The notes under the pieces: generated by a model | The model's input: only the letters and a program-made list of their open reading frames with translations | What the model was told of the DNA's origin: nothing | The model's database searches: none | Virus record (IMG/VR): IMGVR_UViG_3300044841_000145 | Location: 1 to 51,228 of that record | Source: a virus | Length of the DNA: 51,228 nt | Direction: 5' to 3' (one strand) | Made by a program: the position numbers and the translations under genes | Part shown: one piece after another, positions 1 through 51,228 of the stretch | How positions within the stretch are numbered: the first letter of the stretch is position 1 | How the letters are laid out: every line of letters starts with the position of its first letter

Positions 1-327
1 ATCATGATCGAGCCGGAGGGTGGCGCCGACCAAGGCCCCGCCTCCCCGGACCGTGCACCGCAAGCCGGGCCGGCCGCCACGGTCGAGATCCCCCGCGCCG
101 AGCAGGACGCCGCGGTGATCCTGTTCGCCGGCGGTGAGGGCGCGGCCGACAACGGCGCCCGGCTCCAGGGCGGACAGCTGCAGGTCCACGACCGGGCCGC
201 CGCCGTGGACGCGATCGACTCGATGATCCGAGACCTCGGAACCGCATCGTCGGGCCCCGAGGCTGATCTGCGCCGCACCTACGAACGCATCCGCGAACGC
301 ATCCAGCAAGCACCGGAGGAACAGTGA
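1..327 (+). CDS. 3' end of a phage head gene, probably portal protein (partial)
   Basis: The frame is open from the first base and ends with TGA at 325-327. An ATG at 4 exists, but the preceding codon is in frame, so this is most likely the tail of a longer protein truncated by the window edge. The visible residues are acidic and low complexity, ending in a charged helix (about residues 70-107). No catalytic motif is visible. The portal assignment rests only on position, directly before the capsid maturation protease, where siphovirus portals normally lie. The stop overlaps the next start. Confidence 0.5.
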   Translation: MMIEPEGGADQGPASPDRAPQAGPAATVEIPRAEQDAAVILFAGGEGAADNGARLQGGQLQVHDRAAAVDAIDSMIRDLGTASSGPEADLRRTYERIRERIQQAPEEQ

Positions 328-3300
328 CCGCACCAGCTGTGGAGGCGGTCGACCCGGCCGTCGAGATCGCCGACGAGACCGCGGGGGAGCTGCGTGTCCG
401 CTTCCCCGTCCTCGTCATCGAAGGCATGCCAACCAGCGACGGCCGCCTGATCGAGCCGGGCGCGCTCACCCCGCGGGCTCTGCCGCTGTCGCTGCTCGCG
501 CAGGCCGAGGCGTCACACGGCGGTGACGACCCCGGTCCGGCCGTGGTGATCGGCCGGCTGGACAGCATGGAGCGCCGACCCGGCCCCGAGGTCACCTCGC
601 GCCGGACGGGCGAGCCGTTCCCCGAGGGCACCTTCGTGTGGTCCGCCGAAGGCGTGATCGACGCCAACCATCCCGTCGCCGATCTCGTGCGCCGCGGCTT
701 CCTTCGCGGTGTGTCCGTCGACCTGGCCGGCATGGACTACGAGATCGTCGGGGACGACGGGGCGCCGATGGCCGACGGGGACTGGGGCTCGGGCGGGCGG
801 CTCATCACGCACGCGGCTGAGTTGGCCGCGGCCACCCTGGTCCCCGTTCCTGCGTTCGGGGACGCGTACGGCGAGCTCGCCGACGATCCCGAGCCGCTCG
901 TGCCTGTTGCACCGGAGGACCTGCCCGAAGGCCTGCTCGCGTCCGCTGTGCCGGCCTGGCGTTCACCGGAGGTCGGTGACCTGGTCGCAGTCGTCGCGGC
1001 CGCGACAAGCGGAAGTTACGTCGAGCAGATGCGCGACCGGATCGTCGAGGTGCTCGGCGCCGACGAGATCGAGGGTTGGGGTGAGAACGCCGAGCGCCTG
1101 CTGGACCTCTACACGCTGCTCGCGCTCACGCGCGGCGCAGACGTCACCCCGGAGGACGCCCACGACGTCTGGTCTGTCGCGATCTCGCGCACCGACCCCA
1201 CCCATCGGTCCCTCATCCCGTTCGATGAGCTTGCGCCCGACGTGCAGGCCATGGATGACAAGTACCGCGACGCGATCGTGACCGCGGCTACCGCGCCGGG
1301 GGAGGGCGGGGCAGCGATCACCGCCGCCGCCGACGAGGGCATGCCCGTCCGCATCCCCCCGGATTCCGTGGAGCAGCTCACCGCCGTGATCGACACCGGC
1401 GCGGAGCGGGACGCCACCGACCTGGCCACGGCGATCGTCGAGCACATCGCGCAGCAGTGGGCGCTCGACGAGCCGGTCACGGAGGACGAGCTGCCTGCTG
1501 ATGAGGCTGTGGTGGCCGCGGCGAGCGAGGAGCAGGGCGGCTTCCCCGAGGACCCGCAGCCGTGCTCGGTCGGCGACGAGCCTGCCGTGGAATCCATCGT
1601 GTTCAGGGATGGATCGGCGTATGCGGCAGTCTGTGCGGAGCATCGCCAGCAGGTGCTTGATGAGCTGGCTGCGGCGGGCGAGGTCGTGGACGAGATCGTG
1701 CCCATCGGGGCGGCCGAGGAAGGGGCGCCGGTTGAGCCGGTCGTCGCTGCCGCCGGCGAGCCGCACACCGGCGGGATGATCGCCCTCATCCCAGCCGACC
1801 CCAGTGCGCTCGTCGTGGACGGCGGGGACCCGGCGGAGGACCTGCACCTGACGCTGGCCTACCTGGGCGACGACGTCACCGGCATGGACGAGGAGGTCCG
1901 GGCTGCTCTACTGGCTGACGTCGAGGCGCAGGCCGCCACGCTTCCGCCCGTCGAGGCGGAGGTGATGGGGCACGCCGCGTTCAACCCGACCGGCGCGAAC
2001 GACCGGGAGCCGTGCGCCGTGTACCTCGTGTCGGGGCCGGGCCTGCCGGACGTGAAGGCCGCGTTTGCCGCGCACGACGTGGGGGACCACCCGGTCTTTT
2101 TGCCGCACATCACCGCGGCGTATGGACTTGAGCCGAGCGCGCTCAACTTCGTGGGCCCCGTGGTGTTCGACCGGTTCCGTGTCGCCCTGGGCGAGGACGT
2201 CCACGACTTCCCGCTCGGTGCGCCGGCCGAGGTCGAGGACGAGCCAGCCGCGCAGCCGGACGAGATCGTCGCCGCCGTCAGTGCCACACCCGTCAGCCTG
2301 GATCCCGCCCGGCCGACACTCGACCAGGAGACCTCCGTGACCGCAGCCGCCGCCGTCCGTCCACCCGCAGACTGGTTCACCGACCCGCAGCTCGACGGGC
2401 CCACCGCGCTCCGCGTCACCGAGGACGGCCGCGTCTACGGCCACGCGGCACTGTGGGACACGGTGCACATCGGGCAGCCCAACGCCCGCATCCGCCCGCC
2501 CCGTTCGACCACCGGGTACGCGTACTACCGGACCGGCGCGGTGCTGTGCGACGACGGCAGCGAGGTGGCTGTCGGGCCGATCACCATCGACTGCGGCCAC
2601 GCTGGCACCGACCTCGGACGGATGGCGACAGTCCGCCACTACGACGACGTCGGGACCGCGGTCGCGGATGCAGCGGTCGGGGAGGACGAGCACGGCATAT
2701 GGGTGGCCGGCGCGCTCCGGGCGACCGTTGACGAGGTGACGGCGGCCCGGCTGAGAGCCTCCTCGCTGAGTGGGGACTGGCGCCGAGTCGGGTCGTCGCT
2801 CGAACTGTGCGCCCTCCTGGCCGTCAACGTGCCCGGGTTCCCCATCCCACGCGCGCGGGTGGCGTCAGGCGAGCCGATGGCGCTCGTCGCGGCCGGTGCG
2901 CTCCGCCCGGAGGAGACGCCTGAGTCTGCCGGGACGGCGACGTTCGACTACGACACGCTCGCCGAGGCGCTCGCGTCGAGGCTGGACGCCCGCCGCGAGG
3001 CCGGCGAACTCTCCGCCCGTCACGCCGCCCTCGTGTCCGAACTGGACGACACCCCGGCGGTCGTGGCCGCTCTCCTCGCGGAGGTGGATGACTCGCCGCA
3101 CCGCGCGGCTGAGCTGTTCGCCGAGCTCGACAACGAGTCCTTCCTGTCCGGGATGCCGCCCCAGCTCAAGGCTGAGTGGCTGGCCGGGGCGATCGCGGCT
3201 CGGATCGCTTACGGGACCCCAGGCCAATTCGAGCGGTGCCAGGCCATCGCACGGGAGAAGGGCGCCCCGGGGCAGCAAATCGACGGGATGTGCGCCGATC

Positions 3301-3344
3301 TCATCCGGGAGGCCACGGGGCGAGAGCCTGGCGACCATGGCTGA
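324..3344 (+). CDS. Composite capsid maturation protease with internal 2H phosphoesterase domain
   Basis: 1006 residues, start GTG overlapping the previous TGA, with GGAGGA at 315-320 as ribosome site. Three modules are visible. Residues about 22-190 resemble an HK97-type prohead protease, with candidate dyad His65 and Ser131 (GVSVDL). Residues about 480-640 carry two HxT motifs, H508-L-T510 and H595-I-T597, the signature of 2H phosphoesterases (2'-5' RNA ligase/cyclic phosphodiesterase superfamily). Residues about 683-860 match the actinophage capsid protease type (WFTDP, YGHAALW, SGDWRR, VNVPGFPIP), with His759/His772 and Ser813/814/816 as candidate catalytic residues. It should process the capsid protein's N-terminal extension during head assembly; the 2H domain could cleave nucleotides or RNA ends. 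It is far longer than ordinary prohead proteases (roughly 200-300 residues). Which protease module is active is not known. Confidence 0.8.
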   Translation: MTAPAVEAVDPAVEIADETAGELRVRFPVLVIEGMPTSDGRLIEPGALTPRALPLSLLAQAEASHGGDDPGPAVVIGRLDSMERRPGPEVTSRRTGEPFPEGTFVWSAEGVIDANHPVADLVRRGFLRGVSVDLAGMDYEIVGDDGAPMADGDWGSGGRLITHAAELAAATLVPVPAFGDAYGELADDPEPLVPVAPEDLPEGLLASAVPAWRSPEVGDLVAVVAAATSGSYVEQMRDRIVEVLGADEIEGWGENAERLLDLYTLLALTRGADVTPEDAHDVWSVAISRTDPTHRSLIPFDELAPDVQAMDDKYRDAIVTAATAPGEGGAAITAAADEGMPVRIPPDSVEQLTAVIDTGAERDATDLATAIVEHIAQQWALDEPVTEDELPADEAVVAAASEEQGGFPEDPQPCSVGDEPAVESIVFRDGSAYAAVCAEHRQQVLDELAAAGEVVDEIVPIGAAEEGAPVEPVVAAAGEPHTGGMIALIPADPSALVVDGGDPAEDLHLTLAYLGDDVTGMDEEVRAALLADVEAQAATLPPVEAEVMGHAAFNPTGANDREPCAVYLVSGPGLPDVKAAFAAHDVGDHPVFLPHITAAYGLEPSALNFVGPVVFDRFRVALGEDVHDFPLGAPAEVEDEPAAQPDEIVAAVSATPVSLDPARPTLDQETSVTAAAAVRPPADWFTDPQLDGPTALRVTEDGRVYGHAALWDTVHIGQPNARIRPPRSTTGYAYYRTGAVLCDDGSEVAVGPITIDCGHAGTDLGRMATVRHYDDVGTAVADAAVGEDEHGIWVAGALRATVDEVTAARLRASSLSGDWRRVGSSLELCALLAVNVPGFPIPRARVASGEPMALVAAGALRPEETPESAGTATFDYDTLAEALASRLDARREAGELSARHAALVSELDDTPAVVAALLAEVDDSPHRAAELFAELDNESFLSGMPPQLKAEWLAGAIAARIAYGTPGQFERCQAIAREKGAPGQQIDGMCADLIREATGREPGDHG

Positions 3345-3621
3345 CGACGCCCGCACCCTCGTAGTGGCCGACCTCCGCGCCCGCGGCTGGGACAACGTCG
3401 CCGACGACCTCCGGGACCGGCCTGCGCGCCGACGCCGTAAAGGCCCGTCGATCCAGGACGCCTACGTGACCGCGCTCGACCTGGCCGTGCACCTGCGCCG
3501 CGCCGCTGCGGCTGGGGTGGAGGAGGGCAACGCCTACGAGTTCACCCTGACGATGGCGCGGGTGCTGAGGCGTCGGCTCGATGAGGGACACGCGTCTGCC
3601 CGGGCGCCGGAGGGCGAATAG
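3337..3621 (+). CDS. Small head-operon protein of unknown function
   Basis: 94 residues, ATG overlapping the end of the protease gene by 8 bases, so probably translationally coupled. It has a basic patch (RPARRRRKG, about residues 28-36) followed by an amphipathic helical C-terminal half. No family recognised. Its position between protease and terminator suggests a head-morphogenesis accessory role, but this is inference only. Confidence 0.6.
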   Translation: MADDARTLVVADLRARGWDNVADDLRDRPARRRRKGPSIQDAYVTALDLAVHLRRAAAAGVEEGNAYEFTLTMARVLRRRLDEGHASARAPEGE

Positions 3622-3652
3622 CAGAGGCTCGGGGAGTCCTGCTCCCCAGCGT

Positions 3653-3694
3653 GAACGACCCGGTCACCAACCCCCCGAGGTGGCCGGGTCGTTC
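3653..3694 (+). terminator. Strong hairpin ending the first head operon
   Basis: Left arm 3653-3668 and right arm 3679-3694 pair over 16 positions with one mismatch around a 10-base loop. It sits 31 bases after the stop of the 94-residue gene and closes the portal/protease operon before the recombinase island. There is no clear U tract, as is common in high-GC actinobacterial terminators. Confidence 0.7.
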
Positions 3695-3781
3695 CGTGTG
3701 GCGCCGGACCAGGCTGGGGCCTCCCGCCCGGAAATGGGCTCCGTAGGCGTGTCGCTCCGTATCCTAACTGCCCGGTTCAGT

Positions 3782-3787
3782 TACACT
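3782..3787 (+). promoter_or_regulatory. Possible -10 box of a leaderless recombinase promoter
   Basis: TACACT ends seven bases before the ATG at 3795, so transcription would begin at or next to the start codon. No convincing -35 hexamer is seen at 17 bases, so this is tentative. Confidence 0.3.
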
Positions 3788-3794
3788 GCTGGTC

Positions 3795-4505
3795 ATGAGG
3801 CTCTACGCCTATTTGCGCGTTTCATCCGCAGGGCAGATCGACGCATGGGGTCTCGACCGACAGGAAGCCGCGATCCGGCAGTACGCCAAGACTGGTGGGC
3901 ACCGCATCGCGGCGTGGTACCGCGACGAAGGCGTCAGTGGAACCATCGAAGCGCTCGACCGACCGCAACTGTCGGCCGCCATCCGCGACCTGCGGCCAGG
4001 CATCGACGGGATCTTGGTTGCAGACCTAGATCGTTTCGCCCGCTCGCTCACTGTCCAGGAGGCCGCGCTCGCCGTCATCTGGCGCGCGGGCGGCAAGGTC
4101 TTCACTGCGACGAGCGGCGAGGTCCACACCGACGACCCGGATGACCCCGGCAGAACGCTCATTCGTCAGGTGATGGGCGCGGTCATCGAGTTCGAGAAGC
4201 GCCAAGCTGTCAAGCGCATGCGCGGCGGGATGCTCGCCAAGGCGGCCACCGGCCGTAAGGCGACCGGCTCCTACGCGTTCGGCTACCGCGGCGAGGGCAA
4301 GGGCCGCGAACGCGACGCCAAGCCCGACCCGGAGGAGCAGCCGACCATCCGCGCCATCCTCGACCTGCGCGCCGCTGGCGCCTCCTACCGTGAGATCTGC
4401 GACGCCCTCAACCTCGCAGGTCACCGCACCAAGCGCGGGGGCGACTGGTCCCCCATGACCGTCAAGCGGATCCACGACCGCGAGACCGGCCAGGTGACGG
4501 CGTGA
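3795..4505 (+). CDS. Small serine recombinase (resolvase/invertase type)
   Basis: 236 residues. The N-terminal resolvase domain begins MRLYAYLRVSS with Ser10 the likely nucleophile, followed by GLDRQ, a DRPQL segment, and the LDRFARS motif that supplies conserved Arg residues. Residues about 170-230 contain a helix-turn-helix (GASYREICDALN ... WSPMTVKRI). Its length is that of a resolvase, not of a large phage serine integrase (over 450 residues), so site-specific resolution or inversion is more likely than classic integration. It lies between capsid protease and capsid genes, an unusual place, and overlaps the nuclease gene downstream by GTGA. No clear res site was found around it. Confidence 0.85.
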   Translation: MRLYAYLRVSSAGQIDAWGLDRQEAAIRQYAKTGGHRIAAWYRDEGVSGTIEALDRPQLSAAIRDLRPGIDGILVADLDRFARSLTVQEAALAVIWRAGGKVFTATSGEVHTDDPDDPGRTLIRQVMGAVIEFEKRQAVKRMRGGMLAKAATGRKATGSYAFGYRGEGKGRERDAKPDPEEQPTIRAILDLRAAGASYREICDALNLAGHRTKRGGDWSPMTVKRIHDRETGQVTA

Positions 4506-5017
4506 TCTACGACGTCCCGCCCGAGGCGGGAGTTGTCCAGTCGGACGCCATGATCGACCCGTTGGAGCCGCTGCGCATCCATCAGGATGGGCGTTGCGCC
4601 ATCTGCGAAGAAGCTAAGGCTCTCCTCGTCGACCACGACCACGAGACGATGCTGGTGCGAGGACTGTTGTGCGCTCGCTGCAACGTCAGCGAGGGCGCGA
4701 AGAGCTACCCGTGGTTGCGGGCGTACCGGGCGAATCCGCCAGCCGCGCAGATTGGACTGGTCGTGCGCTACGGCCAGCACAAGCCACGGCTCCCTGAGGA
4801 ATTGCGCCCCAAGGCGCCGCGCCGCAAGCGCGACGCGCAGGGCATGAACTCTCTGGAGCGGCTAGCGCTTGCAGCTGCGGACCGGCCGCACTGGTCGCCG
4901 ACTTTGCCGGACGACCCGGAGGCGGCGGAGGCCGTCGCCGAGTGGTGGCGCATTCTGCGCGCGATCGGCGAGTCGGTCCAGGAGTGGCGCGCCGAGGATG
5001 CGGCCGAGCAAAGCTGA
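4502..5017 (+). CDS. Recombination endonuclease VII-like HNH nuclease
   Basis: 171 residues. The zinc and catalytic signature of the phage T4 endonuclease VII family is clear: Cys32-x2-Cys35, then D44-H45-D46-H47, G54 and Cys57-x2-Cys60-Asn61. That family resolves Holliday junctions and branched DNA before packaging. The C-terminal half is helical and unassigned. The GTG start overlaps the recombinase stop, so the two are probably made together. A homing-type HNH nuclease is an alternative reading. Confidence 0.85.
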   Translation: MIYDVPPEAGVVQSDAMIDPLEPLRIHQDGRCAICEEAKALLVDHDHETMLVRGLLCARCNVSEGAKSYPWLRAYRANPPAAQIGLVVRYGQHKPRLPEELRPKAPRRKRDAQGMNSLERLALAAADRPHWSPTLPDDPEAAEAVAEWWRILRAIGESVQEWRAEDAAEQS

Positions 5018-5023
5018 GACGAG

Positions 5024-5063
5024 CTCGGCCCCGCCCGGTGCGTGAACATCCGGCGGGGCCGAG
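5024..5063. terminator. Bidirectional terminator between convergent genes
   Basis: A perfect 12-bp stem (5024-5035 with 5052-5063) and 16-base loop lie between the stop of the + strand nuclease (5017) and the stop of the - strand gene at 5079, so it can serve both directions. Confidence 0.8.
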
Positions 5064-5078
5064 GTCATAGCTCCGGCG

Positions 5079-5459
5079 TCACTGGCCGCTGGACCGGTAC
5101 TCCCGCAGCCGGTCAGGGTCGCCAGCACTGAACACAACCTCGCCGTTGTCCTCGCGGGCCACGACCCAGTCCGGGCCGATGCCTTCGATGACCTTGTCGC
5201 TGTAGCTGTCGCGGCCGAACGCGCCGCCGCAGAACCAGCGGAGGGTCTGCCCGACCTGCAGTGGGCCGTCGTCGTCCATGGTCGTGGCCCTCTCCTCGGG
5301 GACCATCTCGACGAGAGCTTCCAGTTGACTGGTGGTGACCAGCTCGCCCGGGAACTCGGGGGCCATCCAGTTGTCGGTGCCCGGGATGCGGACACGGATG
5401 GTGCCGGTCGCGTTGTTCCGGACTCGGGTCGCGGTGGAGAAGTCGCGGGTCTTGCTCAT
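5079..5459 (-). CDS. Hypothetical small protein, last gene of a reverse cluster
   Basis: 126 residues from the ATG at 5459, which has a good GAGGAGGGG ribosome site and overlaps the preceding gene's TGA; an in-frame ATG further upstream (5513) lies inside that gene and is less likely. The sequence is mostly beta-strand-like (TATRVRNNATGTIRVRIPG, then GPLQVGQTLRWFCGG and GPDWVVAREDNGEVVFS). No family recognised. It forms a three-gene reverse cluster with the two genes upstream. Confidence 0.65.
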   Translation of the reverse strand: MSKTRDFSTATRVRNNATGTIRVRIPGTDNWMAPEFPGELVTTSQLEALVEMVPEERATTMDDDGPLQVGQTLRWFCGGAFGRDSYSDKVIEGIGPDWVVAREDNGEVVFSAGDPDRLREYRSSGQ

Positions 5460-5785
5460 GTCCCCTCCTCGGGGTTCGGGGTGTGGTCGGTCAGGTACTT
5501 CCGGCAGGTGCATCCCCGGCCGTAACCGCAGACGCCGTAGTCGCCTTCGCCCTCAGCGACGTGGTAGTTCCGCGTGTGGCCGCAGGTGCAGTCGGTGGTC
5601 TCGGTACGCCGCCCCTGCCCGGCACGCCAGCCCTTGCCGGGGCGTTCGAGCTTCTCGACCTCGTCGCGTGGCCAGCCGGAGAGGTGGGGGATTCCGGCGC
5701 GGGACATGGCCTTTCGGACCTGGTCGACGGGGATGTCGAGGTGGTCGGCGACCTCGTCGCGGGACATGAGCGGGTCGGGCGTCAC
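5456..5785 (-). CDS. HTH protein with C-terminal Cys-rich zinc-ribbon-like tail
   Basis: 109 residues from a GTG that overlaps the upstream stop. Residues about 8-50 form a helix-turn-helix (SRDEVADHLDIPVDQVRKAM) ending in GWPRDEVEKLER. The C-terminal part has CxCG ... C ... CxC spacing suggesting metal binding. The HTH half is clearly related to the protein at 41397-41633 in the same window. It probably binds DNA and could regulate its own cluster, whose promoter contains a dyad. Confidence 0.7.
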   Translation of the reverse strand: MTPDPLMSRDEVADHLDIPVDQVRKAMSRAGIPHLSGWPRDEVEKLERPGKGWRAGQGRRTETTDCTCGHTRNYHVAEGEGDYGVCGYGRGCTCRKYLTDHTPNPEEGT

Positions 5786-6222
5786 GTGGTGCCCCTCGCG
5801 GCGCGGTCGCGGGCCTGGTCGATCGCCTCGTAGAGGTGCGGGAGGTGCTCGTAGGCGATCTCCATTGTGTGGATCTCGCGTGCCTCCGTGCCGACGTCGC
5901 TGAGTCCGTACAGGTGCGCAGGGCCGCTGACCGTGAGGGCGCCCTCGTTGCTGAGGTTGACAGTCCACGGGTCGGTGTCGTTGGGCGTGACCTGGGCGGT
6001 CTTGCGTGTGGACACGTCGCCGAGGGCAGCTCGGAACGCAGGCACGAGGGCGGACGGGACGGTGAACTGACCGAATGAGGCGCGGTCGCGAGTCCAGGGC
6101 TCGGCGAGGCGGGCGGGCAGTCCAGGGCCGGTCGTCTCACTGGTGCCGAGGTAGAACGACTCGCTGCGCAGCTCGGCGTGAAACGGCGCAGCGGTCGGGG
6201 TCAGCTCGATGATTGCTCCCAT
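5782..6222 (-). CDS. Hypothetical protein, first gene of the reverse cluster
   Basis: 146 residues, ATG at 6222 with no visible ribosome site; a promoter -10 box ends six bases upstream, so the mRNA is probably leaderless. The product begins MGAIIELTPTAAPFHAELRS and ends in a helix (YEHLPHLYEAIDQARDRAA). No family recognised. Its stop overlaps the HTH gene start. Confidence 0.65.
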   Translation of the reverse strand: MGAIIELTPTAAPFHAELRSESFYLGTSETTGPGLPARLAEPWTRDRASFGQFTVPSALVPAFRAALGDVSTRKTAQVTPNDTDPWTVNLSNEGALTVSGPAHLYGLSDVGTEAREIHTMEIAYEHLPHLYEAIDQARDRAARGTT

Positions 6223-6228
6223 GGGGCT

Positions 6229-6257
6229 AACCTAGTCCCGCTGCGGGACATCGTCAA
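6229..6257 (-). promoter_or_regulatory. Promoter with operator dyad filling the spacer
   Basis: On the - strand: TTGACG (6257-6252), 17 bases, then TAGGTT (6234-6229), six bases before the ATG at 6222. The spacer holds a 15-bp dyad GTCCCGCtGCGGGAC at 6235-6249, perfect apart from the central base. A repressor bound there would block RNA polymerase directly. Confidence 0.75.
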
Positions 6258-6294
6258 GCCACTTGAGTGTTGACGCGCTCCTGCGCTACCCCCC

Positions 6295-6305
6295 GACACG
6301 CGACT
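6295..6305. repeat. Intergenic 11-mer GACACGCGACT, copy 1
   Basis: One of three exact copies, all in intergenic gaps (also 27360-27370 and 32693-32703). It lies in the 238-base leader before the capsid gene. Function unknown; could be a phage-specific start-associated or regulatory sequence. Confidence 0.4.
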
Positions 6306-6460
6306 CTCCTCCCCCCGCGCGCGCCCGGCCTGACTATCGCTGATCAAGGAAGAGGGATCGCGCCCGTCTGACGCCTAGCGCCAGGCACCAGCGCCTCCGG
6401 CCTAGCCGAGCCCCCTCGCCCGAGGACTCCGCTCCCCAGCGCCGGAAAGGCCCCAACGAC

Positions 6461-8551
6461 ATGAACCTCGACGAGCTCAAGCAGCTCCGCGAGCAGATCA
6501 CCAACGACCCCGACCAGGTCACGGACGAGCAGCTCAGCGACGCGGTCACCGCGATCCGCGAGCAGGTCACCGAGGCCAAGAAGGCCGGTGTCAGCCCCGA
6601 GCTGATCGCCACCCTCGAAGACCTCAAGGGCATCCGCGACTCCGTCATCGCCATCCAGGGTGGTCGCGCCGAGGCTTCGGCTAAGGTCAACGCCGAGGCC
6701 GAGCGCCTGCTGGCCGACTTCGACGAGCCCGAGACCCCCGCCGAGCCGGTCGCCGACAGCAACGTCGACACCGCGGCCGAGGGTGACGCGCCCGCCGAGC
6801 AGACCCCCGAGCTCGTCACCGCTGGCGGTGCCGTGGTCGACCAGCTCGCCGAGCGGCTCCTGGCCCGCATCGACTCCGCGTTCGCCTCCCGCTCCGCAGC
6901 CACCCCGGCTGCCGCGAAGGCTCCGCAGGGCCGCACCGGTCGCCCCGCGCAGACTGCCCCACCGGTCTCCGCGGGTGATGTCGCCACCTCGAAGGTGTAC
7001 CTCGGCTCGCACTCCGAGCAGGGCCGCCCGGTCACCTCCGAACTGGAGATCGCCCGCGCGGTCCACGAGAAGTGGCGCGGCGCCTACCAGGCCAAGACCA
7101 AGGGCCGCATGCCCGTCCTGACGGTCGACACCGCCTACCCGGACTCGCGGGTCCTCGGCCAGAACGCCGAGGTCAACTTCGAGAAGATCCGCGCGGTCAC
7201 CTCGCCGCAGTCCCTGACCGCGGCCGGTGGACTATGTGCCCCGCTGGAGAACCTCTACGACGTCGAGGTCATCGGCAGCGCGGCGCGCCCCGTCCGTGAC
7301 GCCCTCGGCCGGTTCTCCGTCGAGCGCGGCGGCATCTCCTTCCGGCCCAACACCTCCGCCGCGGCGGCCGTGTACGGCGCTGGCGTGTGGACGATGACCG
7401 ATGACGCGGCCGACCCGCTCGGGACGAAGGCCTGCTACGTCGTCGACTGCCCCGGGTTGACGGACGAGGTCGTCGAGGCCATCTACCTGTGCCTCGAGTT
7501 CTCCAACATCTCGACGCGCTTCGACCCTGAGGTCACCGCGAGCAACGTGCAGCAGGGCCTCATCGCCCACGCGAGGCTCGCCGAGAACCGGCTCCTCGCG
7601 AAGCTCGCCGCCGGATCGAAGATCCTGTCCGCGCCCAAGGTCGTCGGTGCGACCCGCGACATCTTGGCGAACCTCGACAAGGCGACCGCGTACTACAGGA
7701 ACCGGCACCGCATCGAGGACAGCGTCGCGCTGACCTTCGTTCTCCCCGGCTGGGTGCGCTCGCTCATGCGCGCCGACATCGCCCGGCAGATGGCCGCCGG
7801 TGACTGGATGGAGGCCCTCGCGCTCGCCGACAGCTCCATCGACGGCTGGTTCTCCCGCCGCAACGTCTCCGTGGTGTGGCACCTCGACGGCCCAGCCGGG
7901 CTCGACGAGGTCCAGACGGTGACCATCACCGGCACCCCGACGGGCGGCACTTTCACCCTGACCTACTCGGGCCAGACCACCGCGGCCATCGCCTACAACG
8001 CCACAGCGGCCACGGTCGAGGCGGCGCTCGCGAACCTGTCGAACCTCCGCGCCGAGGACATCGTCGTCGCCGGCGGCCCCGGCCCCGGGACCGCGTACAC
8101 GGTCACGTTCAACGGTGGCGTGACGGACGGCGCCAACGTCGCCCAGATGACCGCGTCGGCTGCGGGCCTCACTGGCGGCACCTCGCCGGCGGTCACGGTC
8201 ACCACCACGACCGGTGGTGGCGGCGCGCTCACCGTCAACGGCGTCAGCATCGCGTCGCAGACCTACCCCGACGCGGCCGCGGGGGGAGTCCTCCCGGGCT
8301 TCCCCGACCAGATCGACTCGCTGCTCTTCCCGAGCGGGTCGTGGCTGTTCCTCGACGGCGGGTCGCTCGACCTGGGCCTGGTGCGCGACTCCGAGCTCAA
8401 CAGCCGGAACCGCTACCGCCAGTTCTCGGAGACCTTCGAGGGTGCGGCGTTCCGCGGTGTCGAGAGCCTCCGCCTGGCGATGACGGTCCAGCCGACCGGC
8501 CAGACGTCCGGCACCAAGGACACCACGGCCGCCGACGCGATCGCGGACTGA
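6461..8551 (+). CDS. Major capsid protein (HK97-like) with N-terminal prodomain and inserted beta domain
   Basis: 696 residues. Residues 1-about 180 are charged and helical (MNLDELKQLREQITNDPDQ ...), then Ala/Pro-rich, as expected for a scaffold-like delta domain removed by the protease; no separate scaffold gene is seen. The capsid core follows (VNFEKIRAVTSPQSLTAAGG, LENLYDVEVIGSAARPVRD, GISFRPN ... LNSRNRYRQFSETFEG). Residues 483-586 are an extra Thr/Gly-rich beta domain starting EVQTVTITGTPTGGTFTLT, nearly repeated in the protein at 9381-10358, probably exposed as a decoration domain. The 238-base leader contains no recognised gene. Confidence 0.85.
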   Translation: MNLDELKQLREQITNDPDQVTDEQLSDAVTAIREQVTEAKKAGVSPELIATLEDLKGIRDSVIAIQGGRAEASAKVNAEAERLLADFDEPETPAEPVADSNVDTAAEGDAPAEQTPELVTAGGAVVDQLAERLLARIDSAFASRSAATPAAAKAPQGRTGRPAQTAPPVSAGDVATSKVYLGSHSEQGRPVTSELEIARAVHEKWRGAYQAKTKGRMPVLTVDTAYPDSRVLGQNAEVNFEKIRAVTSPQSLTAAGGLCAPLENLYDVEVIGSAARPVRDALGRFSVERGGISFRPNTSAAAAVYGAGVWTMTDDAADPLGTKACYVVDCPGLTDEVVEAIYLCLEFSNISTRFDPEVTASNVQQGLIAHARLAENRLLAKLAAGSKILSAPKVVGATRDILANLDKATAYYRNRHRIEDSVALTFVLPGWVRSLMRADIARQMAAGDWMEALALADSSIDGWFSRRNVSVVWHLDGPAGLDEVQTVTITGTPTGGTFTLTYSGQTTAAIAYNATAATVEAALANLSNLRAEDIVVAGGPGPGTAYTVTFNGGVTDGANVAQMTASAAGLTGGTSPAVTVTTTTGGGGALTVNGVSIASQTYPDAAAGGVLPGFPDQIDSLLFPSGSWLFLDGGSLDLGLVRDSELNSRNRYRQFSETFEGAAFRGVESLRLAMTVQPTGQTSGTKDTTAADAIAD

Positions 8552-8557
8552 CCGAAC

Positions 8558-9370
8558 GTGTTCTCGAACGTCCAGGGCGTCGCCGCGGCGCCACCAGCCT
8601 CCGGGCTGGTGGCGTCCGCGGTGCGCCCCACCGTCGAACGCTGGGAGACCGGGCTCGCCTGGGTCCCCGAGCGGTGCGGCACCGCCTACCAGCTGGTGCC
8701 GATCTGCGACGAGCCCGCCATCGGGTACGTGCCGCCCCGGCCCGGGTCGGCCTACTACCAGCCGGTCGGGCTCCGGATCGCGGACGAGTGCTCCACGCTC
8801 GGCGGCCCCGTCGACCTGGACCGGGTGCGTCGGGTCGCCGAGGCACAGTCGCCGTTCGCGATCGCCCGGGAGCTGTGGGACGGCGCGCTGACGAAGGTCG
8901 ACACGTACCTGGTCGGCGGCGTCACCACATCCAACGCCTACCTCGCCTCGGCCGATGCGGAGACGGTCGGCGCGGCGGCAGCGTCCGCCCGGGTCGGGAT
9001 CGGGCGCCTCGAGCAGGCCGCGCTCGAAACGAGCCACGGCCAGCCGGTCTACCTGCACGTGCCCGTCCTGCTGCTCCCGCAGCTCGACGGCTACGTCCGT
9101 CCGATCGGGCAGCAGCTCGTCACGCTCGCCGGCAACACGATCGTCGCCGACGGCGGCTACCCGGGCACCGGGCCGACCGGGCAGGCAGCGGGCGCCACGG
9201 TCTGGACGTACGCCACCAGCCCGGTCTCGGTCCTCACCTCGTCGTGGGACATCGAGGACGACCCGTCGTCGGTCGACCACACCGTCAACACCCGCACCGT
9301 GTGGGCCGCCCGCCTCTTCGCCGCGACCTTCGACCCGTGCGTCCACCTCGCCACCGAGATCACCCTCTAG
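8558..9370 (+). CDS. Head-associated structural protein, function unassigned
   Basis: 270 residues, GTG start six bases after the capsid stop. The sequence is globular, without membrane segments (MFSNVQGVAAAPPASG ... VERWETGLAWVPERCGTAYQ; PVYLHVPVLLLPQLDGYVRP). Position directly after the capsid gene and tight spacing suggest a capsid or connector component, but I do not recognise the family. Confidence 0.65.
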   Translation: MFSNVQGVAAAPPASGLVASAVRPTVERWETGLAWVPERCGTAYQLVPICDEPAIGYVPPRPGSAYYQPVGLRIADECSTLGGPVDLDRVRRVAEAQSPFAIARELWDGALTKVDTYLVGGVTTSNAYLASADAETVGAAAASARVGIGRLEQAALETSHGQPVYLHVPVLLLPQLDGYVRPIGQQLVTLAGNTIVADGGYPGTGPTGQAAGATVWTYATSPVSVLTSSWDIEDDPSSVDHTVNTRTVWAARLFAATFDPCVHLATEITL

Positions 9371-9380
9371 GAGAACAGAA

Positions 9381-10358
9381 ATGGCCTACAACGGTGCGGG
9401 GAGCATCTTCGCGTTGGGCGCGAGGATCACGAAGCTCGACGCCGCCGGCGCTCCACTCGTCGGAGCGAGTAACGCCTACGTGACCGAGGCGCTGATCTCG
9501 GCGAACATCGGCAACACGTACAGCGAGCCGGACGCGATCACGCTCACGAACGGCCAGGGACAGACCTGCGTCCACTACCAGCCGTCCGCAGTGCTGCTCG
9601 GTGGAACGCTCGAGGAATTCCGTTTTTGCCAGCCCGATCCAAATATCTTGCAGTTCCTCGCCGGCGGTGAGGTCCTCACTACGGGCGGCACCAACGAGGT
9701 CCAGACCGTCACGATCACCGGCACACCCACCGGTGGCACCTTCACGCTGACCTTCTCCGGGCAGACGACCTCCTCGATCGCCTACAACGCGATCGCCGCG
9801 ACCGTCCGGACCGCGCTCGAAGGCCTGTCGAACATCAACCCCGGCGACGTCACCGTGGCGGGCGGCCCGCTGCCCGGCACCGCAGCGACGGTGACGTTCA
9901 CGGGCCAGTACTCCAGCACCGACGTCGCGCAGATGACGGCGACTGGCAGCTTCACCGGTGGCACCTCGCCGGCTGTCGCCGTCACGACCACTACTCCCGG
10001 GGTGGCCGGCACGAGCACGACCGGCTACCGGGCCCCGCTCGTCAACACTGACCCGACGCCCAACGGCGTCTCGATCGAGCTGTGGTCGCGGGCGGTGCTC
10101 GACAACTCCCTGCTTCCCGGCGGGATCCACTGGGTGCTGCCGCGGGCGAAGCTGCGGCCGTCGGAGGGCATGGCCCTGGGGTCGGAGGACCCGCTGCAGC
10201 CAGTTTTCAGCGGCACCCTCGAACAGAATGCGAATTTCGGTGACGGGCCAATCGGCGATATCGACTTCCCGACCGATCGCGTCTGGCAGTTCAACTACAA
10301 CCCGGCGGCGATCCCGACTCTGTCGACCGGCATGACCACTGTGATCGCGGACGCGTGA
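9381..10358 (+). CDS. Probable major tail (tube) protein with the same beta domain as the capsid
   Basis: 325 residues, ATG with AGGAGAAC at 9369-9376. Residues 1-105 and 207-325 form a structural core (MAYNGAGSIFALGARITKLD ... GDIDFPTDRVWQFNYNPAA). Residues 106-206 are the inserted beta domain, 24 of its first 25 residues identical to the capsid copy (one Tyr/Phe change). No other candidate tail tube gene lies before the chaperones, which favours this role, although tube genes usually follow the connectors. A second head decoration protein is the alternative. Confidence 0.6.
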   Translation: MAYNGAGSIFALGARITKLDAAGAPLVGASNAYVTEALISANIGNTYSEPDAITLTNGQGQTCVHYQPSAVLLGGTLEEFRFCQPDPNILQFLAGGEVLTTGGTNEVQTVTITGTPTGGTFTLTFSGQTTSSIAYNAIAATVRTALEGLSNINPGDVTVAGGPLPGTAATVTFTGQYSSTDVAQMTATGSFTGGTSPAVAVTTTTPGVAGTSTTGYRAPLVNTDPTPNGVSIELWSRAVLDNSLLPGGIHWVLPRAKLRPSEGMALGSEDPLQPVFSGTLEQNANFGDGPIGDIDFPTDRVWQFNYNPAAIPTLSTGMTTVIADA

Positions 10359-10359
10359 C

Positions 10360-11124
10360 GTGACAACCCCAGGCGGCTGCTCGGCGTGGGCCCAGGTCGA
10401 TGACCTGCCCACGTCGGCAGTTGGCCTGCACACCGAGGCCGCGTGGTGCGGTTACCTCGGGATGGCCACCGACATCCTCTGGAGTGCGACCGGCCGGCGC
10501 TGGCGGGGGGCCGGGCTCACCGCGGAGGTCGTGCTCCGTGCCGCGCCACCACGGACAGGGGAGGACAGCGGCTGGAGCTACCACCGCAGCTGGGGCCACT
10601 GCGCCTGCTATGCCGGTGCCGGCATTCTCGGGCCGCGCTGGGCCGACGCCCCGTACGGGCATCACGAGCCCACCAAGGTCCGGCTTCCGCACCCCGACGT
10701 CACCTCCGTGTCCGTCGTCGCAGTCGACGACGTCCCGTTCGACGCGTGGCGTCTGGACGGCTCATGGCTGGCCCGCACCGACGGGCGTGGCTGGTCGGCA
10801 TGTCACGACCGCAGTGTCGTGACATACGCGTACGGACACGAGCCGCCCGACGGCGGCAGGCTGGCGGTCGCCCAACTGGCCGTCGAGATCGGCCGGGACG
10901 CCGCTGACGATCCGGACCAGCCGTGCCAGCTCCCCAGGAGGGTCTCCTCCGTTACGAGGCAGGGCCTCAGCTACGACTCGCTCGATTCCATGGAGTTCCT
11001 CGACCGCGGACTCACTGGTCTTTACGCGATCGACAGCTGGATCCGAGCCGCGAACCCGCATGGCCGCAAACAGGCTGCCACCTGCTGGTCCCCAGATCTT
11101 CCCCGAGCCAGGAGCACGACATGA
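10360..11124 (+). CDS. Head-tail connector/adaptor-like protein
   Basis: 254 residues, GTG one base after the previous stop. It has the ordering and size of a gp6-type head-completion protein: helical N-terminus (AWCGYLGMATDILWSATGRR), central beta part with VTSVSVVAVDDVPFDAWRL, then a helical end (LAVAQLAVEIGRDAADDPDQ ... DSMEFLDRGLTGLYAIDSWI). Such proteins join the portal to the tail. The assignment comes from position and these segments, not a diagnostic motif. Confidence 0.6.
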   Translation: MTTPGGCSAWAQVDDLPTSAVGLHTEAAWCGYLGMATDILWSATGRRWRGAGLTAEVVLRAAPPRTGEDSGWSYHRSWGHCACYAGAGILGPRWADAPYGHHEPTKVRLPHPDVTSVSVVAVDDVPFDAWRLDGSWLARTDGRGWSACHDRSVVTYAYGHEPPDGGRLAVAQLAVEIGRDAADDPDQPCQLPRRVSSVTRQGLSYDSLDSMEFLDRGLTGLYAIDSWIRAANPHGRKQAATCWSPDLPRARSTT

Positions 11125-11336
11125 CCGAAGACCGCCGCGCCTTCGACCCGTTCGCCCCACCCCCGCTGGCGACCGCATCGGAGCCCGCCCCTGCGACTAC
11201 ACAGGCCGAGGACCTTCCGGCCGACCTCAGGTACCTCAGCAAGCCGGAGCTCGTCACTCTCGCCGAGCAGCGCAACCTCGACCCGTCCGGGACCCGACCC
11301 GAGCTGATCGACCGCCTGCTCGCCTCGCAGGGCTGA
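11121..11336 (+). CDS. Small SAP/HeH-domain protein in connector region
   Basis: 71 residues, ATG overlapping the previous stop, with GGAG at 11111-11114. An acidic/Pro-rich N-terminus is followed by a 35-residue helix-extension-helix (LSKPELVTLAEQRNLDPSG, RPELIDRLLAS) typical of SAP/LEM-like folds. Such mini proteins are frequent between connector genes in actinophages. DNA or protein binding is likely; the exact role is unknown. Confidence 0.65.
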   Translation: MTEDRRAFDPFAPPPLATASEPAPATTQAEDLPADLRYLSKPELVTLAEQRNLDPSGTRPELIDRLLASQG

Positions 11337-11339
11337 CCC

Positions 11340-11873
11340 GTGCCTGCCGGTCTGGGCCTCGACATCGGGTCGGTCGCGCAGACGATCCTCGCCGCCCTCG
11401 AAACGCACTACGCCGCGGCCGTCGGCATCACGCTGCCCGAGCGCCGGTTCCTGGCGCCCGGTGCACCGGAGCTGATCGCCATTGACTGCCCCTGCGCCGT
11501 CGTCACCTGCTCCGGTGTGGGCAACGGCCAGGCTCCCGGGGTGGGCGGGTCACCGCTGAAGGCCGGCAGCCAGGTCTCGTCGGCCGCGCTCCGGCACGTG
11601 ATCTACGCGGTGCAGGTGTGGCGGGTCGTGCCTGAGGCTGCCCGCGCCGGCACGAAACCTCCGCCGGTCGAGCGGCTCACCGAGGCGGGCCTCATGGTGA
11701 TGCGCGACGCCGGCCTGATCTCTCAGGCGCTGGTGGATATCTGCACGGCCGTCGACCGGACGCTGCCGGCGGGTGCGCTCGTCGCTCCGGGAGCGGTCAC
11801 CACGCTGGGCCCGGAAGGCGGGTACGCCGGCAACCAGGCGACCTTGTCGGTCACCGCAGGGATGCTCGTGTGA
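11340..11873 (+). CDS. Probable neck/tail-terminator protein
   Basis: 177 residues, GTG start. Helical N-terminus (GSVAQTILAALETHYAAAVG), central beta segment and a helical C-terminal part. It lies where the head closure or tail terminator protein is expected, between the connector and the gp10-like protein. No diagnostic motif; assigned by gene order. Confidence 0.5.
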   Translation: MPAGLGLDIGSVAQTILAALETHYAAAVGITLPERRFLAPGAPELIAIDCPCAVVTCSGVGNGQAPGVGGSPLKAGSQVSSAALRHVIYAVQVWRVVPEAARAGTKPPPVERLTEAGLMVMRDAGLISQALVDICTAVDRTLPAGALVAPGAVTTLGPEGGYAGNQATLSVTAGMLV

Positions 11874-12286
11874 GCCGCCCCCGCGCGAGCTACCGGGGCA
11901 ACGACCCCGACTTCCACGTCATCCGGTCGACGTTCTCCGACGACGATGGGCCGGTCGGGCGGTACGTGGACTCCCGGGCACGGCTGGTGCTCGCCGAGAT
12001 GCAGCGCCGCGCACCGGTGCGGACGGGGCTCCTGCTAACCACTCTGCGGACCCAGCGCCGTCGCACATCGCATGGCCCGGCTGTCGACGTCATAGCCGGC
12101 GCGCGCGGTTTAACTGAGTACCTCGGCTTCATCATTTTCGGGACTGAGCCGCACATCATCCGCGCTCGTCGCCGGCGCGCGCTCCGGTTCATCGGCAGCC
12201 AAGGCCTGACGTTCGCCCGCTCCGTCCGACACCCGGGCACCAGGGCCAACAACTTCATGCAGGACAGCCTTCGCGTCCTGCGCTGA
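11870..12286 (+). CDS. HK97 gp10-like tail completion/minor tail protein
   Basis: 138 residues; GTG overlaps the previous TGA. It shows the usual gp10-type features: APVRTGLLLTTLR in the N-terminal half, then GTEPHIIRARRRRALRF and HPGTRANNFMQDSL near the end. Members of this family complete the head-tail interface or tail terminator. Confidence 0.8.
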   Translation: MSRPRASYRGNDPDFHVIRSTFSDDDGPVGRYVDSRARLVLAEMQRRAPVRTGLLLTTLRTQRRRTSHGPAVDVIAGARGLTEYLGFIIFGTEPHIIRARRRRALRFIGSQGLTFARSVRHPGTRANNFMQDSLRVLR

Positions 12287-12341
12287 GTCGCGGCACTCGC
12301 GGGCGTCGCGCCCACCTGCTCGCTGGCCCGACCCTCAGCCC

Positions 12342-12806
12342 ATGCCCGCCGCATCCAAGAAGCGTTTCGGCCGGAAGGCCGACATCGAGCCGATCCCGGT
12401 GGTCGACTTCTCCGTCACGTTCGACGTCGACGGCGAGGAGACCGAGCACTACTTCAAGGCCCGCCCGCAGATCACCTACGGCGACATGGTCGCGCTGAAG
12501 AAGCACGAGGCCGACGACCAGGGCGCGGTGTTGCCGTACCTGGACCGCGTGATCCGCCGCTCCCTGATCAACAACGACGGCACCCCGGTCAAGTGGCGGC
12601 CGATCGTGAAGGCCGGCCAGTTCGCCAACCCGGACGGCACCGACGTCCCGGTCGCCGACCTGCCCAAGTACACCGCCCACGAGGCGGGCTCGTCGCGCCG
12701 CCGCTGGGTGGAGCTGATCGACTCCGACGACGCGGTCGTGGACTTCGAGCAGGTCATGAGCGTCTTCGAGTGGCTCGCGGAGGAGGCGGCCAACCGCCCT
12801 ACGTAG
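12342..12806 (+). CDS. Tail assembly chaperone, upstream product
   Basis: 154 residues. The position immediately before the tape measure, the acidic composition and the C-terminus ending in an open -1 frame fit the gp13/gpG-type tail chaperone. These bind the tape measure during tail polymerisation and are absent from the virion. The sequence contains ARPQITYGDMVALKKHEAD and DDAVVDFEQVMSVFEWLAEE. Confidence 0.7.
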   Translation: MPAASKKRFGRKADIEPIPVVDFSVTFDVDGEETEHYFKARPQITYGDMVALKKHEADDQGAVLPYLDRVIRRSLINNDGTPVKWRPIVKAGQFANPDGTDVPVADLPKYTAHEAGSSRRRWVELIDSDDAVVDFEQVMSVFEWLAEEAANRPT

Positions 12807-12826
12807 AGGCCACAGCTCTTCTGACT

Positions 12827-13144
12827 GTGGCCACCACCCGCTCTGACATCGCCTCGTACCTGCGGGGGAAGGCGCACCAGGCCGGCATCCACGTCGGGAT
12901 GCCGCTGGGGCTGGCGTGCGACATCCTCCTGGCCCTCGAGGTCGACGGCGTCCCGGGTGAAGAGATCAAGAAATGGCGGAGCAACCTCGATCGGCAGCTC
13001 ATGGTGCGCCCGGTCGCGTCGAGTCGTGCTGCCGGCCCGAACCGCGAGACCTGGGGTGCAACCCCGGAGCAGGCCCGCGCCATGGGCCAGCTGACGTCCG
13101 GCATGAAGCTGCCGCCGGGTGTCGTCCCGACTCCGCTGTCGTGA
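12827..13144 (+). CDS. Tail assembly chaperone, downstream (-1 frame) part
   Basis: The -1 frame relative to the upstream chaperone is open from about 12593 to 13144. If expressed by programmed -1 slippage before the TAG at 12804, the extension adds about 110 residues (PYVEATALLTVATTRSDIAS ...). An in-frame GTG at 12827 would give a stand-alone 105-residue protein but has only a weak ribosome site. Fusion by frameshift is the rule for this gene pair in siphoviruses. I do not see a canonical XXXYYYZ heptamer, so the slip site is undefined. Confidence 0.6.
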   Translation: MATTRSDIASYLRGKAHQAGIHVGMPLGLACDILLALEVDGVPGEEIKKWRSNLDRQLMVRPVASSRAAGPNRETWGATPEQARAMGQLTSGMKLPPGVVPTPLS

Positions 13145-13154
13145 GTCGCGACTC
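13143..13154. repeat. Palindrome GAGTCGCGACTC before the tape measure gene
   Basis: A perfect 12-bp palindrome overlapping the end of the chaperone stop codon. A similar segment (GAGTCGCGgCACTCGCGGG) follows the gp10-like gene at 12285. Both resemble the three intergenic GACACGCGACT copies. Confidence 0.4.
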
Positions 13155-13228
13155 GCGGGCGGTCGCGCGACTCCGCCCCCGGCAGCGATCGTGAGCGCGC
13201 CCCGTAGGACTGCGACCCCAGCTGTGAG

Positions 13229-16200
13229 GTGTCCCGTGCGATAGCCGTGCAACTGGACACCGCGTACGTCTCGGTCGAGGCAGAGAGCAGCGGCGCCGAG
13301 CGCGACGCAGCCACCGCCGGCCGCCGGTTCGGGAAGGCATTCGCCGACGGCGCCGACCGCGAAGCCTCGCGCACGAACGTCGCGGACCGGCTGTCGCGCG
13401 AGGTCGAGCAGGCCTCCCAGCGGGTCGCCCGCGCAAGGACAGCGGAGACCCGGGCGGCGCAGCAGGTGCAGTCCGCTGAGGACCGCCTCGCCGCGGCCCG
13501 CACCCGGGCGGAGAACGCGGCCGGCCGCGTGGTGGTCGCCGAGACCCGCCTGCAGACGCTCCGCGCCTCGGGCAGGGCCGGCGCCGATCAGCTCGTCGCG
13601 GCCGAGGAGCGCGTCAACGCCGCCCGTCGTGGCGCCGAGTCGGCGAACTCAGCCGTAGAGCGCTCGACCAGCCGTGTCGCGGACGCCCAGCAGCGTCTCG
13701 CCTCCGCCAACCAGGCCGTCGAGGGCGCGATCTCCCGGCACCGCGGCGCCCAGGACGGGCTGTCGTCGTCGATGTCCCGGTCGGGGAGCGCCGCGGAGTC
13801 TCTGGCGCAGCGGCTGCGGCGGATGGGCGACGAGGGCGCGTCGGTGGGACAGCGGATCCGGGCAGCCCTGGACGGGATCAGCCTGGCGGGGCTGTCAGGG
13901 CAGATCAGCCGCGTCAACTTCTCGGGCCTCGTCTCGGGGGCGAACCAAGCCAACAGCTCACTCCGGCAGCTTTCCGATTCCGGGTCCGGCTCGAGCTTCT
14001 CCGGCCTGATCTCAGGCGGCCTGCGCGCCGGCGCCGGGCTGGTCGCGCTCGGCACGGCGGCTGCCGCCTCGTACGCCGCGCTCGGCGGCGGGATCGCCAT
14101 CATCGGTGCCGTCGGGGCGTCCCTCGGGTCGCTGGCCGGGATCGCCGCGGCAGTGCCCGCCGCTCTCGGTGGCGTCGCTCTCGGCGTCGGGGCGATGCGG
14201 CTCGGCCTGTCCGGTATCGGTGGCGCGCTGCAGGCCCTCGGGGCCGCGCAGTCCGCGTCAGGTGCCGCCGCTGGCGCCTCTGCTGCAGCGCATGAGGCGG
14301 CGGCCGAGCGGATCCGGTCGGCGCAGATGTCGCTGCAGTCCGCGCAGACCGCGGCGGATCGGGCGTCGATCGACGGGGCACGTGCCGTGGCTGCGGCGCG
14401 CAGGGCCCTGGCGGATGCGCAGGCCTCAGCTGCCCAGCGCATCGCCGACAGTGAACGCAACTTGGCCAGGGCGTCGCAGGCCGCCAGTGACGCCCAGATC
14501 CAGTCGATCCGCCGCATCGCCGACGCCCAGGACACCCTCGTGCGGGCCCAGCGGTCGGCCCGTCAGGCGCAGGAAGATCTCACGCGCGCGGTCCGCGACG
14601 CCCGGGAAGCGCAGGAAGATCTCGCGCTGTCCGTGCGCGGTGCTGCTCTCTCGGAAGAGGAAGCGGTCATCGCCCTGGCCGACGCGCAGGAGCGGCTGGC
14701 GCAGGCCCGGAACGTCGGCGTGGACGGCCGGGAGCTGCAGCGGCTCGACCTCGATGCCCGGCAAGCGGCATTGAGGTTGGACGAGACCCGCGAGCGGTAC
14801 CAGGACCTGCAGCAGGAGTCGGAGGCGTCCGCTGCCGCCGGGATCAACGGCTCTGACGGTGTCGTCTCGGCGCAGCAGCGGGTCGCTGACGCCGCCGACG
14901 AGGTCCGCCGCGCCGAGCAGGGCATCACCGACGCCCGGGCGGAGGCCGCGAGGTCGGCTCAGGAGTCGGCGCAGCGGGTCGCGGACGCACAGCGGGAGCT
15001 CGCGCAGGCCCAGGTTGACGGTGCTCGGCAGGTCGCCGACGCGCAGGAGGGCCTCACGGTCGCGCAGGAGATGGCCTCCCGCGCCCAGGTGGACGCCGCA
15101 CTCCGCGTCTCCGAAGCCCAGCGGGACGTCGCGAACGCGATCCGCGAGGCGGGGCAGGCCGGTGCTGCCGGTGCCGGCGGGATCGACCAGGTGGCGCTGG
15201 CCATGTCGAAGCTGTCCCCGGCCGGGCGTGAGGTGGTGCTCGCGCTCAACGCGATGCGCCCCGCCTGGAATGCAATGCAGATGGGGGTGCAGCAGCGGCT
15301 CCTAGAGGGACTGGCGGGGCCGATCACGCAGCTGGGCACGACGTACATCCCGATCCTCGGAGCCGCGCTCGGCACCGTGGCGGACGCGTTCAACCTGGCC
15401 GGCCGGAACGCCCTGACGTTCTTCAACGACGCAGACACGGTCGGCCAGCTGCGACCCGCTCTGGACCTCGTCGCGCAGGGGGTGGCGAACGCGGCCCGGG
15501 CCTTCATGCCGCTGACGGAGGCGTTCACCGACATCTTCACGGTCGGCGCGACGTTCATGCCCCGGCTCGGTGCGGCGATCGAGGGCGTCGCGCAGAGGTT
15601 CGCCAACTTCATCTCCGCCGCGGAGGCCTCCGGTCAGCTCGCCGGGTGGATCGAGGGCGGGATCACTGCGTTCCAGACGCTGGGGGCGATCCTCGGGAAC
15701 CTCGGCGGCGTCATCGGCGGCGTGTTCGCGGCCGCGAATCAGGTGACCGGCGGTTTCGGGGGCACGCTGCTCCGGCTCACCGACCAGCTGAACAACACCG
15801 TCAACAGCGTGGCCGGCCAGCAGGCGCTCACCGCGTTCTTCCAGGGCGCAGCAGACGCGGCTACGGCGCTGATGCCGCTGATCGGTGGGGTCGTCCAGGC
15901 CCTCGGCGTGATCGGCCCGGTGCTGTCGGGCATCGGGGTGGCGATCGCGCCGCTGCTCGCGACCATCGTCCAGAACCTCATCCTCGGGCTGCAGGCCGCG
16001 GCTCCGGGCATCACCGCTTTCGCGGTCGGGTTCGTGCAGATCTTCGCGGCGATCTCCCCGCTGCTCCCGGTGATCGGAACCCTGTTCTCGATCATCGCCC
16101 CATTCCTGCCGATCCTGATCACGGTCGGGGCAGCGATCTTCGGCCTGGTCAACACGATCATCACGATCTCGCGGGTCATCACCACCCTGACCGCGGTCTG

Positions 16201-17413
16201 GCGGATCCTGTCGCTCGCCTTCACCCTGTCCCCGATCGGGCTCGTCGTCACCCTGATCGCCGGGCTGGTCGCCGCGCTGATCTACGCCTGGAACAACAGC
16301 GAGACGTTCCGGACCATCGTCACCGGTGCTTTTCAGGCCGTCGCTGACTTCGTGACCGGGGCGATCGCGACGATCTCGTCGGTGATCTCGTCGATCGTCG
16401 GCGTGATCGTGTCGGTGGCCGGGTCGGTCGGGAGCTTCGTCGGCACGGTGATCGGGTTCTTCGGGAACCTCGTCGGCACCGTGGTAGGCGCGGTGACCGG
16501 GTTCGCCAGCAACCTCACAGGGCTCTGGCTGAATCTGATCTCCACCGTCGTCGGAGCGGTGACCGGCTTCGTCAGCAACGTCATCTCGGGCTGGCAGAAC
16601 TTGATCGGCAACGTCGTCGGCGCCGTCAGCGGGTTCGTGGGCAACATCATCGGGTTCTTCGGGAACCTCGCCTCGACCGTGCTGGGCAACATCGGCGGGT
16701 TCATCGGCAACATCGTCAACTTCTTCGTCGGTCTCCCCGGCCGGGTCCTCGGCTCGCTCGGCGGATGGATCGGGCAGATGGTGAACCTCGGCTGGAACGT
16801 CATCCAAGGCCTCATCAACGGCCTCTCCTCCGCCGCGCAGGGCGTCATCAACTTCCTGATGAACCTCGCTCAGCGAGCCCTCAACTCGGTCCTCTCGTTC
16901 TTCGGCATCGCGTCCCCGTCGAAGGTGTTCGCCGACGTCGGCCGCCAGCTCGGGCTCGGTCTGGCGCAGGGCGTCGACCGCATCACCCCCGCAGTCGAGC
17001 GCGCCACCGAACGCATGTCGGCCGCCGCGGTGGATGCCGTCGACATCTCCGCCGCCGGTGACGCCGCACAGCGGGTCCTCGACCAGCTCGACCCCGCGAA
17101 CGTCCGCGGTGGAGACGGCTCGGCGCTCGGGGACTACATCTCCTCCGCCGTCCAGGCGCAGCTCGGGGACCTCACCGTCCGCAGCCAGGTCAACGCCACC
17201 GACGCGACGTCGCGGGTCGTGCAGGTCCAGCAGGACCCCGGCCCCACGGCCGACGACATCGGCCGGGCGGTCGCTGCAGCCATCGAGCGTGCAGGCCTCG
17301 GCGGCGGAGACCTGACGTTCAACCAGACGATCGAGCCGAGTGTCGTGCCGACCGCCGACCAGGCCGCCCAAGACCTCCGCACGCTCTCCGCCCTTGGGGT
17401 GTTCTCCCGGTGA
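13229..17413 (+). CDS. Tape measure protein
   Basis: 1394 residues, GTG start. It sets tail length: by the family rule of about 1.5 Angstrom per residue a tail near 200 nm is expected. Residues 1-about 260 and 340-660 are Ala/Gln/Arg/Asp-rich coiled coil with recurring RVADAQ-like units. A hydrophobic stretch occupies about 265-330, and 800-1190 alternates hydrophobic helices and Gly-rich repeats (VVGAVTGF, NIIGFFGNL). The signature FFGIASPSKVFADVGRQLG lies near 1224-1242, as in many tape measures. The stop overlaps the next start. Confidence 0.95.
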   Translation: MSRAIAVQLDTAYVSVEAESSGAERDAATAGRRFGKAFADGADREASRTNVADRLSREVEQASQRVARARTAETRAAQQVQSAEDRLAAARTRAENAAGRVVVAETRLQTLRASGRAGADQLVAAEERVNAARRGAESANSAVERSTSRVADAQQRLASANQAVEGAISRHRGAQDGLSSSMSRSGSAAESLAQRLRRMGDEGASVGQRIRAALDGISLAGLSGQISRVNFSGLVSGANQANSSLRQLSDSGSGSSFSGLISGGLRAGAGLVALGTAAAASYAALGGGIAIIGAVGASLGSLAGIAAAVPAALGGVALGVGAMRLGLSGIGGALQALGAAQSASGAAAGASAAAHEAAAERIRSAQMSLQSAQTAADRASIDGARAVAAARRALADAQASAAQRIADSERNLARASQAASDAQIQSIRRIADAQDTLVRAQRSARQAQEDLTRAVRDAREAQEDLALSVRGAALSEEEAVIALADAQERLAQARNVGVDGRELQRLDLDARQAALRLDETRERYQDLQQESEASAAAGINGSDGVVSAQQRVADAADEVRRAEQGITDARAEAARSAQESAQRVADAQRELAQAQVDGARQVADAQEGLTVAQEMASRAQVDAALRVSEAQRDVANAIREAGQAGAAGAGGIDQVALAMSKLSPAGREVVLALNAMRPAWNAMQMGVQQRLLEGLAGPITQLGTTYIPILGAALGTVADAFNLAGRNALTFFNDADTVGQLRPALDLVAQGVANAARAFMPLTEAFTDIFTVGATFMPRLGAAIEGVAQRFANFISAAEASGQLAGWIEGGITAFQTLGAILGNLGGVIGGVFAAANQVTGGFGGTLLRLTDQLNNTVNSVAGQQALTAFFQGAADAATALMPLIGGVVQALGVIGPVLSGIGVAIAPLLATIVQNLILGLQAAAPGITAFAVGFVQIFAAISPLLPVIGTLFSIIAPFLPILITVGAAIFGLVNTIITISRVITTLTAVWRILSLAFTLSPIGLVVTLIAGLVAALIYAWNNSETFRTIVTGAFQAVADFVTGAIATISSVISSIVGVIVSVAGSVGSFVGTVIGFFGNLVGTVVGAVTGFASNLTGLWLNLISTVVGAVTGFVSNVISGWQNLIGNVVGAVSGFVGNIIGFFGNLASTVLGNIGGFIGNIVNFFVGLPGRVLGSLGGWIGQMVNLGWNVIQGLINGLSSAAQGVINFLMNLAQRALNSVLSFFGIASPSKVFADVGRQLGLGLAQGVDRITPAVERATERMSAAAVDAVDISAAGDAAQRVLDQLDPANVRGGDGSALGDYISSAVQAQLGDLTVRSQVNATDATSRVVQVQQDPGPTADDIGRAVAAAIERAGLGGGDLTFNQTIEPSVVPTADQAAQDLRTLSALGVFSR

Positions 17414-18279
17414 CCGAACAGATCAGCGTCATCCGTTCCGACGGCGTCGAGGTGGACCTCGACCGCTGCGTGGACCGCTCCGTCGAGGGCGTCAACGGGC
17501 TGCTCGTCGTGCCGGCCAAGCGGGGCACGAACCTCGTGATCCCGGGCGCGCACGGCGAGCTGCACATCCCGGGGAAGCGGCACCAGGCCGGGGCAGTCGT
17601 GCTGCCGATGTGGGTGCGCGGTGTCCGGCCGGACGGCTCGATCCCGGACGCGACCGACGCCGGGGCGCGGCTGCTGTTCATGCAGAACCTCCGCGAGCTG
17701 ATCTCGACGTTCGTGGTCGACGAGCTGGTCACCATCCGGCACACGCTCAGCGACGGGACGGCGCGGGAGATCCGCGGCGAGGTGACCGCCACGGTCGAGC
17801 CGGAGGTGTCCGGGCGGGGCCGCTACAGCCTTGGCCGGATGGCTGTGGCGCTCAGCTGCCCGTCGCCGTTCTGGTCCGACCTCGACCCGGTCTCCGAGAT
17901 CGTCGTGGCCGGCGCCCCGCAGACGCTGGGCGCGTTCGCCGACGCGTCCGCCCCGATGGAGGACCTGCTCATCGCGTTCGCCCCGCAGAACAACCCGCGC
18001 TTCGAGCAGTCCTCGACCGGCGTCTTCGTGCGCATGCCGCGGGTCATCTCGTCCGGGCAGACGGTCACGGTCGACACCGCGGCGTGGCAGGTCTACGGGT
18101 CCGCCGGCGTCGCACCTGGCCTGTACGAGGACCTCGAGTACGGCGGCCGGGGGACGAGCCGGTGGTTCGCCTTGAAGCCCGAGCCGGGTGGTGGGCCGCC
18201 GGTCGTCGAACTCACGAACACCGGGGCCACGGCTGGCACTGCGGTGATCACCGGCAAGCGCAAGTACAAGATCGGATGA
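17410..18279 (+). CDS. Distal tail / minor tail protein (Dit-like)
   Basis: 289 residues, GTG overlapping the tape measure stop. The N-terminal beta part (VNGLLVVPAKRGTNLVIPG, ELHIPGKRHQAG) and the domain with YSLGRMAVALSCPSPFWSD are typical of the actinophage minor tail protein that follows the tape measure and forms the tail-tip ring. C-terminal VVELTNTGATAGTAVITGKR supports a beta-sandwich. Confidence 0.75.
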   Translation: MTEQISVIRSDGVEVDLDRCVDRSVEGVNGLLVVPAKRGTNLVIPGAHGELHIPGKRHQAGAVVLPMWVRGVRPDGSIPDATDAGARLLFMQNLRELISTFVVDELVTIRHTLSDGTAREIRGEVTATVEPEVSGRGRYSLGRMAVALSCPSPFWSDLDPVSEIVVAGAPQTLGAFADASAPMEDLLIAFAPQNNPRFEQSSTGVFVRMPRVISSGQTVTVDTAAWQVYGSAGVAPGLYEDLEYGGRGTSRWFALKPEPGGGPPVVELTNTGATAGTAVITGKRKYKIG

Positions 18280-18695
18280 CGAGGATGCCCACGAAGCAGA
18301 GGAAGACGAAGCAGCCCGACCGGCCGCCCCTCTACGACCCCGCCGTGCACACGGACCCGGACGTCGAGGTGTTCGTCGAGCTGTACTGCGTGTGCGGCGC
18401 GCTGTGGCGGCAGCGGGATCCGGTGTCCTACGTCGAGCCGCGGGTGCGGGAGTTCCTGGCGGCGCACACCGGGCGGATGCACGGGCCGGCCAGCAAGGCC
18501 ACCTGCATCGACGCCCGCGAGGCCCGCCGCGAGGCAGGGTTCAAGGCGCTCGGGCGAGCCGACTACCGGCGCCGTGACTACCCGAACCTCGACACAACGG
18601 ACGCGACTGTCCGGGAGTGGCCCGCATTCCCGGTGCCGGTCGTGCATGTCGCCGCCCCGGCCGTGCCGCGGCGTGACCTGGAGGGAACGCCGTGA
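18276..18695 (+). CDS. Small basic Cys-containing tail-region protein
   Basis: 139 residues; ATG overlaps the preceding stop (a second ATG three codons later is possible). Lys/Arg-rich N-terminus, then VELYCVCGALWRQRDP and a His/Cys segment (HTGRMHGPASKATCIDAREA) that could bind a metal ion. Family not recognised. Its position among minor tail genes suggests a tail-tip or tail-assembly role. Confidence 0.55.
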   Translation: MTRMPTKQRKTKQPDRPPLYDPAVHTDPDVEVFVELYCVCGALWRQRDPVSYVEPRVREFLAAHTGRMHGPASKATCIDAREARREAGFKALGRADYRRRDYPNLDTTDATVREWPAFPVPVVHVAAPAVPRRDLEGTP

Positions 18696-19111
18696 GCAAC
18701 CAGGTGTACGGCAAGGCCCGCGAAGCGTGGGCGGGCGGATTGATCAACTGGGGCACGGGCACCACCGGCGCTGCGATCCACCTCGACTTCGTCGACCTCG
18801 CCGACTACACGGTGTCGATCGCCTCGCACGAGTTCCGCTCGTCGGTCCCGGTCGGTGCGCGAGTGGCCACGGCAGGACCGCTGGTCGGGAAGTCCGCCAC
18901 CCTCGGCGCGCTCGACGCCACCGACCACACGGTCACCGGCGTGACCGGGGATCAGTTCGAGGCCGTGATCCTGTTCGTCAACACGGGCTCGGACGCGACC
19001 TCTCGGCTACTGATCTTCATCGATACCGCGTCCGGACTCCCCGGCACTCCGGTGGGCGGGGACTTCACCGTGGCCTGGGATAACGGCGCCAACAAGATCG
19101 CGACGCTCTGA
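18692..19111 (+). CDS. Minor tail protein
   Basis: 139 residues; GTG overlaps the previous stop. The start SNQVYGKAREAWAGGLINW resembles a common actinophage minor tail family that begins with N-x-x-Y/F-x-KAR-x-x-F/W ... G-x-I-x-W. The rest is beta-rich (HLDFVDLADYTVSI, AVILFVNTGS, GDFTVAWDNGANKI). Confidence 0.65.
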   Translation: MSNQVYGKAREAWAGGLINWGTGTTGAAIHLDFVDLADYTVSIASHEFRSSVPVGARVATAGPLVGKSATLGALDATDHTVTGVTGDQFEAVILFVNTGSDATSRLLIFIDTASGLPGTPVGGDFTVAWDNGANKIATL

Positions 19112-20649
19112 TGACGACCCCCTACAGCCCTCAGGCCTGGGCCAACGGATCCGCCGGCGGCACCCCACTCTCCGGGTCCCGCCTCACGCACGCCGAAGCC
19201 GGGATCTTCGGCGCCGCGGCCTACTACAACGTCAAGAGCTTCGGCGCGGTCGGCGACGGCATCGCGGACGACACCGCCGAGATCCAGGCCACCATCGACG
19301 CCACCCCTGCGGGCGGGGTCGTGTGGTTCCCACCCGGCACGTACCTCGTCTCGGCGACGATCGTTATCCCCGGGCGCATCACGCTGATGGGCGGCGGCGG
19401 CCTCAGCGTTGGCACGACAATCAAGGCAGCCGCAGGCATCGCGGACGCCGTCATTGCGAGCGCCGCCTGGTACAACAACTCCACGACCTGCGGGAACCCG
19501 GTCCGCATCCAAGGCCTGGAGATCGACGGCAGCACCCTCGGGACCGCAGTCCGCGGACTGGTCCTCACCAACTTCTGGAGCAGGGTCTACGACTGCCAGT
19601 TCCGCAACCTCACCGGCCACGGGGTTGAGCTGAACGACCGGACCCGGAACACGACGAACGTCATCACCAACAGCGCCAGCGAGAACTCGATCGTCGAGTG
19701 CCGGTTCGCCAGCATCGGCGGCAACGCCATCCACCAGGAGGCCAGCAACCAGATCGCGAACCTCGACGGGCGCGTCGAGCGCTGCTTCATCTCATCGGTC
19801 GACGGCTACGGCATCCGCATCGACCGGTCGGCCGGATGGTTCGTGAGCGACAACCACATCTACACCATCGGCCTCGGCGCGATCCGGCTCGGGAACTACT
19901 ACGCGACGACCTGCCGCGGCAACTACATCGAGGACTTCGGCGGGCTGGACGCCGCCGGGGTGTTCTACAACGGCATCCTCATGACCGGCGGCCTGAACGG
20001 GCGCGCGTCGGAGCTGAACGGGAACATCGTCTCCACCGCTCAGCCCGCCTCGCCGGTCGCGAGCCGGTTCACGTGCTTCGCGGTCGTGGCAGGCAGCGGC
20101 CAGACCCGCGTCAACATCGCCATCGGCGGCGGGAACTACGCGCACTTCTCGTCAGGCACGGCCCCGACGGTGAAGCGATCCCGCGCGTTCGAGCTCGGGG
20201 CGGCCGCGGGCGGGCAGCTCAACGTCGAGTGGGGCTCCAACGCGATCGAGAACACGCCGAACTGGTCGGACACCCGGGTCGTCACCCAGCCCGCGCAGGT
20301 GGTGCTGCGAGGCGCCCACCCCGGCGGGGTCGTGACGCTGACGGACGGTGCGACCGTCGCACTGGACGCGGCGATGGGCCGGGTCCACAAGCTGGTCGCC
20401 GCGGGGGACCGCACGATCTCGGCGCCGCTGAACCCGGTCGAGGGCCAGCCCCTGGTCATCGAGCACACCGCTTCCGGTGCGGCTCGCACTCTGACCCTCA
20501 CGACGGGCAGCGCCGGTGCATTCGCGTTCGGCGCCGATGTCACTGGGTTGACGGCGACCGCGTCCGGGATGACCGACTACATCGGAGCGATCTACGACGC
20601 CACCGCAGCCCGGTTCCGGGTGGTCAGCTACTCAAAGGGCTACGCCTGA
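19111..20649 (+). CDS. Tail spike with pectate-lyase-type right-handed beta-helix
   Basis: 512 residues. Residues about 32-100 contain the Pectate_lyase_3 opening YYNVKSFGAVGDGIADDTAE and GGVVWFPPGTYLVSATIVIP, followed by regular beta-helix rungs (RIQGLEIDG, RVYDCQFRNLTGHGVELN, NSIVECRFASIGGNAIHQ, GIRIDRSAGWFVSDNHIYTI). The C-terminal about 120 residues form a separate beta domain (TDGATVALDAAMGRVHKLVA). It probably binds or degrades a surface polysaccharide. Catalytic residues cannot be assigned by eye. Confidence 0.85.
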   Translation: MTTPYSPQAWANGSAGGTPLSGSRLTHAEAGIFGAAAYYNVKSFGAVGDGIADDTAEIQATIDATPAGGVVWFPPGTYLVSATIVIPGRITLMGGGGLSVGTTIKAAAGIADAVIASAAWYNNSTTCGNPVRIQGLEIDGSTLGTAVRGLVLTNFWSRVYDCQFRNLTGHGVELNDRTRNTTNVITNSASENSIVECRFASIGGNAIHQEASNQIANLDGRVERCFISSVDGYGIRIDRSAGWFVSDNHIYTIGLGAIRLGNYYATTCRGNYIEDFGGLDAAGVFYNGILMTGGLNGRASELNGNIVSTAQPASPVASRFTCFAVVAGSGQTRVNIAIGGGNYAHFSSGTAPTVKRSRAFELGAAAGGQLNVEWGSNAIENTPNWSDTRVVTQPAQVVLRGAHPGGVVTLTDGATVALDAAMGRVHKLVAAGDRTISAPLNPVEGQPLVIEHTASGAARTLTLTTGSAGAFAFGADVTGLTATASGMTDYIGAIYDATAARFRVVSYSKGYA

Positions 20650-21965
20650 TGGGCATCAGGCACAACGGCAGCTCGAACCCGTACCTCAAGGTCGGTGGCA
20701 CTGGCCTCACCAACGGGACGCGCGTTGCCGTCGCCGACCTACCCTCGCCCGACGGCGTCGCCCGAGGGTGGGCCTGGGAACGGGCCGCAGACGGTACGAC
20801 CAGCGTGCTCCTCCCCGAGACCGACTGTCTCGCAGCGGAGAACCGGAACCACTCCCTGTGGATCAAGCCGATCGGGGCCACTAGCCCGGTCGCCACGCTG
20901 TTCATGCAGTCCTACGCCGGCGCCACGTTCGTCTCCGGGCACGGGTCGGGCGTGACGTACCCGCTGGCCACCGGGGTCTGGACGCGGATCGACCGCAGTC
21001 AGGTGACCGCGTCGCTCGCAGCCGGCGACACCGCGGACGCGACCCGGATGCGGACGCTGGTCCGGTGCAGCGGCGGCGGCACCTTCCAGGTGGCGCTGTT
21101 CCTGTGGGAGGGCGCGGCGTCCCTCGCCGAGGCGGGCACCCCGCCGGGCGCCTACTTCGACGGTGACACGGGGACCGCGTACGGCTCGCCGGGTGCCGCC
21201 TGGGATGCAGGCACCGACGGCACGTCGACGCTGACCCTCCCCGATGGCCCGGTGCAGGTCGGCACTGCCGTCGCAAACGGCGGGCAGAACACCGCTGTCA
21301 GCCTTGCCGCTCCCAGTGGCACCGCCACCGGAGACCACCAGGGCGTCGTGCTGCACGTTGCCACCACCGGCGAAACCATGCCCGCCCCCGCGGCTGGGTG
21401 GCTACTCCGCGGCTCCCTGTCCATGACCGGAGGGCAGGCGGGCGGCACCGACACGACCCAGACGCTGTTCTACACAGCCGACCCGACGGCCGACCCCGCC
21501 GCAGCAGCCTTCACGCTGACGAAGCCCGGCAGCCGCCTGTGGCGCGGCTGCCGGTTCACCTTCCGGGGCGGCCCCGGCTGGAATCTCGCCAGCTTGACCA
21601 TCGGCACCTCACCGCTCGGCACCTCGCACGCCGTCCCCGCCCAGACCACCACGGTCGCCGACTCGGTCGTCATCGGCGGAGTCGCCCTCGACCCGGGCAC
21701 CGCCACCACCGCCACGGTGACCGAGCCGGCCGGGTGGACGGAACTGTCCGACACCACGCAGGCCACCGCTACCGGCACCCTGGAGGCGCTCACGGTCGCG
21801 GTTGCCTCGATCGTCAAGGCCACCCCCGGCGCTGTGACCGGCAGCTTCACACCGTCGATCTCGGACGACGCCATGGTGTGGTCCATCGTCCTGCCGTCCG
21901 CTGCGGCCCCGGCATCGACGATCGCCCGGACCCGCGGCTTCCTGTCGATCCTCCTGGGCGGCTGA
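20649..21965 (+). CDS. Tail fibre/minor tail protein with beta-sandwich domains
   Basis: 438 residues; ATG overlaps the spike stop. It reads as two or three beta-sandwich domains: residues about 1-190 (NHSLWIKPIGATSPVATLFM, RMRTLVRCSGGGTFQVALFL, carbohydrate-binding-like) and 195-438 (Gly/Thr-rich, QGVVLHVATTGETMPAPA, VVIGGVALDPGTATTATVTE). It probably works with the adjacent spike in host adsorption. No enzymatic motif seen. Confidence 0.65.
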   Translation: MGIRHNGSSNPYLKVGGTGLTNGTRVAVADLPSPDGVARGWAWERAADGTTSVLLPETDCLAAENRNHSLWIKPIGATSPVATLFMQSYAGATFVSGHGSGVTYPLATGVWTRIDRSQVTASLAAGDTADATRMRTLVRCSGGGTFQVALFLWEGAASLAEAGTPPGAYFDGDTGTAYGSPGAAWDAGTDGTSTLTLPDGPVQVGTAVANGGQNTAVSLAAPSGTATGDHQGVVLHVATTGETMPAPAAGWLLRGSLSMTGGQAGGTDTTQTLFYTADPTADPAAAAFTLTKPGSRLWRGCRFTFRGGPGWNLASLTIGTSPLGTSHAVPAQTTTVADSVVIGGVALDPGTATTATVTEPAGWTELSDTTQATATGTLEALTVAVASIVKATPGAVTGSFTPSISDDAMVWSIVLPSAAAPASTIARTRGFLSILLGG

Positions 21966-21968
21966 GTC

Positions 21969-24893
21969 GTGGCGGTCATCGACCTGGGCGGCGTCCCCAA
22001 CCCGCCGTACCCGAGCGAGACGCTCTTCCCGGACACGACCCTGTTCCCGGACCAGCCAGAGGGCGGCATCCCCGCCCCGCCGGTGGGGACTCCGCGGGTG
22101 GTGCCGATCATCCGGCCGTCCGGGATCGCGGCGCCCGGGGTGGGCATCCCGACGCTGGAGTCGGCGATCCGTCCGCCGCTACGCGTGGACTTCTGGGCAG
22201 TCGACGACGACGGCTCGCTCCTGTGCCCGCTCCCGCACGTCGTGTCGTGGGACCTGTCGATGGTGCCGGGCGAGGCCGGGGCGGTGACGCTCGAATATCC
22301 GGTCGACGGCATCAACTACGACGCGCTCGTGGAGCGAGTGACCGCGGCCCGGGACCTGTTCATTCGGATCCGCACGGACGGCACGCACGATCGCAGCCTC
22401 GGCGCGCTGCTCTACGCCTCGGACGGCGACGAGGTTGCCGAGGGCGCCACGCGCACCTTCTACGGCCGGTTCCTGACCGGCCTGCTCGCCGAGGCGCCGC
22501 TGCCGTACAACCAGTCCGGCCTCGACGGGGAGTGGGGCTGGGCCGACGCGACGGCCGGCGACATCCTGCACGCAGTCCTCACGATCCTGCAGACCGACGG
22601 CTACCTCGCCGGGTTCACATGGACGTTCACCGGGGACCACGACTCCAACGGGATCGCCTGGGCATCCCAGACCAGCCCTCGCTTCCCTCCCGGCCGCACC
22701 GCGCTCGAGGTGGCGCAGCAGCTGCGCGAGTGGGGGATGCTTGAGTTCGAGGTCGCCGCCGACCTGGAGATCCGGGCGTTCGAGCCGACCGCGGTGGGCA
22801 CGGACCACACCGCGAACGACCCGCCGATGGTGTTCCGCGCCGGCCGCGACCTGTCCGAGGCTCCCCGCCGCACGGACGTGTCGGCCGCCGCCACGACGCT
22901 GATGATCGCCGGGGCCGACGGGGTCTACGTCGAGGTGGAGGACCCGACGGCCGTTGCGACGCGCGGCCGGAAGATCGGGCAGTTCCTGAGCGAGGGCAAC
23001 CTCGCCTCCTCCGTCGCTGCTCTCGCCTACGGCAACCTTGAGCTGCCGCGGCGGGTGACGGGCACCGACGAGCGCACCCGCGCGCTCACCTTCGACCAGG
23101 ACCAGCCCGTCCCGCTCCGCGAGCTCATGCCGCTGGACTGGGTGTACGACGACACCGGGTCAGGCCTGCGCCGCGAGCGCATCGCGCAGATCACCGTGTC
23201 GCAGTCGCAGGGCGAGGACCGCTACTCCGGCGGCATCGTCCTCGGCGACCTCATCAACAGCCGCGACGTCGCCATCCAGCGCCAACTCTCCGGCCTGGCG
23301 GCCGGGCAGATCATCACCGGGGCCTCGACCCCCTCACCCTCGGTCGACGACGGGAAGGCTCCGGGGCAGGTCGTCGGGCTCGCCGTCGCCTCCGCGCCGT
23401 ACCCGGATCAGGACCGCACCGCCGCGATCGTCACCGCCACCTGGGTCAACGTCACCGAAAACGCCGACGGGACCCCGATGGGGGACCTGTCGCACTTCGA
23501 GCCGCAGTTCCGGTACTCGGGCGGGCTGCCGGGACTCCCGACGGCGTGGATCCCCGCGCCGCCGGTGCTCGGGCTGACCGCCACCTGGGACGGGGTCGTC
23601 GCCGGCACGCCCATCAGCGTCAGGGTCCGCGCGGTCGACCAGTTCGGCCGGGCCGGGGCCTGGGCCACCGAGGTAGGACACGTCACGCAGGACGACGCCA
23701 CACCGCCTCCGACCCCGTCCGACCCGGTCGCCGCGTCCTACCTGGGGATCTTCACCGTCACCTGGGACGGCCTCGGCTCGGCGGGCGAGGTGCAGCCGCC
23801 GGACTTCTCACACGTCGAGGTCCACGCCAGCCTCTCCGCAGCGTTCGTCCCCGATCGGCCGCTGAACCCCGACGGCACGCTGAACACCGACCTCTCGACG
23901 ACCTACATCGACAGGCTGACGGGCGCCGGGACGATGCCGTCCACGATCGGCGAGTACGGGCAGACGTGGTTCGCGCGGCTAGTCTCGGTCGACAAGTCCC
24001 ACAACGCCTCTGCCGCGTCGGTCGTCGACTCCGCCACGCTCGTGGAGGTCGGCGACGGGGACATCGCCTCCGTCAGCATCGGCAAGCTGACCGCCGGGAT
24101 CATGAACGCGCTCATGACGGTGTCCGGGATCATCCGGACGGCCACCTCCGGAGCCAGGGTCGAGCTCGACACGGCCGGGTTCCGCTGCTACTCCAGTACC
24201 GGCGCGGTGCTGCTCAACTTCTCGATCCCCACGAGCCTGCTGTCGATCGTCGGGCGCCTCACCGCAGGGGCCGGCATCGGATCCGGGTCCACGGTCGTGA
24301 TCGAGCCAGGGCCCCCACCGTCGATCTCGCTCTATCCGAACGCCACCGCCGAGCGGTACCGCATGTTCTCGCTGCCATTCCCCCTGCCGACCGGCGGCAC
24401 CGGCCCGGCGTTCGGGCTCGAGCGGATCAACACCGGTGGGGTTTCATCCGGCCCGTCGCTCTTCGCCTGGGACGTAGGGGTGCTGCTCGGGCACAAAACG
24501 TCTGCAGGCACCTACACCACGACCGGCGGCGGTGTGCAGCTCTACGCCGCCAGTACGGGCTTCGGCGCCTACCTCGCCGCCGATGACGGCTGGCTACAGG
24601 TGGAGAACAATGGCAGGTTTCGGCTGCAAGGCCGCTTCGCCGCCGGTGACGCCGGCTCCGGTGGGGCGGGTGCCCTCTTCATGGGGTTCGCGAACGTGAC
24701 CAGCGCCAACTCTGGGATCAACTTCGCCTACGGGGGCACGATGGCCGACGCGCGAGTCATCCTGCATTCGTGGCAGGGCGGGAACACGTATACCTATCTG
24801 TCGGCCGTGTCAGCAACTGGCTTCACGATTCTCAAAGGAAACACCGCCGACTCCGGTTGGATTCACTACGCCTCGTTCGGGACGGACATCTGA
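21969..24893 (+). CDS. Baseplate hub / tail-associated fibre protein (large minor tail protein)
   Basis: 974 residues, GTG start. Residues about 75-450 resemble the hub-type minor tail protein of actinophages (VDFWAVDDDGSLLCPLPHVV, FYGRFLTGLLAEAPLPYNQ, GDILHAVLTILQTDGYLAGF, ALEVAQQLREWGMLEFEV). Residues about 465-680 look like two fibronectin-type III-like domains (APGQVVGLAVASAP, TPISVRVRAVDQFGRAGAW, TVTWDGLGSAGE). The C-terminal 270 residues (GDGDIASVSIGKLTAGIMNA ...) form a fibre-like beta domain. It would link the tail tip to receptor recognition. Confidence 0.75.
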   Translation: MAVIDLGGVPNPPYPSETLFPDTTLFPDQPEGGIPAPPVGTPRVVPIIRPSGIAAPGVGIPTLESAIRPPLRVDFWAVDDDGSLLCPLPHVVSWDLSMVPGEAGAVTLEYPVDGINYDALVERVTAARDLFIRIRTDGTHDRSLGALLYASDGDEVAEGATRTFYGRFLTGLLAEAPLPYNQSGLDGEWGWADATAGDILHAVLTILQTDGYLAGFTWTFTGDHDSNGIAWASQTSPRFPPGRTALEVAQQLREWGMLEFEVAADLEIRAFEPTAVGTDHTANDPPMVFRAGRDLSEAPRRTDVSAAATTLMIAGADGVYVEVEDPTAVATRGRKIGQFLSEGNLASSVAALAYGNLELPRRVTGTDERTRALTFDQDQPVPLRELMPLDWVYDDTGSGLRRERIAQITVSQSQGEDRYSGGIVLGDLINSRDVAIQRQLSGLAAGQIITGASTPSPSVDDGKAPGQVVGLAVASAPYPDQDRTAAIVTATWVNVTENADGTPMGDLSHFEPQFRYSGGLPGLPTAWIPAPPVLGLTATWDGVVAGTPISVRVRAVDQFGRAGAWATEVGHVTQDDATPPPTPSDPVAASYLGIFTVTWDGLGSAGEVQPPDFSHVEVHASLSAAFVPDRPLNPDGTLNTDLSTTYIDRLTGAGTMPSTIGEYGQTWFARLVSVDKSHNASAASVVDSATLVEVGDGDIASVSIGKLTAGIMNALMTVSGIIRTATSGARVELDTAGFRCYSSTGAVLLNFSIPTSLLSIVGRLTAGAGIGSGSTVVIEPGPPPSISLYPNATAERYRMFSLPFPLPTGGTGPAFGLERINTGGVSSGPSLFAWDVGVLLGHKTSAGTYTTTGGGVQLYAASTGFGAYLAADDGWLQVENNGRFRLQGRFAAGDAGSGGAGALFMGFANVTSANSGINFAYGGTMADARVILHSWQGGNTYTYLSAVSATGFTILKGNTADSGWIHYASFGTDI

Positions 24894-25582
24894 TGCAAAT
24901 CACCGTGCACCACGCCGACCTCGTGAAGATGGGCGGCGGCCGCGCCTGGATGGTCGGCACGCTGGTGGAAGCCGACGATGCCACCGCCCAGCGCATGGGG
25001 CTGCCGACCGGCGGCGGCCCGGTCGCAATGGTGTCGGTGCTGCCAGAGGAGATGTTCGAGAACCTCGCCGTCGAGTACGGGCTCGACCCGGACGACTTCG
25101 ACATCCTCCTCGACGTGGCCCTGTACCTGCCGTACGTCGACGACCCGATCACGCACGACCACCCGAAGGCGCCGCACCTCGTCGACGACATCGCAGAAGC
25201 GCGTGAACACGTCCTCGATCAGGTGCGCGCGAAAAAGGGCCGCGGTCGAGTGGCCGGAGAGAAAGGCCGGTCGAAGATCGGCGCGGCCGGACCTCTGATG
25301 CAGATCTTGGCCGATTCTGGGGTTGAGGACCCGATCGAGGTGCTGCGGCGGGAGATGCCGATGTCCCTGCCGCACATCGAGATCAAGCGGGAGGCGTACC
25401 GGCAACAGCGGGATCGGGTGCGGCGGGAACGCGGCGCCCGCGCGGCCGTCCAGCAGGAGCGCCGTGTCGGGGCGGGGCGTAGCCGGGAAACCCCGGAGGA
25501 AATGCGGACCCGCCTGATCGCGGAGCGCGCACTGCCTGCCCCTGAGGAGCCCGGGGACGAACACGCGTCTTCCACCCCCTGA
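24893..25582 (+). CDS. Charged tail-region protein, function unknown
   Basis: 229 residues; ATG overlaps the preceding stop. Residues 1-100 are globular and acidic (HADLVKMGGGRAWMVGTLVE, LDPDDFDILLDVALYLPYVD); residues 165-229 are highly basic helical (EIKREAYRQQRDRVRRERGA). No family recognised. Confidence 0.6.
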   Translation: MQITVHHADLVKMGGGRAWMVGTLVEADDATAQRMGLPTGGGPVAMVSVLPEEMFENLAVEYGLDPDDFDILLDVALYLPYVDDPITHDHPKAPHLVDDIAEAREHVLDQVRAKKGRGRVAGEKGRSKIGAAGPLMQILADSGVEDPIEVLRREMPMSLPHIEIKREAYRQQRDRVRRERGARAAVQQERRVGAGRSRETPEEMRTRLIAERALPAPEEPGDEHASSTP

Positions 25583-25608
25583 CCCAACTCCCAGACGTCT
25601 ACTGCGGC

Positions 25609-26073
25609 GTGGACATGTCCGCCCCGGAGGACGGGAGACCCGCGCTGGGCTCGCATCGTGCTGGCCGGCGCGCTGGTCGCGAGATCGTTGTCGACGGCCA
25701 CGTCGTGCGTCGGGTGCAGCTGGTCGTGGCGTGCGCGAACGCCGCGGTCGCGGCTGCGTTCATCGTGGCCCCCGCCGGCTCCGCCCCGTCGATCGTGCTC
25801 ATGCAGGCTGTGGCGCCGCTGTGGGCGTGGGGTGTCGGGTACGCGCTGGTGGCCGTACTGCTGACGGTCGACCGGCTCCTAGCCGCGCACCTCCTGGCCG
25901 TGCCGCTGTGGCTGTTCTGGGGCGCCTCCGCCGTCCTCGGCCTGGCGACTGGTGCGACCCTGTCGCCTGCCGTGACGATCGCGCTCACGGGGCTGATCCT
26001 CCTGATGGCCGGACTGCACGCGAACGGGCTGATCTGGCGTCGTCGGGAAGCCCGGGCGCGGCGTGCGACGTGA
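25609..26073 (+). CDS. Small polytopic membrane protein within the tail operon
   Basis: 154 residues from GTG (ATG at 25615 is an alternative). A basic N-terminus of about 35 residues is followed by four hydrophobic helices (VQLVVACANAAVAAAFIVA, PLWAWGVGYALVAVLLTV, LLAVPLWLFWGASAVLGLA, AVTIALTGLILLMAGLHA). Holin-like in size, but the better holin candidate is at 36046, so a tail-tip membrane role or second holin is possible. Confidence 0.65.
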   Translation: MDMSAPEDGRPALGSHRAGRRAGREIVVDGHVVRRVQLVVACANAAVAAAFIVAPAGSAPSIVLMQAVAPLWAWGVGYALVAVLLTVDRLLAAHLLAVPLWLFWGASAVLGLATGATLSPAVTIALTGLILLMAGLHANGLIWRRREARARRAT

Positions 26074-26486
26074 CCTCGCACTTCTACCGGCAGGTGGTGG
26101 GCGCAGCCCCGCTACCGGACCTGTCCGTGCTCGCGGACCTTTCCCCGGGGGTGGCGTACGCGGCGCTGGGGACGATCGTCCTCGTCACGATCCTGTTCCA
26201 CTTCGGCGGGACGATCCGGGAACGGATCTCCCCGAAGGCAGCTCCGAAGCCGGACCCGCCACCGGTCCCGCAGTCGGCCTCGGCGCTCCCGCAGGCGGTG
26301 GACTCGGCGACCCAGGCGTACGAGCGGTTCATCGATCACCTACGGGAGCAGATCGAGGCCGACACGAAGGCGCACGACCAGGCACTCCAGCAGGTGGAAC
26401 GGGAACTGGCGCAGGCCCGCAGGGAGTTGGTGGACCTGCGCGCCGAGATCAACCGGTTGAACATGCAGCTGTGGCAGAGGCCCTGA
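26070..26486 (+). CDS. Membrane-anchored coiled-coil protein
   Basis: 138 residues; GTG overlaps the preceding TGA. One transmembrane helix (residues about 30-48, AALGTIVLVTILFHFGG), a Pro-rich linker and a C-terminal coiled coil of about 55 residues (QAYERFIDHLREQIEADTK ... EINRLNMQLWQ). Overlap at both ends ties it to the membrane proteins on either side. No known family identified. Confidence 0.65.
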   Translation: MTSHFYRQVVGAAPLPDLSVLADLSPGVAYAALGTIVLVTILFHFGGTIRERISPKAAPKPDPPPVPQSASALPQAVDSATQAYERFIDHLREQIEADTKAHDQALQQVERELAQARRELVDLRAEINRLNMQLWQRP

Positions 26487-27361
26487 TGACCGACGACGAC
26501 ACCGTCCCGACGTACGCCGACGTGCGGCAGACGAGCCAGGTCGCGCAGGAACTCGCACAGCAGGCCGCCGCCGACGAGCCCCGCCGCGTCGAGTCGATCG
26601 CGAAGGCGGCAGGGAAGGCAGCGGGGGAGACCGCGGCCCGCCAGGTGTCGCGCCGGTCCGCGCTCGTCGGGCTCCTCGTCGCCCTGATCGTGCCGCTCCT
26701 CGTGGCGTCCATCGCCCTGTCCACCGCCGTGAGCACCGCCGGCGACGTCGCGGACGTGCAGGTCGCGCTCGACCGGCTCGCCGAGGCGAACGACGAGCTG
26801 GCGTCGCGCGGTCAGCCACCGGTGCTGGCGCCCGCTGGCGGCGACGCTGAGGAGGTCTCCGCGGCGGCGATCACCGCGCAGGTACTGGCGAGCCTCCCGG
26901 AGGCACCGACGGCCGAGCAGGTCGCCGACCTCCTCCGTGGCGCCGTGGTCGGGTCGCTGCGGGGCCCGTCGTTCGACGAGCTGGCCCGGCTTTCGGGTGA
27001 CTATTTCTCGCGGCTCCCGGCACCACCCGGGCCGAGCGCGGAGCAGATCCAGACAGCGGTCGACCGTCGCTACGCCGAGAACCCACCCGACCCGGGCAGG
27101 GACGGGCGCAACGGTGTCGACGGGGAGAACGGGCAGAACGGGACGGATGGCGAGAACGGCGCGGACGGACGCAATGGGATCGACGGCGTCGATGGGCAGC
27201 CCGGCCGCTCGGTGCTCACCGGGCCGGAGCCTGTGCTGGTCGACGGGAACTGCGTCTGGCGCACCACGTACTCGGCGGAGCCGCTCGTGGAGGAGCACCC
27301 GGCCGGGGCTGCGGCGTGCCCTGCGCCTCCGACCCCTCCGGTCGTGGAACTGCCGGGCTGA
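26486..27361 (+). CDS. Membrane-anchored collagen-like protein
   Basis: 291 residues. N-terminal helical segment, one transmembrane helix at about residues 59-85 (ALVGLLVALIVPLLVASIAL), a helical middle part, then about eleven Gly-x-y triplets near residues 205-240 (GRNGVDGENGQNGTDGENGA ...), and a C-terminal cap with two Cys. Collagen-like repeats usually form trimeric stalks in phage fibres; the transmembrane helix is unusual for a virion protein. Confidence 0.7.
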   Translation: MTDDDTVPTYADVRQTSQVAQELAQQAAADEPRRVESIAKAAGKAAGETAARQVSRRSALVGLLVALIVPLLVASIALSTAVSTAGDVADVQVALDRLAEANDELASRGQPPVLAPAGGDAEEVSAAAITAQVLASLPEAPTAEQVADLLRGAVVGSLRGPSFDELARLSGDYFSRLPAPPGPSAEQIQTAVDRRYAENPPDPGRDGRNGVDGENGQNGTDGENGADGRNGIDGVDGQPGRSVLTGPEPVLVDGNCVWRTTYSAEPLVEEHPAGAAACPAPPTPPVVELPG

Positions 27362-27370
27362 CACGCGACT
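27360..27370. repeat. Intergenic 11-mer GACACGCGACT, copy 2
   Basis: Exact copy overlapping the TGA of the collagen-like gene and lying 32 bases before the next start. See copies at 6295 and 32693. Confidence 0.4.
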
Positions 27371-27402
27371 AGCAGGCCCGGCCCGGCCCGGCGGGGTGGA
27401 CT

Positions 27403-27852
27403 GTGCCCGTGGCATTCACGCAGGTCGCCGTCACCGGCACCTACCAGTACGCGGACGGCACGCCCGCGTCCGGCGCTGTGGTGTTCACCCCGACCGCGGT
27501 GATGCGCAACGGCGCCCACGTGGTCGAGGCGTCCCGGACCGTGCAGATCGTGGCTGGTGCCATCTCGACCACCCTCGCGGCGACCGACAACCCCGGCACC
27601 ACACCGACCGGCGTCTCCTACCAGGTGACGACCCACATCGCGGGCGCGCGGGCACGGGAGACCTACTACCTCGAGGTGCCCTACAACGGCGGGGCGATCG
27701 ATCTGGACGACGTGGCGCGCTCCGTGGAGGAGCCGACGCAGGTCGTCACGTACTTGACCCAAGCCGCTGCTGACGCGCGGTACGAGCCGCTCGGCGGTGG
27801 TTCCGCGGCGGCTGGTCGGGCCGCTGCCCTCGCTTTGATTCTGGGGAGCTGA
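27403..27852 (+). CDS. Tail fibre-type minor protein (beta-sandwich)
   Basis: 149 residues, GTG start. Residues 1-100 form a beta-sandwich like those common in phage fibres (VAVTGTYQYADGTPASGAVV, SYQVTTHIAGARARETYYLE), followed by the linker LTQAAADARYEPLGGG that often precedes fibre trimerisation regions. No enzymatic residues seen. Confidence 0.65.
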   Translation: MPVAFTQVAVTGTYQYADGTPASGAVVFTPTAVMRNGAHVVEASRTVQIVAGAISTTLAATDNPGTTPTGVSYQVTTHIAGARARETYYLEVPYNGGAIDLDDVARSVEEPTQVVTYLTQAAADARYEPLGGGSAAAGRAAALALILGS

Positions 27853-27854
27853 CC

Positions 27855-28184
27855 TTGGCCGCCTACACGATCGCCTCGGGCGACGTCGCCTCGCATGCCC
27901 ACACGCTCGCGCCGGGCGTCGAGGACGTCGTGACGTTCCCGAACGTCGACGGCGAGGTGTCGCTGATCCTGTGGCCCGGCGGCAGCACCCCGGTCTACGT
28001 CAGCTCAGGCGAGGTCGCCGCGGTCGTTGCGGGGGCACGGTCCCGGATCCTGTTCCCCGGCTGGGCCGGGAGCCTCACCGGCCCGAACGGCGTGCTCACC
28101 GGGCTCGAAGGTGCAGGCGCCGGCCCGCCGACGAAGGTCCGGCTGATCTCCGCGGCTGCGATCACCTACAGCGTGGAGGCCTGA
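27855..28184 (+). CDS. Small beta-rich tail protein
   Basis: 109 residues from a TTG three bases after the preceding stop; no better start in the gap. Beta-strand pattern throughout (AAYTIASGDVASHAHTLAPG, EDVVTFPNVDGEVSLILWPG, TPVYVSSGEVAAVVAGARSR). It and the next protein are probably virion-surface or fibre-associated, by position. Confidence 0.6.
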   Translation: MAAYTIASGDVASHAHTLAPGVEDVVTFPNVDGEVSLILWPGGSTPVYVSSGEVAAVVAGARSRILFPGWAGSLTGPNGVLTGLEGAGAGPPTKVRLISAAAITYSVEA

Positions 28185-28185
28185 C

Positions 28186-28539
28186 ATGGCGACCCCCAAC
28201 ATCATCGAGGCCACGGCCCTCACCCCGGCTGTCCTGGTGCAGGCGCAGCTCGCGTCGGGGAACAACGACTACGCGGTCCCGGCGAACCGGGCGTGGCTGG
28301 TCAAGAGCTTCACCCTGACCAACGTGTCCGCCGCGTCGGTCACCGTCGATGTGCTCGTGATCCCGACGTCCGGCGGCACCGCGCGGGCAGTCCTCGACGA
28401 CCACGTCCTCGCGGTCAACACAGTCCTCGTCCTCGACCCGGCGTTCGTCGCGATGCTCCCCGAGGCCGCGACCCTCCGCATCACCTCCACAGCCGCGACC
28501 GCGGTCGACGTCCTCATCACGGGAGTTGTTGTCCAGTGA
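28186..28539 (+). CDS. Small beta-rich tail protein
   Basis: 117 residues, ATG two bases after the previous stop. It contains AWLVKSFTLTNVSAASVTVD and LRITSTAATAVDVLITGVVV, a pattern seen in small jelly-roll-like phage proteins that sit beside fibre genes. Stop overlaps the spike gene downstream. Confidence 0.6.
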   Translation: MATPNIIEATALTPAVLVQAQLASGNNDYAVPANRAWLVKSFTLTNVSAASVTVDVLVIPTSGGTARAVLDDHVLAVNTVLVLDPAFVAMLPEAATLRITSTAATAVDVLITGVVVQ

Positions 28540-30419
28540 CCATCGAGCGGCACCAGGTCGCCGGGACCGGCGGCATCAACGGCGCCCCAGTCGACACGAC
28601 GGGCGCATCCGTAGGCGATGTTCCTACAGCAACGCAGCTCACGCCCCTGACCTTCGGAACCCGGGCGGGCGCCGCGGACATCGTCGCGCACCGCCCGACA
28701 GGCGTGGTCGCGACCGACAAGGCGATGCTGCTGCAGGCGATCGCCGACACCCCGTCAGGCGGGAAGCTGTGGATCCCCTCCGTCGGCGACACGCCCTATG
28801 CGATCGACGCCCCGCTCGTCATCGCCAAGCACATCACCATTGAGGGCAACAGCCTCTCCGACAACTTCACCAGCGTCACCTCTGGCGGCGAACTGGGGAC
28901 CCCGTCCAACTCGCTCGCCCAGATGCTCCTCGGCTCCGTGATCATGCAGGTCACCGCGGGCGCGAACGTCCTCAACCTGACCGGGTCCGGGATCGCGGCG
29001 CACCTGCGCCGCCTCGGCCTGACGTGGGCGTCGGCCATCCGCTACACGAACACCGGGCACGGCGTGTGGGCGTCGCCCACCCAGACCTTCGCGGGCGGCG
29101 GAGGATTCCCGGCCGGAGGCCACGATTCCGGCCTGATGTCCTACACGATGGCCGACGTCAGCGTCGCCGGGAACGACGGCAACCACTACGGCTTCTACCT
29201 GCTGAACGCCATGTACGGACGCATGGATCACCTGCGTGTCTACGGCGGCGGCGGACTGCACCTGGAGGTCGACTCGTTCCGCGGGAACTTCGGCAACCTC
29301 GTCTGCTCCGACCTGTACGTGAACCTGCTCAACGCGGGCACCGCCGCGGGCGTCCGCCTGTCCGCGCGGGTCGCCTACCCCGCCAACGGCGGAGTCCTCA
29401 ACCTGCTCACGTTCATCCGCCCGCAGGTCAACCTGACCGGGGACGCGAACGTGGCTGGCACCCAGTACGCGTGGAACAACAACGGCGGCCCCGCGCTCCC
29501 GTACGCGGTCACCCTCATCGACCCCGACATGGAGATCGAACCCACCTCCTCCGCCTGCAACATCGACTTCGGCGGCGTCGGGTCGGGTACCCGAGTCCTG
29601 GGCTCCACGCTGCTGTCAAAGGCCCCGCTAGGCGGCTACGACGGCGCAGTCGGCTACCGCCGGTACACCGCCACCGGCTCCTTCGTGGTCCCTCGTGGGG
29701 TCCTCAAGGTGCGCGCCCGCGCTGTCGGCGCAGGTGGCGGTGGCGGTGGCGGCGGCTCCGCCCTGACTGCTGGCGGCGTCACCAACCAGGTCGGCGGCGC
29801 TGGCGGCGGCGCGGGGTTGGTCGCCGAGGCCACAGTCGACGTCACGCCGGGCACCACCTACACGGTCACCGTCGGCACCGGTGGCACCGCGGGCACCGCA
29901 GCCGCGGCGAACGGCGCCGCGGGCGGCGCTGGCGGTACCGGCGGCCGGTCCTCGTTCCATACCGACCTCGTCCGCGCGGACGGTGGCGGTGGCGGCGAGG
30001 GCGGCCTCGCGAACGTCAACACGGCGCGAGGCGGTGGCCGGTTCGGCGCCAGCGGATCCCCCGGAGCACTCAGCGCAAGTGGCGGGGCCGCGAACGTGCC
30101 CGGCTACGGCTCGAACGCGCAGAACCCCAACGGGCTGACCTCCGTCCCGATGCCCCCCGGCGTGGTCGGCGGCTCCGGTGCTGGTGCCGCGAACGCCACC
30201 CTCGGCGGCGGACGTGGCAACGCCTCGCAGGTCGCCTTCCCTGCTTACACGGGCCAGGGCGGCGGCTCGGGTGCCACCTCCGCGACCGCGAACGGCGTGG
30301 ACGGCCAGACGGCCATCACCCCCGGCTGCGGCGGCGGTGGCGGTGGCGGTGGCGCCCCGGGCGGTACGGGTGGCGCGGGAGCCCTCGGTGCGCCCGGCAT
30401 GGTTGAGGTCTGGTGGTGA
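28536..30419 (+). CDS. Second tail spike: beta-helix with glycine-rich C-terminal domain
   Basis: 627 residues; GTG overlaps the previous stop. Residues about 60-380 resemble a beta-helix spike (GGKLWIPSVGDTPYAIDAPL, IAKHITIEGNSLSD, GRMDHLRVYGGGGLHLEVDS). Residues about 385-627 are a glycine-rich adhesin-type domain opening with ATGSFVVPRGVLKVRARAVG and ending GMVEVWW, the usual termini of glycine-rich fibre tips that form polyglycine helices. It may provide an alternative receptor specificity to the spike at 19111. It ends 10 bases from a convergent gene. Confidence 0.8.
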   Translation: MTIERHQVAGTGGINGAPVDTTGASVGDVPTATQLTPLTFGTRAGAADIVAHRPTGVVATDKAMLLQAIADTPSGGKLWIPSVGDTPYAIDAPLVIAKHITIEGNSLSDNFTSVTSGGELGTPSNSLAQMLLGSVIMQVTAGANVLNLTGSGIAAHLRRLGLTWASAIRYTNTGHGVWASPTQTFAGGGGFPAGGHDSGLMSYTMADVSVAGNDGNHYGFYLLNAMYGRMDHLRVYGGGGLHLEVDSFRGNFGNLVCSDLYVNLLNAGTAAGVRLSARVAYPANGGVLNLLTFIRPQVNLTGDANVAGTQYAWNNNGGPALPYAVTLIDPDMEIEPTSSACNIDFGGVGSGTRVLGSTLLSKAPLGGYDGAVGYRRYTATGSFVVPRGVLKVRARAVGAGGGGGGGGSALTAGGVTNQVGGAGGGAGLVAEATVDVTPGTTYTVTVGTGGTAGTAAAANGAAGGAGGTGGRSSFHTDLVRADGGGGGEGGLANVNTARGGGRFGASGSPGALSASGGAANVPGYGSNAQNPNGLTSVPMPPGVVGGSGAGAANATLGGGRGNASQVAFPAYTGQGGGSGATSATANGVDGQTAITPGCGGGGGGGGAPGGTGGAGALGAPGMVEVWW

Positions 30420-30429
30420 GGGTTGGGGC

Positions 30430-31938
30430 TCAGCGAGTGACGAGCCGGTAGAGGTCGTACACGCTCGGCTCCTGCGTCGCGCCGAGCATCACGCGCATCC
30501 CGTAGTTGTCCTGCTGCTCGTACGGCAGGACGAGGTCGCCGCAGCGAAGGGTCAGGGCCGGGCCGGACTGGCCGAAGATGCCGAGGGTCTGGCGCTGCTG
30601 GGCGACGATCGCGCTCGGGACGCCGGTCTCCTGGACGTTCCGGCAGAAGCGTTCGTAGTCGCCGGGCGTCTCGGCCACGGCCTTCCCGTTGACCAGCCCG
30701 GCGAGGTCTACGACCCGGATGGGTGCGTACCAGCCCAGCCGCCCGATGTCGTACACCGCGACCGTCTCGCCCGGCCGGAACTCCGCCGATCGAACGTCGT
30801 TCTCCGCCGACCCGAGCGCCACCAGGGACGGCAGGAACACGACGGCCTGCACCGCCGACGCCGCAAGGGCAGCCACCCACACCCTGCGAGTCCACGCCTC
30901 AGCGGCGCGAGGCATCTGGAGGACGACCAGCATGCCGATGAGGAACAGCAGCGATCCGAGGAAGTAGCGGGCACCGTGGATCCGCTGGCCGTTGATCAGC
31001 GCCATGAGGAACGTGGCCGCGATTGGGGCCGCGCTGAGCAGCACCACGATGGCCGTGACCCGGGACGCCTGCTGCCGGGCCACGCCGACGACGACGACGA
31101 GCCCAGCGAGCCACAGGACCGGGACGATCGCCATCATCCGGGCCGACTCGGCGACTACGGCGCCGTACGCCCCGGGCCGCTGCTTGGCCATCCCGGCGTC
31201 GGACACCAACGCGCCGAACACGTAGTACGTCCAGCCGAACCAGGCGACCACGATCGCCGCTCCGGTCGCCACCGCGGCGCCCGCCCGCCCGCGCTGGATC
31301 AGAAGCAACACCAGCCCGGCGATCCCGGTGACCGGAAGCAGGTCAACCCGGACGACCGCGGGCATCGCGACCGCCACACCGGTGGTGATAGCAGCCGCGA
31401 GGCCTGCGTCCGGCCGGTTGAGCGTCGACTGGATCCGCAGCACCAGCACCGCGACTGCTGCGACGGCCAGGCTCGTCTCCATCCCGTCCTGCATCCACCG
31501 CGCGGTAGCGGGCGAGGCGAGCAGGACGATCAGCATCAGCCAGGCCAGGACTCGGCCTCGGCCGGTCGCCTCCGCATGCAAGGGGCTGCGCCGGAGCACG
31601 ACGGCAGCCGCGGTGAGCGCGGCAGCGTAGGCCGCCACGGAGACGACCTTCGCGGCTGCCGGCCAGGCCGCGGCCGGGAGGAGCGTGACGACGGCCCAGA
31701 GCAGGTAGTCGTACGCGAGCGAGCTGGTGCCGAAGCTGTGCTGCCCGGGGTTGTACTCGATCTGCGTGGGCGTGCCCATGTTCGCGACGTACCGCAGGTG
31801 GATGAACGTGTCGTCCTGCAGGTGGCCCCATATCAGCCAGGTCGAGAACGCCCCGACCGCGAGGGTGATCACGAACAGGACTGCCGCACCGGGCGCGTCC
31901 CTCCTGTCGCTGCGGTGCTCGGCCGCCATGGTGGTCAC
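30430..31938 (-). CDS. GT-C-type polytopic membrane glycosyltransferase-like protein (AftB/ArnT-like)
   Basis: 502 residues, GTG start (ATG three codons later possible). About ten hydrophobic helices. The first extracytoplasmic loop has the GT-C signature DDTFIHLRYVANMG followed by YNPGQHSFGTSSLAYDYLLW, as in lipid-linked sugar transferases such as ArnT and mycobacterial AftB; DGMETSLAVAAVAVLVL is also typical. These enzymes move sugars from polyprenyl-phosphate donors to cell-envelope glycans outside the membrane. Reverse orientation between tail and lysis genes, and an inverted repeat upstream, suggest independent expression in the lysogen. Receptor modification is an inference. Confidence 0.75.
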   Translation of the reverse strand: MTTMAAEHRSDRRDAPGAAVLFVITLAVGAFSTWLIWGHLQDDTFIHLRYVANMGTPTQIEYNPGQHSFGTSSLAYDYLLWAVVTLLPAAAWPAAAKVVSVAAYAAALTAAAVVLRRSPLHAEATGRGRVLAWLMLIVLLASPATARWMQDGMETSLAVAAVAVLVLRIQSTLNRPDAGLAAAITTGVAVAMPAVVRVDLLPVTGIAGLVLLLIQRGRAGAAVATGAAIVVAWFGWTYYVFGALVSDAGMAKQRPGAYGAVVAESARMMAIVPVLWLAGLVVVVGVARQQASRVTAIVVLLSAAPIAATFLMALINGQRIHGARYFLGSLLFLIGMLVVLQMPRAAEAWTRRVWVAALAASAVQAVVFLPSLVALGSAENDVRSAEFRPGETVAVYDIGRLGWYAPIRVVDLAGLVNGKAVAETPGDYERFCRNVQETGVPSAIVAQQRQTLGIFGQSGPALTLRCGDLVLPYEQQDNYGMRVMLGATQEPSVYDLYRLVTR

Positions 31939-31957
31939 ACGCAGCTGTCGCCGAACC

Positions 31958-31989
31958 GATCCGGGCGGTTACGAAACGCCGTCCGGATC
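31958..31989. promoter_or_regulatory. Inverted repeat upstream of the GT-C gene
   Basis: Arms 31958-31968 and 31979-31989 (GATCCGGgCGG / CCGtCCGGATC) match at 10 of 11 positions around a 10-base loop. It could be an operator for the GT-C gene or a terminator for the reverse gene ending at 32050. Confidence 0.45.
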
Positions 31990-32049
31990 ATCACTGCTGA
32001 TGAGCCGCCCGTCCCGCCCGTAATTCATGTCGGCACACCTACGGCCAGG

Positions 32050-32463
32050 TCACAGCACTGGAATCGACGACTTCCAGGTGTGTCGCTTCGGTGGAAACCA
32101 CCACCGCACCCGCGGCCGCGTCGCGAACCGGACCTGCACAGATGGCCACCCGTCGGCCTGATCAATCCCCAACATGGCGATCAGGCTCGTCGCCTGCCCA
32201 ACCGAGAACACCTCGAACTCGGTGTCGCCCGTGTGGCGGACCCACTCGTCGAGCACGATCTCGACGTCGTACGCAGGCGCGCCCGCGAGCACCACCTCGA
32301 ACCGCTGCCGGCTCGTGCTGGTCGGCCGGGCGGACCACTGCGGCGCCGAGTTCGGCCCCTTCCTCGCCCGGACCAGGTTCAGCCACCCGAACAGGATCGC
32401 CGCGAGGAACGCGCCGATCGCCGCGATCGCTGCCACCCAGTCCGCAAGCGACGACTCACCCAA
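32050..32463 (-). CDS. Single-span membrane protein, unknown
   Basis: 137 residues from a TTG at 32463 that overlaps the upstream gene's stop; the frame extends further upstream but there it runs antisense-like through the other gene. One N-terminal transmembrane helix (WVAAIAAIGAFLAAILFGWL), then a soluble beta-rich domain (QRFEVVLAGAPAYDVEIVLD, EVFSVGQATSLIAMLGIDQA). Similar small anchored proteins are widespread in actinobacteria. Function unknown. Confidence 0.55.
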   Translation of the reverse strand: MGESSLADWVAAIAAIGAFLAAILFGWLNLVRARKGPNSAPQWSARPTSTSRQRFEVVLAGAPAYDVEIVLDEWVRHTGDTEFEVFSVGQATSLIAMLGIDQADGWPSVQVRFATRPRVRWWFPPKRHTWKSSIPVL

Positions 32464-32644
32464 GGCGGGGCAACCCCTCGTCGCGGAACTGCGCCCGGTC
32501 ACGAGCCTCCGTCTGCGCATCCCTGAACGCGCAGCCCTTCCCGTCGTGGCCGTGGTTCTGGACGCACTGGTAGAGGTCCCCGTCCGCAGTGGCGACGTTC
32601 CGGCATCGGGTCGGATCGTGCGGATCGAACGCAGCCTTCGGCAC
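32456..32644 (-). CDS. Small Cys/His-containing protein
   Basis: 62 residues, GTG start. Pattern RCRNVATADGDLYQCVQNHGHDGKGCAF gives three Cys and two His in a short span, suggestive of a zinc site or disulfides. It overlaps the downstream gene and is coupled to it. Function unknown. Confidence 0.5.
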   Translation of the reverse strand: MPKAAFDPHDPTRCRNVATADGDLYQCVQNHGHDGKGCAFRDAQTEARDRAQFRDEGLPRLG

Positions 32645-32692
32645 GCCCCGTAGATCGCATCCTGATCACCGCTCGTTAGCACCGCTGCCGCC

Positions 32693-32703
32693 GACACGCG
32701 ACT
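32693..32703. repeat. Intergenic 11-mer GACACGCGACT, copy 3
   Basis: Exact copy in the divergent gap between 32644 and 32742, 38 bases before the GTG of the forward cassette. Confidence 0.4.
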
Positions 32704-32741
32704 ACCCACCCCGCCAGCCCCGGACCCGCCACGGTCTCAGC

Positions 32742-32912
32742 GTGACCGCCGCCGCGCCCCCACCTGCGTGCGCTTGTTCGCATGCCCGTGAGGCGCACAC
32801 GCACCTCCACACGCGCACCTACTGCGCGTTCTGCGAGTGCCCCGCCTACCGGCCGCGCCTGCGCGATGTCGCGCGCGCCCTCCTCCGTCGCCTCTCCAAG
32901 GGGAATCCGTGA
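32742..32912 (+). CDS. Tiny Cys/His-rich protein
   Basis: 56 residues, GTG start; first gene of the forward cassette. CACSHAREAHTHLH followed by YCAFCECPAYRP gives six Cys and several His, suggesting a zinc ribbon similar to the tail of the HTH protein at 5456-5785. Stop overlaps the next start. Confidence 0.5.
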   Translation: MTAAAPPPACACSHAREAHTHLHTRTYCAFCECPAYRPRLRDVARALLRRLSKGNP

Positions 32913-33640
32913 AGCTCCGCCACGCCGCGCTGACCGCCGGCCTCGTGCTCATCCTCGTCGGCACACCCGCCCTGGCGTTCGCCCAGGACACCGGGCCCGA
33001 GTCGCAGGCATGCGAGGACGCCACCCAGGCCGTAGCCGACTTCGAGCTGGAAGCCCGCATCGGCGTCGCACTCGAAGCCGCCGCCCGGCACGACACCGAA
33101 GCCACCGCGCAGCAGACCGTTGCGGTCGCCGCCGACGCCAAGGCCACCGCCGAGCAGGCCGTCGCCGACGCAGCCGACGCCACGGTGCCCCCGAACATCT
33201 CGATCCGCGACAACGCCCGCCAGGCTGCCGCCGCCGCGCGGACTGCGCGAGACGCAGCGCGGGCGCTCGTGACGCAGTCGCTCGCCGACCGTGACGCTGC
33301 CCGCGCCGCGGCGAACGGGGGCCTGCAGGTCGAGCTCGACGCACTGATCGACGCCCGGGACGCGGCCTGCGAGCCCGTCGTCACCCCGACGCCCACGCCC
33401 ACACCGACTCCGAGTGCCACGCCGACCCCGACTCCGACACCCACGCCAGGCGACGACGACTACAACTGCATCGACTTCCCCCTCTCGGACGGCCGCACCG
33501 CGCAGGACGTCCTCGACGCCGACCCGAGCGACCCGCACCGGCTCGACTACGACAAGGACCGAGTCGCTTGTGAGCTGGCTGACGAGGAGTACTCGCAGGT
33601 CGGAACCGTCCCTGTCGGGGGCGTGGCCACCGGTGCGTAG
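32909..33640 (+). CDS. Secreted protein with C-terminal excalibur-like calcium-binding domain
   Basis: 243 residues, GTG. A clear signal peptide (KLRHAALTAGLVLILVGTPA, cleavage near AFAQ) precedes an Ala-rich helical region of about 120 residues, a Thr/Pro repeat linker (about 157-186) and an excalibur-like domain near 188-230: YNCIDFPLSDGRTAQDVLD, DPSDPHRLDYDKDRVACE, with its Cys pair and acidic calcium-type loop. Excalibur domains occur on actinobacterial surface proteins. It overlaps the sortase gene by 8 bases. No LPxTG-type sorting signal is visible. Confidence 0.7.
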   Translation: MKLRHAALTAGLVLILVGTPALAFAQDTGPESQACEDATQAVADFELEARIGVALEAAARHDTEATAQQTVAVAADAKATAEQAVADAADATVPPNISIRDNARQAAAAARTARDAARALVTQSLADRDAARAAANGGLQVELDALIDARDAACEPVVTPTPTPTPTPSATPTPTPTPTPGDDDYNCIDFPLSDGRTAQDVLDADPSDPHRLDYDKDRVACELADEEYSQVGTVPVGGVATGA

Positions 33641-34229
33641 CCTGGCCCGCCTCGTCGCCGCCGGGGCAGCCATCCTCGCCCTCGCCGGGTGCGGCGCAAT
33701 CCCCGGCACACCGGCCCCCATCGCGGGCGCTCCTCCGTTGCAGGTCGTCACGCTGCAGCCCGAGCCGCTCGCGGTGACGGTCCCGGCGATCGACGTCCAC
33801 TCCACGCTGATCGGGCTCGGCCTGAATCCGGACGACACCGCGCAGGTGCCTCCGGTGACTCATCCCGAACTCGCGTCGTGGTACCAGCCCGGAGTACGGC
33901 CCGGAGCCGACGGTCCCAGCGTCATCCTCGGCCACGTGAGCGGCCGCCCACCCGGCGCCAACCGCTCCGTCCCCGGCGTGTTCGCGCGCCTCGCCGAGCT
34001 CACTCCGGGCGCCGAGATCCTCGTCGACCGCACCGACGGCTCCACCCTTGTGTTCGAGACGACCGCCGTCGAGACGCACTCGAAGCTGGACTTCCCGACC
34101 GAGCGGGTGTGGGGCAACACCGTCGGGCCCGCGCTTCGCTTGATCACCTGCGGCGGCGCATTCGACCCGGCCGCGAGTAGCTACGAGTCGAATGTCGTGG
34201 TCTTCGCGCACCTCACGGGCATCCGATGA
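33633..34229 (+). CDS. Lipoprotein class E/F-type sortase-like protein
   Basis: 198 residues, GTG. Lipobox LAGC at about residues 17-20 indicates membrane anchoring as a lipoprotein. Sortase core: SVILGHVSG with His101 and LRLITCGGAFD with catalytic Cys173. The downstream segment is SSYESNVVVFAHL; in class F relatives this place reads Y-R-D-N with a catalytic Arg, so Glu185 may replace it, or another Arg may serve. Sortases join secreted proteins to the cell wall; a phage-borne copy is unusual. Position before the lysis genes suggests lysogenic conversion or interference with host surface display. Confidence 0.75.
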   Translation: MRSLARLVAAGAAILALAGCGAIPGTPAPIAGAPPLQVVTLQPEPLAVTVPAIDVHSTLIGLGLNPDDTAQVPPVTHPELASWYQPGVRPGADGPSVILGHVSGRPPGANRSVPGVFARLAELTPGAEILVDRTDGSTLVFETTAVETHSKLDFPTERVWGNTVGPALRLITCGGAFDPAASSYESNVVVFAHLTGIR

Positions 34230-34525
34230 ACCACCCCGGACGCATCACCCCAGGTCTGCGGAGGCCACAACCGCCCGACAACCCGGCCCGCCCCCCGCGC
34301 GTACCGATCGAGCAGGCCTTGCTCGTGCTGCGCCACGTCAAGCCGTGGGCAGCGCGGCGCCTCCCTGAGGCCGAGCTGGTGTGCTTCGACGCCGAGCAGC
34401 GCCAGATCGCGCCGCTCCCCGGACAGGTCAGCCGCAGATGGGCACGCAGTCAGGCCGCGCGCATTCCCGGACAGCGGCGTCCGCCCGCGCTCGAGCAGAT
34501 GGAGGACCGCCGTGCCCGGCGATGA
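34226..34525 (+). CDS. Small basic protein, unknown
   Basis: 99 residues; ATG overlaps the sortase stop. Pro/Arg-rich ends flank a short helix (PIEQALLVLRHVKPWAARRL). No family recognised. Overlaps with both neighbours support it as real. Confidence 0.5.
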   Translation: MNHPGRITPGLRRPQPPDNPARPPRVPIEQALLVLRHVKPWAARRLPEAELVCFDAEQRQIAPLPGQVSRRWARSQAARIPGQRRPPALEQMEDRRARR

Positions 34526-35033
34526 CGACCGCGGACCCGTCGACCCGCGCAACGTCGATGCCGACGACCGGTACGTCGAAGACTTCCGCTACGGGCACCC
34601 GGGAAGCGAACCGCTCGGCCGCCGTCTCGCCGCCATGCGGGACGACATGCACCGCGTCATCGACGTCTACTTCGACGACATCCTCGGGGCTCTCGCCGCC
34701 GCGGTAGCCCCAGCCGGCGGCAACCCCACGCCGGTGGCCGAGCCGCCGCCGCTCGACGCCCAGTCGCTCGCCTTCCGCGAGAACCCCGTTCCCGTCACCG
34801 ACGAGCAGATCGGGTTCCTCGCCGAGGCCATCCACCTCCCGGCCACGTCGCTCGGCCCGATCCTGCTGCCCGACGACTGGGAAGCACTCCGCTGGGATGC
34901 CGAACGGACTGGGCCGAAGACGCTCGAGGAAGCCCGCGCCGCGCTCGCCGAACGCATCGTCGACCCGGCCGCGCCCGACGACGGCACGCATGCGGGCGCA
35001 TACGACGACCTCGACGGCGAGGGCGCCCGATGA
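34512..35033 (+). CDS. Acidic protein upstream of the endolysin, unknown
   Basis: 173 residues, GTG inside the previous gene's end. Acidic throughout with a helical centre (RRLAAMRDDMHRVIDVYFDD) and ITDEQ-type motif PVTDEQIGFLAEAIHLPATS. Its stop overlaps the endolysin start, so it belongs to the lysis operon. No function assigned. Confidence 0.55.
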   Translation: MPGDDDRGPVDPRNVDADDRYVEDFRYGHPGSEPLGRRLAAMRDDMHRVIDVYFDDILGALAAAVAPAGGNPTPVAEPPPLDAQSLAFRENPVPVTDEQIGFLAEAIHLPATSLGPILLPDDWEALRWDAERTGPKTLEEARAALAERIVDPAAPDDGTHAGAYDDLDGEGAR

Positions 35034-35977
35034 CCGGCCTGTTCGTCCCGTGGCTCTCCGACGCCGCCCGGTTGACCGGCTACCCCGTCATCGAATCCAC
35101 CGGGTGGCGGACCCGGGGTGTCCCCGACAGCAAGGGCCAGCCGCGAGGCATGCGCGTCGTCGAGGGGATCACGCCCCACCACACCGCCGGACCAGCAACC
35201 GGCGACTACCCGTCCCTCCGGGTGGTGCGCGACGGCCGCGCCGGACTCCAAGGCCCGCTCTCGCACTACGGGCTCGGTCGCTCCGGCACCGTCCACGTCA
35301 TCGCCGCCGGCCTCTGCTACCACGCCGGCGCCAGCTCGTGGGCCGGGTTCACAGACCTGAACGACGAGTTCCTCGGGATCGAGGCCGAGGACGACGGCGA
35401 CGGCACCTGGACCAGCGAGCAGCTCGACGCCTACCCGCGCCTCGTCGCAGCCTGCCTCTACTACATGCGCCGCGACGCCTCCCGGGCCGCCGGTCACCGC
35501 GAAATCTGCCTCCCGAAGGGCCGAAAGATAGACCCGGCCGGGATCGACCTCGACGCCTTCCGCGGCCGGGTCGCCTGGCTCCTCGCCGACCCCCTCAACC
35601 GGATCCCCCGCTTCGCCAACCCGCCCCCGACCCCCGACGCTCGCCCCGAGGTGGACGACGACATGCCCATTGGCCTGCACTTCTACAACGACGACTGGCT
35701 CCCCGACGGGGACGGCCTGAACTTCCGGGGCGCCGCTCCGGCCGAATGGGGCGACAACAGCCTCGTCGTCGCCCGGGCCTTCGTGCGCTGGGTCTCCTAC
35801 TGGGGCGGGGCCCGCTGGAAGGTCGTCGCCTGGAACGCCGACGGCCCCATCGGCGAGGCCAACCCCAACCTCGACAACTGGGAGCTCCCCCGCGGGGCCC
35901 GCGGCTTCACCGTCGAAGGCCGCCGCGAACACGTCGGCGTGATCCCCGCAGCGAGCCTGCTGCAGCAAGCCAAGTGA
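35030..35977 (+). CDS. N-acetylmuramoyl-L-alanine amidase (endolysin)
   Basis: 315 residues. The N-terminal Amidase_2 domain (about 30-190) shows zinc ligands His50-His51-Thr52 (PHHTAGP), CYHAG with His98, and GHREI with His156, followed by GRKIDP where most relatives have GRKTDP. It cleaves the amide bond between muramic acid and the stem peptide. Residues about 220-315 form a C-terminal domain (GLHFYNDDWLPDGDGLNFRG) likely for wall binding. A Pro-rich linker near 200-212 separates the two. Confidence 0.9.
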   Translation: MTGLFVPWLSDAARLTGYPVIESTGWRTRGVPDSKGQPRGMRVVEGITPHHTAGPATGDYPSLRVVRDGRAGLQGPLSHYGLGRSGTVHVIAAGLCYHAGASSWAGFTDLNDEFLGIEAEDDGDGTWTSEQLDAYPRLVAACLYYMRRDASRAAGHREICLPKGRKIDPAGIDLDAFRGRVAWLLADPLNRIPRFANPPPTPDARPEVDDDMPIGLHFYNDDWLPDGDGLNFRGAAPAEWGDNSLVVARAFVRWVSYWGGARWKVVAWNADGPIGEANPNLDNWELPRGARGFTVEGRREHVGVIPAASLLQQAK

Positions 35978-36045
35978 GTCCGATGGCCAACCACCGACTC
36001 GTAGGCGACAACCGCGCCGACGACGACAACACCCCAGGAGCACCC

Positions 36046-36399
36046 ATGCGTCTGCTCGGACGTGAACCTGCCCAGTGGATCCAGCTCGCCTCCGGCGTGC
36101 TCGTGTTCCTCACCCCGATCCTCGGCCTCGCCGCCGACCAGAACGGCGCCGTGATCGCCGTCATCACCGCCGCGTTCGGTATCGCCACCGGCCTGGCCGT
36201 ATCCGCAGAGAAGGCCGCCCCGATGGTCGCGGGCCTGCTCAAGGCGCTGATCGCCCTCGCGCTCGCCTGGCGCCTGGATCTGTCGCCGGAGATGCAGGCC
36301 GGGCTGATTGTGATGGTCGAGGCCGGCGTTGCCTGGTACCTGCGCACGCAGGTGTCCGCCCCGGTGGGCGCCAACGGCGAGGTCCGCCAGGTCGCGTAG
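36046..36399 (+). CDS. Holin-like membrane protein
   Basis: 117 residues from the ATG at 36046, chosen for the AGGAG at 36036-36040; an upstream in-frame ATG at 35983 gives 138 residues. Three hydrophobic helices: WIQLASGVLVFLTPILGLA, VIAVITAAFGIATGLAV, MVAGLLKALIALALAWRL/AGLIVMVEAGVAWYL. The ending TQVSAPVG is common in actinophage membrane proteins that follow the endolysin. It probably permits endolysin release by forming membrane holes. Confidence 0.75.
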   Translation: MRLLGREPAQWIQLASGVLVFLTPILGLAADQNGAVIAVITAAFGIATGLAVSAEKAAPMVAGLLKALIALALAWRLDLSPEMQAGLIVMVEAGVAWYLRTQVSAPVGANGEVRQVA

Positions 36400-36518
36400 C
36401 ACCCTCAGATCGTCCCGGCCTGTCTGTCGAGGCTCACACCCCTGGCGGGTCGGGACAGGGTCCCCGGCGGTGCGCGGCGTGCCGTCGGGGGCCTGCCATT
36501 TTCGGCCGAGTGTCTGTC

Positions 36519-36545
36519 GTCTACCTAGACGATGGACGGTAGACT
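36519..36545. promoter_or_regulatory. Operator-like dyads with a -10 candidate before the right-hand operon
   Basis: GTCTAccTAGAC (36519-36530) is a dyad; its arm recurs inverted as GTAGAC at 36539-36544. TAGACT at 36540-36545 could be a -10 box, with no good -35 seen. A regulatory role for the operon starting at 36635 is plausible. Confidence 0.4.
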
Positions 36546-36583
36546 TTGACCACTACCCCCCGCGGGGGCCTCAGAACGTTGAG

Positions 36584-36613
36584 AGCCCCCCGACCTGGCC
36601 GGGTCGAGGGGCT
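36584..36613 (+). terminator. Leader hairpin (terminator or attenuator)
   Basis: Stem 36584-36595 with 36602-36613, 12 pairs with one mismatch, 21 bases before the ATG at 36635. A GC palindrome CCCCCGCGGGGG also lies at 36557-36568. It could end the lysis operon or act as an attenuator for the operon that follows. Confidence 0.5.
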
Positions 36614-36634
36614 GATGCAACGAATGGATACGAG

Positions 36635-37549
36635 ATGGATCGTAGCAAGGCGCACCCGCCTGCGCTGCCACCTAACCCTGTTCGGCCCCAATGGGAGCCA
36701 CCACCGCATCTGCGGGACCCACTGGTCAACACCGCGACGCCCGTCGACCGGGCCGTCTGGACGGTCGCGATCCGCGGCCGACTCCCGCGCTTGTCGGACT
36801 ACGCGGTCGCGCGTGCCGCCGCCGACTATGGCAACAAGCACGGCACCAGCATCTTCCCCGGGGTGGAGCGGCTCGCCGAGGACCTGGGCACCACGACGAA
36901 GACGGTGAAGGCCTCGCTCGCGTGGCTCACCGAACACGGCTGGCTGTACCTCGAAGAGCGCGGGAACCGGCGCCTCGGTCACGCGAACCGCTACCAGCTC
37001 TCCGTCCCCGCCCCTCTTGCGACGTCGATCGTCGTCGAGATCCCCAAGGACGAGCGTGTCGAGGGCGGCCCGACGCACCGCTGGCTCTGGGCCAACCCTG
37101 GCCGCTCCCAGTGGATCGAACGGCCCGAGTCGGAGCCGAAGCGGGAGGCCGCGCGAGGCCCGTACCAGCGCGCCGCAGGCGCTGCACGCGCCGGTCGAGG
37201 AGCCGCGATTAGGGGAAGTAATAGCGCAGCAGGGGAAGTGTCAGCACCGGATCAGGGGGTCATAACTTCCCCCCACCCGGTCATGTACCCGGAAGATTCT
37301 CTACACCCCGCCGAGCGAAACGCTCGGGGCCACGCTGACGCGAGGCCGCGCGAGTCCACGGCTCCGCCGAAGTTCGACCTAGACGACCCTGACGTCGGCC
37401 AGCAGATCGCCGCCGAAGCAGAGCGCCGCCTCGGCGCAGGCATCAGTGATCACAACGTCCGCGAGATCGAGGGGATGCTCGCCGACGGCTGCCATCCCAA
37501 GTTCGCCCTCAACGCCGCCATCGCCCGCGAGAGCAGGAGCACCGCGTGA
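36635..37549 (+). CDS. Winged-helix/replication-initiator-like protein
   Basis: 304 residues. Residues about 30-115 form a winged helix of the HTH_36/replication-protein type: DYAVARAAADYGNKHGTSIF, GVERLAEDLGTTTKTVKASL, AWLTEHGWLYLEERG. The middle is disordered and basic; the C-terminal 60 residues are helical (DVGQQIAAEAERRLGAGISD). Proteins of this arrangement start phage or plasmid replication or load helicase; a transcriptional regulator is an alternative. It heads an operon and overlaps the MmcB-like gene. Confidence 0.65.
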   Translation: MDRSKAHPPALPPNPVRPQWEPPPHLRDPLVNTATPVDRAVWTVAIRGRLPRLSDYAVARAAADYGNKHGTSIFPGVERLAEDLGTTTKTVKASLAWLTEHGWLYLEERGNRRLGHANRYQLSVPAPLATSIVVEIPKDERVEGGPTHRWLWANPGRSQWIERPESEPKREAARGPYQRAAGAARAGRGAAIRGSNSAAGEVSAPDQGVITSPHPVMYPEDSLHPAERNARGHADARPRESTAPPKFDLDDPDVGQQIAAEAERRLGAGISDHNVREIEGMLADGCHPKFALNAAIARESRSTA

Positions 37550-38379
37550 GCACCGCCCGGGACGTCATCGAGATGCTGCGCCGCCACTACCTCCCCGAGG
37601 GCCGCCAGCCCGCCGGCATCTTCGCCCCCGAGATCCAGGCCCCGACCGGGCTGCGGCGCGCGGACCTGATCTGGCAGGGCGTCACCACTGCGGCAGGCTC
37701 GGAGCTGATCGGGCACGAGGTCAAGGTGTCCCGCCAAGACCTGCTCGTCGAACTGGCCGATCCGGCGAAGGCTGACCCGTGGCAGCGCTACTGCGACCGG
37801 TGGTGGCTGGTCGTCTCCGATCCGGCGCTGATCGACGGGCTCACCCTCCCCCCGAGCTGGGGCGTCATGGCCCCGCCGTCCGGGCGCCGCACCCGCTCCA
37901 TGACCGTGCTCGTCGAGGCGCCCGTGTTGAAGCCCGACGACAAGGCGCTCGCCTACGCCACGATCGCGAAGTGGCTGCACTGGCGCCACCACAACCTCGA
38001 CGCGCAGCACCGGATGACCCGCGCCGAGAACGACAGCCTGCGGGAAGCGAACGCGAAGCTCCGCGAGCGGGTGCCGCTCCAATCTCACGCCCAGGAGAAG
38101 ATCCAGCAGGTCGTTGAGCGGATCGTCCGCAGCCTCGGCGGCGTCACGGGATCGGGGCAGGTCGGCTCGTGGGATCGGCAGGTCGAAGTCGAGGACATCG
38201 TCTCGGCGATGCGGGACCTCGGCACGGTGTACGAGCGAGCCCGCACCGTGAAGTTCGGCGTCGAAGCCGCGCTCGGGGCGCTCCGCCGCGCCACCGAAGC
38301 CATCCGACCGGAAGCCATCGACGACCTCGCGGCGGCGGTCGAGGCGATCGAGAAGCCCTGCGCTGAAGAGGCCGCATGA
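37546..38379 (+). CDS. MmcB-like PD-(D/E)XK nuclease-fold protein
   Basis: 277 residues. N-terminal part: RADLIWQG (Asp40), GHEVKVSR (Glu58-x-Lys60) and DRWWLVVSDP match the MmcB/VRR-type nuclease fold with a D ... E-x-K core. The C-terminal 130 residues are coiled-coil (MTRAENDSLREANAKLRERV). It is likely involved in DNA repair or replication; no HNH motifs. GTG start overlaps the upstream stop. Confidence 0.75.
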   Translation: MSTARDVIEMLRRHYLPEGRQPAGIFAPEIQAPTGLRRADLIWQGVTTAAGSELIGHEVKVSRQDLLVELADPAKADPWQRYCDRWWLVVSDPALIDGLTLPPSWGVMAPPSGRRTRSMTVLVEAPVLKPDDKALAYATIAKWLHWRHHNLDAQHRMTRAENDSLREANAKLRERVPLQSHAQEKIQQVVERIVRSLGGVTGSGQVGSWDRQVEVEDIVSAMRDLGTVYERARTVKFGVEAALGALRRATEAIRPEAIDDLAAAVEAIEKPCAEEAA

Positions 38380-38414
38380 CCACCACCAACGCCGCACCCC
38401 GACAGGAGACCCGC

Positions 38415-38690
38415 ATGGCCCAGCACACCTGCCAGCTCCCCGAACGGCCCGACGGCTCGACAGCCTGGCGTTGCCCCGGCTGCATGACCCGCTACGTGTG
38501 GTCGAAGCGGATGGTCGGCCGCACCATGCACGAGGGCTGGTCGCGGATGCGGGACGACTTCGAGACCCGCAGCCTGCGATCGGAGGCCGAGTTCAACCGG
38601 TTCGCCCGGAAGGCCATCGTGGCCGGCGTCGACGGGGCGCTCGTCGTCGTCGTGCTCATCGTGTGGATCGTGCTGCGGGTGACGTCATGA
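38415..38690 (+). CDS. Small zinc-binding/membrane-anchored protein
   Basis: 91 residues from the ATG at 38415, chosen for AGGAG at 38404-38408; an ATG at 38376 overlapping the prior stop would add 13 residues. CPGC motif near residue 20 after HTCQLP gives a probable zinc site, and the C-terminal helix ALVVVVLIVWIVL is a membrane anchor. Unknown role. Confidence 0.55.
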   Translation: MAQHTCQLPERPDGSTAWRCPGCMTRYVWSKRMVGRTMHEGWSRMRDDFETRSLRSEAEFNRFARKAIVAGVDGALVVVVLIVWIVLRVTS

Positions 38691-39349
38691 CCACCACCGA
38701 ACCCGCCGTCACCCTCGTCCACCTCCCCGCCGGCCAGCCCATCGACCTGTTCTCCGCGCTCGGCGACCTCCTCGCCGCCGCCCTCCACGGCGCGATGCTC
38801 GCCCCCGGCTCGCACGGATCCGTGAACGCCGAGGTGCGCCTCCCCAGCGGCATGAACACCCGGGAGGCTGCAGATCGGCTCCGGCACGCCGCCGCTGCGG
38901 TGCGAGGCGTCGAGTACGTGCCGCAGCCCCGGCCCGACGACGAGCCCGAGCTGACGACCGGGCACATGCGCCTCGACGACACCGGGGTGTCGTTTGGGAT
39001 GGGCGGTCCCCGCGAGGTCTACGAGCAGGCCGCGATCAACCTGATCGACGCGTTCCGTCCCGCGCTCGACCGCGACGACGCCCCCAACTATGTGCAGTTC
39101 GAAGCCGAAGATCCCCGCACCCGCGACGGCGGCCTCCCGACCACGGGCGAGCGGTACGCGCTGATCGTGTGCCGGCCCGGCGGGAAGACGCCGCACCAGC
39201 TGCGGCGCGAGGCTGAGGCAGAGGCGGAGCGGCTCCGCGCCGCGATCGAACGGGTGCGCGAGCTGTGCGAGAACCCCAGCGCGTGGGGCTACATCGACGG
39301 CCCTTCGTCGGAGGACGTCCTCAAGGCGCTTGGGGGCAGGCAGCCGTGA
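38687..39349 (+). CDS. Unknown phage accessory protein
   Basis: 220 residues; ATG overlaps the previous stop. N-terminal segment VTLVHLPAGQPIDLFSALGD, a middle AINLIDAFRPALDRDDAPNY, and a coiled-coil end (LRREAEAEAERLRAAIERVR). No family recognised. Confidence 0.55.
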   Translation: MTTTEPAVTLVHLPAGQPIDLFSALGDLLAAALHGAMLAPGSHGSVNAEVRLPSGMNTREAADRLRHAAAAVRGVEYVPQPRPDDEPELTTGHMRLDDTGVSFGMGGPREVYEQAAINLIDAFRPALDRDDAPNYVQFEAEDPRTRDGGLPTTGERYALIVCRPGGKTPHQLRREAEAEAERLRAAIERVRELCENPSAWGYIDGPSSEDVLKALGGRQP

Positions 39350-39546
39350 GCCTTCTCGAAGACCTGTACTGGGCCGCCGCCGTCGCAGCCAGCCCCGTCC
39401 AGCCGCTCGGCTCCGATCCGATCGTCTACCAGCGCACCGAGACGCCTCCGGTGCCGGACTGGCCGACCCCGCCGTGCACGAGCACGTCGAGCGGCGCGGC
39501 GGTCCACGTTCGGCCATCGTGTCGATGCAGACGAGGAGGACTCTGA
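39346..39546 (+). CDS. Small hypothetical protein
   Basis: 66 residues, GTG overlapping the preceding stop. Begins SLLEDLYWAAAVAASPVQP, the rest is Pro/Ser/Cys-rich. Its terminal codons form the AGGAGG ribosome site of the next gene, so it may be mainly a coupling ORF. Confidence 0.4.
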   Translation: MSLLEDLYWAAAVAASPVQPLGSDPIVYQRTETPPVPDWPTPPCTSTSSGAAVHVRPSCRCRRGGL

Positions 39547-39872
39547 TGCCGCACTACTCCACCGGCTGGTCCGTCCACCGCGATGGCGACACCCGTCGCA
39601 CCGCGATCCACTTCGAGCGCTGCCCCCGCTGGGTCGAGGCCGTCCGCGGGACCGCCTTCGGCATCTGCTGGCTCACCCGCAACAGGGCATGCCGTTGGCT
39701 GTGTCACCCCGCGATCGATCTGGTGGAGCGGCACAGCGAGAGCTTCGACGTCTTCGCCAGCCCCGAGGACGTGGCGGCCTGGGCGGAGTGGCGCGGCCTC
39801 GGCCGGCCGTTCTGGGTCGACGACGAGGGCCGACAGATCCCGTACGGCGACGACTACGTGAGGGTGCCGTGA
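39546..39872 (+). CDS. Hypothetical protein with Cys/His residues
   Basis: 108 residues; ATG with AGGAGG at 39533-39538. Contains GICWLTRNRACRWLCHPAID and SPEDVAAWAEWRGLGRPFWV. The strong ribosome site suggests good translation. No family recognised. Confidence 0.55.
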   Translation: MPHYSTGWSVHRDGDTRRTAIHFERCPRWVEAVRGTAFGICWLTRNRACRWLCHPAIDLVERHSESFDVFASPEDVAAWAEWRGLGRPFWVDDEGRQIPYGDDYVRVP

Positions 39873-40138
39873 GCGACGACTTCCTCGACGCCCTCCTCCC
39901 CGACGACCGCGCCTGGCTGCGCGCGCACGGCTGGACAGAGCCTCCGCCTCGGCCTCACTGGGTCGATGGCGACCTCGTCGTGGAGTGCCCAGCATGCGGG
40001 GAGCAGGTGCCGGTGGAGTACACCGAGTTGATGACGTTCGCCAGCACCGAGCCGGTGGGGTACGTGACGGACGAGGTGGGCGCGCTCAGGCGGCACGAGC
40101 CGAACTGCGCCGCCCGGCATGGGACAGTGACCGGGTGA
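39869..40138 (+). CDS. Small zinc-ribbon-like protein
   Basis: 89 residues, GTG overlapping the previous stop. VVECPACGEQVPVEY supplies a CxxC pair and RHEPNCAARHG further His/Cys ligands, as in a short zinc ribbon. Function unknown. Confidence 0.5.
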   Translation: MSDDFLDALLPDDRAWLRAHGWTEPPPRPHWVDGDLVVECPACGEQVPVEYTELMTFASTEPVGYVTDEVGALRRHEPNCAARHGTVTG

Positions 40139-40293
40139 GCGACGAGCGCGACTACCAGGCCGTGGGCTACCTGAACGGCGACCTCACGCCAGCGAGCGGG
40201 CGGATCGTGCTCACGCGGCGCGACGTCTCCGAAGAGCAGCTGCTCGCCGAACACGAACGGCTGCGCGACGAGTCGACGCTGCACGCCCGGTAA
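40135..40293 (+). CDS. Very small hypothetical protein
   Basis: 52 residues, GTG overlapping the upstream stop (GTGA). Sequence DERDYQAVGYLNGDLTPASG then a helical acidic end. Supported by overlap and codon pattern only. Confidence 0.4.
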   Translation: MSDERDYQAVGYLNGDLTPASGRIVLTRRDVSEEQLLAEHERLRDESTLHAR

Positions 40294-40317
40294 CACGCCG
40301 GAGCCGGACCGCGACGT

Positions 40318-40803
40318 TTGGACGTGAGCCCTCCGTTCCAGGCCCGAGGCGTCGGAGTCGTCGTCACCTTCGACGGCTCCTTCATCTCCATCACGCACAG
40401 AGGTGTCCTCGGTCGCCTCACGGTCGGCAAGGGTGAGAAGCGCATCCCCGTCCAGCACATCACCGCCGTGCAGCTCAAACCGGCCGGTGCCGTGTTCAAC
40501 GGCTACGTCCAGTTCGCCCTCGGCGGCGGCGACGAGCGGCGATCCCAGTTCGGTCGGCAAACCTTCGACGCTGCGGGCGATGAAAACTCGGCCGTGTTCA
40601 CCCGAGATCAGCAGCCCGCGTTCGAGCAGCTCCGCCACTACGTCGAGCAGAGGATCTCGGCGATCAACACGCCCCAGGCGCCGCCGCAGGTCGGTGGTCT
40701 GGTCGCGGAACTTGAGAGACTCGCCAATCTGCACCGTGCCGGGGCTCTCACCAACGAGGAGTTCGCGCGCGCCAAGCAGTCCCTACTGTCTCGGATGGCG
40801 TGA
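40318..40803 (+). CDS. DUF4429-like protein with C-terminal SHOCT domain
   Basis: 161 residues from TTG (GTG at 40324 equally possible). N-terminal half resembles a DUF4429/PH-like domain (VTFDGSFISITHRGVLGRLT, RIPVQHITAVQLKPAG). The final 32 residues are a SHOCT motif (LAELERLANLHRAGALTNEE, FARAKQSLLSR). SHOCT often marks oligomerisation. It is separated from the upstream genes by a short gap and overlaps the reverse gene by 21 bases at the 3' end. It has a host-like character. Confidence 0.7.
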   Translation: MDVSPPFQARGVGVVVTFDGSFISITHRGVLGRLTVGKGEKRIPVQHITAVQLKPAGAVFNGYVQFALGGGDERRSQFGRQTFDAAGDENSAVFTRDQQPAFEQLRHYVEQRISAINTPQAPPQVGGLVAELERLANLHRAGALTNEEFARAKQSLLSRMA

Positions 40804-41103
40804 CCGATCACCCCCGCCGGCAGGGTGGATGAGCCCGAGCTCGGCGAACTGCTCCGCCATGGCCACACAGTCGCGCACCGAGGCGCCGACCTGGTAGCCG
40901 ACCACCCAGCACGTCGTCGCCCACTCCGCGATGACCCGGTCGTAGCCGGCGGCGATCAGGTGGGCGGTGATCGCCTCGTACGCGGCCCTGGCCTCGGGGG
41001 AGAACCGGGTGTGGACGCTGCCCTTCGACGCTGCGATCTCATGCTGGGCGATGTCCGCCAGCCGCTCGAGGTCGTTGTGCAGGACGGCGATGTCTTCGGG
41101 CAT
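40783..41103 (-). CDS. Hypothetical helical protein
   Basis: 106 residues, ATG with GGGGAG seven bases upstream. Mostly alpha-helical (HNDLERLADIAQHEIAASKG, RDCVAMAEQFAELGLIHPAG), no motif recognised. It converges with and overlaps the SHOCT gene by 21 bases. Confidence 0.5.
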   Translation of the reverse strand: MPEDIAVLHNDLERLADIAQHEIAASKGSVHTRFSPEARAAYEAITAHLIAAGYDRVIAEWATTCWVVGYQVGASVRDCVAMAEQFAELGLIHPAGGGDRSRHPRQ

Positions 41104-41160
41104 GGCAGCTCCCCAGGGCAGGTCCGGTAGGACCGCGGGGGAAGCGCGGCGGGGGGGAGT

Positions 41161-41400
41161 CTACTGCCGCTCGGGGTTCCAGGCGGCGGAAAGGTCGAGC
41201 TCCATCAGATCGGGGTGCATGTAGAGCAGCTCGACTTCCTCTGCGTCGTGCATCTCCGCGACCGCGAGGCTCAGGCCCATGAATGCGGCCGCTCCGCGTG
41301 CTGCTGCTGCACCGAGACGAAGCTGGGCGGCGTGTAGGTCGAGTGCCGTGGCCTTGAGGCGGAGCAGTGCTTGCTCCTGCTCAACCTGCTGGCGCGTCAC
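41161..41400 (-). CDS. Small helical protein
   Basis: 79 residues, GTG overlapping the upstream stop. Helical, Leu/Ala-rich N-terminal part (QEQALLRLKATALDLHAAQL) and acidic second half (AEMHDAEEVELLYMHPDLME). Possibly a coiled-coil partner of the HTH protein from the same operon. Confidence 0.5.
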   Translation of the reverse strand: MTRQQVEQEQALLRLKATALDLHAAQLRLGAAAARGAAAFMGLSLAVAEMHDAEEVELLYMHPDLMELDLSAAWNPERQ

Positions 41401-41633
41401 TCGTCATCCAGGAGGTCGGTCCGGGCGCCCTGGCCTACGCGCTCGACGTGGTTCACCGCCACGCGAGGGTAGCCGCGTAGCTCGGTCACGCCGTAGCGAC
41501 GCAGCGTAGAGCGTACGGATTCGGGGTCGATGCCGAGAGCTTCTGCGACTTCGTCTCGGCTCATCAGGTTCTTCGCGATGAACTCGGCCGAGCTCTGGGC
41601 GGACCGCCTGTGGTACTGGGCGTCTTCGGTCAT
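41397..41633 (-). CDS. Small helix-turn-helix protein, paralogue of the 5456-5785 HTH
   Basis: 78 residues, ATG at 41633. SRDEVAEALGIDPESVRSTL followed by YGVTELRGYPRVAVNHVERV matches the HTH half of the protein at 5456-5785 (SRDEVADHLDIPVDQVRKAM ... GWPRDEVEKLER). It lacks the Cys-rich tail. Probably a DNA-binding regulator acting at its own promoter, which has a spacer dyad. Confidence 0.7.
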   Translation of the reverse strand: MTEDAQYHRRSAQSSAEFIAKNLMSRDEVAEALGIDPESVRSTLRRYGVTELRGYPRVAVNHVERVGQGARTDLLDDE

Positions 41634-41639
41634 GCCATC

Positions 41640-41667
41640 ACCTTACTCCGCAACGGAGCAATGTCGC
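41640..41667 (-). promoter_or_regulatory. Promoter with spacer dyad, leaderless
   Basis: On the - strand: GCGACA (41667-41662), 16 bases, TAAGGT (41645-41640), six bases before the ATG at 41633. The dyad CTCCGcaaCGGAG (41646-41658) abuts the -10 box. The arrangement is the same as at 6229-6257. Confidence 0.6.
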
Positions 41668-41694
41668 CATGGGCGAGCGTCGTACCGTCGCTGC

Positions 41695-41889
41695 ATGCCC
41701 GCCAACCCCGCCGCCGCCCGACCGGTGCGCATCCGCCTCGGCCAGCCCATCACCGTCGACATCCTCGGGGCAGACGGCACCAGGCTCCGCGTGCAGGGGA
41801 TCCTCGACGAGGCGCCGGACAGGTACACGGGGGACATCGCCACGCGCCTCGTGCTCGTCGACGCGGTGGCGAGGGCGCTCGACGGCTAG
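41695..41889 (+). CDS. Small beta-barrel-like protein
   Basis: 64 residues, ATG, divergent from the HTH gene. PVRIRLGQPITVDILGADGT, RLRVQGILDEAP and RLVLVDAVARALDG suggest a compact beta fold. It converges on the reverse gene at 41886 with a 4-base overlap. No family recognised. Confidence 0.5.
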   Translation: MPANPAAARPVRIRLGQPITVDILGADGTRLRVQGILDEAPDRYTGDIATRLVLVDAVARALDG

Positions 41890-42086
41890 CGCTCGACGTA
41901 GTCCGGCGCGATGAGCTCGTCGATCTCGGAGCGCCAGTCGGTCGACCGGCAGCGCGGACACGGCGGGACGATCCGCAGCCGGGAGCACTCGATGCGCGCG
42001 AACATCAACAGGGCCCCGCAAAACCCGCACGAGTGCGGCTGTGACTCCCGCGGGTCATCGCACCCGTCTCCGGGCCGGCCGCTCAC
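41886..42086 (-). CDS. Small zinc-finger protein (Com-like)
   Basis: 66 residues from a GTG overlapping the upstream stop. Two CxxC pairs, CGFCGALLM and CPRCRSTD, spaced about 20 residues apart, like the zinc finger of Mu Com-type translational regulators. Function unproven. Confidence 0.55.
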   Translation of the reverse strand: MSGRPGDGCDDPRESQPHSCGFCGALLMFARIECSRLRIVPPCPRCRSTDWRSEIDELIAPDYVER

Positions 42087-42514
42087 GGCTTCCACTCCTC
42101 GGCCCGGTAGTCGGGATGGCCAGCCTCCGAGAGCGCGAGCAGGCGCAGCGTCGTGCAATCGCCCACGGCCCAGCCGCAGTTGTCGTACTCGCTTGGGCAC
42201 TCGTGGCTGCCCTCGTGCGTGTCGATGATCCGGCGCTTGATGGCGACGTCGTGCAGCACCCACGCCGGATCATGCCGGGCGATGTGGACGACGTTGGCCT
42301 CCCCATTGTGGGCGACCTCGAAGTTCGCGACTTGGCCGAGGTGTCCACTCCAACTCGACTGCCCGTACAGGACGTGATCTACCAGGTGCTCGCGCTCGGT
42401 CCCCCGCACCCACGGCCCCTGGAGCGCCGCCTGCGCAGCCTGCTCCCGCTCTGCCTCGCGGGCGCGGAGGAACTCGACCAGCGTGACTGTCGTGGAGGGC
42501 TGCGGCGTGGTCAC
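42083..42514 (-). CDS. DUF6221-like phage protein
   Basis: 143 residues. Start MTTPQPSTTVTLVEFLRARE, then IARHDPAWVLHDVAIKRRII, Cys pairs and TLRLLALSEAGHPDYRAEEW at the end, matching a family widespread in actinophages and their hosts. Molecular role unknown. Confidence 0.75.
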   Translation of the reverse strand: MTTPQPSTTVTLVEFLRAREAEREQAAQAALQGPWVRGTEREHLVDHVLYGQSSWSGHLGQVANFEVAHNGEANVVHIARHDPAWVLHDVAIKRRIIDTHEGSHECPSEYDNCGWAVGDCTTLRLLALSEAGHPDYRAEEWKP

Positions 42515-42723
42515 TTCCGCTGCCCGAGCTGGTGCAAGTAGACGATCGCGTCCGCGAGGTTCTTCCCCGCGACACGGGCCTGCCGTTCCATCTCCACCTG
42601 CCCAACCCGGATCATCTCGCCCATGTTGTCAACGAACGCTGCGACGCCCTTCGCGGCGTACTCGCCGAAACGAGGGTCGACGAGGGGGATCAGCGGGGCG
42701 GGGTCCTGCTGCGGCGTGGCCAT
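42511..42723 (-). CDS. Small helical protein
   Basis: 70 residues from the ATG at 42723 (an in-frame upstream start would extend it to 91). Amphipathic helices (EYAAKGVAAFVDNMGEMIRV). No ribosome site; TACCGT at 42735-42730 lies six bases upstream and could be a -10 box of a leaderless message. Stop overlaps the DUF6221-like gene. Confidence 0.45.
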   Translation of the reverse strand: MATPQQDPAPLIPLVDPRFGEYAAKGVAAFVDNMGEMIRVGQVEMERQARVAGKNLADAIVYLHQLGQRK

Positions 42724-42810
42724 GCTGCAACGGTAGTAGTCACGGCCGTCACTCGTGCCTGGCGCGCTTGACGTCTGGACGCCCACCGGTCGGTGATCCG
42801 CTCGCGCACC

Positions 42811-43041
42811 TCATCGTCGGCGAGTTGGCCCGCCGTGCGTGATGATGTATTCGGCCAGCGTGATGATGACCAAGGTCGCGGCCGCGCCCAGTGACGCCCA
42901 TATCGCCCATGTCTGCCCGAGGGTCCAGCCCACCAGATTGAGGGCGAGCGCGACGCACCCGAGCATGACCCGGATCGTCGACGACCGGCCGATCCCAGGG
43001 TTCCCCCGCCAGTGCGGGTACCGGCTGCGAGGTGCGGTCAC
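42811..43041 (-). CDS. Small membrane protein
   Basis: 76 residues, GTG overlapping the upstream stop. Basic N-terminus, then two hydrophobic helices (VMLGCVALALNLVGWTLG, AIWASLGAAATLVIITLAEY). Function unknown. Confidence 0.55.
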   Translation of the reverse strand: MTAPRSRYPHWRGNPGIGRSSTIRVMLGCVALALNLVGWTLGQTWAIWASLGAAATLVIITLAEYIITHGGPTRRR

Positions 43042-43202
43042 TGCCCGGCCACCACGATCCGCGTCCCCACCGGGGCAGGCCTGCCCGGGTCCGTCACCGT
43101 CTCCCCGTCCAGGCGGACCCTGCCGGCCACCAGGTGGGCGCGGGCGCGGTCCTCGCTGATGCCGGCGGCCAGCATGCGCTCGAGGATGGTCGGGTCAGGC
43201 AT
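43038..43202 (-). CDS. Minimal S4-type RNA-binding domain protein
   Basis: 54 residues from the ATG at 43202. LERMLAAGISEDRARAHLVA followed by GRVRLDGETVTDPG and GTRIVV is the core of an S4 RNA-binding fold, here with no partner domain. It could bind structured RNA, for instance as a translational regulator. Confidence 0.55.
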   Translation of the reverse strand: MPDPTILERMLAAGISEDRARAHLVAGRVRLDGETVTDPGRPAPVGTRIVVAGQ

Positions 43203-43227
43203 GGCGACACCGTAGCCCCGCAGCCGG

Positions 43228-43476
43228 TTAGAGCTGCTCCGCGCTCGGTGCGTCACTGGACCACGCAGGAGCGGTGATCGGATCGGGCACCTTCTCGACC
43301 GCCTCGCACATCGCCTGCCGCGCGTCCTGCTCCGAATCGGCGAACCCGTACAGCTCCGTCGCCGTCGCCGACCGCCAGGCGTTCCACCACCAGCGCTGCT
43401 GCTTCTCGACGAACACGACCCGCATGTCCCACACCCGCAGCTGCGTGGCGCTCAGCCCGCCCCATGCCCGGCTCAC
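43228..43476 (-). CDS. Small hypothetical protein
   Basis: 82 residues, GTG overlapping the upstream stop. Trp-rich (MRVVFVEKQQRWWWNAWRSA), beta then helical (DSEQDARQAMCEAVEKVPDP). The longer open frame in this register to 43857 crosses another gene and is not used. Confidence 0.45.
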   Translation of the reverse strand: MSRAWGGLSATQLRVWDMRVVFVEKQQRWWWNAWRSATATELYGFADSEQDARQAMCEAVEKVPDPITAPAWSSDAPSAEQL

Positions 43477-43673
43477 GCCGGCACCTGCGAACGGCGGCGG
43501 GCCTCGATGACGGCCTGCATGATCGTGCACGGGAACCGGAACCGGCCGGACTGCGCCCCGCCCGAGCAGGTGCGGCAGCAGCCGTGCCCGTCGTCGGCGT
43601 GCTTCGCGGCGAGGGTGTCCGCCATGCGCGGCTGAGACAGGATCAACGCGACGAGGGGTGGTATTCCGGACAT
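43473..43673 (-). CDS. Small Cys-containing protein
   Basis: 66 residues, ATG at 43673. Two adjacent Cys and CxxC-like GCCRTCSGG followed by a helix. First gene of the reverse accessory cluster that runs to 40783. TGTATT at 43699-43694 may be its -10 box, next to the operator dyads. Confidence 0.5.
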   Translation of the reverse strand: MSGIPPLVALILSQPRMADTLAAKHADDGHGCCRTCSGGAQSGRFRFPCTIMQAVIEARRRSQVPA

Positions 43674-43707
43674 TCACGCAGGGTCGCGTGACCAATACAC
43701 AACCGGG

Positions 43708-43743
43708 TAGGACGGAACGTCCTAGTAGGACACCACGTCCTAC
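43708..43743. promoter_or_regulatory. Tandem operator dyads
   Basis: Two adjoining dyads: TAGGACGgaaCGTCCTA (43708-43724) and GTAGGACaccacGTCCTAC (43725-43743), sharing the half-site TAGGAC. They sit between the XRE regulator's stop and the reverse cluster, overlapping where its -35 would lie. The XRE protein next door is the obvious candidate ligand. Confidence 0.7.
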
Positions 43744-44945
43744 CCCTGCTCGACCAGTCCAGTGTGCCGCGCCAGCTCCACCAGCCGCGGCTGCTGCGAC
43801 GCCCGCTCCCGAAGCTCCCGCACGATCTGCCTGGTCTGCCGCTGCACCTGCAGCCACTCCGGCGCCGCCGACTTGATCCGCATCAACACATCCGTCGCCT
43901 CACCATCATGGCCCAGACGGGTGTGCGCCAGCGCCGTGTCCGCCATGTGCCGGGCACGGGCAGCCAACGGCAACGACATCCGCTCCGGCATGCCGCCTGC
44001 CGCGTCCAATGCCTGCGTGTACCGCTCCGTCACCACCTCGACGTCCACCGTCTGCATCAGCACCTGATCCGGCCCGAACGCCACCTGGTAGTCGTTCCGG
44101 TGGCCCGTCCGGCCGGCAGCCTCCTCCGCCTCGCCCAGCAGCACCCCGGCCGTCGCCCGGTCCTGGGCGCGCCCGGCCGCTGTTGCCCCCGACAGCAGCA
44201 GTGACCCGTACAGCGCCCACGCCGGCAACGGCGATCCACCTGACGGCGCCACTCCGGCAGCCGCGGCCGTCGCTACCTTGTGCGACTCCACGAAGCGGCC
44301 CTGACTGAGCAGCAGCCACGCCATCGTCCCCCGAAACGCCAGCGGCCGCAGCTCGTCATCGCCGTGCTCCGCGAGGGCGAGCGCCTCCCGTAACGCCAGG
44401 TGCGCGCTGTCGATGTGGCCCAGGTGCACCAGCGTGCATGCCGCGATCTGCCACACCTCCGCCGCCACGTCATGCGCGGCCGCCGACTCGGCAGCCGGCA
44501 CAGCCCGGACCATCGCGCGGGCCTGCCCCAGCGCGGCCGGCAGGATCGTCGGCAACTCGTCGTGCGTCCGCCCAGCCCAGTACGCCGCCCACCCGTACTC
44601 CACCGTCCGGCGCGCCTCCGCCACCGTCAGCGGCTCCACGTCCGGGTCCTCGCCGATCAGATCGTCCACCGCGGTGAGAGCCCGCCGCAACGCCAACGAC
44701 CCCGCATGCGCGTTCGGGCGCCGCACCGGCCGCGGCCTCGTCAACAAATCGCCCGTGTCCACGTCCAGAGCGCGGGCGATCGCATGCAAGCTGGGGATCG
44801 ACAGACTGTGCCGGCGCCCCTGCTCGAGCTTGCGGATCAGGTCCGGTGAAACGCCGGCGGCCGCGGCCAGCTCGGTCTGGGAGAACCGCGCGTGGCGCAG
44901 CCGCTTGATGTTGTCGCCGATGGACGGTCCAGTAGCATCAGGCAT
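43740..44945 (-). CDS. XRE-family regulator with TPR-like C-terminal domain
   Basis: 401 residues, ATG with GGAG eight bases upstream. Residues about 9-65 form an XRE helix-turn-helix (IKRLRHARFSQTELAAAAGV, SPDLIRKLEQGRRHSLSIPS). Residues about 100-390 are helical repeats of TPR type (AHDVAAEVWQIAACTLVHLG ... HLALREALALAEHGDDE). Such regulators are common in actinobacteria; in phage and ICE contexts they control lysogeny or transfer. Operator dyads overlap its 3' end and suggest repression of the neighbouring operon. Confidence 0.85.
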   Translation of the reverse strand: MPDATGPSIGDNIKRLRHARFSQTELAAAAGVSPDLIRKLEQGRRHSLSIPSLHAIARALDVDTGDLLTRPRPVRRPNAHAGSLALRRALTAVDDLIGEDPDVEPLTVAEARRTVEYGWAAYWAGRTHDELPTILPAALGQARAMVRAVPAAESAAAHDVAAEVWQIAACTLVHLGHIDSAHLALREALALAEHGDDELRPLAFRGTMAWLLLSQGRFVESHKVATAAAAGVAPSGGSPLPAWALYGSLLLSGATAAGRAQDRATAGVLLGEAEEAAGRTGHRNDYQVAFGPDQVLMQTVDVEVVTERYTQALDAAGGMPERMSLPLAARARHMADTALAHTRLGHDGEATDVLMRIKSAAPEWLQVQRQTRQIVRELRERASQQPRLVELARHTGLVEQG

Positions 44946-44970
44946 GTCCGAGTCTCCGCTCTCGGGCGAA

Positions 44971-45001
44971 GCCCCCGTGGACGCTGCAACGTCACGGGGG
45001 C
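44971..45001 (-). terminator. Hairpin downstream of the serine recombinase
   Basis: Stem GCCCCCGTG (44971-44979) with CACGGGGGC (44993-45001), loop of 13 bases, between the recombinase stop (45089) and the XRE start (44945). It would separate the two transcripts; a T-rich side favours the plus direction, so it may work both ways. Confidence 0.55.
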
Positions 45002-45088
45002 AATTTCATGCCTACGGTACCCGCGCGGTTGCGGACCCCTACTGATCCACGACCGAGCACGCGGGCACGTCGGGCAGCGGCGGGTACG

Positions 45089-45775
45089 TCACGAGGTCGA
45101 CTCCGTGGCGTCTCGGCGGGAAAGCACGGCGGCGACGCTGGACGCGTACCAGCGGTTGCCGCCTTGGGCTGTAGGGACGCCCTGCTCGTCGAGTAGGGCG
45201 GCGATCTCGCGCAGGCTCGCTCCCGCCTCGCGCTCCTCCACGATGGTCGCCACAACATCCGGAGGAGTGCGGTCCGGGCGTCCGAGCACGGCCCCCTGCG
45301 CCTTTTTTGCCTGGAGTGCCTCGGAGGTGCGCTGCCCAATGAGCCGCTTCTCGAAGCGGGCGAAGGCCGCCATGACATTCGCCATGACCTCGCCGCTCGG
45401 GGTTGAGGTGTCCACACCGAGGTCGCAGGCGACGAGCGCCCATCCGTCGCGGATGGCTCGCTCCAGCAGCATGGCTGCGTCTGCGGCGCTGCGGGAGAGG
45501 CGGTCGAGCTTCGCGACGATGAGCCCACTGGCCTTGCCACGTTCGATCGCCGTGAGGGCAGCAACGAGCCCTGGCCGTTCCTCGATGGCCAGCCCACCGG
45601 AAATCCCGGGATCGACATACTCGCCGACGATGCGCCACCTACGCCGGCCGCACTCGGTCGCAACCTTCGCCCGTTGAGCCTCGATGCCTAGGCCGCTGCT
45701 GGCCTGCTCCTCGGTCGAGACGCGGAGATAGGACACGAAGGTGCCGGGCTCTGCACGTCGTCGCCGGGTCGCCAT
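45089..45775 (-). CDS. Second small serine recombinase
   Basis: 228 residues. VSYLRVSTEEQ places Ser20 as nucleophile; GLGIEAQRAKV, DPGISGG, KLDRLSRSAAD and MANVMAAFARFEKRLIGQRT are the standard resolvase motifs. The last 50 residues hold an HTH (GASLREIAALLDEQGVPTAQ, WYASSVAAVL). It probably acts as resolvase or integrase for the element; it is shorter than a large serine integrase. A possible leaderless promoter (TGTACA, 18 bases, TACGGT at 45787-45782) lies six bases before the ATG. Confidence 0.85.
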   Translation of the reverse strand: MATRRRRAEPGTFVSYLRVSTEEQASSGLGIEAQRAKVATECGRRRWRIVGEYVDPGISGGLAIEERPGLVAALTAIERGKASGLIVAKLDRLSRSAADAAMLLERAIRDGWALVACDLGVDTSTPSGEVMANVMAAFARFEKRLIGQRTSEALQAKKAQGAVLGRPDRTPPDVVATIVEEREAGASLREIAALLDEQGVPTAQGGNRWYASSVAAVLSRRDATESTS

Positions 45776-45781
45776 CTCGCA

Positions 45782-45811
45782 ACCGTACAGCTAACGACCG
45801 ACTGGTGTACA
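45782..45811 (-). promoter_or_regulatory. Probable promoter with partial dyad before the recombinase
   Basis: TGTACA (45811-45806) and TACGGT (45787-45782) 18 bases apart, six bases from the ATG. GTACAG and CTGGTGTAC (45785-45790, 45802-45810) form a weak inverted repeat, possibly a recombinase binding site. Confidence 0.4.
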
Positions 45812-45860
45812 AAATCACGGACTAGGCATCGGCGAGATGCTGCGTCGCGTCGCCAGGCGA

Positions 45861-45887
45861 GAGTTAGGCCAAGATCATCGAGTTAGG
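45861..45887 (+). repeat. Direct repeat GAGTTAGG
   Basis: Copies at 45861-45868 and 45880-45887, 19 bases apart start to start, with an inverted GGTTAGG at 46028-46022. They lie in the 255-base non-coding region that holds hairpins but no gene, next to the recombinase, so this could be a crossover, origin or stability locus. Confidence 0.35.
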
Positions 45888-45937
45888 TTTCTCACCCCTG
45901 CCCCGGCGCCCGCCACACAGCCTCTGACCTGCGGAAA

Positions 45938-46000
45938 GTGAGCCAGTTACCCCGCTTACGGCTCACCCCCGACCCGGACTGGAGGGCCCGAATCGGGGGT
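45938..46000 (-). terminator. Hairpins downstream of the FtsK/TraB gene
   Basis: Stem ACCCCCGA (45965-45972) with TCGGGGGT (45993-46000) and a second stem GTGAGCC (45938-45944) with GGCTCAC (45960-45966). The arms overlap at 45965-45966, so they may be alternative. They are 31-93 bases beyond the FtsK stop in the direction of transcription. Confidence 0.55.
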
Positions 46001-46030
46001 GTTGAGCAGTGCTGCAGGGCCTAACCCGGC

Positions 46031-48196
46031 TCACTCATCGTCGAGGTCAGCCGTCGCCAGGCGTGCCAGAGCGGCTCTTACGTCCCCCGGGTCCAGCAGG
46101 TTCTTGTTCCCCGTCCGGGCCACCCGGACCCCGTACTGGTCCTCCAGCCGCGTCTTCAGCTTCTCCCCGTTCAGCACCCGGTACGGCGTCCAGTCCGGCG
46201 CCAGATCGCGCAGCAGTGCAGGCGCATCCGCGATCTTCACCCGCTCCGATCCGAGCACCACATCCAGGTCCTCGAGCAGGTTCCTAGGCGGCTGCCCCGC
46301 GCCCGACACCGCCGGCCGCTCCCCACCGGGCAGTCCCTTCCCGCGGCGGGCGATGGCCTCCAACGACCGGTCGATGAGCGGCGTGACCTGGTCGTTCCCC
46401 TCGTCGACCGACAGGAAGTACCACTGCAGGATCTCGGAGCGCTGCCCGCTGAACCCCTTCACCACGGCCGTGCCTCGGTCGGTGCCGGGGATCAGCTCCG
46501 TTGCCCGGTGCCCGGACCGGTAGGCGCCCTGACCCAGCAGCGCATCGTTGGCCACGTGGTCGCCCACGGCGAACGCGATGCCGTTGGAGCAGTTCCGGGT
46601 CACGTCGCGCGGCATCGAGTCCTTCGTCGGCGCCTGGGTGGAGACGATCAGGTGGATCCCCCGCTTCCGGCCCAGCTTCACGATGTCGATGAGCAGCTGG
46701 GAGATCTCCGCGCCGAACTCCTTGTGCTGGATCGCGACGTGCGCCTCCTCGAGCAGCGCGAAGATCGGGTGCATTCCAATGTTTCGGTTGGACAGCTCGC
46801 GCGTCACGGACGCCACCTCGAACTGGACGAGCTTCTCCCCGCGCACCTGAATCTCGGCGTGCAGCTCCCGCAGGTCCTCCAGAATCTCGGCGATCCTCTC
46901 GTCCTCGGCTCCCATCACGTACCGCGAGCAGCGGGGCCGGAACACCTCGAAGTCGAAGTTGCTGTCCGGCACCCAGATGCGCAGCTCAGCCGTCGGATCG
47001 AGCGCGGCGCCGATCATCAGCACTCGCGCCGCCGACGACTTGCCCTGGTCGGGCATCCCTCCGGTGATCGTGTTTCGTCCGATCAGCGGCGCGGACATCG
47101 GTGTCCCGCGCAGGGTCTTACCTGCAGGAACCCCCTTGAACACGTCGATCGCGCCGCCTTCGAGCAGCGGGTACGGCCCGGCACCCTCCGCGAGTGCCCC
47201 CTTGTCGGCCACCCATAGGTCGAGGATCCCGGCCTCGGCGCCCGTGGTGGGCCACACCTCCTTGGAGAGCCGGTACAGGCCCGTGGCCAGGTCAGCGCGG
47301 CGGCGCGCGATCTTCTCCGCGGTTACGCCGCTGGGTAGCCGGATCACCGCGTGAGTGCCGCGGCCATCTGTCCGCGCTGGCGTCAGGAACTGCAGCTTCG
47401 ATCCGGCCTTGAAGTAGACGGTGATCTGCGGGATCCGCAGCGCTGCCAGGGCCGCGGCGATTGTCGTCTCGTCGATCGTGACGTCGACGTCCGCGTCGGC
47501 CGCGGTGACCAGCCATGCCGGCGGCTTGCCACGTCGCTTGCCCTCGCGCCACGCCGCCAGGATGACCAGCGCGGGGAGCGCCATGAGCAGCGGCACCCAC
47601 GCCGCGGTAGCGACAGCGAGGCACCACGCAACCAGTGCGATCGCCCCACCGATCACCCCGACGAACGATCCGACGCCGGTGATCTGGGACAGGATCCCGA
47701 TGACGAGCACCACTGCGAACAGCCCGGCCATGGCGCCCAGCAGCACCTTGACCAGCCCCCATGCCAGCTTCGGGGCGTCCATGAGCGATTGGTGGCGGGA
47801 CGTGCGCGCCTTCTCGTACCGCTCGGCCCAGGCCGCGAGTCCCTCGCGGTCGCCCGCCATCTCGGCGGCGGTGAGAGCACGGCGGTAGACGCCCATCGTG
47901 GAGGCGTCCCACGCCCGCTTCGCCCAGCTCTCGAAGCCTTGGATGACGGTGAGACTGGTGGCCAAGGTGGTCCGCGCGGTCTGTTTGGTGCGGTCGTGGG
48001 TGGCGACGGTGCGGACGGTCGAGATGACGTGCACGTTCCGCCAGCGGCGGATCGCGCTCGGCGGCGTCGGGACCAGCGTCAACGCGGGCCGCCGCGGCTC
48101 GTCGTCGACGATCTCACCATCGAACACGGCCGCCTCGACGTCCCCGTCCGGGCGGACGTCGAGTTCGGCACGCCGCTCTTCGGGCTGTTCGCTCAC
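46031..48196 (-). CDS. FtsK/TraB-like conjugative DNA translocase
   Basis: 721 residues from a GTG overlapping the upstream stop. Two membrane segments at about 146-170 and 178-215 (VKVLLGAMAGLFAVVLVIGI, VGVIGGAIALVAWCLAVATA) precede the ATPase: Walker A MPDQGKSS with Lys386, Walker B IFALLEEAH ending at His486, and GIHLIVSTQAP. The C-terminal part (WTPYRVLNGEKLKTRLEDQ) looks like a winged-helix DNA-binding region. TraB-type FtsK relatives of actinomycete plasmids move double-stranded DNA between hyphae by recognising 8-bp repeats. A phage-encoded FtsK-like translocase is the alternative; the Spd-like neighbours favour transfer. Confidence 0.8.
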   Translation of the reverse strand: MSEQPEERRAELDVRPDGDVEAAVFDGEIVDDEPRRPALTLVPTPPSAIRRWRNVHVISTVRTVATHDRTKQTARTTLATSLTVIQGFESWAKRAWDASTMGVYRRALTAAEMAGDREGLAAWAERYEKARTSRHQSLMDAPKLAWGLVKVLLGAMAGLFAVVLVIGILSQITGVGSFVGVIGGAIALVAWCLAVATAAWVPLLMALPALVILAAWREGKRRGKPPAWLVTAADADVDVTIDETTIAAALAALRIPQITVYFKAGSKLQFLTPARTDGRGTHAVIRLPSGVTAEKIARRRADLATGLYRLSKEVWPTTGAEAGILDLWVADKGALAEGAGPYPLLEGGAIDVFKGVPAGKTLRGTPMSAPLIGRNTITGGMPDQGKSSAARVLMIGAALDPTAELRIWVPDSNFDFEVFRPRCSRYVMGAEDERIAEILEDLRELHAEIQVRGEKLVQFEVASVTRELSNRNIGMHPIFALLEEAHVAIQHKEFGAEISQLLIDIVKLGRKRGIHLIVSTQAPTKDSMPRDVTRNCSNGIAFAVGDHVANDALLGQGAYRSGHRATELIPGTDRGTAVVKGFSGQRSEILQWYFLSVDEGNDQVTPLIDRSLEAIARRGKGLPGGERPAVSGAGQPPRNLLEDLDVVLGSERVKIADAPALLRDLAPDWTPYRVLNGEKLKTRLEDQYGVRVARTGNKNLLDPGDVRAALARLATADLDDE

Positions 48197-48363
48197 TTCT
48201 TCTTCCGCTTCTTGCGCTTCGTCGGGGTGAGGATGAGCACGAGCCGGCCCTTCTTGTCCTTCATGAAGATGCCGCCGACCAGCGTCTTTGTCGGTTTCGC
48301 CAGTGCGATGCCGAGCAGCACGGCGATCACGGCGGCCAGGGCGAGCGCAGCTCCGGCGTCCAT
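48193..48363 (-). CDS. Small membrane protein of the transfer block
   Basis: 56 residues, ATG at 48363, overlapping genes on both sides. One transmembrane helix (GAALALAAVIAVLLGIALA) and a basic tail ending in KRKKRKKK. Tiny membrane proteins of this kind accompany TraB-like genes in actinomycete elements. Confidence 0.6.
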   Translation of the reverse strand: MDAGAALALAAVIAVLLGIALAKPTKTLVGGIFMKDKKGRLVLILTPTKRKKRKKK

Positions 48364-48632
48364 CAGGCCGCCCGCCTGTCCTTGCCGCGGCGGCGGCGCC
48401 TGTCGCTGAGCGAGACCACATCGGCAGGCAGAAACACGGGCGGGGGGACTGGCTTCGCCCGGCGGGAGAGGTGGGCGCCCAGCCAGGCGACAGCGTCCAT
48501 GTCACCGAGGAGCCACCCGGCCAGCGCCACGGCGAACGGGGTCTGCGAGAGCGCCCACTCGACGCCGGGCGGGGCGAACAGGACCCACCCAGCCCACGCC
48601 ATCAGCGCAGGGATGGCGAGTTGCAGAATCAT
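48363..48632 (-). CDS. Small membrane protein, paralogue of 48784-49056
   Basis: 89 residues. Begins MILQLAIPALMAWAGWVLFA and has AVALAGWLLGDM; the end is basic (RRRRRGKDRR). The first 50 residues align with MIALAVPALMALTGWTWLA ... AAMVAGWLLD in the neighbouring gene, so a duplication is likely. Two hydrophobic helices. Spd-like spread or assembly function is inferred from context. Confidence 0.65.
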   Translation of the reverse strand: MILQLAIPALMAWAGWVLFAPPGVEWALSQTPFAVALAGWLLGDMDAVAWLGAHLSRRAKPVPPPVFLPADVVSLSDRRRRRGKDRRAA

Positions 48633-48787
48633 CGGGCACCCGCTTTCTCCAGGTCACGCAAGCGCGTCCACGCGGCATGCGCGCACAGGGCTAGCCAGAT
48701 CACGGAGGCGACGGGGTCGTCCGCCCGAAGCACGAACGGGGCGGCGGCGACAACCACGAGGGCGCGCAAGTCCTGCGTCAGGTTCAC
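48629..48787 (-). CDS. Small membrane protein between the two paralogues
   Basis: 52 residues from GTG at 48787, overlapping genes on both sides. Two short hydrophobic helices (ALVVVAAAPFVLRADDPVAS, VIWLALCAHAAW). No homology to neighbours seen. Confidence 0.5.
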   Translation of the reverse strand: MNLTQDLRALVVVAAAPFVLRADDPVASVIWLALCAHAAWTRLRDLEKAGAR

Positions 48788-49056
48788 GCCACCCGCCCTG
48801 CCGTCTCACGGGCCCGCCACGCGGCCATCGTCGACACATCCGCCGCGCGCATGACCACCACGACCGCCGGGCGGCGGAACACCGGCTGCCGTGCGGCCGG
48901 GCGGTCGGACCGGACGACAGCGGGCGGCCTGTCGAGCAGCCAGCCGGCCACCATGGCTGCCATCGGTAGCTGCAGCAGCAGCCACGGCAACGTGAACGGA
49001 GCCAGCCACGTCCACCCCGTCAATGCCATCAGGGCAGGAACGGCGAGCGCGATCAT
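48784..49056 (-). CDS. Small membrane protein, paralogue of 48363-48632
   Basis: 90 residues from the ATG at 49056 (a longer frame upstream runs into the SpdB2-like gene). MIALAVPALMALTGWTWLA, then PWLLLQLPMAAMVAGWLLD; the end has MRAADVSTMAAWRARETAG. Overlaps the SpdB2-like gene by 4 bases. Confidence 0.65.
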   Translation of the reverse strand: MIALAVPALMALTGWTWLAPFTLPWLLLQLPMAAMVAGWLLDRPPAVVRSDRPAARQPVFRRPAVVVVMRAADVSTMAAWRARETAGRVA

Positions 49057-50174
49057 CGGACACTCCTGAGTCGCTTCGGCACGGTCACCTGACCGCGCAG
49101 ACGGTCCGCCCGAGTCGCCCCGATGGACCAGTGGTCGATGACCGCTTTCCGACCGGGCACCCTGCGGGCACGGGTGGTCTCCGCGCGGATCCATTCGAGG
49201 ACTTCGTCATCGGTCACCGGAACGGGCGACTGGACCGGCTCGGCGTTGTGTTCGGGCTGGTCAGACCGGTCGCCGGCGGGCGCCACGGCGGTCGGCTCTC
49301 CGGGCATTTCGACCGGCTCGACGACCGCGGTCCCCCGGTCCACGTGGACCGGCATGCCGGGCGTCTCATCGGTCACCACGTCGGTCACCGGACCGGACAT
49401 CTGGACCGGCGCCGTGACCGGCTGAGCCGGTCCACGCTGGACCGCCTCGGTGGTCACGAAGTCGGTCACCCTGGCGGGCTTGGCTGCGGGCATGTGGACC
49501 GGTCCACCGGCGGTCATCTGGACCGGCTCGGGGGCCACTTCATGGACCGCCGCGAAGGCGGTCTGCGCGACTAGGTCGGCGACCGTCGCCCGGTCCGGTG
49601 CCCGCTCTGCCCGCTCCTTCTCCGCGTGCTCGGCGAGCGCCCGGTGGACCGCCTCGGTGAGCCTGTCCCGGAGGCCCGGCCCGGTCTCGGCGGCAGCGAA
49701 CACAGCCAGCGGCGGAACCGAGTGCAGCACCACGCCGGCCCAGGAAAGCGGTGCGCCCGCGAGCCCCCAGGACGGCCAGGTGTTCATCGTGTAGGTGGCG
49801 AGGAATGTCAGCCACTTGGTCCGACGAGCCCACGCCGGCAGCTCGATCTGGTATCGGGCGGTGATCTGCTCGGCGCGCAGCACTGCGATCAGCACGAGCG
49901 ACACCATCGGGTCGAGCAGCCACGCGGCCCACCACCCGAGGGAGTAAGGCTCCAGGCCGGTCGCGGCGAATGTCTGGACGTTGACCATGGTGAAGGCCAG
50001 CCCGAGTCCGATGCCCGTCCACAGCAGTGCGTCGACCTGGCTGCGGACCTTCTCGACGCGCAGCGCGATCACGTCCGGGTGCGTGGTGAGCGCGCGGATC
50101 TGCGCAGCGTCTGCCGCCTCCGCGGCGAGGCGCTCTACTCTCCCGCTCGAGGGCGCGGCCGGCTGGCTCGTCAC
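49053..50174 (-). CDS. SpdB2/DUF2637-like membrane protein with repeat linker and C-terminal HTH
   Basis: 373 residues from GTG at 50174. Residues about 45-175 hold four hydrophobic helices (LLWTGIGLGLAFTMVNVQTF, AAWLLDPMVSLVLIAVL, WLTFLATYTMNTWPSWG, GVVLHSVPPLAVFAAAE). A linker of about 110 residues has repeated PV[QHE]M units; the end is an HTH-like segment (DDEVLEWIRAETTRARRVPG ... IGATRADRLRGQV). This layout fits SpdB2-type spread proteins of Streptomyces plasmids, which have four helices and a DNA-binding C-terminus and assist TraB. The DNA for the linker carries the 8-bp repeats. DUF2637 is the alternative name. Confidence 0.7.
   Translation of the reverse strand: MTSQPAAPSSGRVERLAAEAADAAQIRALTTHPDVIALRVEKVRSQVDALLWTGIGLGLAFTMVNVQTFAATGLEPYSLGWWAAWLLDPMVSLVLIAVLRAEQITARYQIELPAWARRTKWLTFLATYTMNTWPSWGLAGAPLSWAGVVLHSVPPLAVFAAAETGPGLRDRLTEAVHRALAEHAEKERAERAPDRATVADLVAQTAFAAVHEVAPEPVQMTAGGPVHMPAAKPARVTDFVTTEAVQRGPAQPVTAPVQMSGPVTDVVTDETPGMPVHVDRGTAVVEPVEMPGEPTAVAPAGDRSDQPEHNAEPVQSPVPVTDDEVLEWIRAETTRARRVPGRKAVIDHWSIGATRADRLRGQVTVPKRLRSVR
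49231..49526. repeat. Cluster of eight TGGACCGG repeats (candidate clt-like site)
   Basis: Exact TGGACCGG or its complement at 49231, 49335, 49345, 49402, 49427, 49495, 49499 and 49519. An 18-bp perfect palindrome joins two of them (49335-49352) and a 12-bp one spans 49495-49506. Near-copies (TGGACCGC, CGGACCGG, CAGACCGG) also occur. In Streptomyces, TraB binds 8-bp direct repeats of similar sequence in clt. The repeats encode the PVQM/PVHM linker, so coding selection is an alternative. Confidence 0.6.
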
Positions 50175-50175
50175 T

Positions 50176-50337
50176 TCACCAGCCCCCAGCCAGCGCCCAG
50201 TCGTCACGCGTCCCGAGGTCGACGGGCTTCGCCGGCGTCTGGGGCACCTCAACGACAGCCGCGGTTTGGTGGCTCGGGCGTCGGAGCACGGCGACCACGA
50301 CCAGCAGCAGGTACAGGGCGATGCGCTGCATCTTCAT
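50176..50337 (-). CDS. Small membrane or secreted protein
   Basis: 53 residues, ATG at 50337. N-terminal hydrophobic helix (RIALYLLLVVVAVL) and polar tail. It overlaps the upstream gene by 4 bases and ends one base before the SpdB2-like start. Confidence 0.5.
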   Translation of the reverse strand: MKMQRIALYLLLVVVAVLRRPSHQTAAVVEVPQTPAKPVDLGTRDDWALAGGW

Positions 50338-50594
50338 CTCCACCCCTCTGGGGCTTTGGTCCTCCGGCGCTGCCGCCACGGCAGCTGCCCGTAGTCGACG
50401 CGGCCCTGGATCCGCCCGATCTCGTCGGGGTCGAACACCACACCGCGGAACTGCTTGCGCAGCTGGTCGCGCTCGTCCTCGCTCATCACCACCACCGCTG
50501 ATGCCCACGCAGGCGACTGGGCCGGTGCTGGCCCCTGCGTGGCCTCGCTCGCCACCACCTGCTCAGACGGGACAGAAGGCACACCGGCCATCAC
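50334..50594 (-). CDS. Small hypothetical protein
   Basis: 86 residues, GTG (or ATG at 50591) overlapping the upstream stop. Ala/Pro-rich start, then VVMSEDERDQLRKQFRGVVF and a basic tail. Function unknown. Confidence 0.45.
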   Translation of the reverse strand: MMAGVPSVPSEQVVASEATQGPAPAQSPAWASAVVVMSEDERDQLRKQFRGVVFDPDEIGRIQGRVDYGQLPWRQRRRTKAPEGWR

Positions 50595-50761
50595 CGCTCA
50601 CCTCGTCGGCGTTCCGGCTGCCGGGTGAGGAACGCCGGCAGGCGCCGCAGCTTGAACCCGCCCTGCTCCGTCCACCCCGACGAGGCGAGGCGGCGAAGGG
50701 ACAGGCCGAGGCGGGACGCTGGGCGGTCGTAGCGGGGGCCTCGGGTGCGACGGACGTTCAT
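50591..50761 (-). CDS. Arg-rich mini protein
   Basis: 56 residues, ATG at 50761. Strongly basic (MNVRRTRGPRYDRPASRLGL ... RRRGER), plausible nucleic-acid binding. Overlaps with both neighbours support it. Confidence 0.45.
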   Translation of the reverse strand: MNVRRTRGPRYDRPASRLGLSLRRLASSGWTEQGGFKLRRLPAFLTRQPERRRGER

Positions 50762-50889
50762 CGCCGACCGCCCTTCCGCTCGTCACCGTCGCGGCGACGT
50801 TCAGTGGGCGTCTTGCTCGCCCCGTGGCTGGCGCAGAACACTCCGACAGCCGGATTCGAGCAGCCAGCCGCGCCGCATGTTGCAGCCAT
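50758..50889 (-). CDS. Tiny Cys-containing protein
   Basis: 43 residues, ATG at 50889. MAATCGAAGCSNPAVGVFCA followed by SHG gives a Cys3-His pattern, then a basic tail. Zinc binding likely; function unknown. Confidence 0.4.
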   Translation of the reverse strand: MAATCGAAGCSNPAVGVFCASHGASKTPTERRRDGDERKGGRR

Positions 50890-50891
50890 GG

Positions 50892-51071
50892 TCAGGACCT
50901 CCAGAGCAGGGACGCCGGGACAGGCCCCGAGTCTGGGGTGATGACGACCGGCCGGACACCGGCGTCGACATGGGTGCCGGCCACGGCGGGCCGGGTGACC
51001 AGCGGGGTACCGACGCAGAGCGCGAGCAGCCCGACGAGCACCGCGGCGGCAGCAAGCTGGAGGCGGGTCAT
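50892..51071 (-). CDS. Small membrane-anchored protein
   Basis: 59 residues from the ATG at 51071. Signal-like helix LQLAAAAVLVGLLALCVGTP followed by a polar part. An ATG four codons upstream is in frame but lies within the upstream gene. Confidence 0.45.
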   Translation of the reverse strand: MTRLQLAAAAVLVGLLALCVGTPLVTRPAVAGTHVDAGVRPVVITPDSGPVPASLLWRS

Positions 51072-51228
51072 TTGCTGAACCACTTCTTGCGCTGCGCCGA
51101 CGGCCGCAGATCCACCTGCCGGGCACTGGTGTGCTTTCCGCCGCCAGTCACGTAGCCGGTGCCGACCCGCTGCGATGTCTTGTTGCCGTGCGAGCAGGCC
51201 GAGCAGAACCCGCGCTCCTTGCCGCTGT
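51068..51228 (-). CDS. Start-truncated Cys-rich protein at the window edge (partial)
   Basis: The last 52 residues of a reverse gene whose start lies beyond the window. FCSACSHGNK gives a CxxC pair, the remainder is basic (SAQRKKWFSK). It probably starts the same transfer operon, judging by orientation and overlap. Confidence 0.45.
   Translation of the reverse strand, partial: SGKERGFCSACSHGNKTSQRVGTGYVTGGGKHTSARQVDLRPSAQRKKWFSK

Follow-up and report, generated by a model that had tools for sequence, protein, structure and literature searches.

Near the right end of a virus contig, a gene in the transfer module of an actinobacterial mobile element carries a compact cluster of 8-bp repeats, which raises the question of whether the repeats are recognition sites and, if so, which protein reads them. 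The initial annotation proposed a clt-like cluster read by the neighboring FtsK/TraB-like translocase. The window analyzed here is the whole stretch of 51,228 nucleotides (record IMGVR_UViG_3300044841_000145). Its first 36 kb contain tailed-phage genes (head protease/portal, major head protein, tape measure, tail fibre, endolysin), and its right end (43740–51228) is an AICE-like module composed of an HTH-TPR regulator (43740–44945), a serine recombinase, an FtsK-like translocase and an SpdB2-like gene. A second serine-recombinase gene lies at 3795–4505, within the phage head-gene cluster. The contig may represent one phage that carries a transfer module, or two elements lying side by side; no tRNA was found in the 51-kb window.

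Repeat Array and Its Host Gene

The word TGGACCGG occurs at 49231(+), 49335(−), 49345(+), 49402(+), 49427(−), 49495(+), 49499(−) and 49519(+), i.e., eight copies in 296 bp (49231–49526), in both orientations and three reading-frame classes. These copies form a compact cluster of short repeats of the kind expected of clt/TRS loci. Dinucleotide shuffles predict 4.5 copies per window, or about 0.026 per 296 bp, close to the initial rough estimate of about 0.03; the initial copy number and the 18-bp perfect palindrome at 49335–49352 (CCGGTCCACGTGGACCGG) were likewise recovered. Another perfect palindrome, absent from the initial annotation, is the 12-bp TGGACCGGTCCA (49495–49506) with its 10-bp core GGACCGGTCC. 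The whole-element count suggested there adds just two copies elsewhere in the window (5090 and 8817), and the cluster is the densest of all 8-mer clusters in the window.

The array is located in the SpdB2-like gene (about 49053–50174, minus strand, GTG start, 373 aa), which was delimited by its open reading frame and translation, an AlphaFold2 model and homologues. The encoded protein consists of N-terminal membrane helices, a disordered linker and a C-terminal HTH. The membrane-helix domain (residues 33–191; 49602–50078, minus strand), defined by tblastn, alignment and the model helices, is about 70% identical to those of L015, L016, L022 and L017. The linker (residues 209–320; 49215–49550, minus strand; pLDDT < 50 at residues 211–317) carries the array in its codons, and the disorder predicted by the model coincides exactly with the array-encoding stretch. 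The HTH (residues 320–362; 49089–49217, minus strand), the proposed reader of the array, appears as three short helices modeled with moderate confidence only (pLDDT 49–79); the alignment for the model contained 7 sequences, and its mean pLDDT is 55. The array lies 36–324 bp upstream of the HTH codons.

The initial placement of the repeats, within an SpdB2-like gene next to one of FtsK/TraB type, is supported. In many elements, homologues of the SpdB2-like gene sit directly upstream of ftsK. Here too, a predicted membrane protein with long N-terminal helices is encoded directly beside the translocase gene. The designation "SpdB2-like" denotes an apparent likeness to pSVH1 SpdB2 by position and predicted layout. 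No DUF2637 match was obtained for the window protein, but its HTH does recur in a DUF2637 protein of locus L299. Used as a query against viral contigs, the window protein gave no matches.

Codons and Repeats

In the coding sense, five TGGACCGG copies are read as CCG GTC CAx (PV[QH]) in a single frame. The other three have the opposite orientation and are distributed over two further frames, in which they specify GGP, RGPA and HVDR; two of these three contain GGA, a rare codon that makes up 6% of Gly codons. Two null models were applied, each with 20,000 trials: synonymous codons were shuffled within the gene, or codons were drawn from window usage. With the protein held fixed, synonymous shuffles averaged about 2 copies, with a maximum of 6, and eight copies were reached in 0/20,000 trials; the limit of six holds for both nulls. 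Eight copies of any 8-mer were obtained in 0/4,000 trials, and a further run over the whole gene (1,000 shuffles) reached seven copies at most. Since eight copies exceed what synonymous shuffling yields, and some copies are off-frame, part of the repetition belongs to the DNA level. These tests support the view that the TGGACCGG repeats are kept at the DNA level and look like protein-recognition sites. Among 516 genes tested, the strongest DNA-level signals were those of the window gene and of the L034 gene, where CCGGTCGC is found nine times in both orientations and all frames.

FtsK/TraB-Like Translocase and Its Downstream Element

The FtsK/TraB-like DNA translocase is encoded at 46031–48205 (minus strand; the start codon is uncertain, the ORF being open to 48505). 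Its identity is indicated by phrog_1358 (FtsK/SpoIIIE-like, 5.6e-24) and by FtsK chains in the PDB (E 0.001), with a weak match to PF01580 below the Pfam cut-off, so that an FtsK/SpoIIIE motor domain is recognizable by similarity at 46031–48205. Relatives of the protein are 52–67% identical to it. Its C-terminus is a predicted winged-helix domain of "alpha" type (46040–46279, minus strand), assigned by AlphaFold2 and by alpha/beta typing; the model has pLDDT mostly above 90 and the order H-H-H-E-E-H. The closest PDB folds, with a best Z of 6.4, are winged helices of generic type; FtsK gamma is not among the listed fold matches, which does not in itself exclude that subtype.

Directly downstream of ftsK lies a non-coding element (45855–46030, minus strand) that carries CTAAC/GTTAG repeats, GAGTTAGAAACCTAACCCG and TTTCCGCAGGTCA; it is strongly conserved in the alignment of about 45 loci and covaries with the FtsK C-domain type. 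An Rfam scan around the module yielded only chance-level matches, far below gathering scores. The clt of pWTY27 was mapped experimentally to the traA 3′ end and the 159 bp that follow it (PMC3583192). Because the CTAAC element occupies this position and covaries with the FtsK C-domain, it is a better clt candidate than the array, and a strong candidate for the clt of the window's FtsK family.

DNA-Reading Domains and Sites in Relatives

FtsK homologues were collected from viral contigs, genomes and wider loci, giving 150 distinct loci, the window included; no phage record was among the matches to the FtsK query. A frame-aware synonymous test was run on 744 genes of the collected loci with a threshold of p ≤ 0.02. 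An excess at this threshold was found in 9/161 genes directly upstream of ftsK, in 0/224 other upstream genes and in 2/211 downstream genes, while the ftsK genes themselves showed a weaker excess (6/148), mostly at the 3′ end. The leading genes were those of L034 (nine CCGGTCGC), the window and L070 (seven ACCTGGCG). Enrichment of 8-mers per HTH cluster was dropped, since it mixes homologous positions with independent sites, and a frame-aware palindrome test was used instead.

The FtsK C-domains were typed with two HMMs into alpha (75 loci) and beta (67 loci). Two or more CTAAC-type repeats were present in the 330 bp that follow ftsK in 67/75 alpha loci versus 0/67 beta loci, and the 3′ end of ftsK had three or more CAGGGA in 33/67 beta loci versus 0/75 alpha loci. 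For distant motors alone, the CTAAC element accompanied the alpha C-domain in 16/16 cases versus 0/39 (3e-14); three CTAAC motifs occurred in 0/3,060 background windows. L147 and L070 combine a distant FtsK motor with an alpha-type C-domain, a natural domain swap in which the CTAAC element follows the C-domain. The window has the alpha-type C-domain together with the CTAAC element. CAGGGA repeats at the ftsK 3′ ends of beta-type loci are seen, e.g., in L111, L113, L075, L140 and L108, and are likely the clt of these loci.

The search region for the palindrome GTTCRYGAAC began 100 bp before the Spd gene and extended 700 bp into ftsK. The palindrome is found in 45/64 loci with Spd HTH class 0 (motif PAWVRxVTGCSRG) versus 2/82 others (p = 6e-20). 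It ranked first of 256 palindromes of that form, the runner-up reaching 0.003. Within genes there are 49 sites versus a synonymous mean of 7.8 (maximum 14); they encode FMN/FTN or VHE/VRE in two frames and mostly lie 87–259 bp before the HTH codons. The link to the HTH class holds within each FtsK group (7/9 vs. 1/35; 34/48 vs. 1/47), and the exact palindrome is missing from 19/64 class-0 loci. GTTCATGAAC is a candidate target word for the class-0 Spd HTH. Another word, ACCTGGCG, is present seven times in the genes of L024, L147 and L070 only, with at most two copies in the other 143 genes. L024 and L147 have a common HTH distinct from class 0, and that of L070 was seen by eye in a shifted frame; an apparent frameshift in the L070 gene upstream of ftsK puts its HTH out of frame with the remainder of the called ORF. 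The FtsK proteins beside the three ACCTGGCG genes are 37–64% identical to that of the window.

Five changes of C-domain type were counted on the motor-domain tree; in three supported independent pairs the CTAAC element agrees 2.8 times on average and never opposes. The HTH class changes 13 times, with eight supported pairs, of which GTTCRYGAAC agrees in 4.3 on average and practically never opposes; in the remaining pairs it does not differ, and the sign test gives a median p of 0.125. Cross-controls are flat (HTH vs. CTAAC, 0.7/0.7; C-domain vs. GTTCRYGAAC, 0/0). The independent events are too few for a significant sign test, and the case depends on three lines of evidence taken jointly: the double dissociation, the reading frames of the words and the rank of the palindrome. 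Since the ftsK 3′ site follows the C-domain and the in-gene words follow the Spd HTH, two site systems can be distinguished, each tied to its own DNA-reading domain.

Arrays of a further kind lie 2.5–3 kb after ftsK. In L028 (10768–10996), AGTGACAG is repeated eight times inside a gene downstream of ftsK, and similar 8-mer arrays are present in L010, L033 and L097; these are probably replication iterons.

Window Module and Its Closest Relatives

The window Spd protein has the membrane domain of L015, L016 and L022 but another HTH, which represents a natural domain swap. GTTCRYGAAC does not occur in the window module (its sole copy in the window is at 24686), and TGGACCGG is found there instead. 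The half-site differs by a single base, GAACCGG in L015 versus GGACCGG in the window. No TGGACCGG cluster was found in any relative, including those with 52–68% identical FtsK.

The nearest relative of the window HTH is the C-terminus of the L299 protein (52% identity over 54 aa). That protein is a DUF2637 protein whose membrane domain differs, and the adjoining FtsK is only about 30% identical to that of the window. It has CGGACCGGTCCA just before its HTH codons. GGACCGGTCC occurs in only 2/146 genes directly upstream of ftsK and in the HTH gene of L299; it was found four times in 1.26 Mb, and about 0.004 copies are expected for a gene of the size of that in L299. It is absent from the more distant HTH relatives L300–L302 and L304. 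A GGACCGGTCC copy in L303 was not counted, being inside an unrelated metabolic gene.

Reading of the Array

The initial observation is confirmed, and the best reading of the TGGACCGG array is that it comprises sites bound by the C-terminal HTH of the SpdB2-like protein encoded there; for TGGACCGG itself, the odds are about even (roughly 0.5). The protein sequence does not explain the array and, in the loci compared, the in-gene words of relatives track the Spd HTH and the downstream element tracks the FtsK C-domain. From these patterns we infer that the HTH binds the words, that such binding would extend to TGGACCGG and that the protein could act as a tether. A membrane-bound, probably oligomeric Spd protein would bind its own element at several inverted and direct sites, and the bound DNA, next to the transfer genes, would be held at the membrane. 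The FtsK/TraB-like pump would separately recognize the CTAAC element downstream of ftsK and move double-stranded DNA. A swap of the HTH would bring with it a change of the in-gene words.

Several points weigh against recognition by the protein's own HTH. For TGGACCGG, covariation is represented by one relative (L299) with one site, and other HTH relatives lack the TGGACCGG palindrome. The covariation of word and HTH may also be mimicked by common descent of linker and HTH, because both are in one gene. In addition, pSVH1 SpdB2 bound DNA non-specifically (PMC4170104).

The array could instead comprise sites of another DNA-binding protein, either a tra-operon repressor or a replication initiator with in-gene iterons, which is rather unlikely. 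The phage contig L231 (IMGVR_UViG_3300015250_000001) has eight TGGACCGG copies (3076–3185) in an HTH_36-like gene, in all frames, resembling the iterons of initiator genes; TGGACCGGTCCA palindromes also occur in the unrelated contigs L276 and L216, some GTTCRYGAAC sites take an operator position 32 bp before the Spd gene start, and the HTH-TPR regulator at 43740–44945 is available as a repressor candidate. Against this, L231 has nothing homologous to the HTH, Spd or FtsK of the window, and the words follow the Spd HTH in relatives. The window, which stops 1 kb past the Spd gene, yielded no replication initiator. An exact scan of viral contigs for paired TGGACCGG returned mostly chance matches, and the clusters in L231, L276, L216, L245 and L257 were set aside as lying in unrelated genes or intergenic regions.

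Repetition could also arise at the protein level or by mutation, through a Pro-Val linker of PV[QH]M/E[PA]V units written in preferred codons. Five copies correspond to PV[QH] written with the most frequent codons, CCG GTC, and the Spd linker contains recurrent E[PA]V[QHE] units. This explanation, raised in the initial annotation, is improbable in view of the three copies in other frames and orientation, the fixed-protein shuffles and the differing linker sequences of homologues. Retention of the linker residues in other codons had been named there as evidence against a DNA-level signal. Taken literally, this is found, since L015 and L016 keep the linker PVH with GTTCAC, not GTCCAC; but the new codons form a different palindrome.

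It is quite improbable that the array functions as a clt whose recognition by the C-terminal domain of FtsK/TraB initiates DNA transfer: the 8-bp repeats adjoin the FtsK/TraB gene, 8-bp repeats are read by Streptomyces TraB (PMC4170104, PMC12857230) and the confident winged helix would fit, but in the window and its relatives, distant motors included, this domain tracks the ftsK 3′ site, not the array, and similar FtsK proteins occur without the cluster. Of the initial interpretation, the DNA-level recognition-like cluster in an SpdB2-like gene stands, and FtsK/TraB as its reader does not.

Comparison with Known Systems and Implications

The closest precedent for recognition by the Spd protein's own HTH is sps of SpdA/SpdA2 (pIJ101, pJV1; PMC4170104), where a Spd-type protein has short palindromes repeated in its own coding region; SpdA2 of pIJ101 binds a palindrome within its own gene (PMC4170104), and an in-gene self-site in a Spd gene is therefore already a known kind. 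Correspondingly, the palindromes lie in the window gene, and the words track the HTH in relatives. However, the sps palindrome is a single 12-bp sequence that is conserved from plasmid to plasmid and resides in the gene of a small protein, whereas the words described here vary from one element to another, go with the HTH class and are held by codons that specify the linker of a membrane protein.

pSVH1 SpdB2, reported to interact with TraB in plasmid spreading (PMC4170104), is a membrane protein from the same kind of transfer cluster. The window protein is a putative counterpart and, in contrast to the non-specific binding reported for pSVH1 SpdB2 (PMC4170104), sequence-specific arrays are predicted here. 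As in clt/TRS of TraB plasmids (pSVH1, pJV1, pWTY27), short repeats occur near a translocase gene; unlike the clt of pWTY27 at the traA 3′ end and downstream (PMC3583192), the array is not the likely counterpart, which is the CTAAC element at 45855–46030. A literature search made largely without subscription journals found no description of site arrays within genes of SpdB2-like proteins, nor of a clt belonging to the window's FtsK family.

The O gene of phage lambda contains the origin iterons inside the gene of the DNA-binding protein itself. The window array is similarly written inside the gene of its putative DNA-binding protein; the lambda protein is a soluble initiator, whereas the window protein is a predicted membrane partner of a DNA pump.

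It is tentatively proposed, at somewhat less than even odds, that SpdB2-like membrane proteins from conjugative elements of actinobacteria are sequence-specific DNA tethers with their own word arrayed in the linker codons, array and HTH being swapped together. With the same reserve, a transferable element would have two independent tags, an in-gene array for the tether and an ftsK 3′ clt for the pump. The pairings of the alpha C-domain with CTAAC, the beta C-domain with CAGGGA, and the Spd HTH classes with GTTCRYGAAC, ACCTGGCG or TGGACCGG are testable. If this is true, the transfer specificity of AICE-type elements would be readable from sequence, SpdB2-like proteins would be specific rather than non-specific DNA binders, and their genes would be a clear case of codons doubling as a disordered linker and as the protein's own binding sites.
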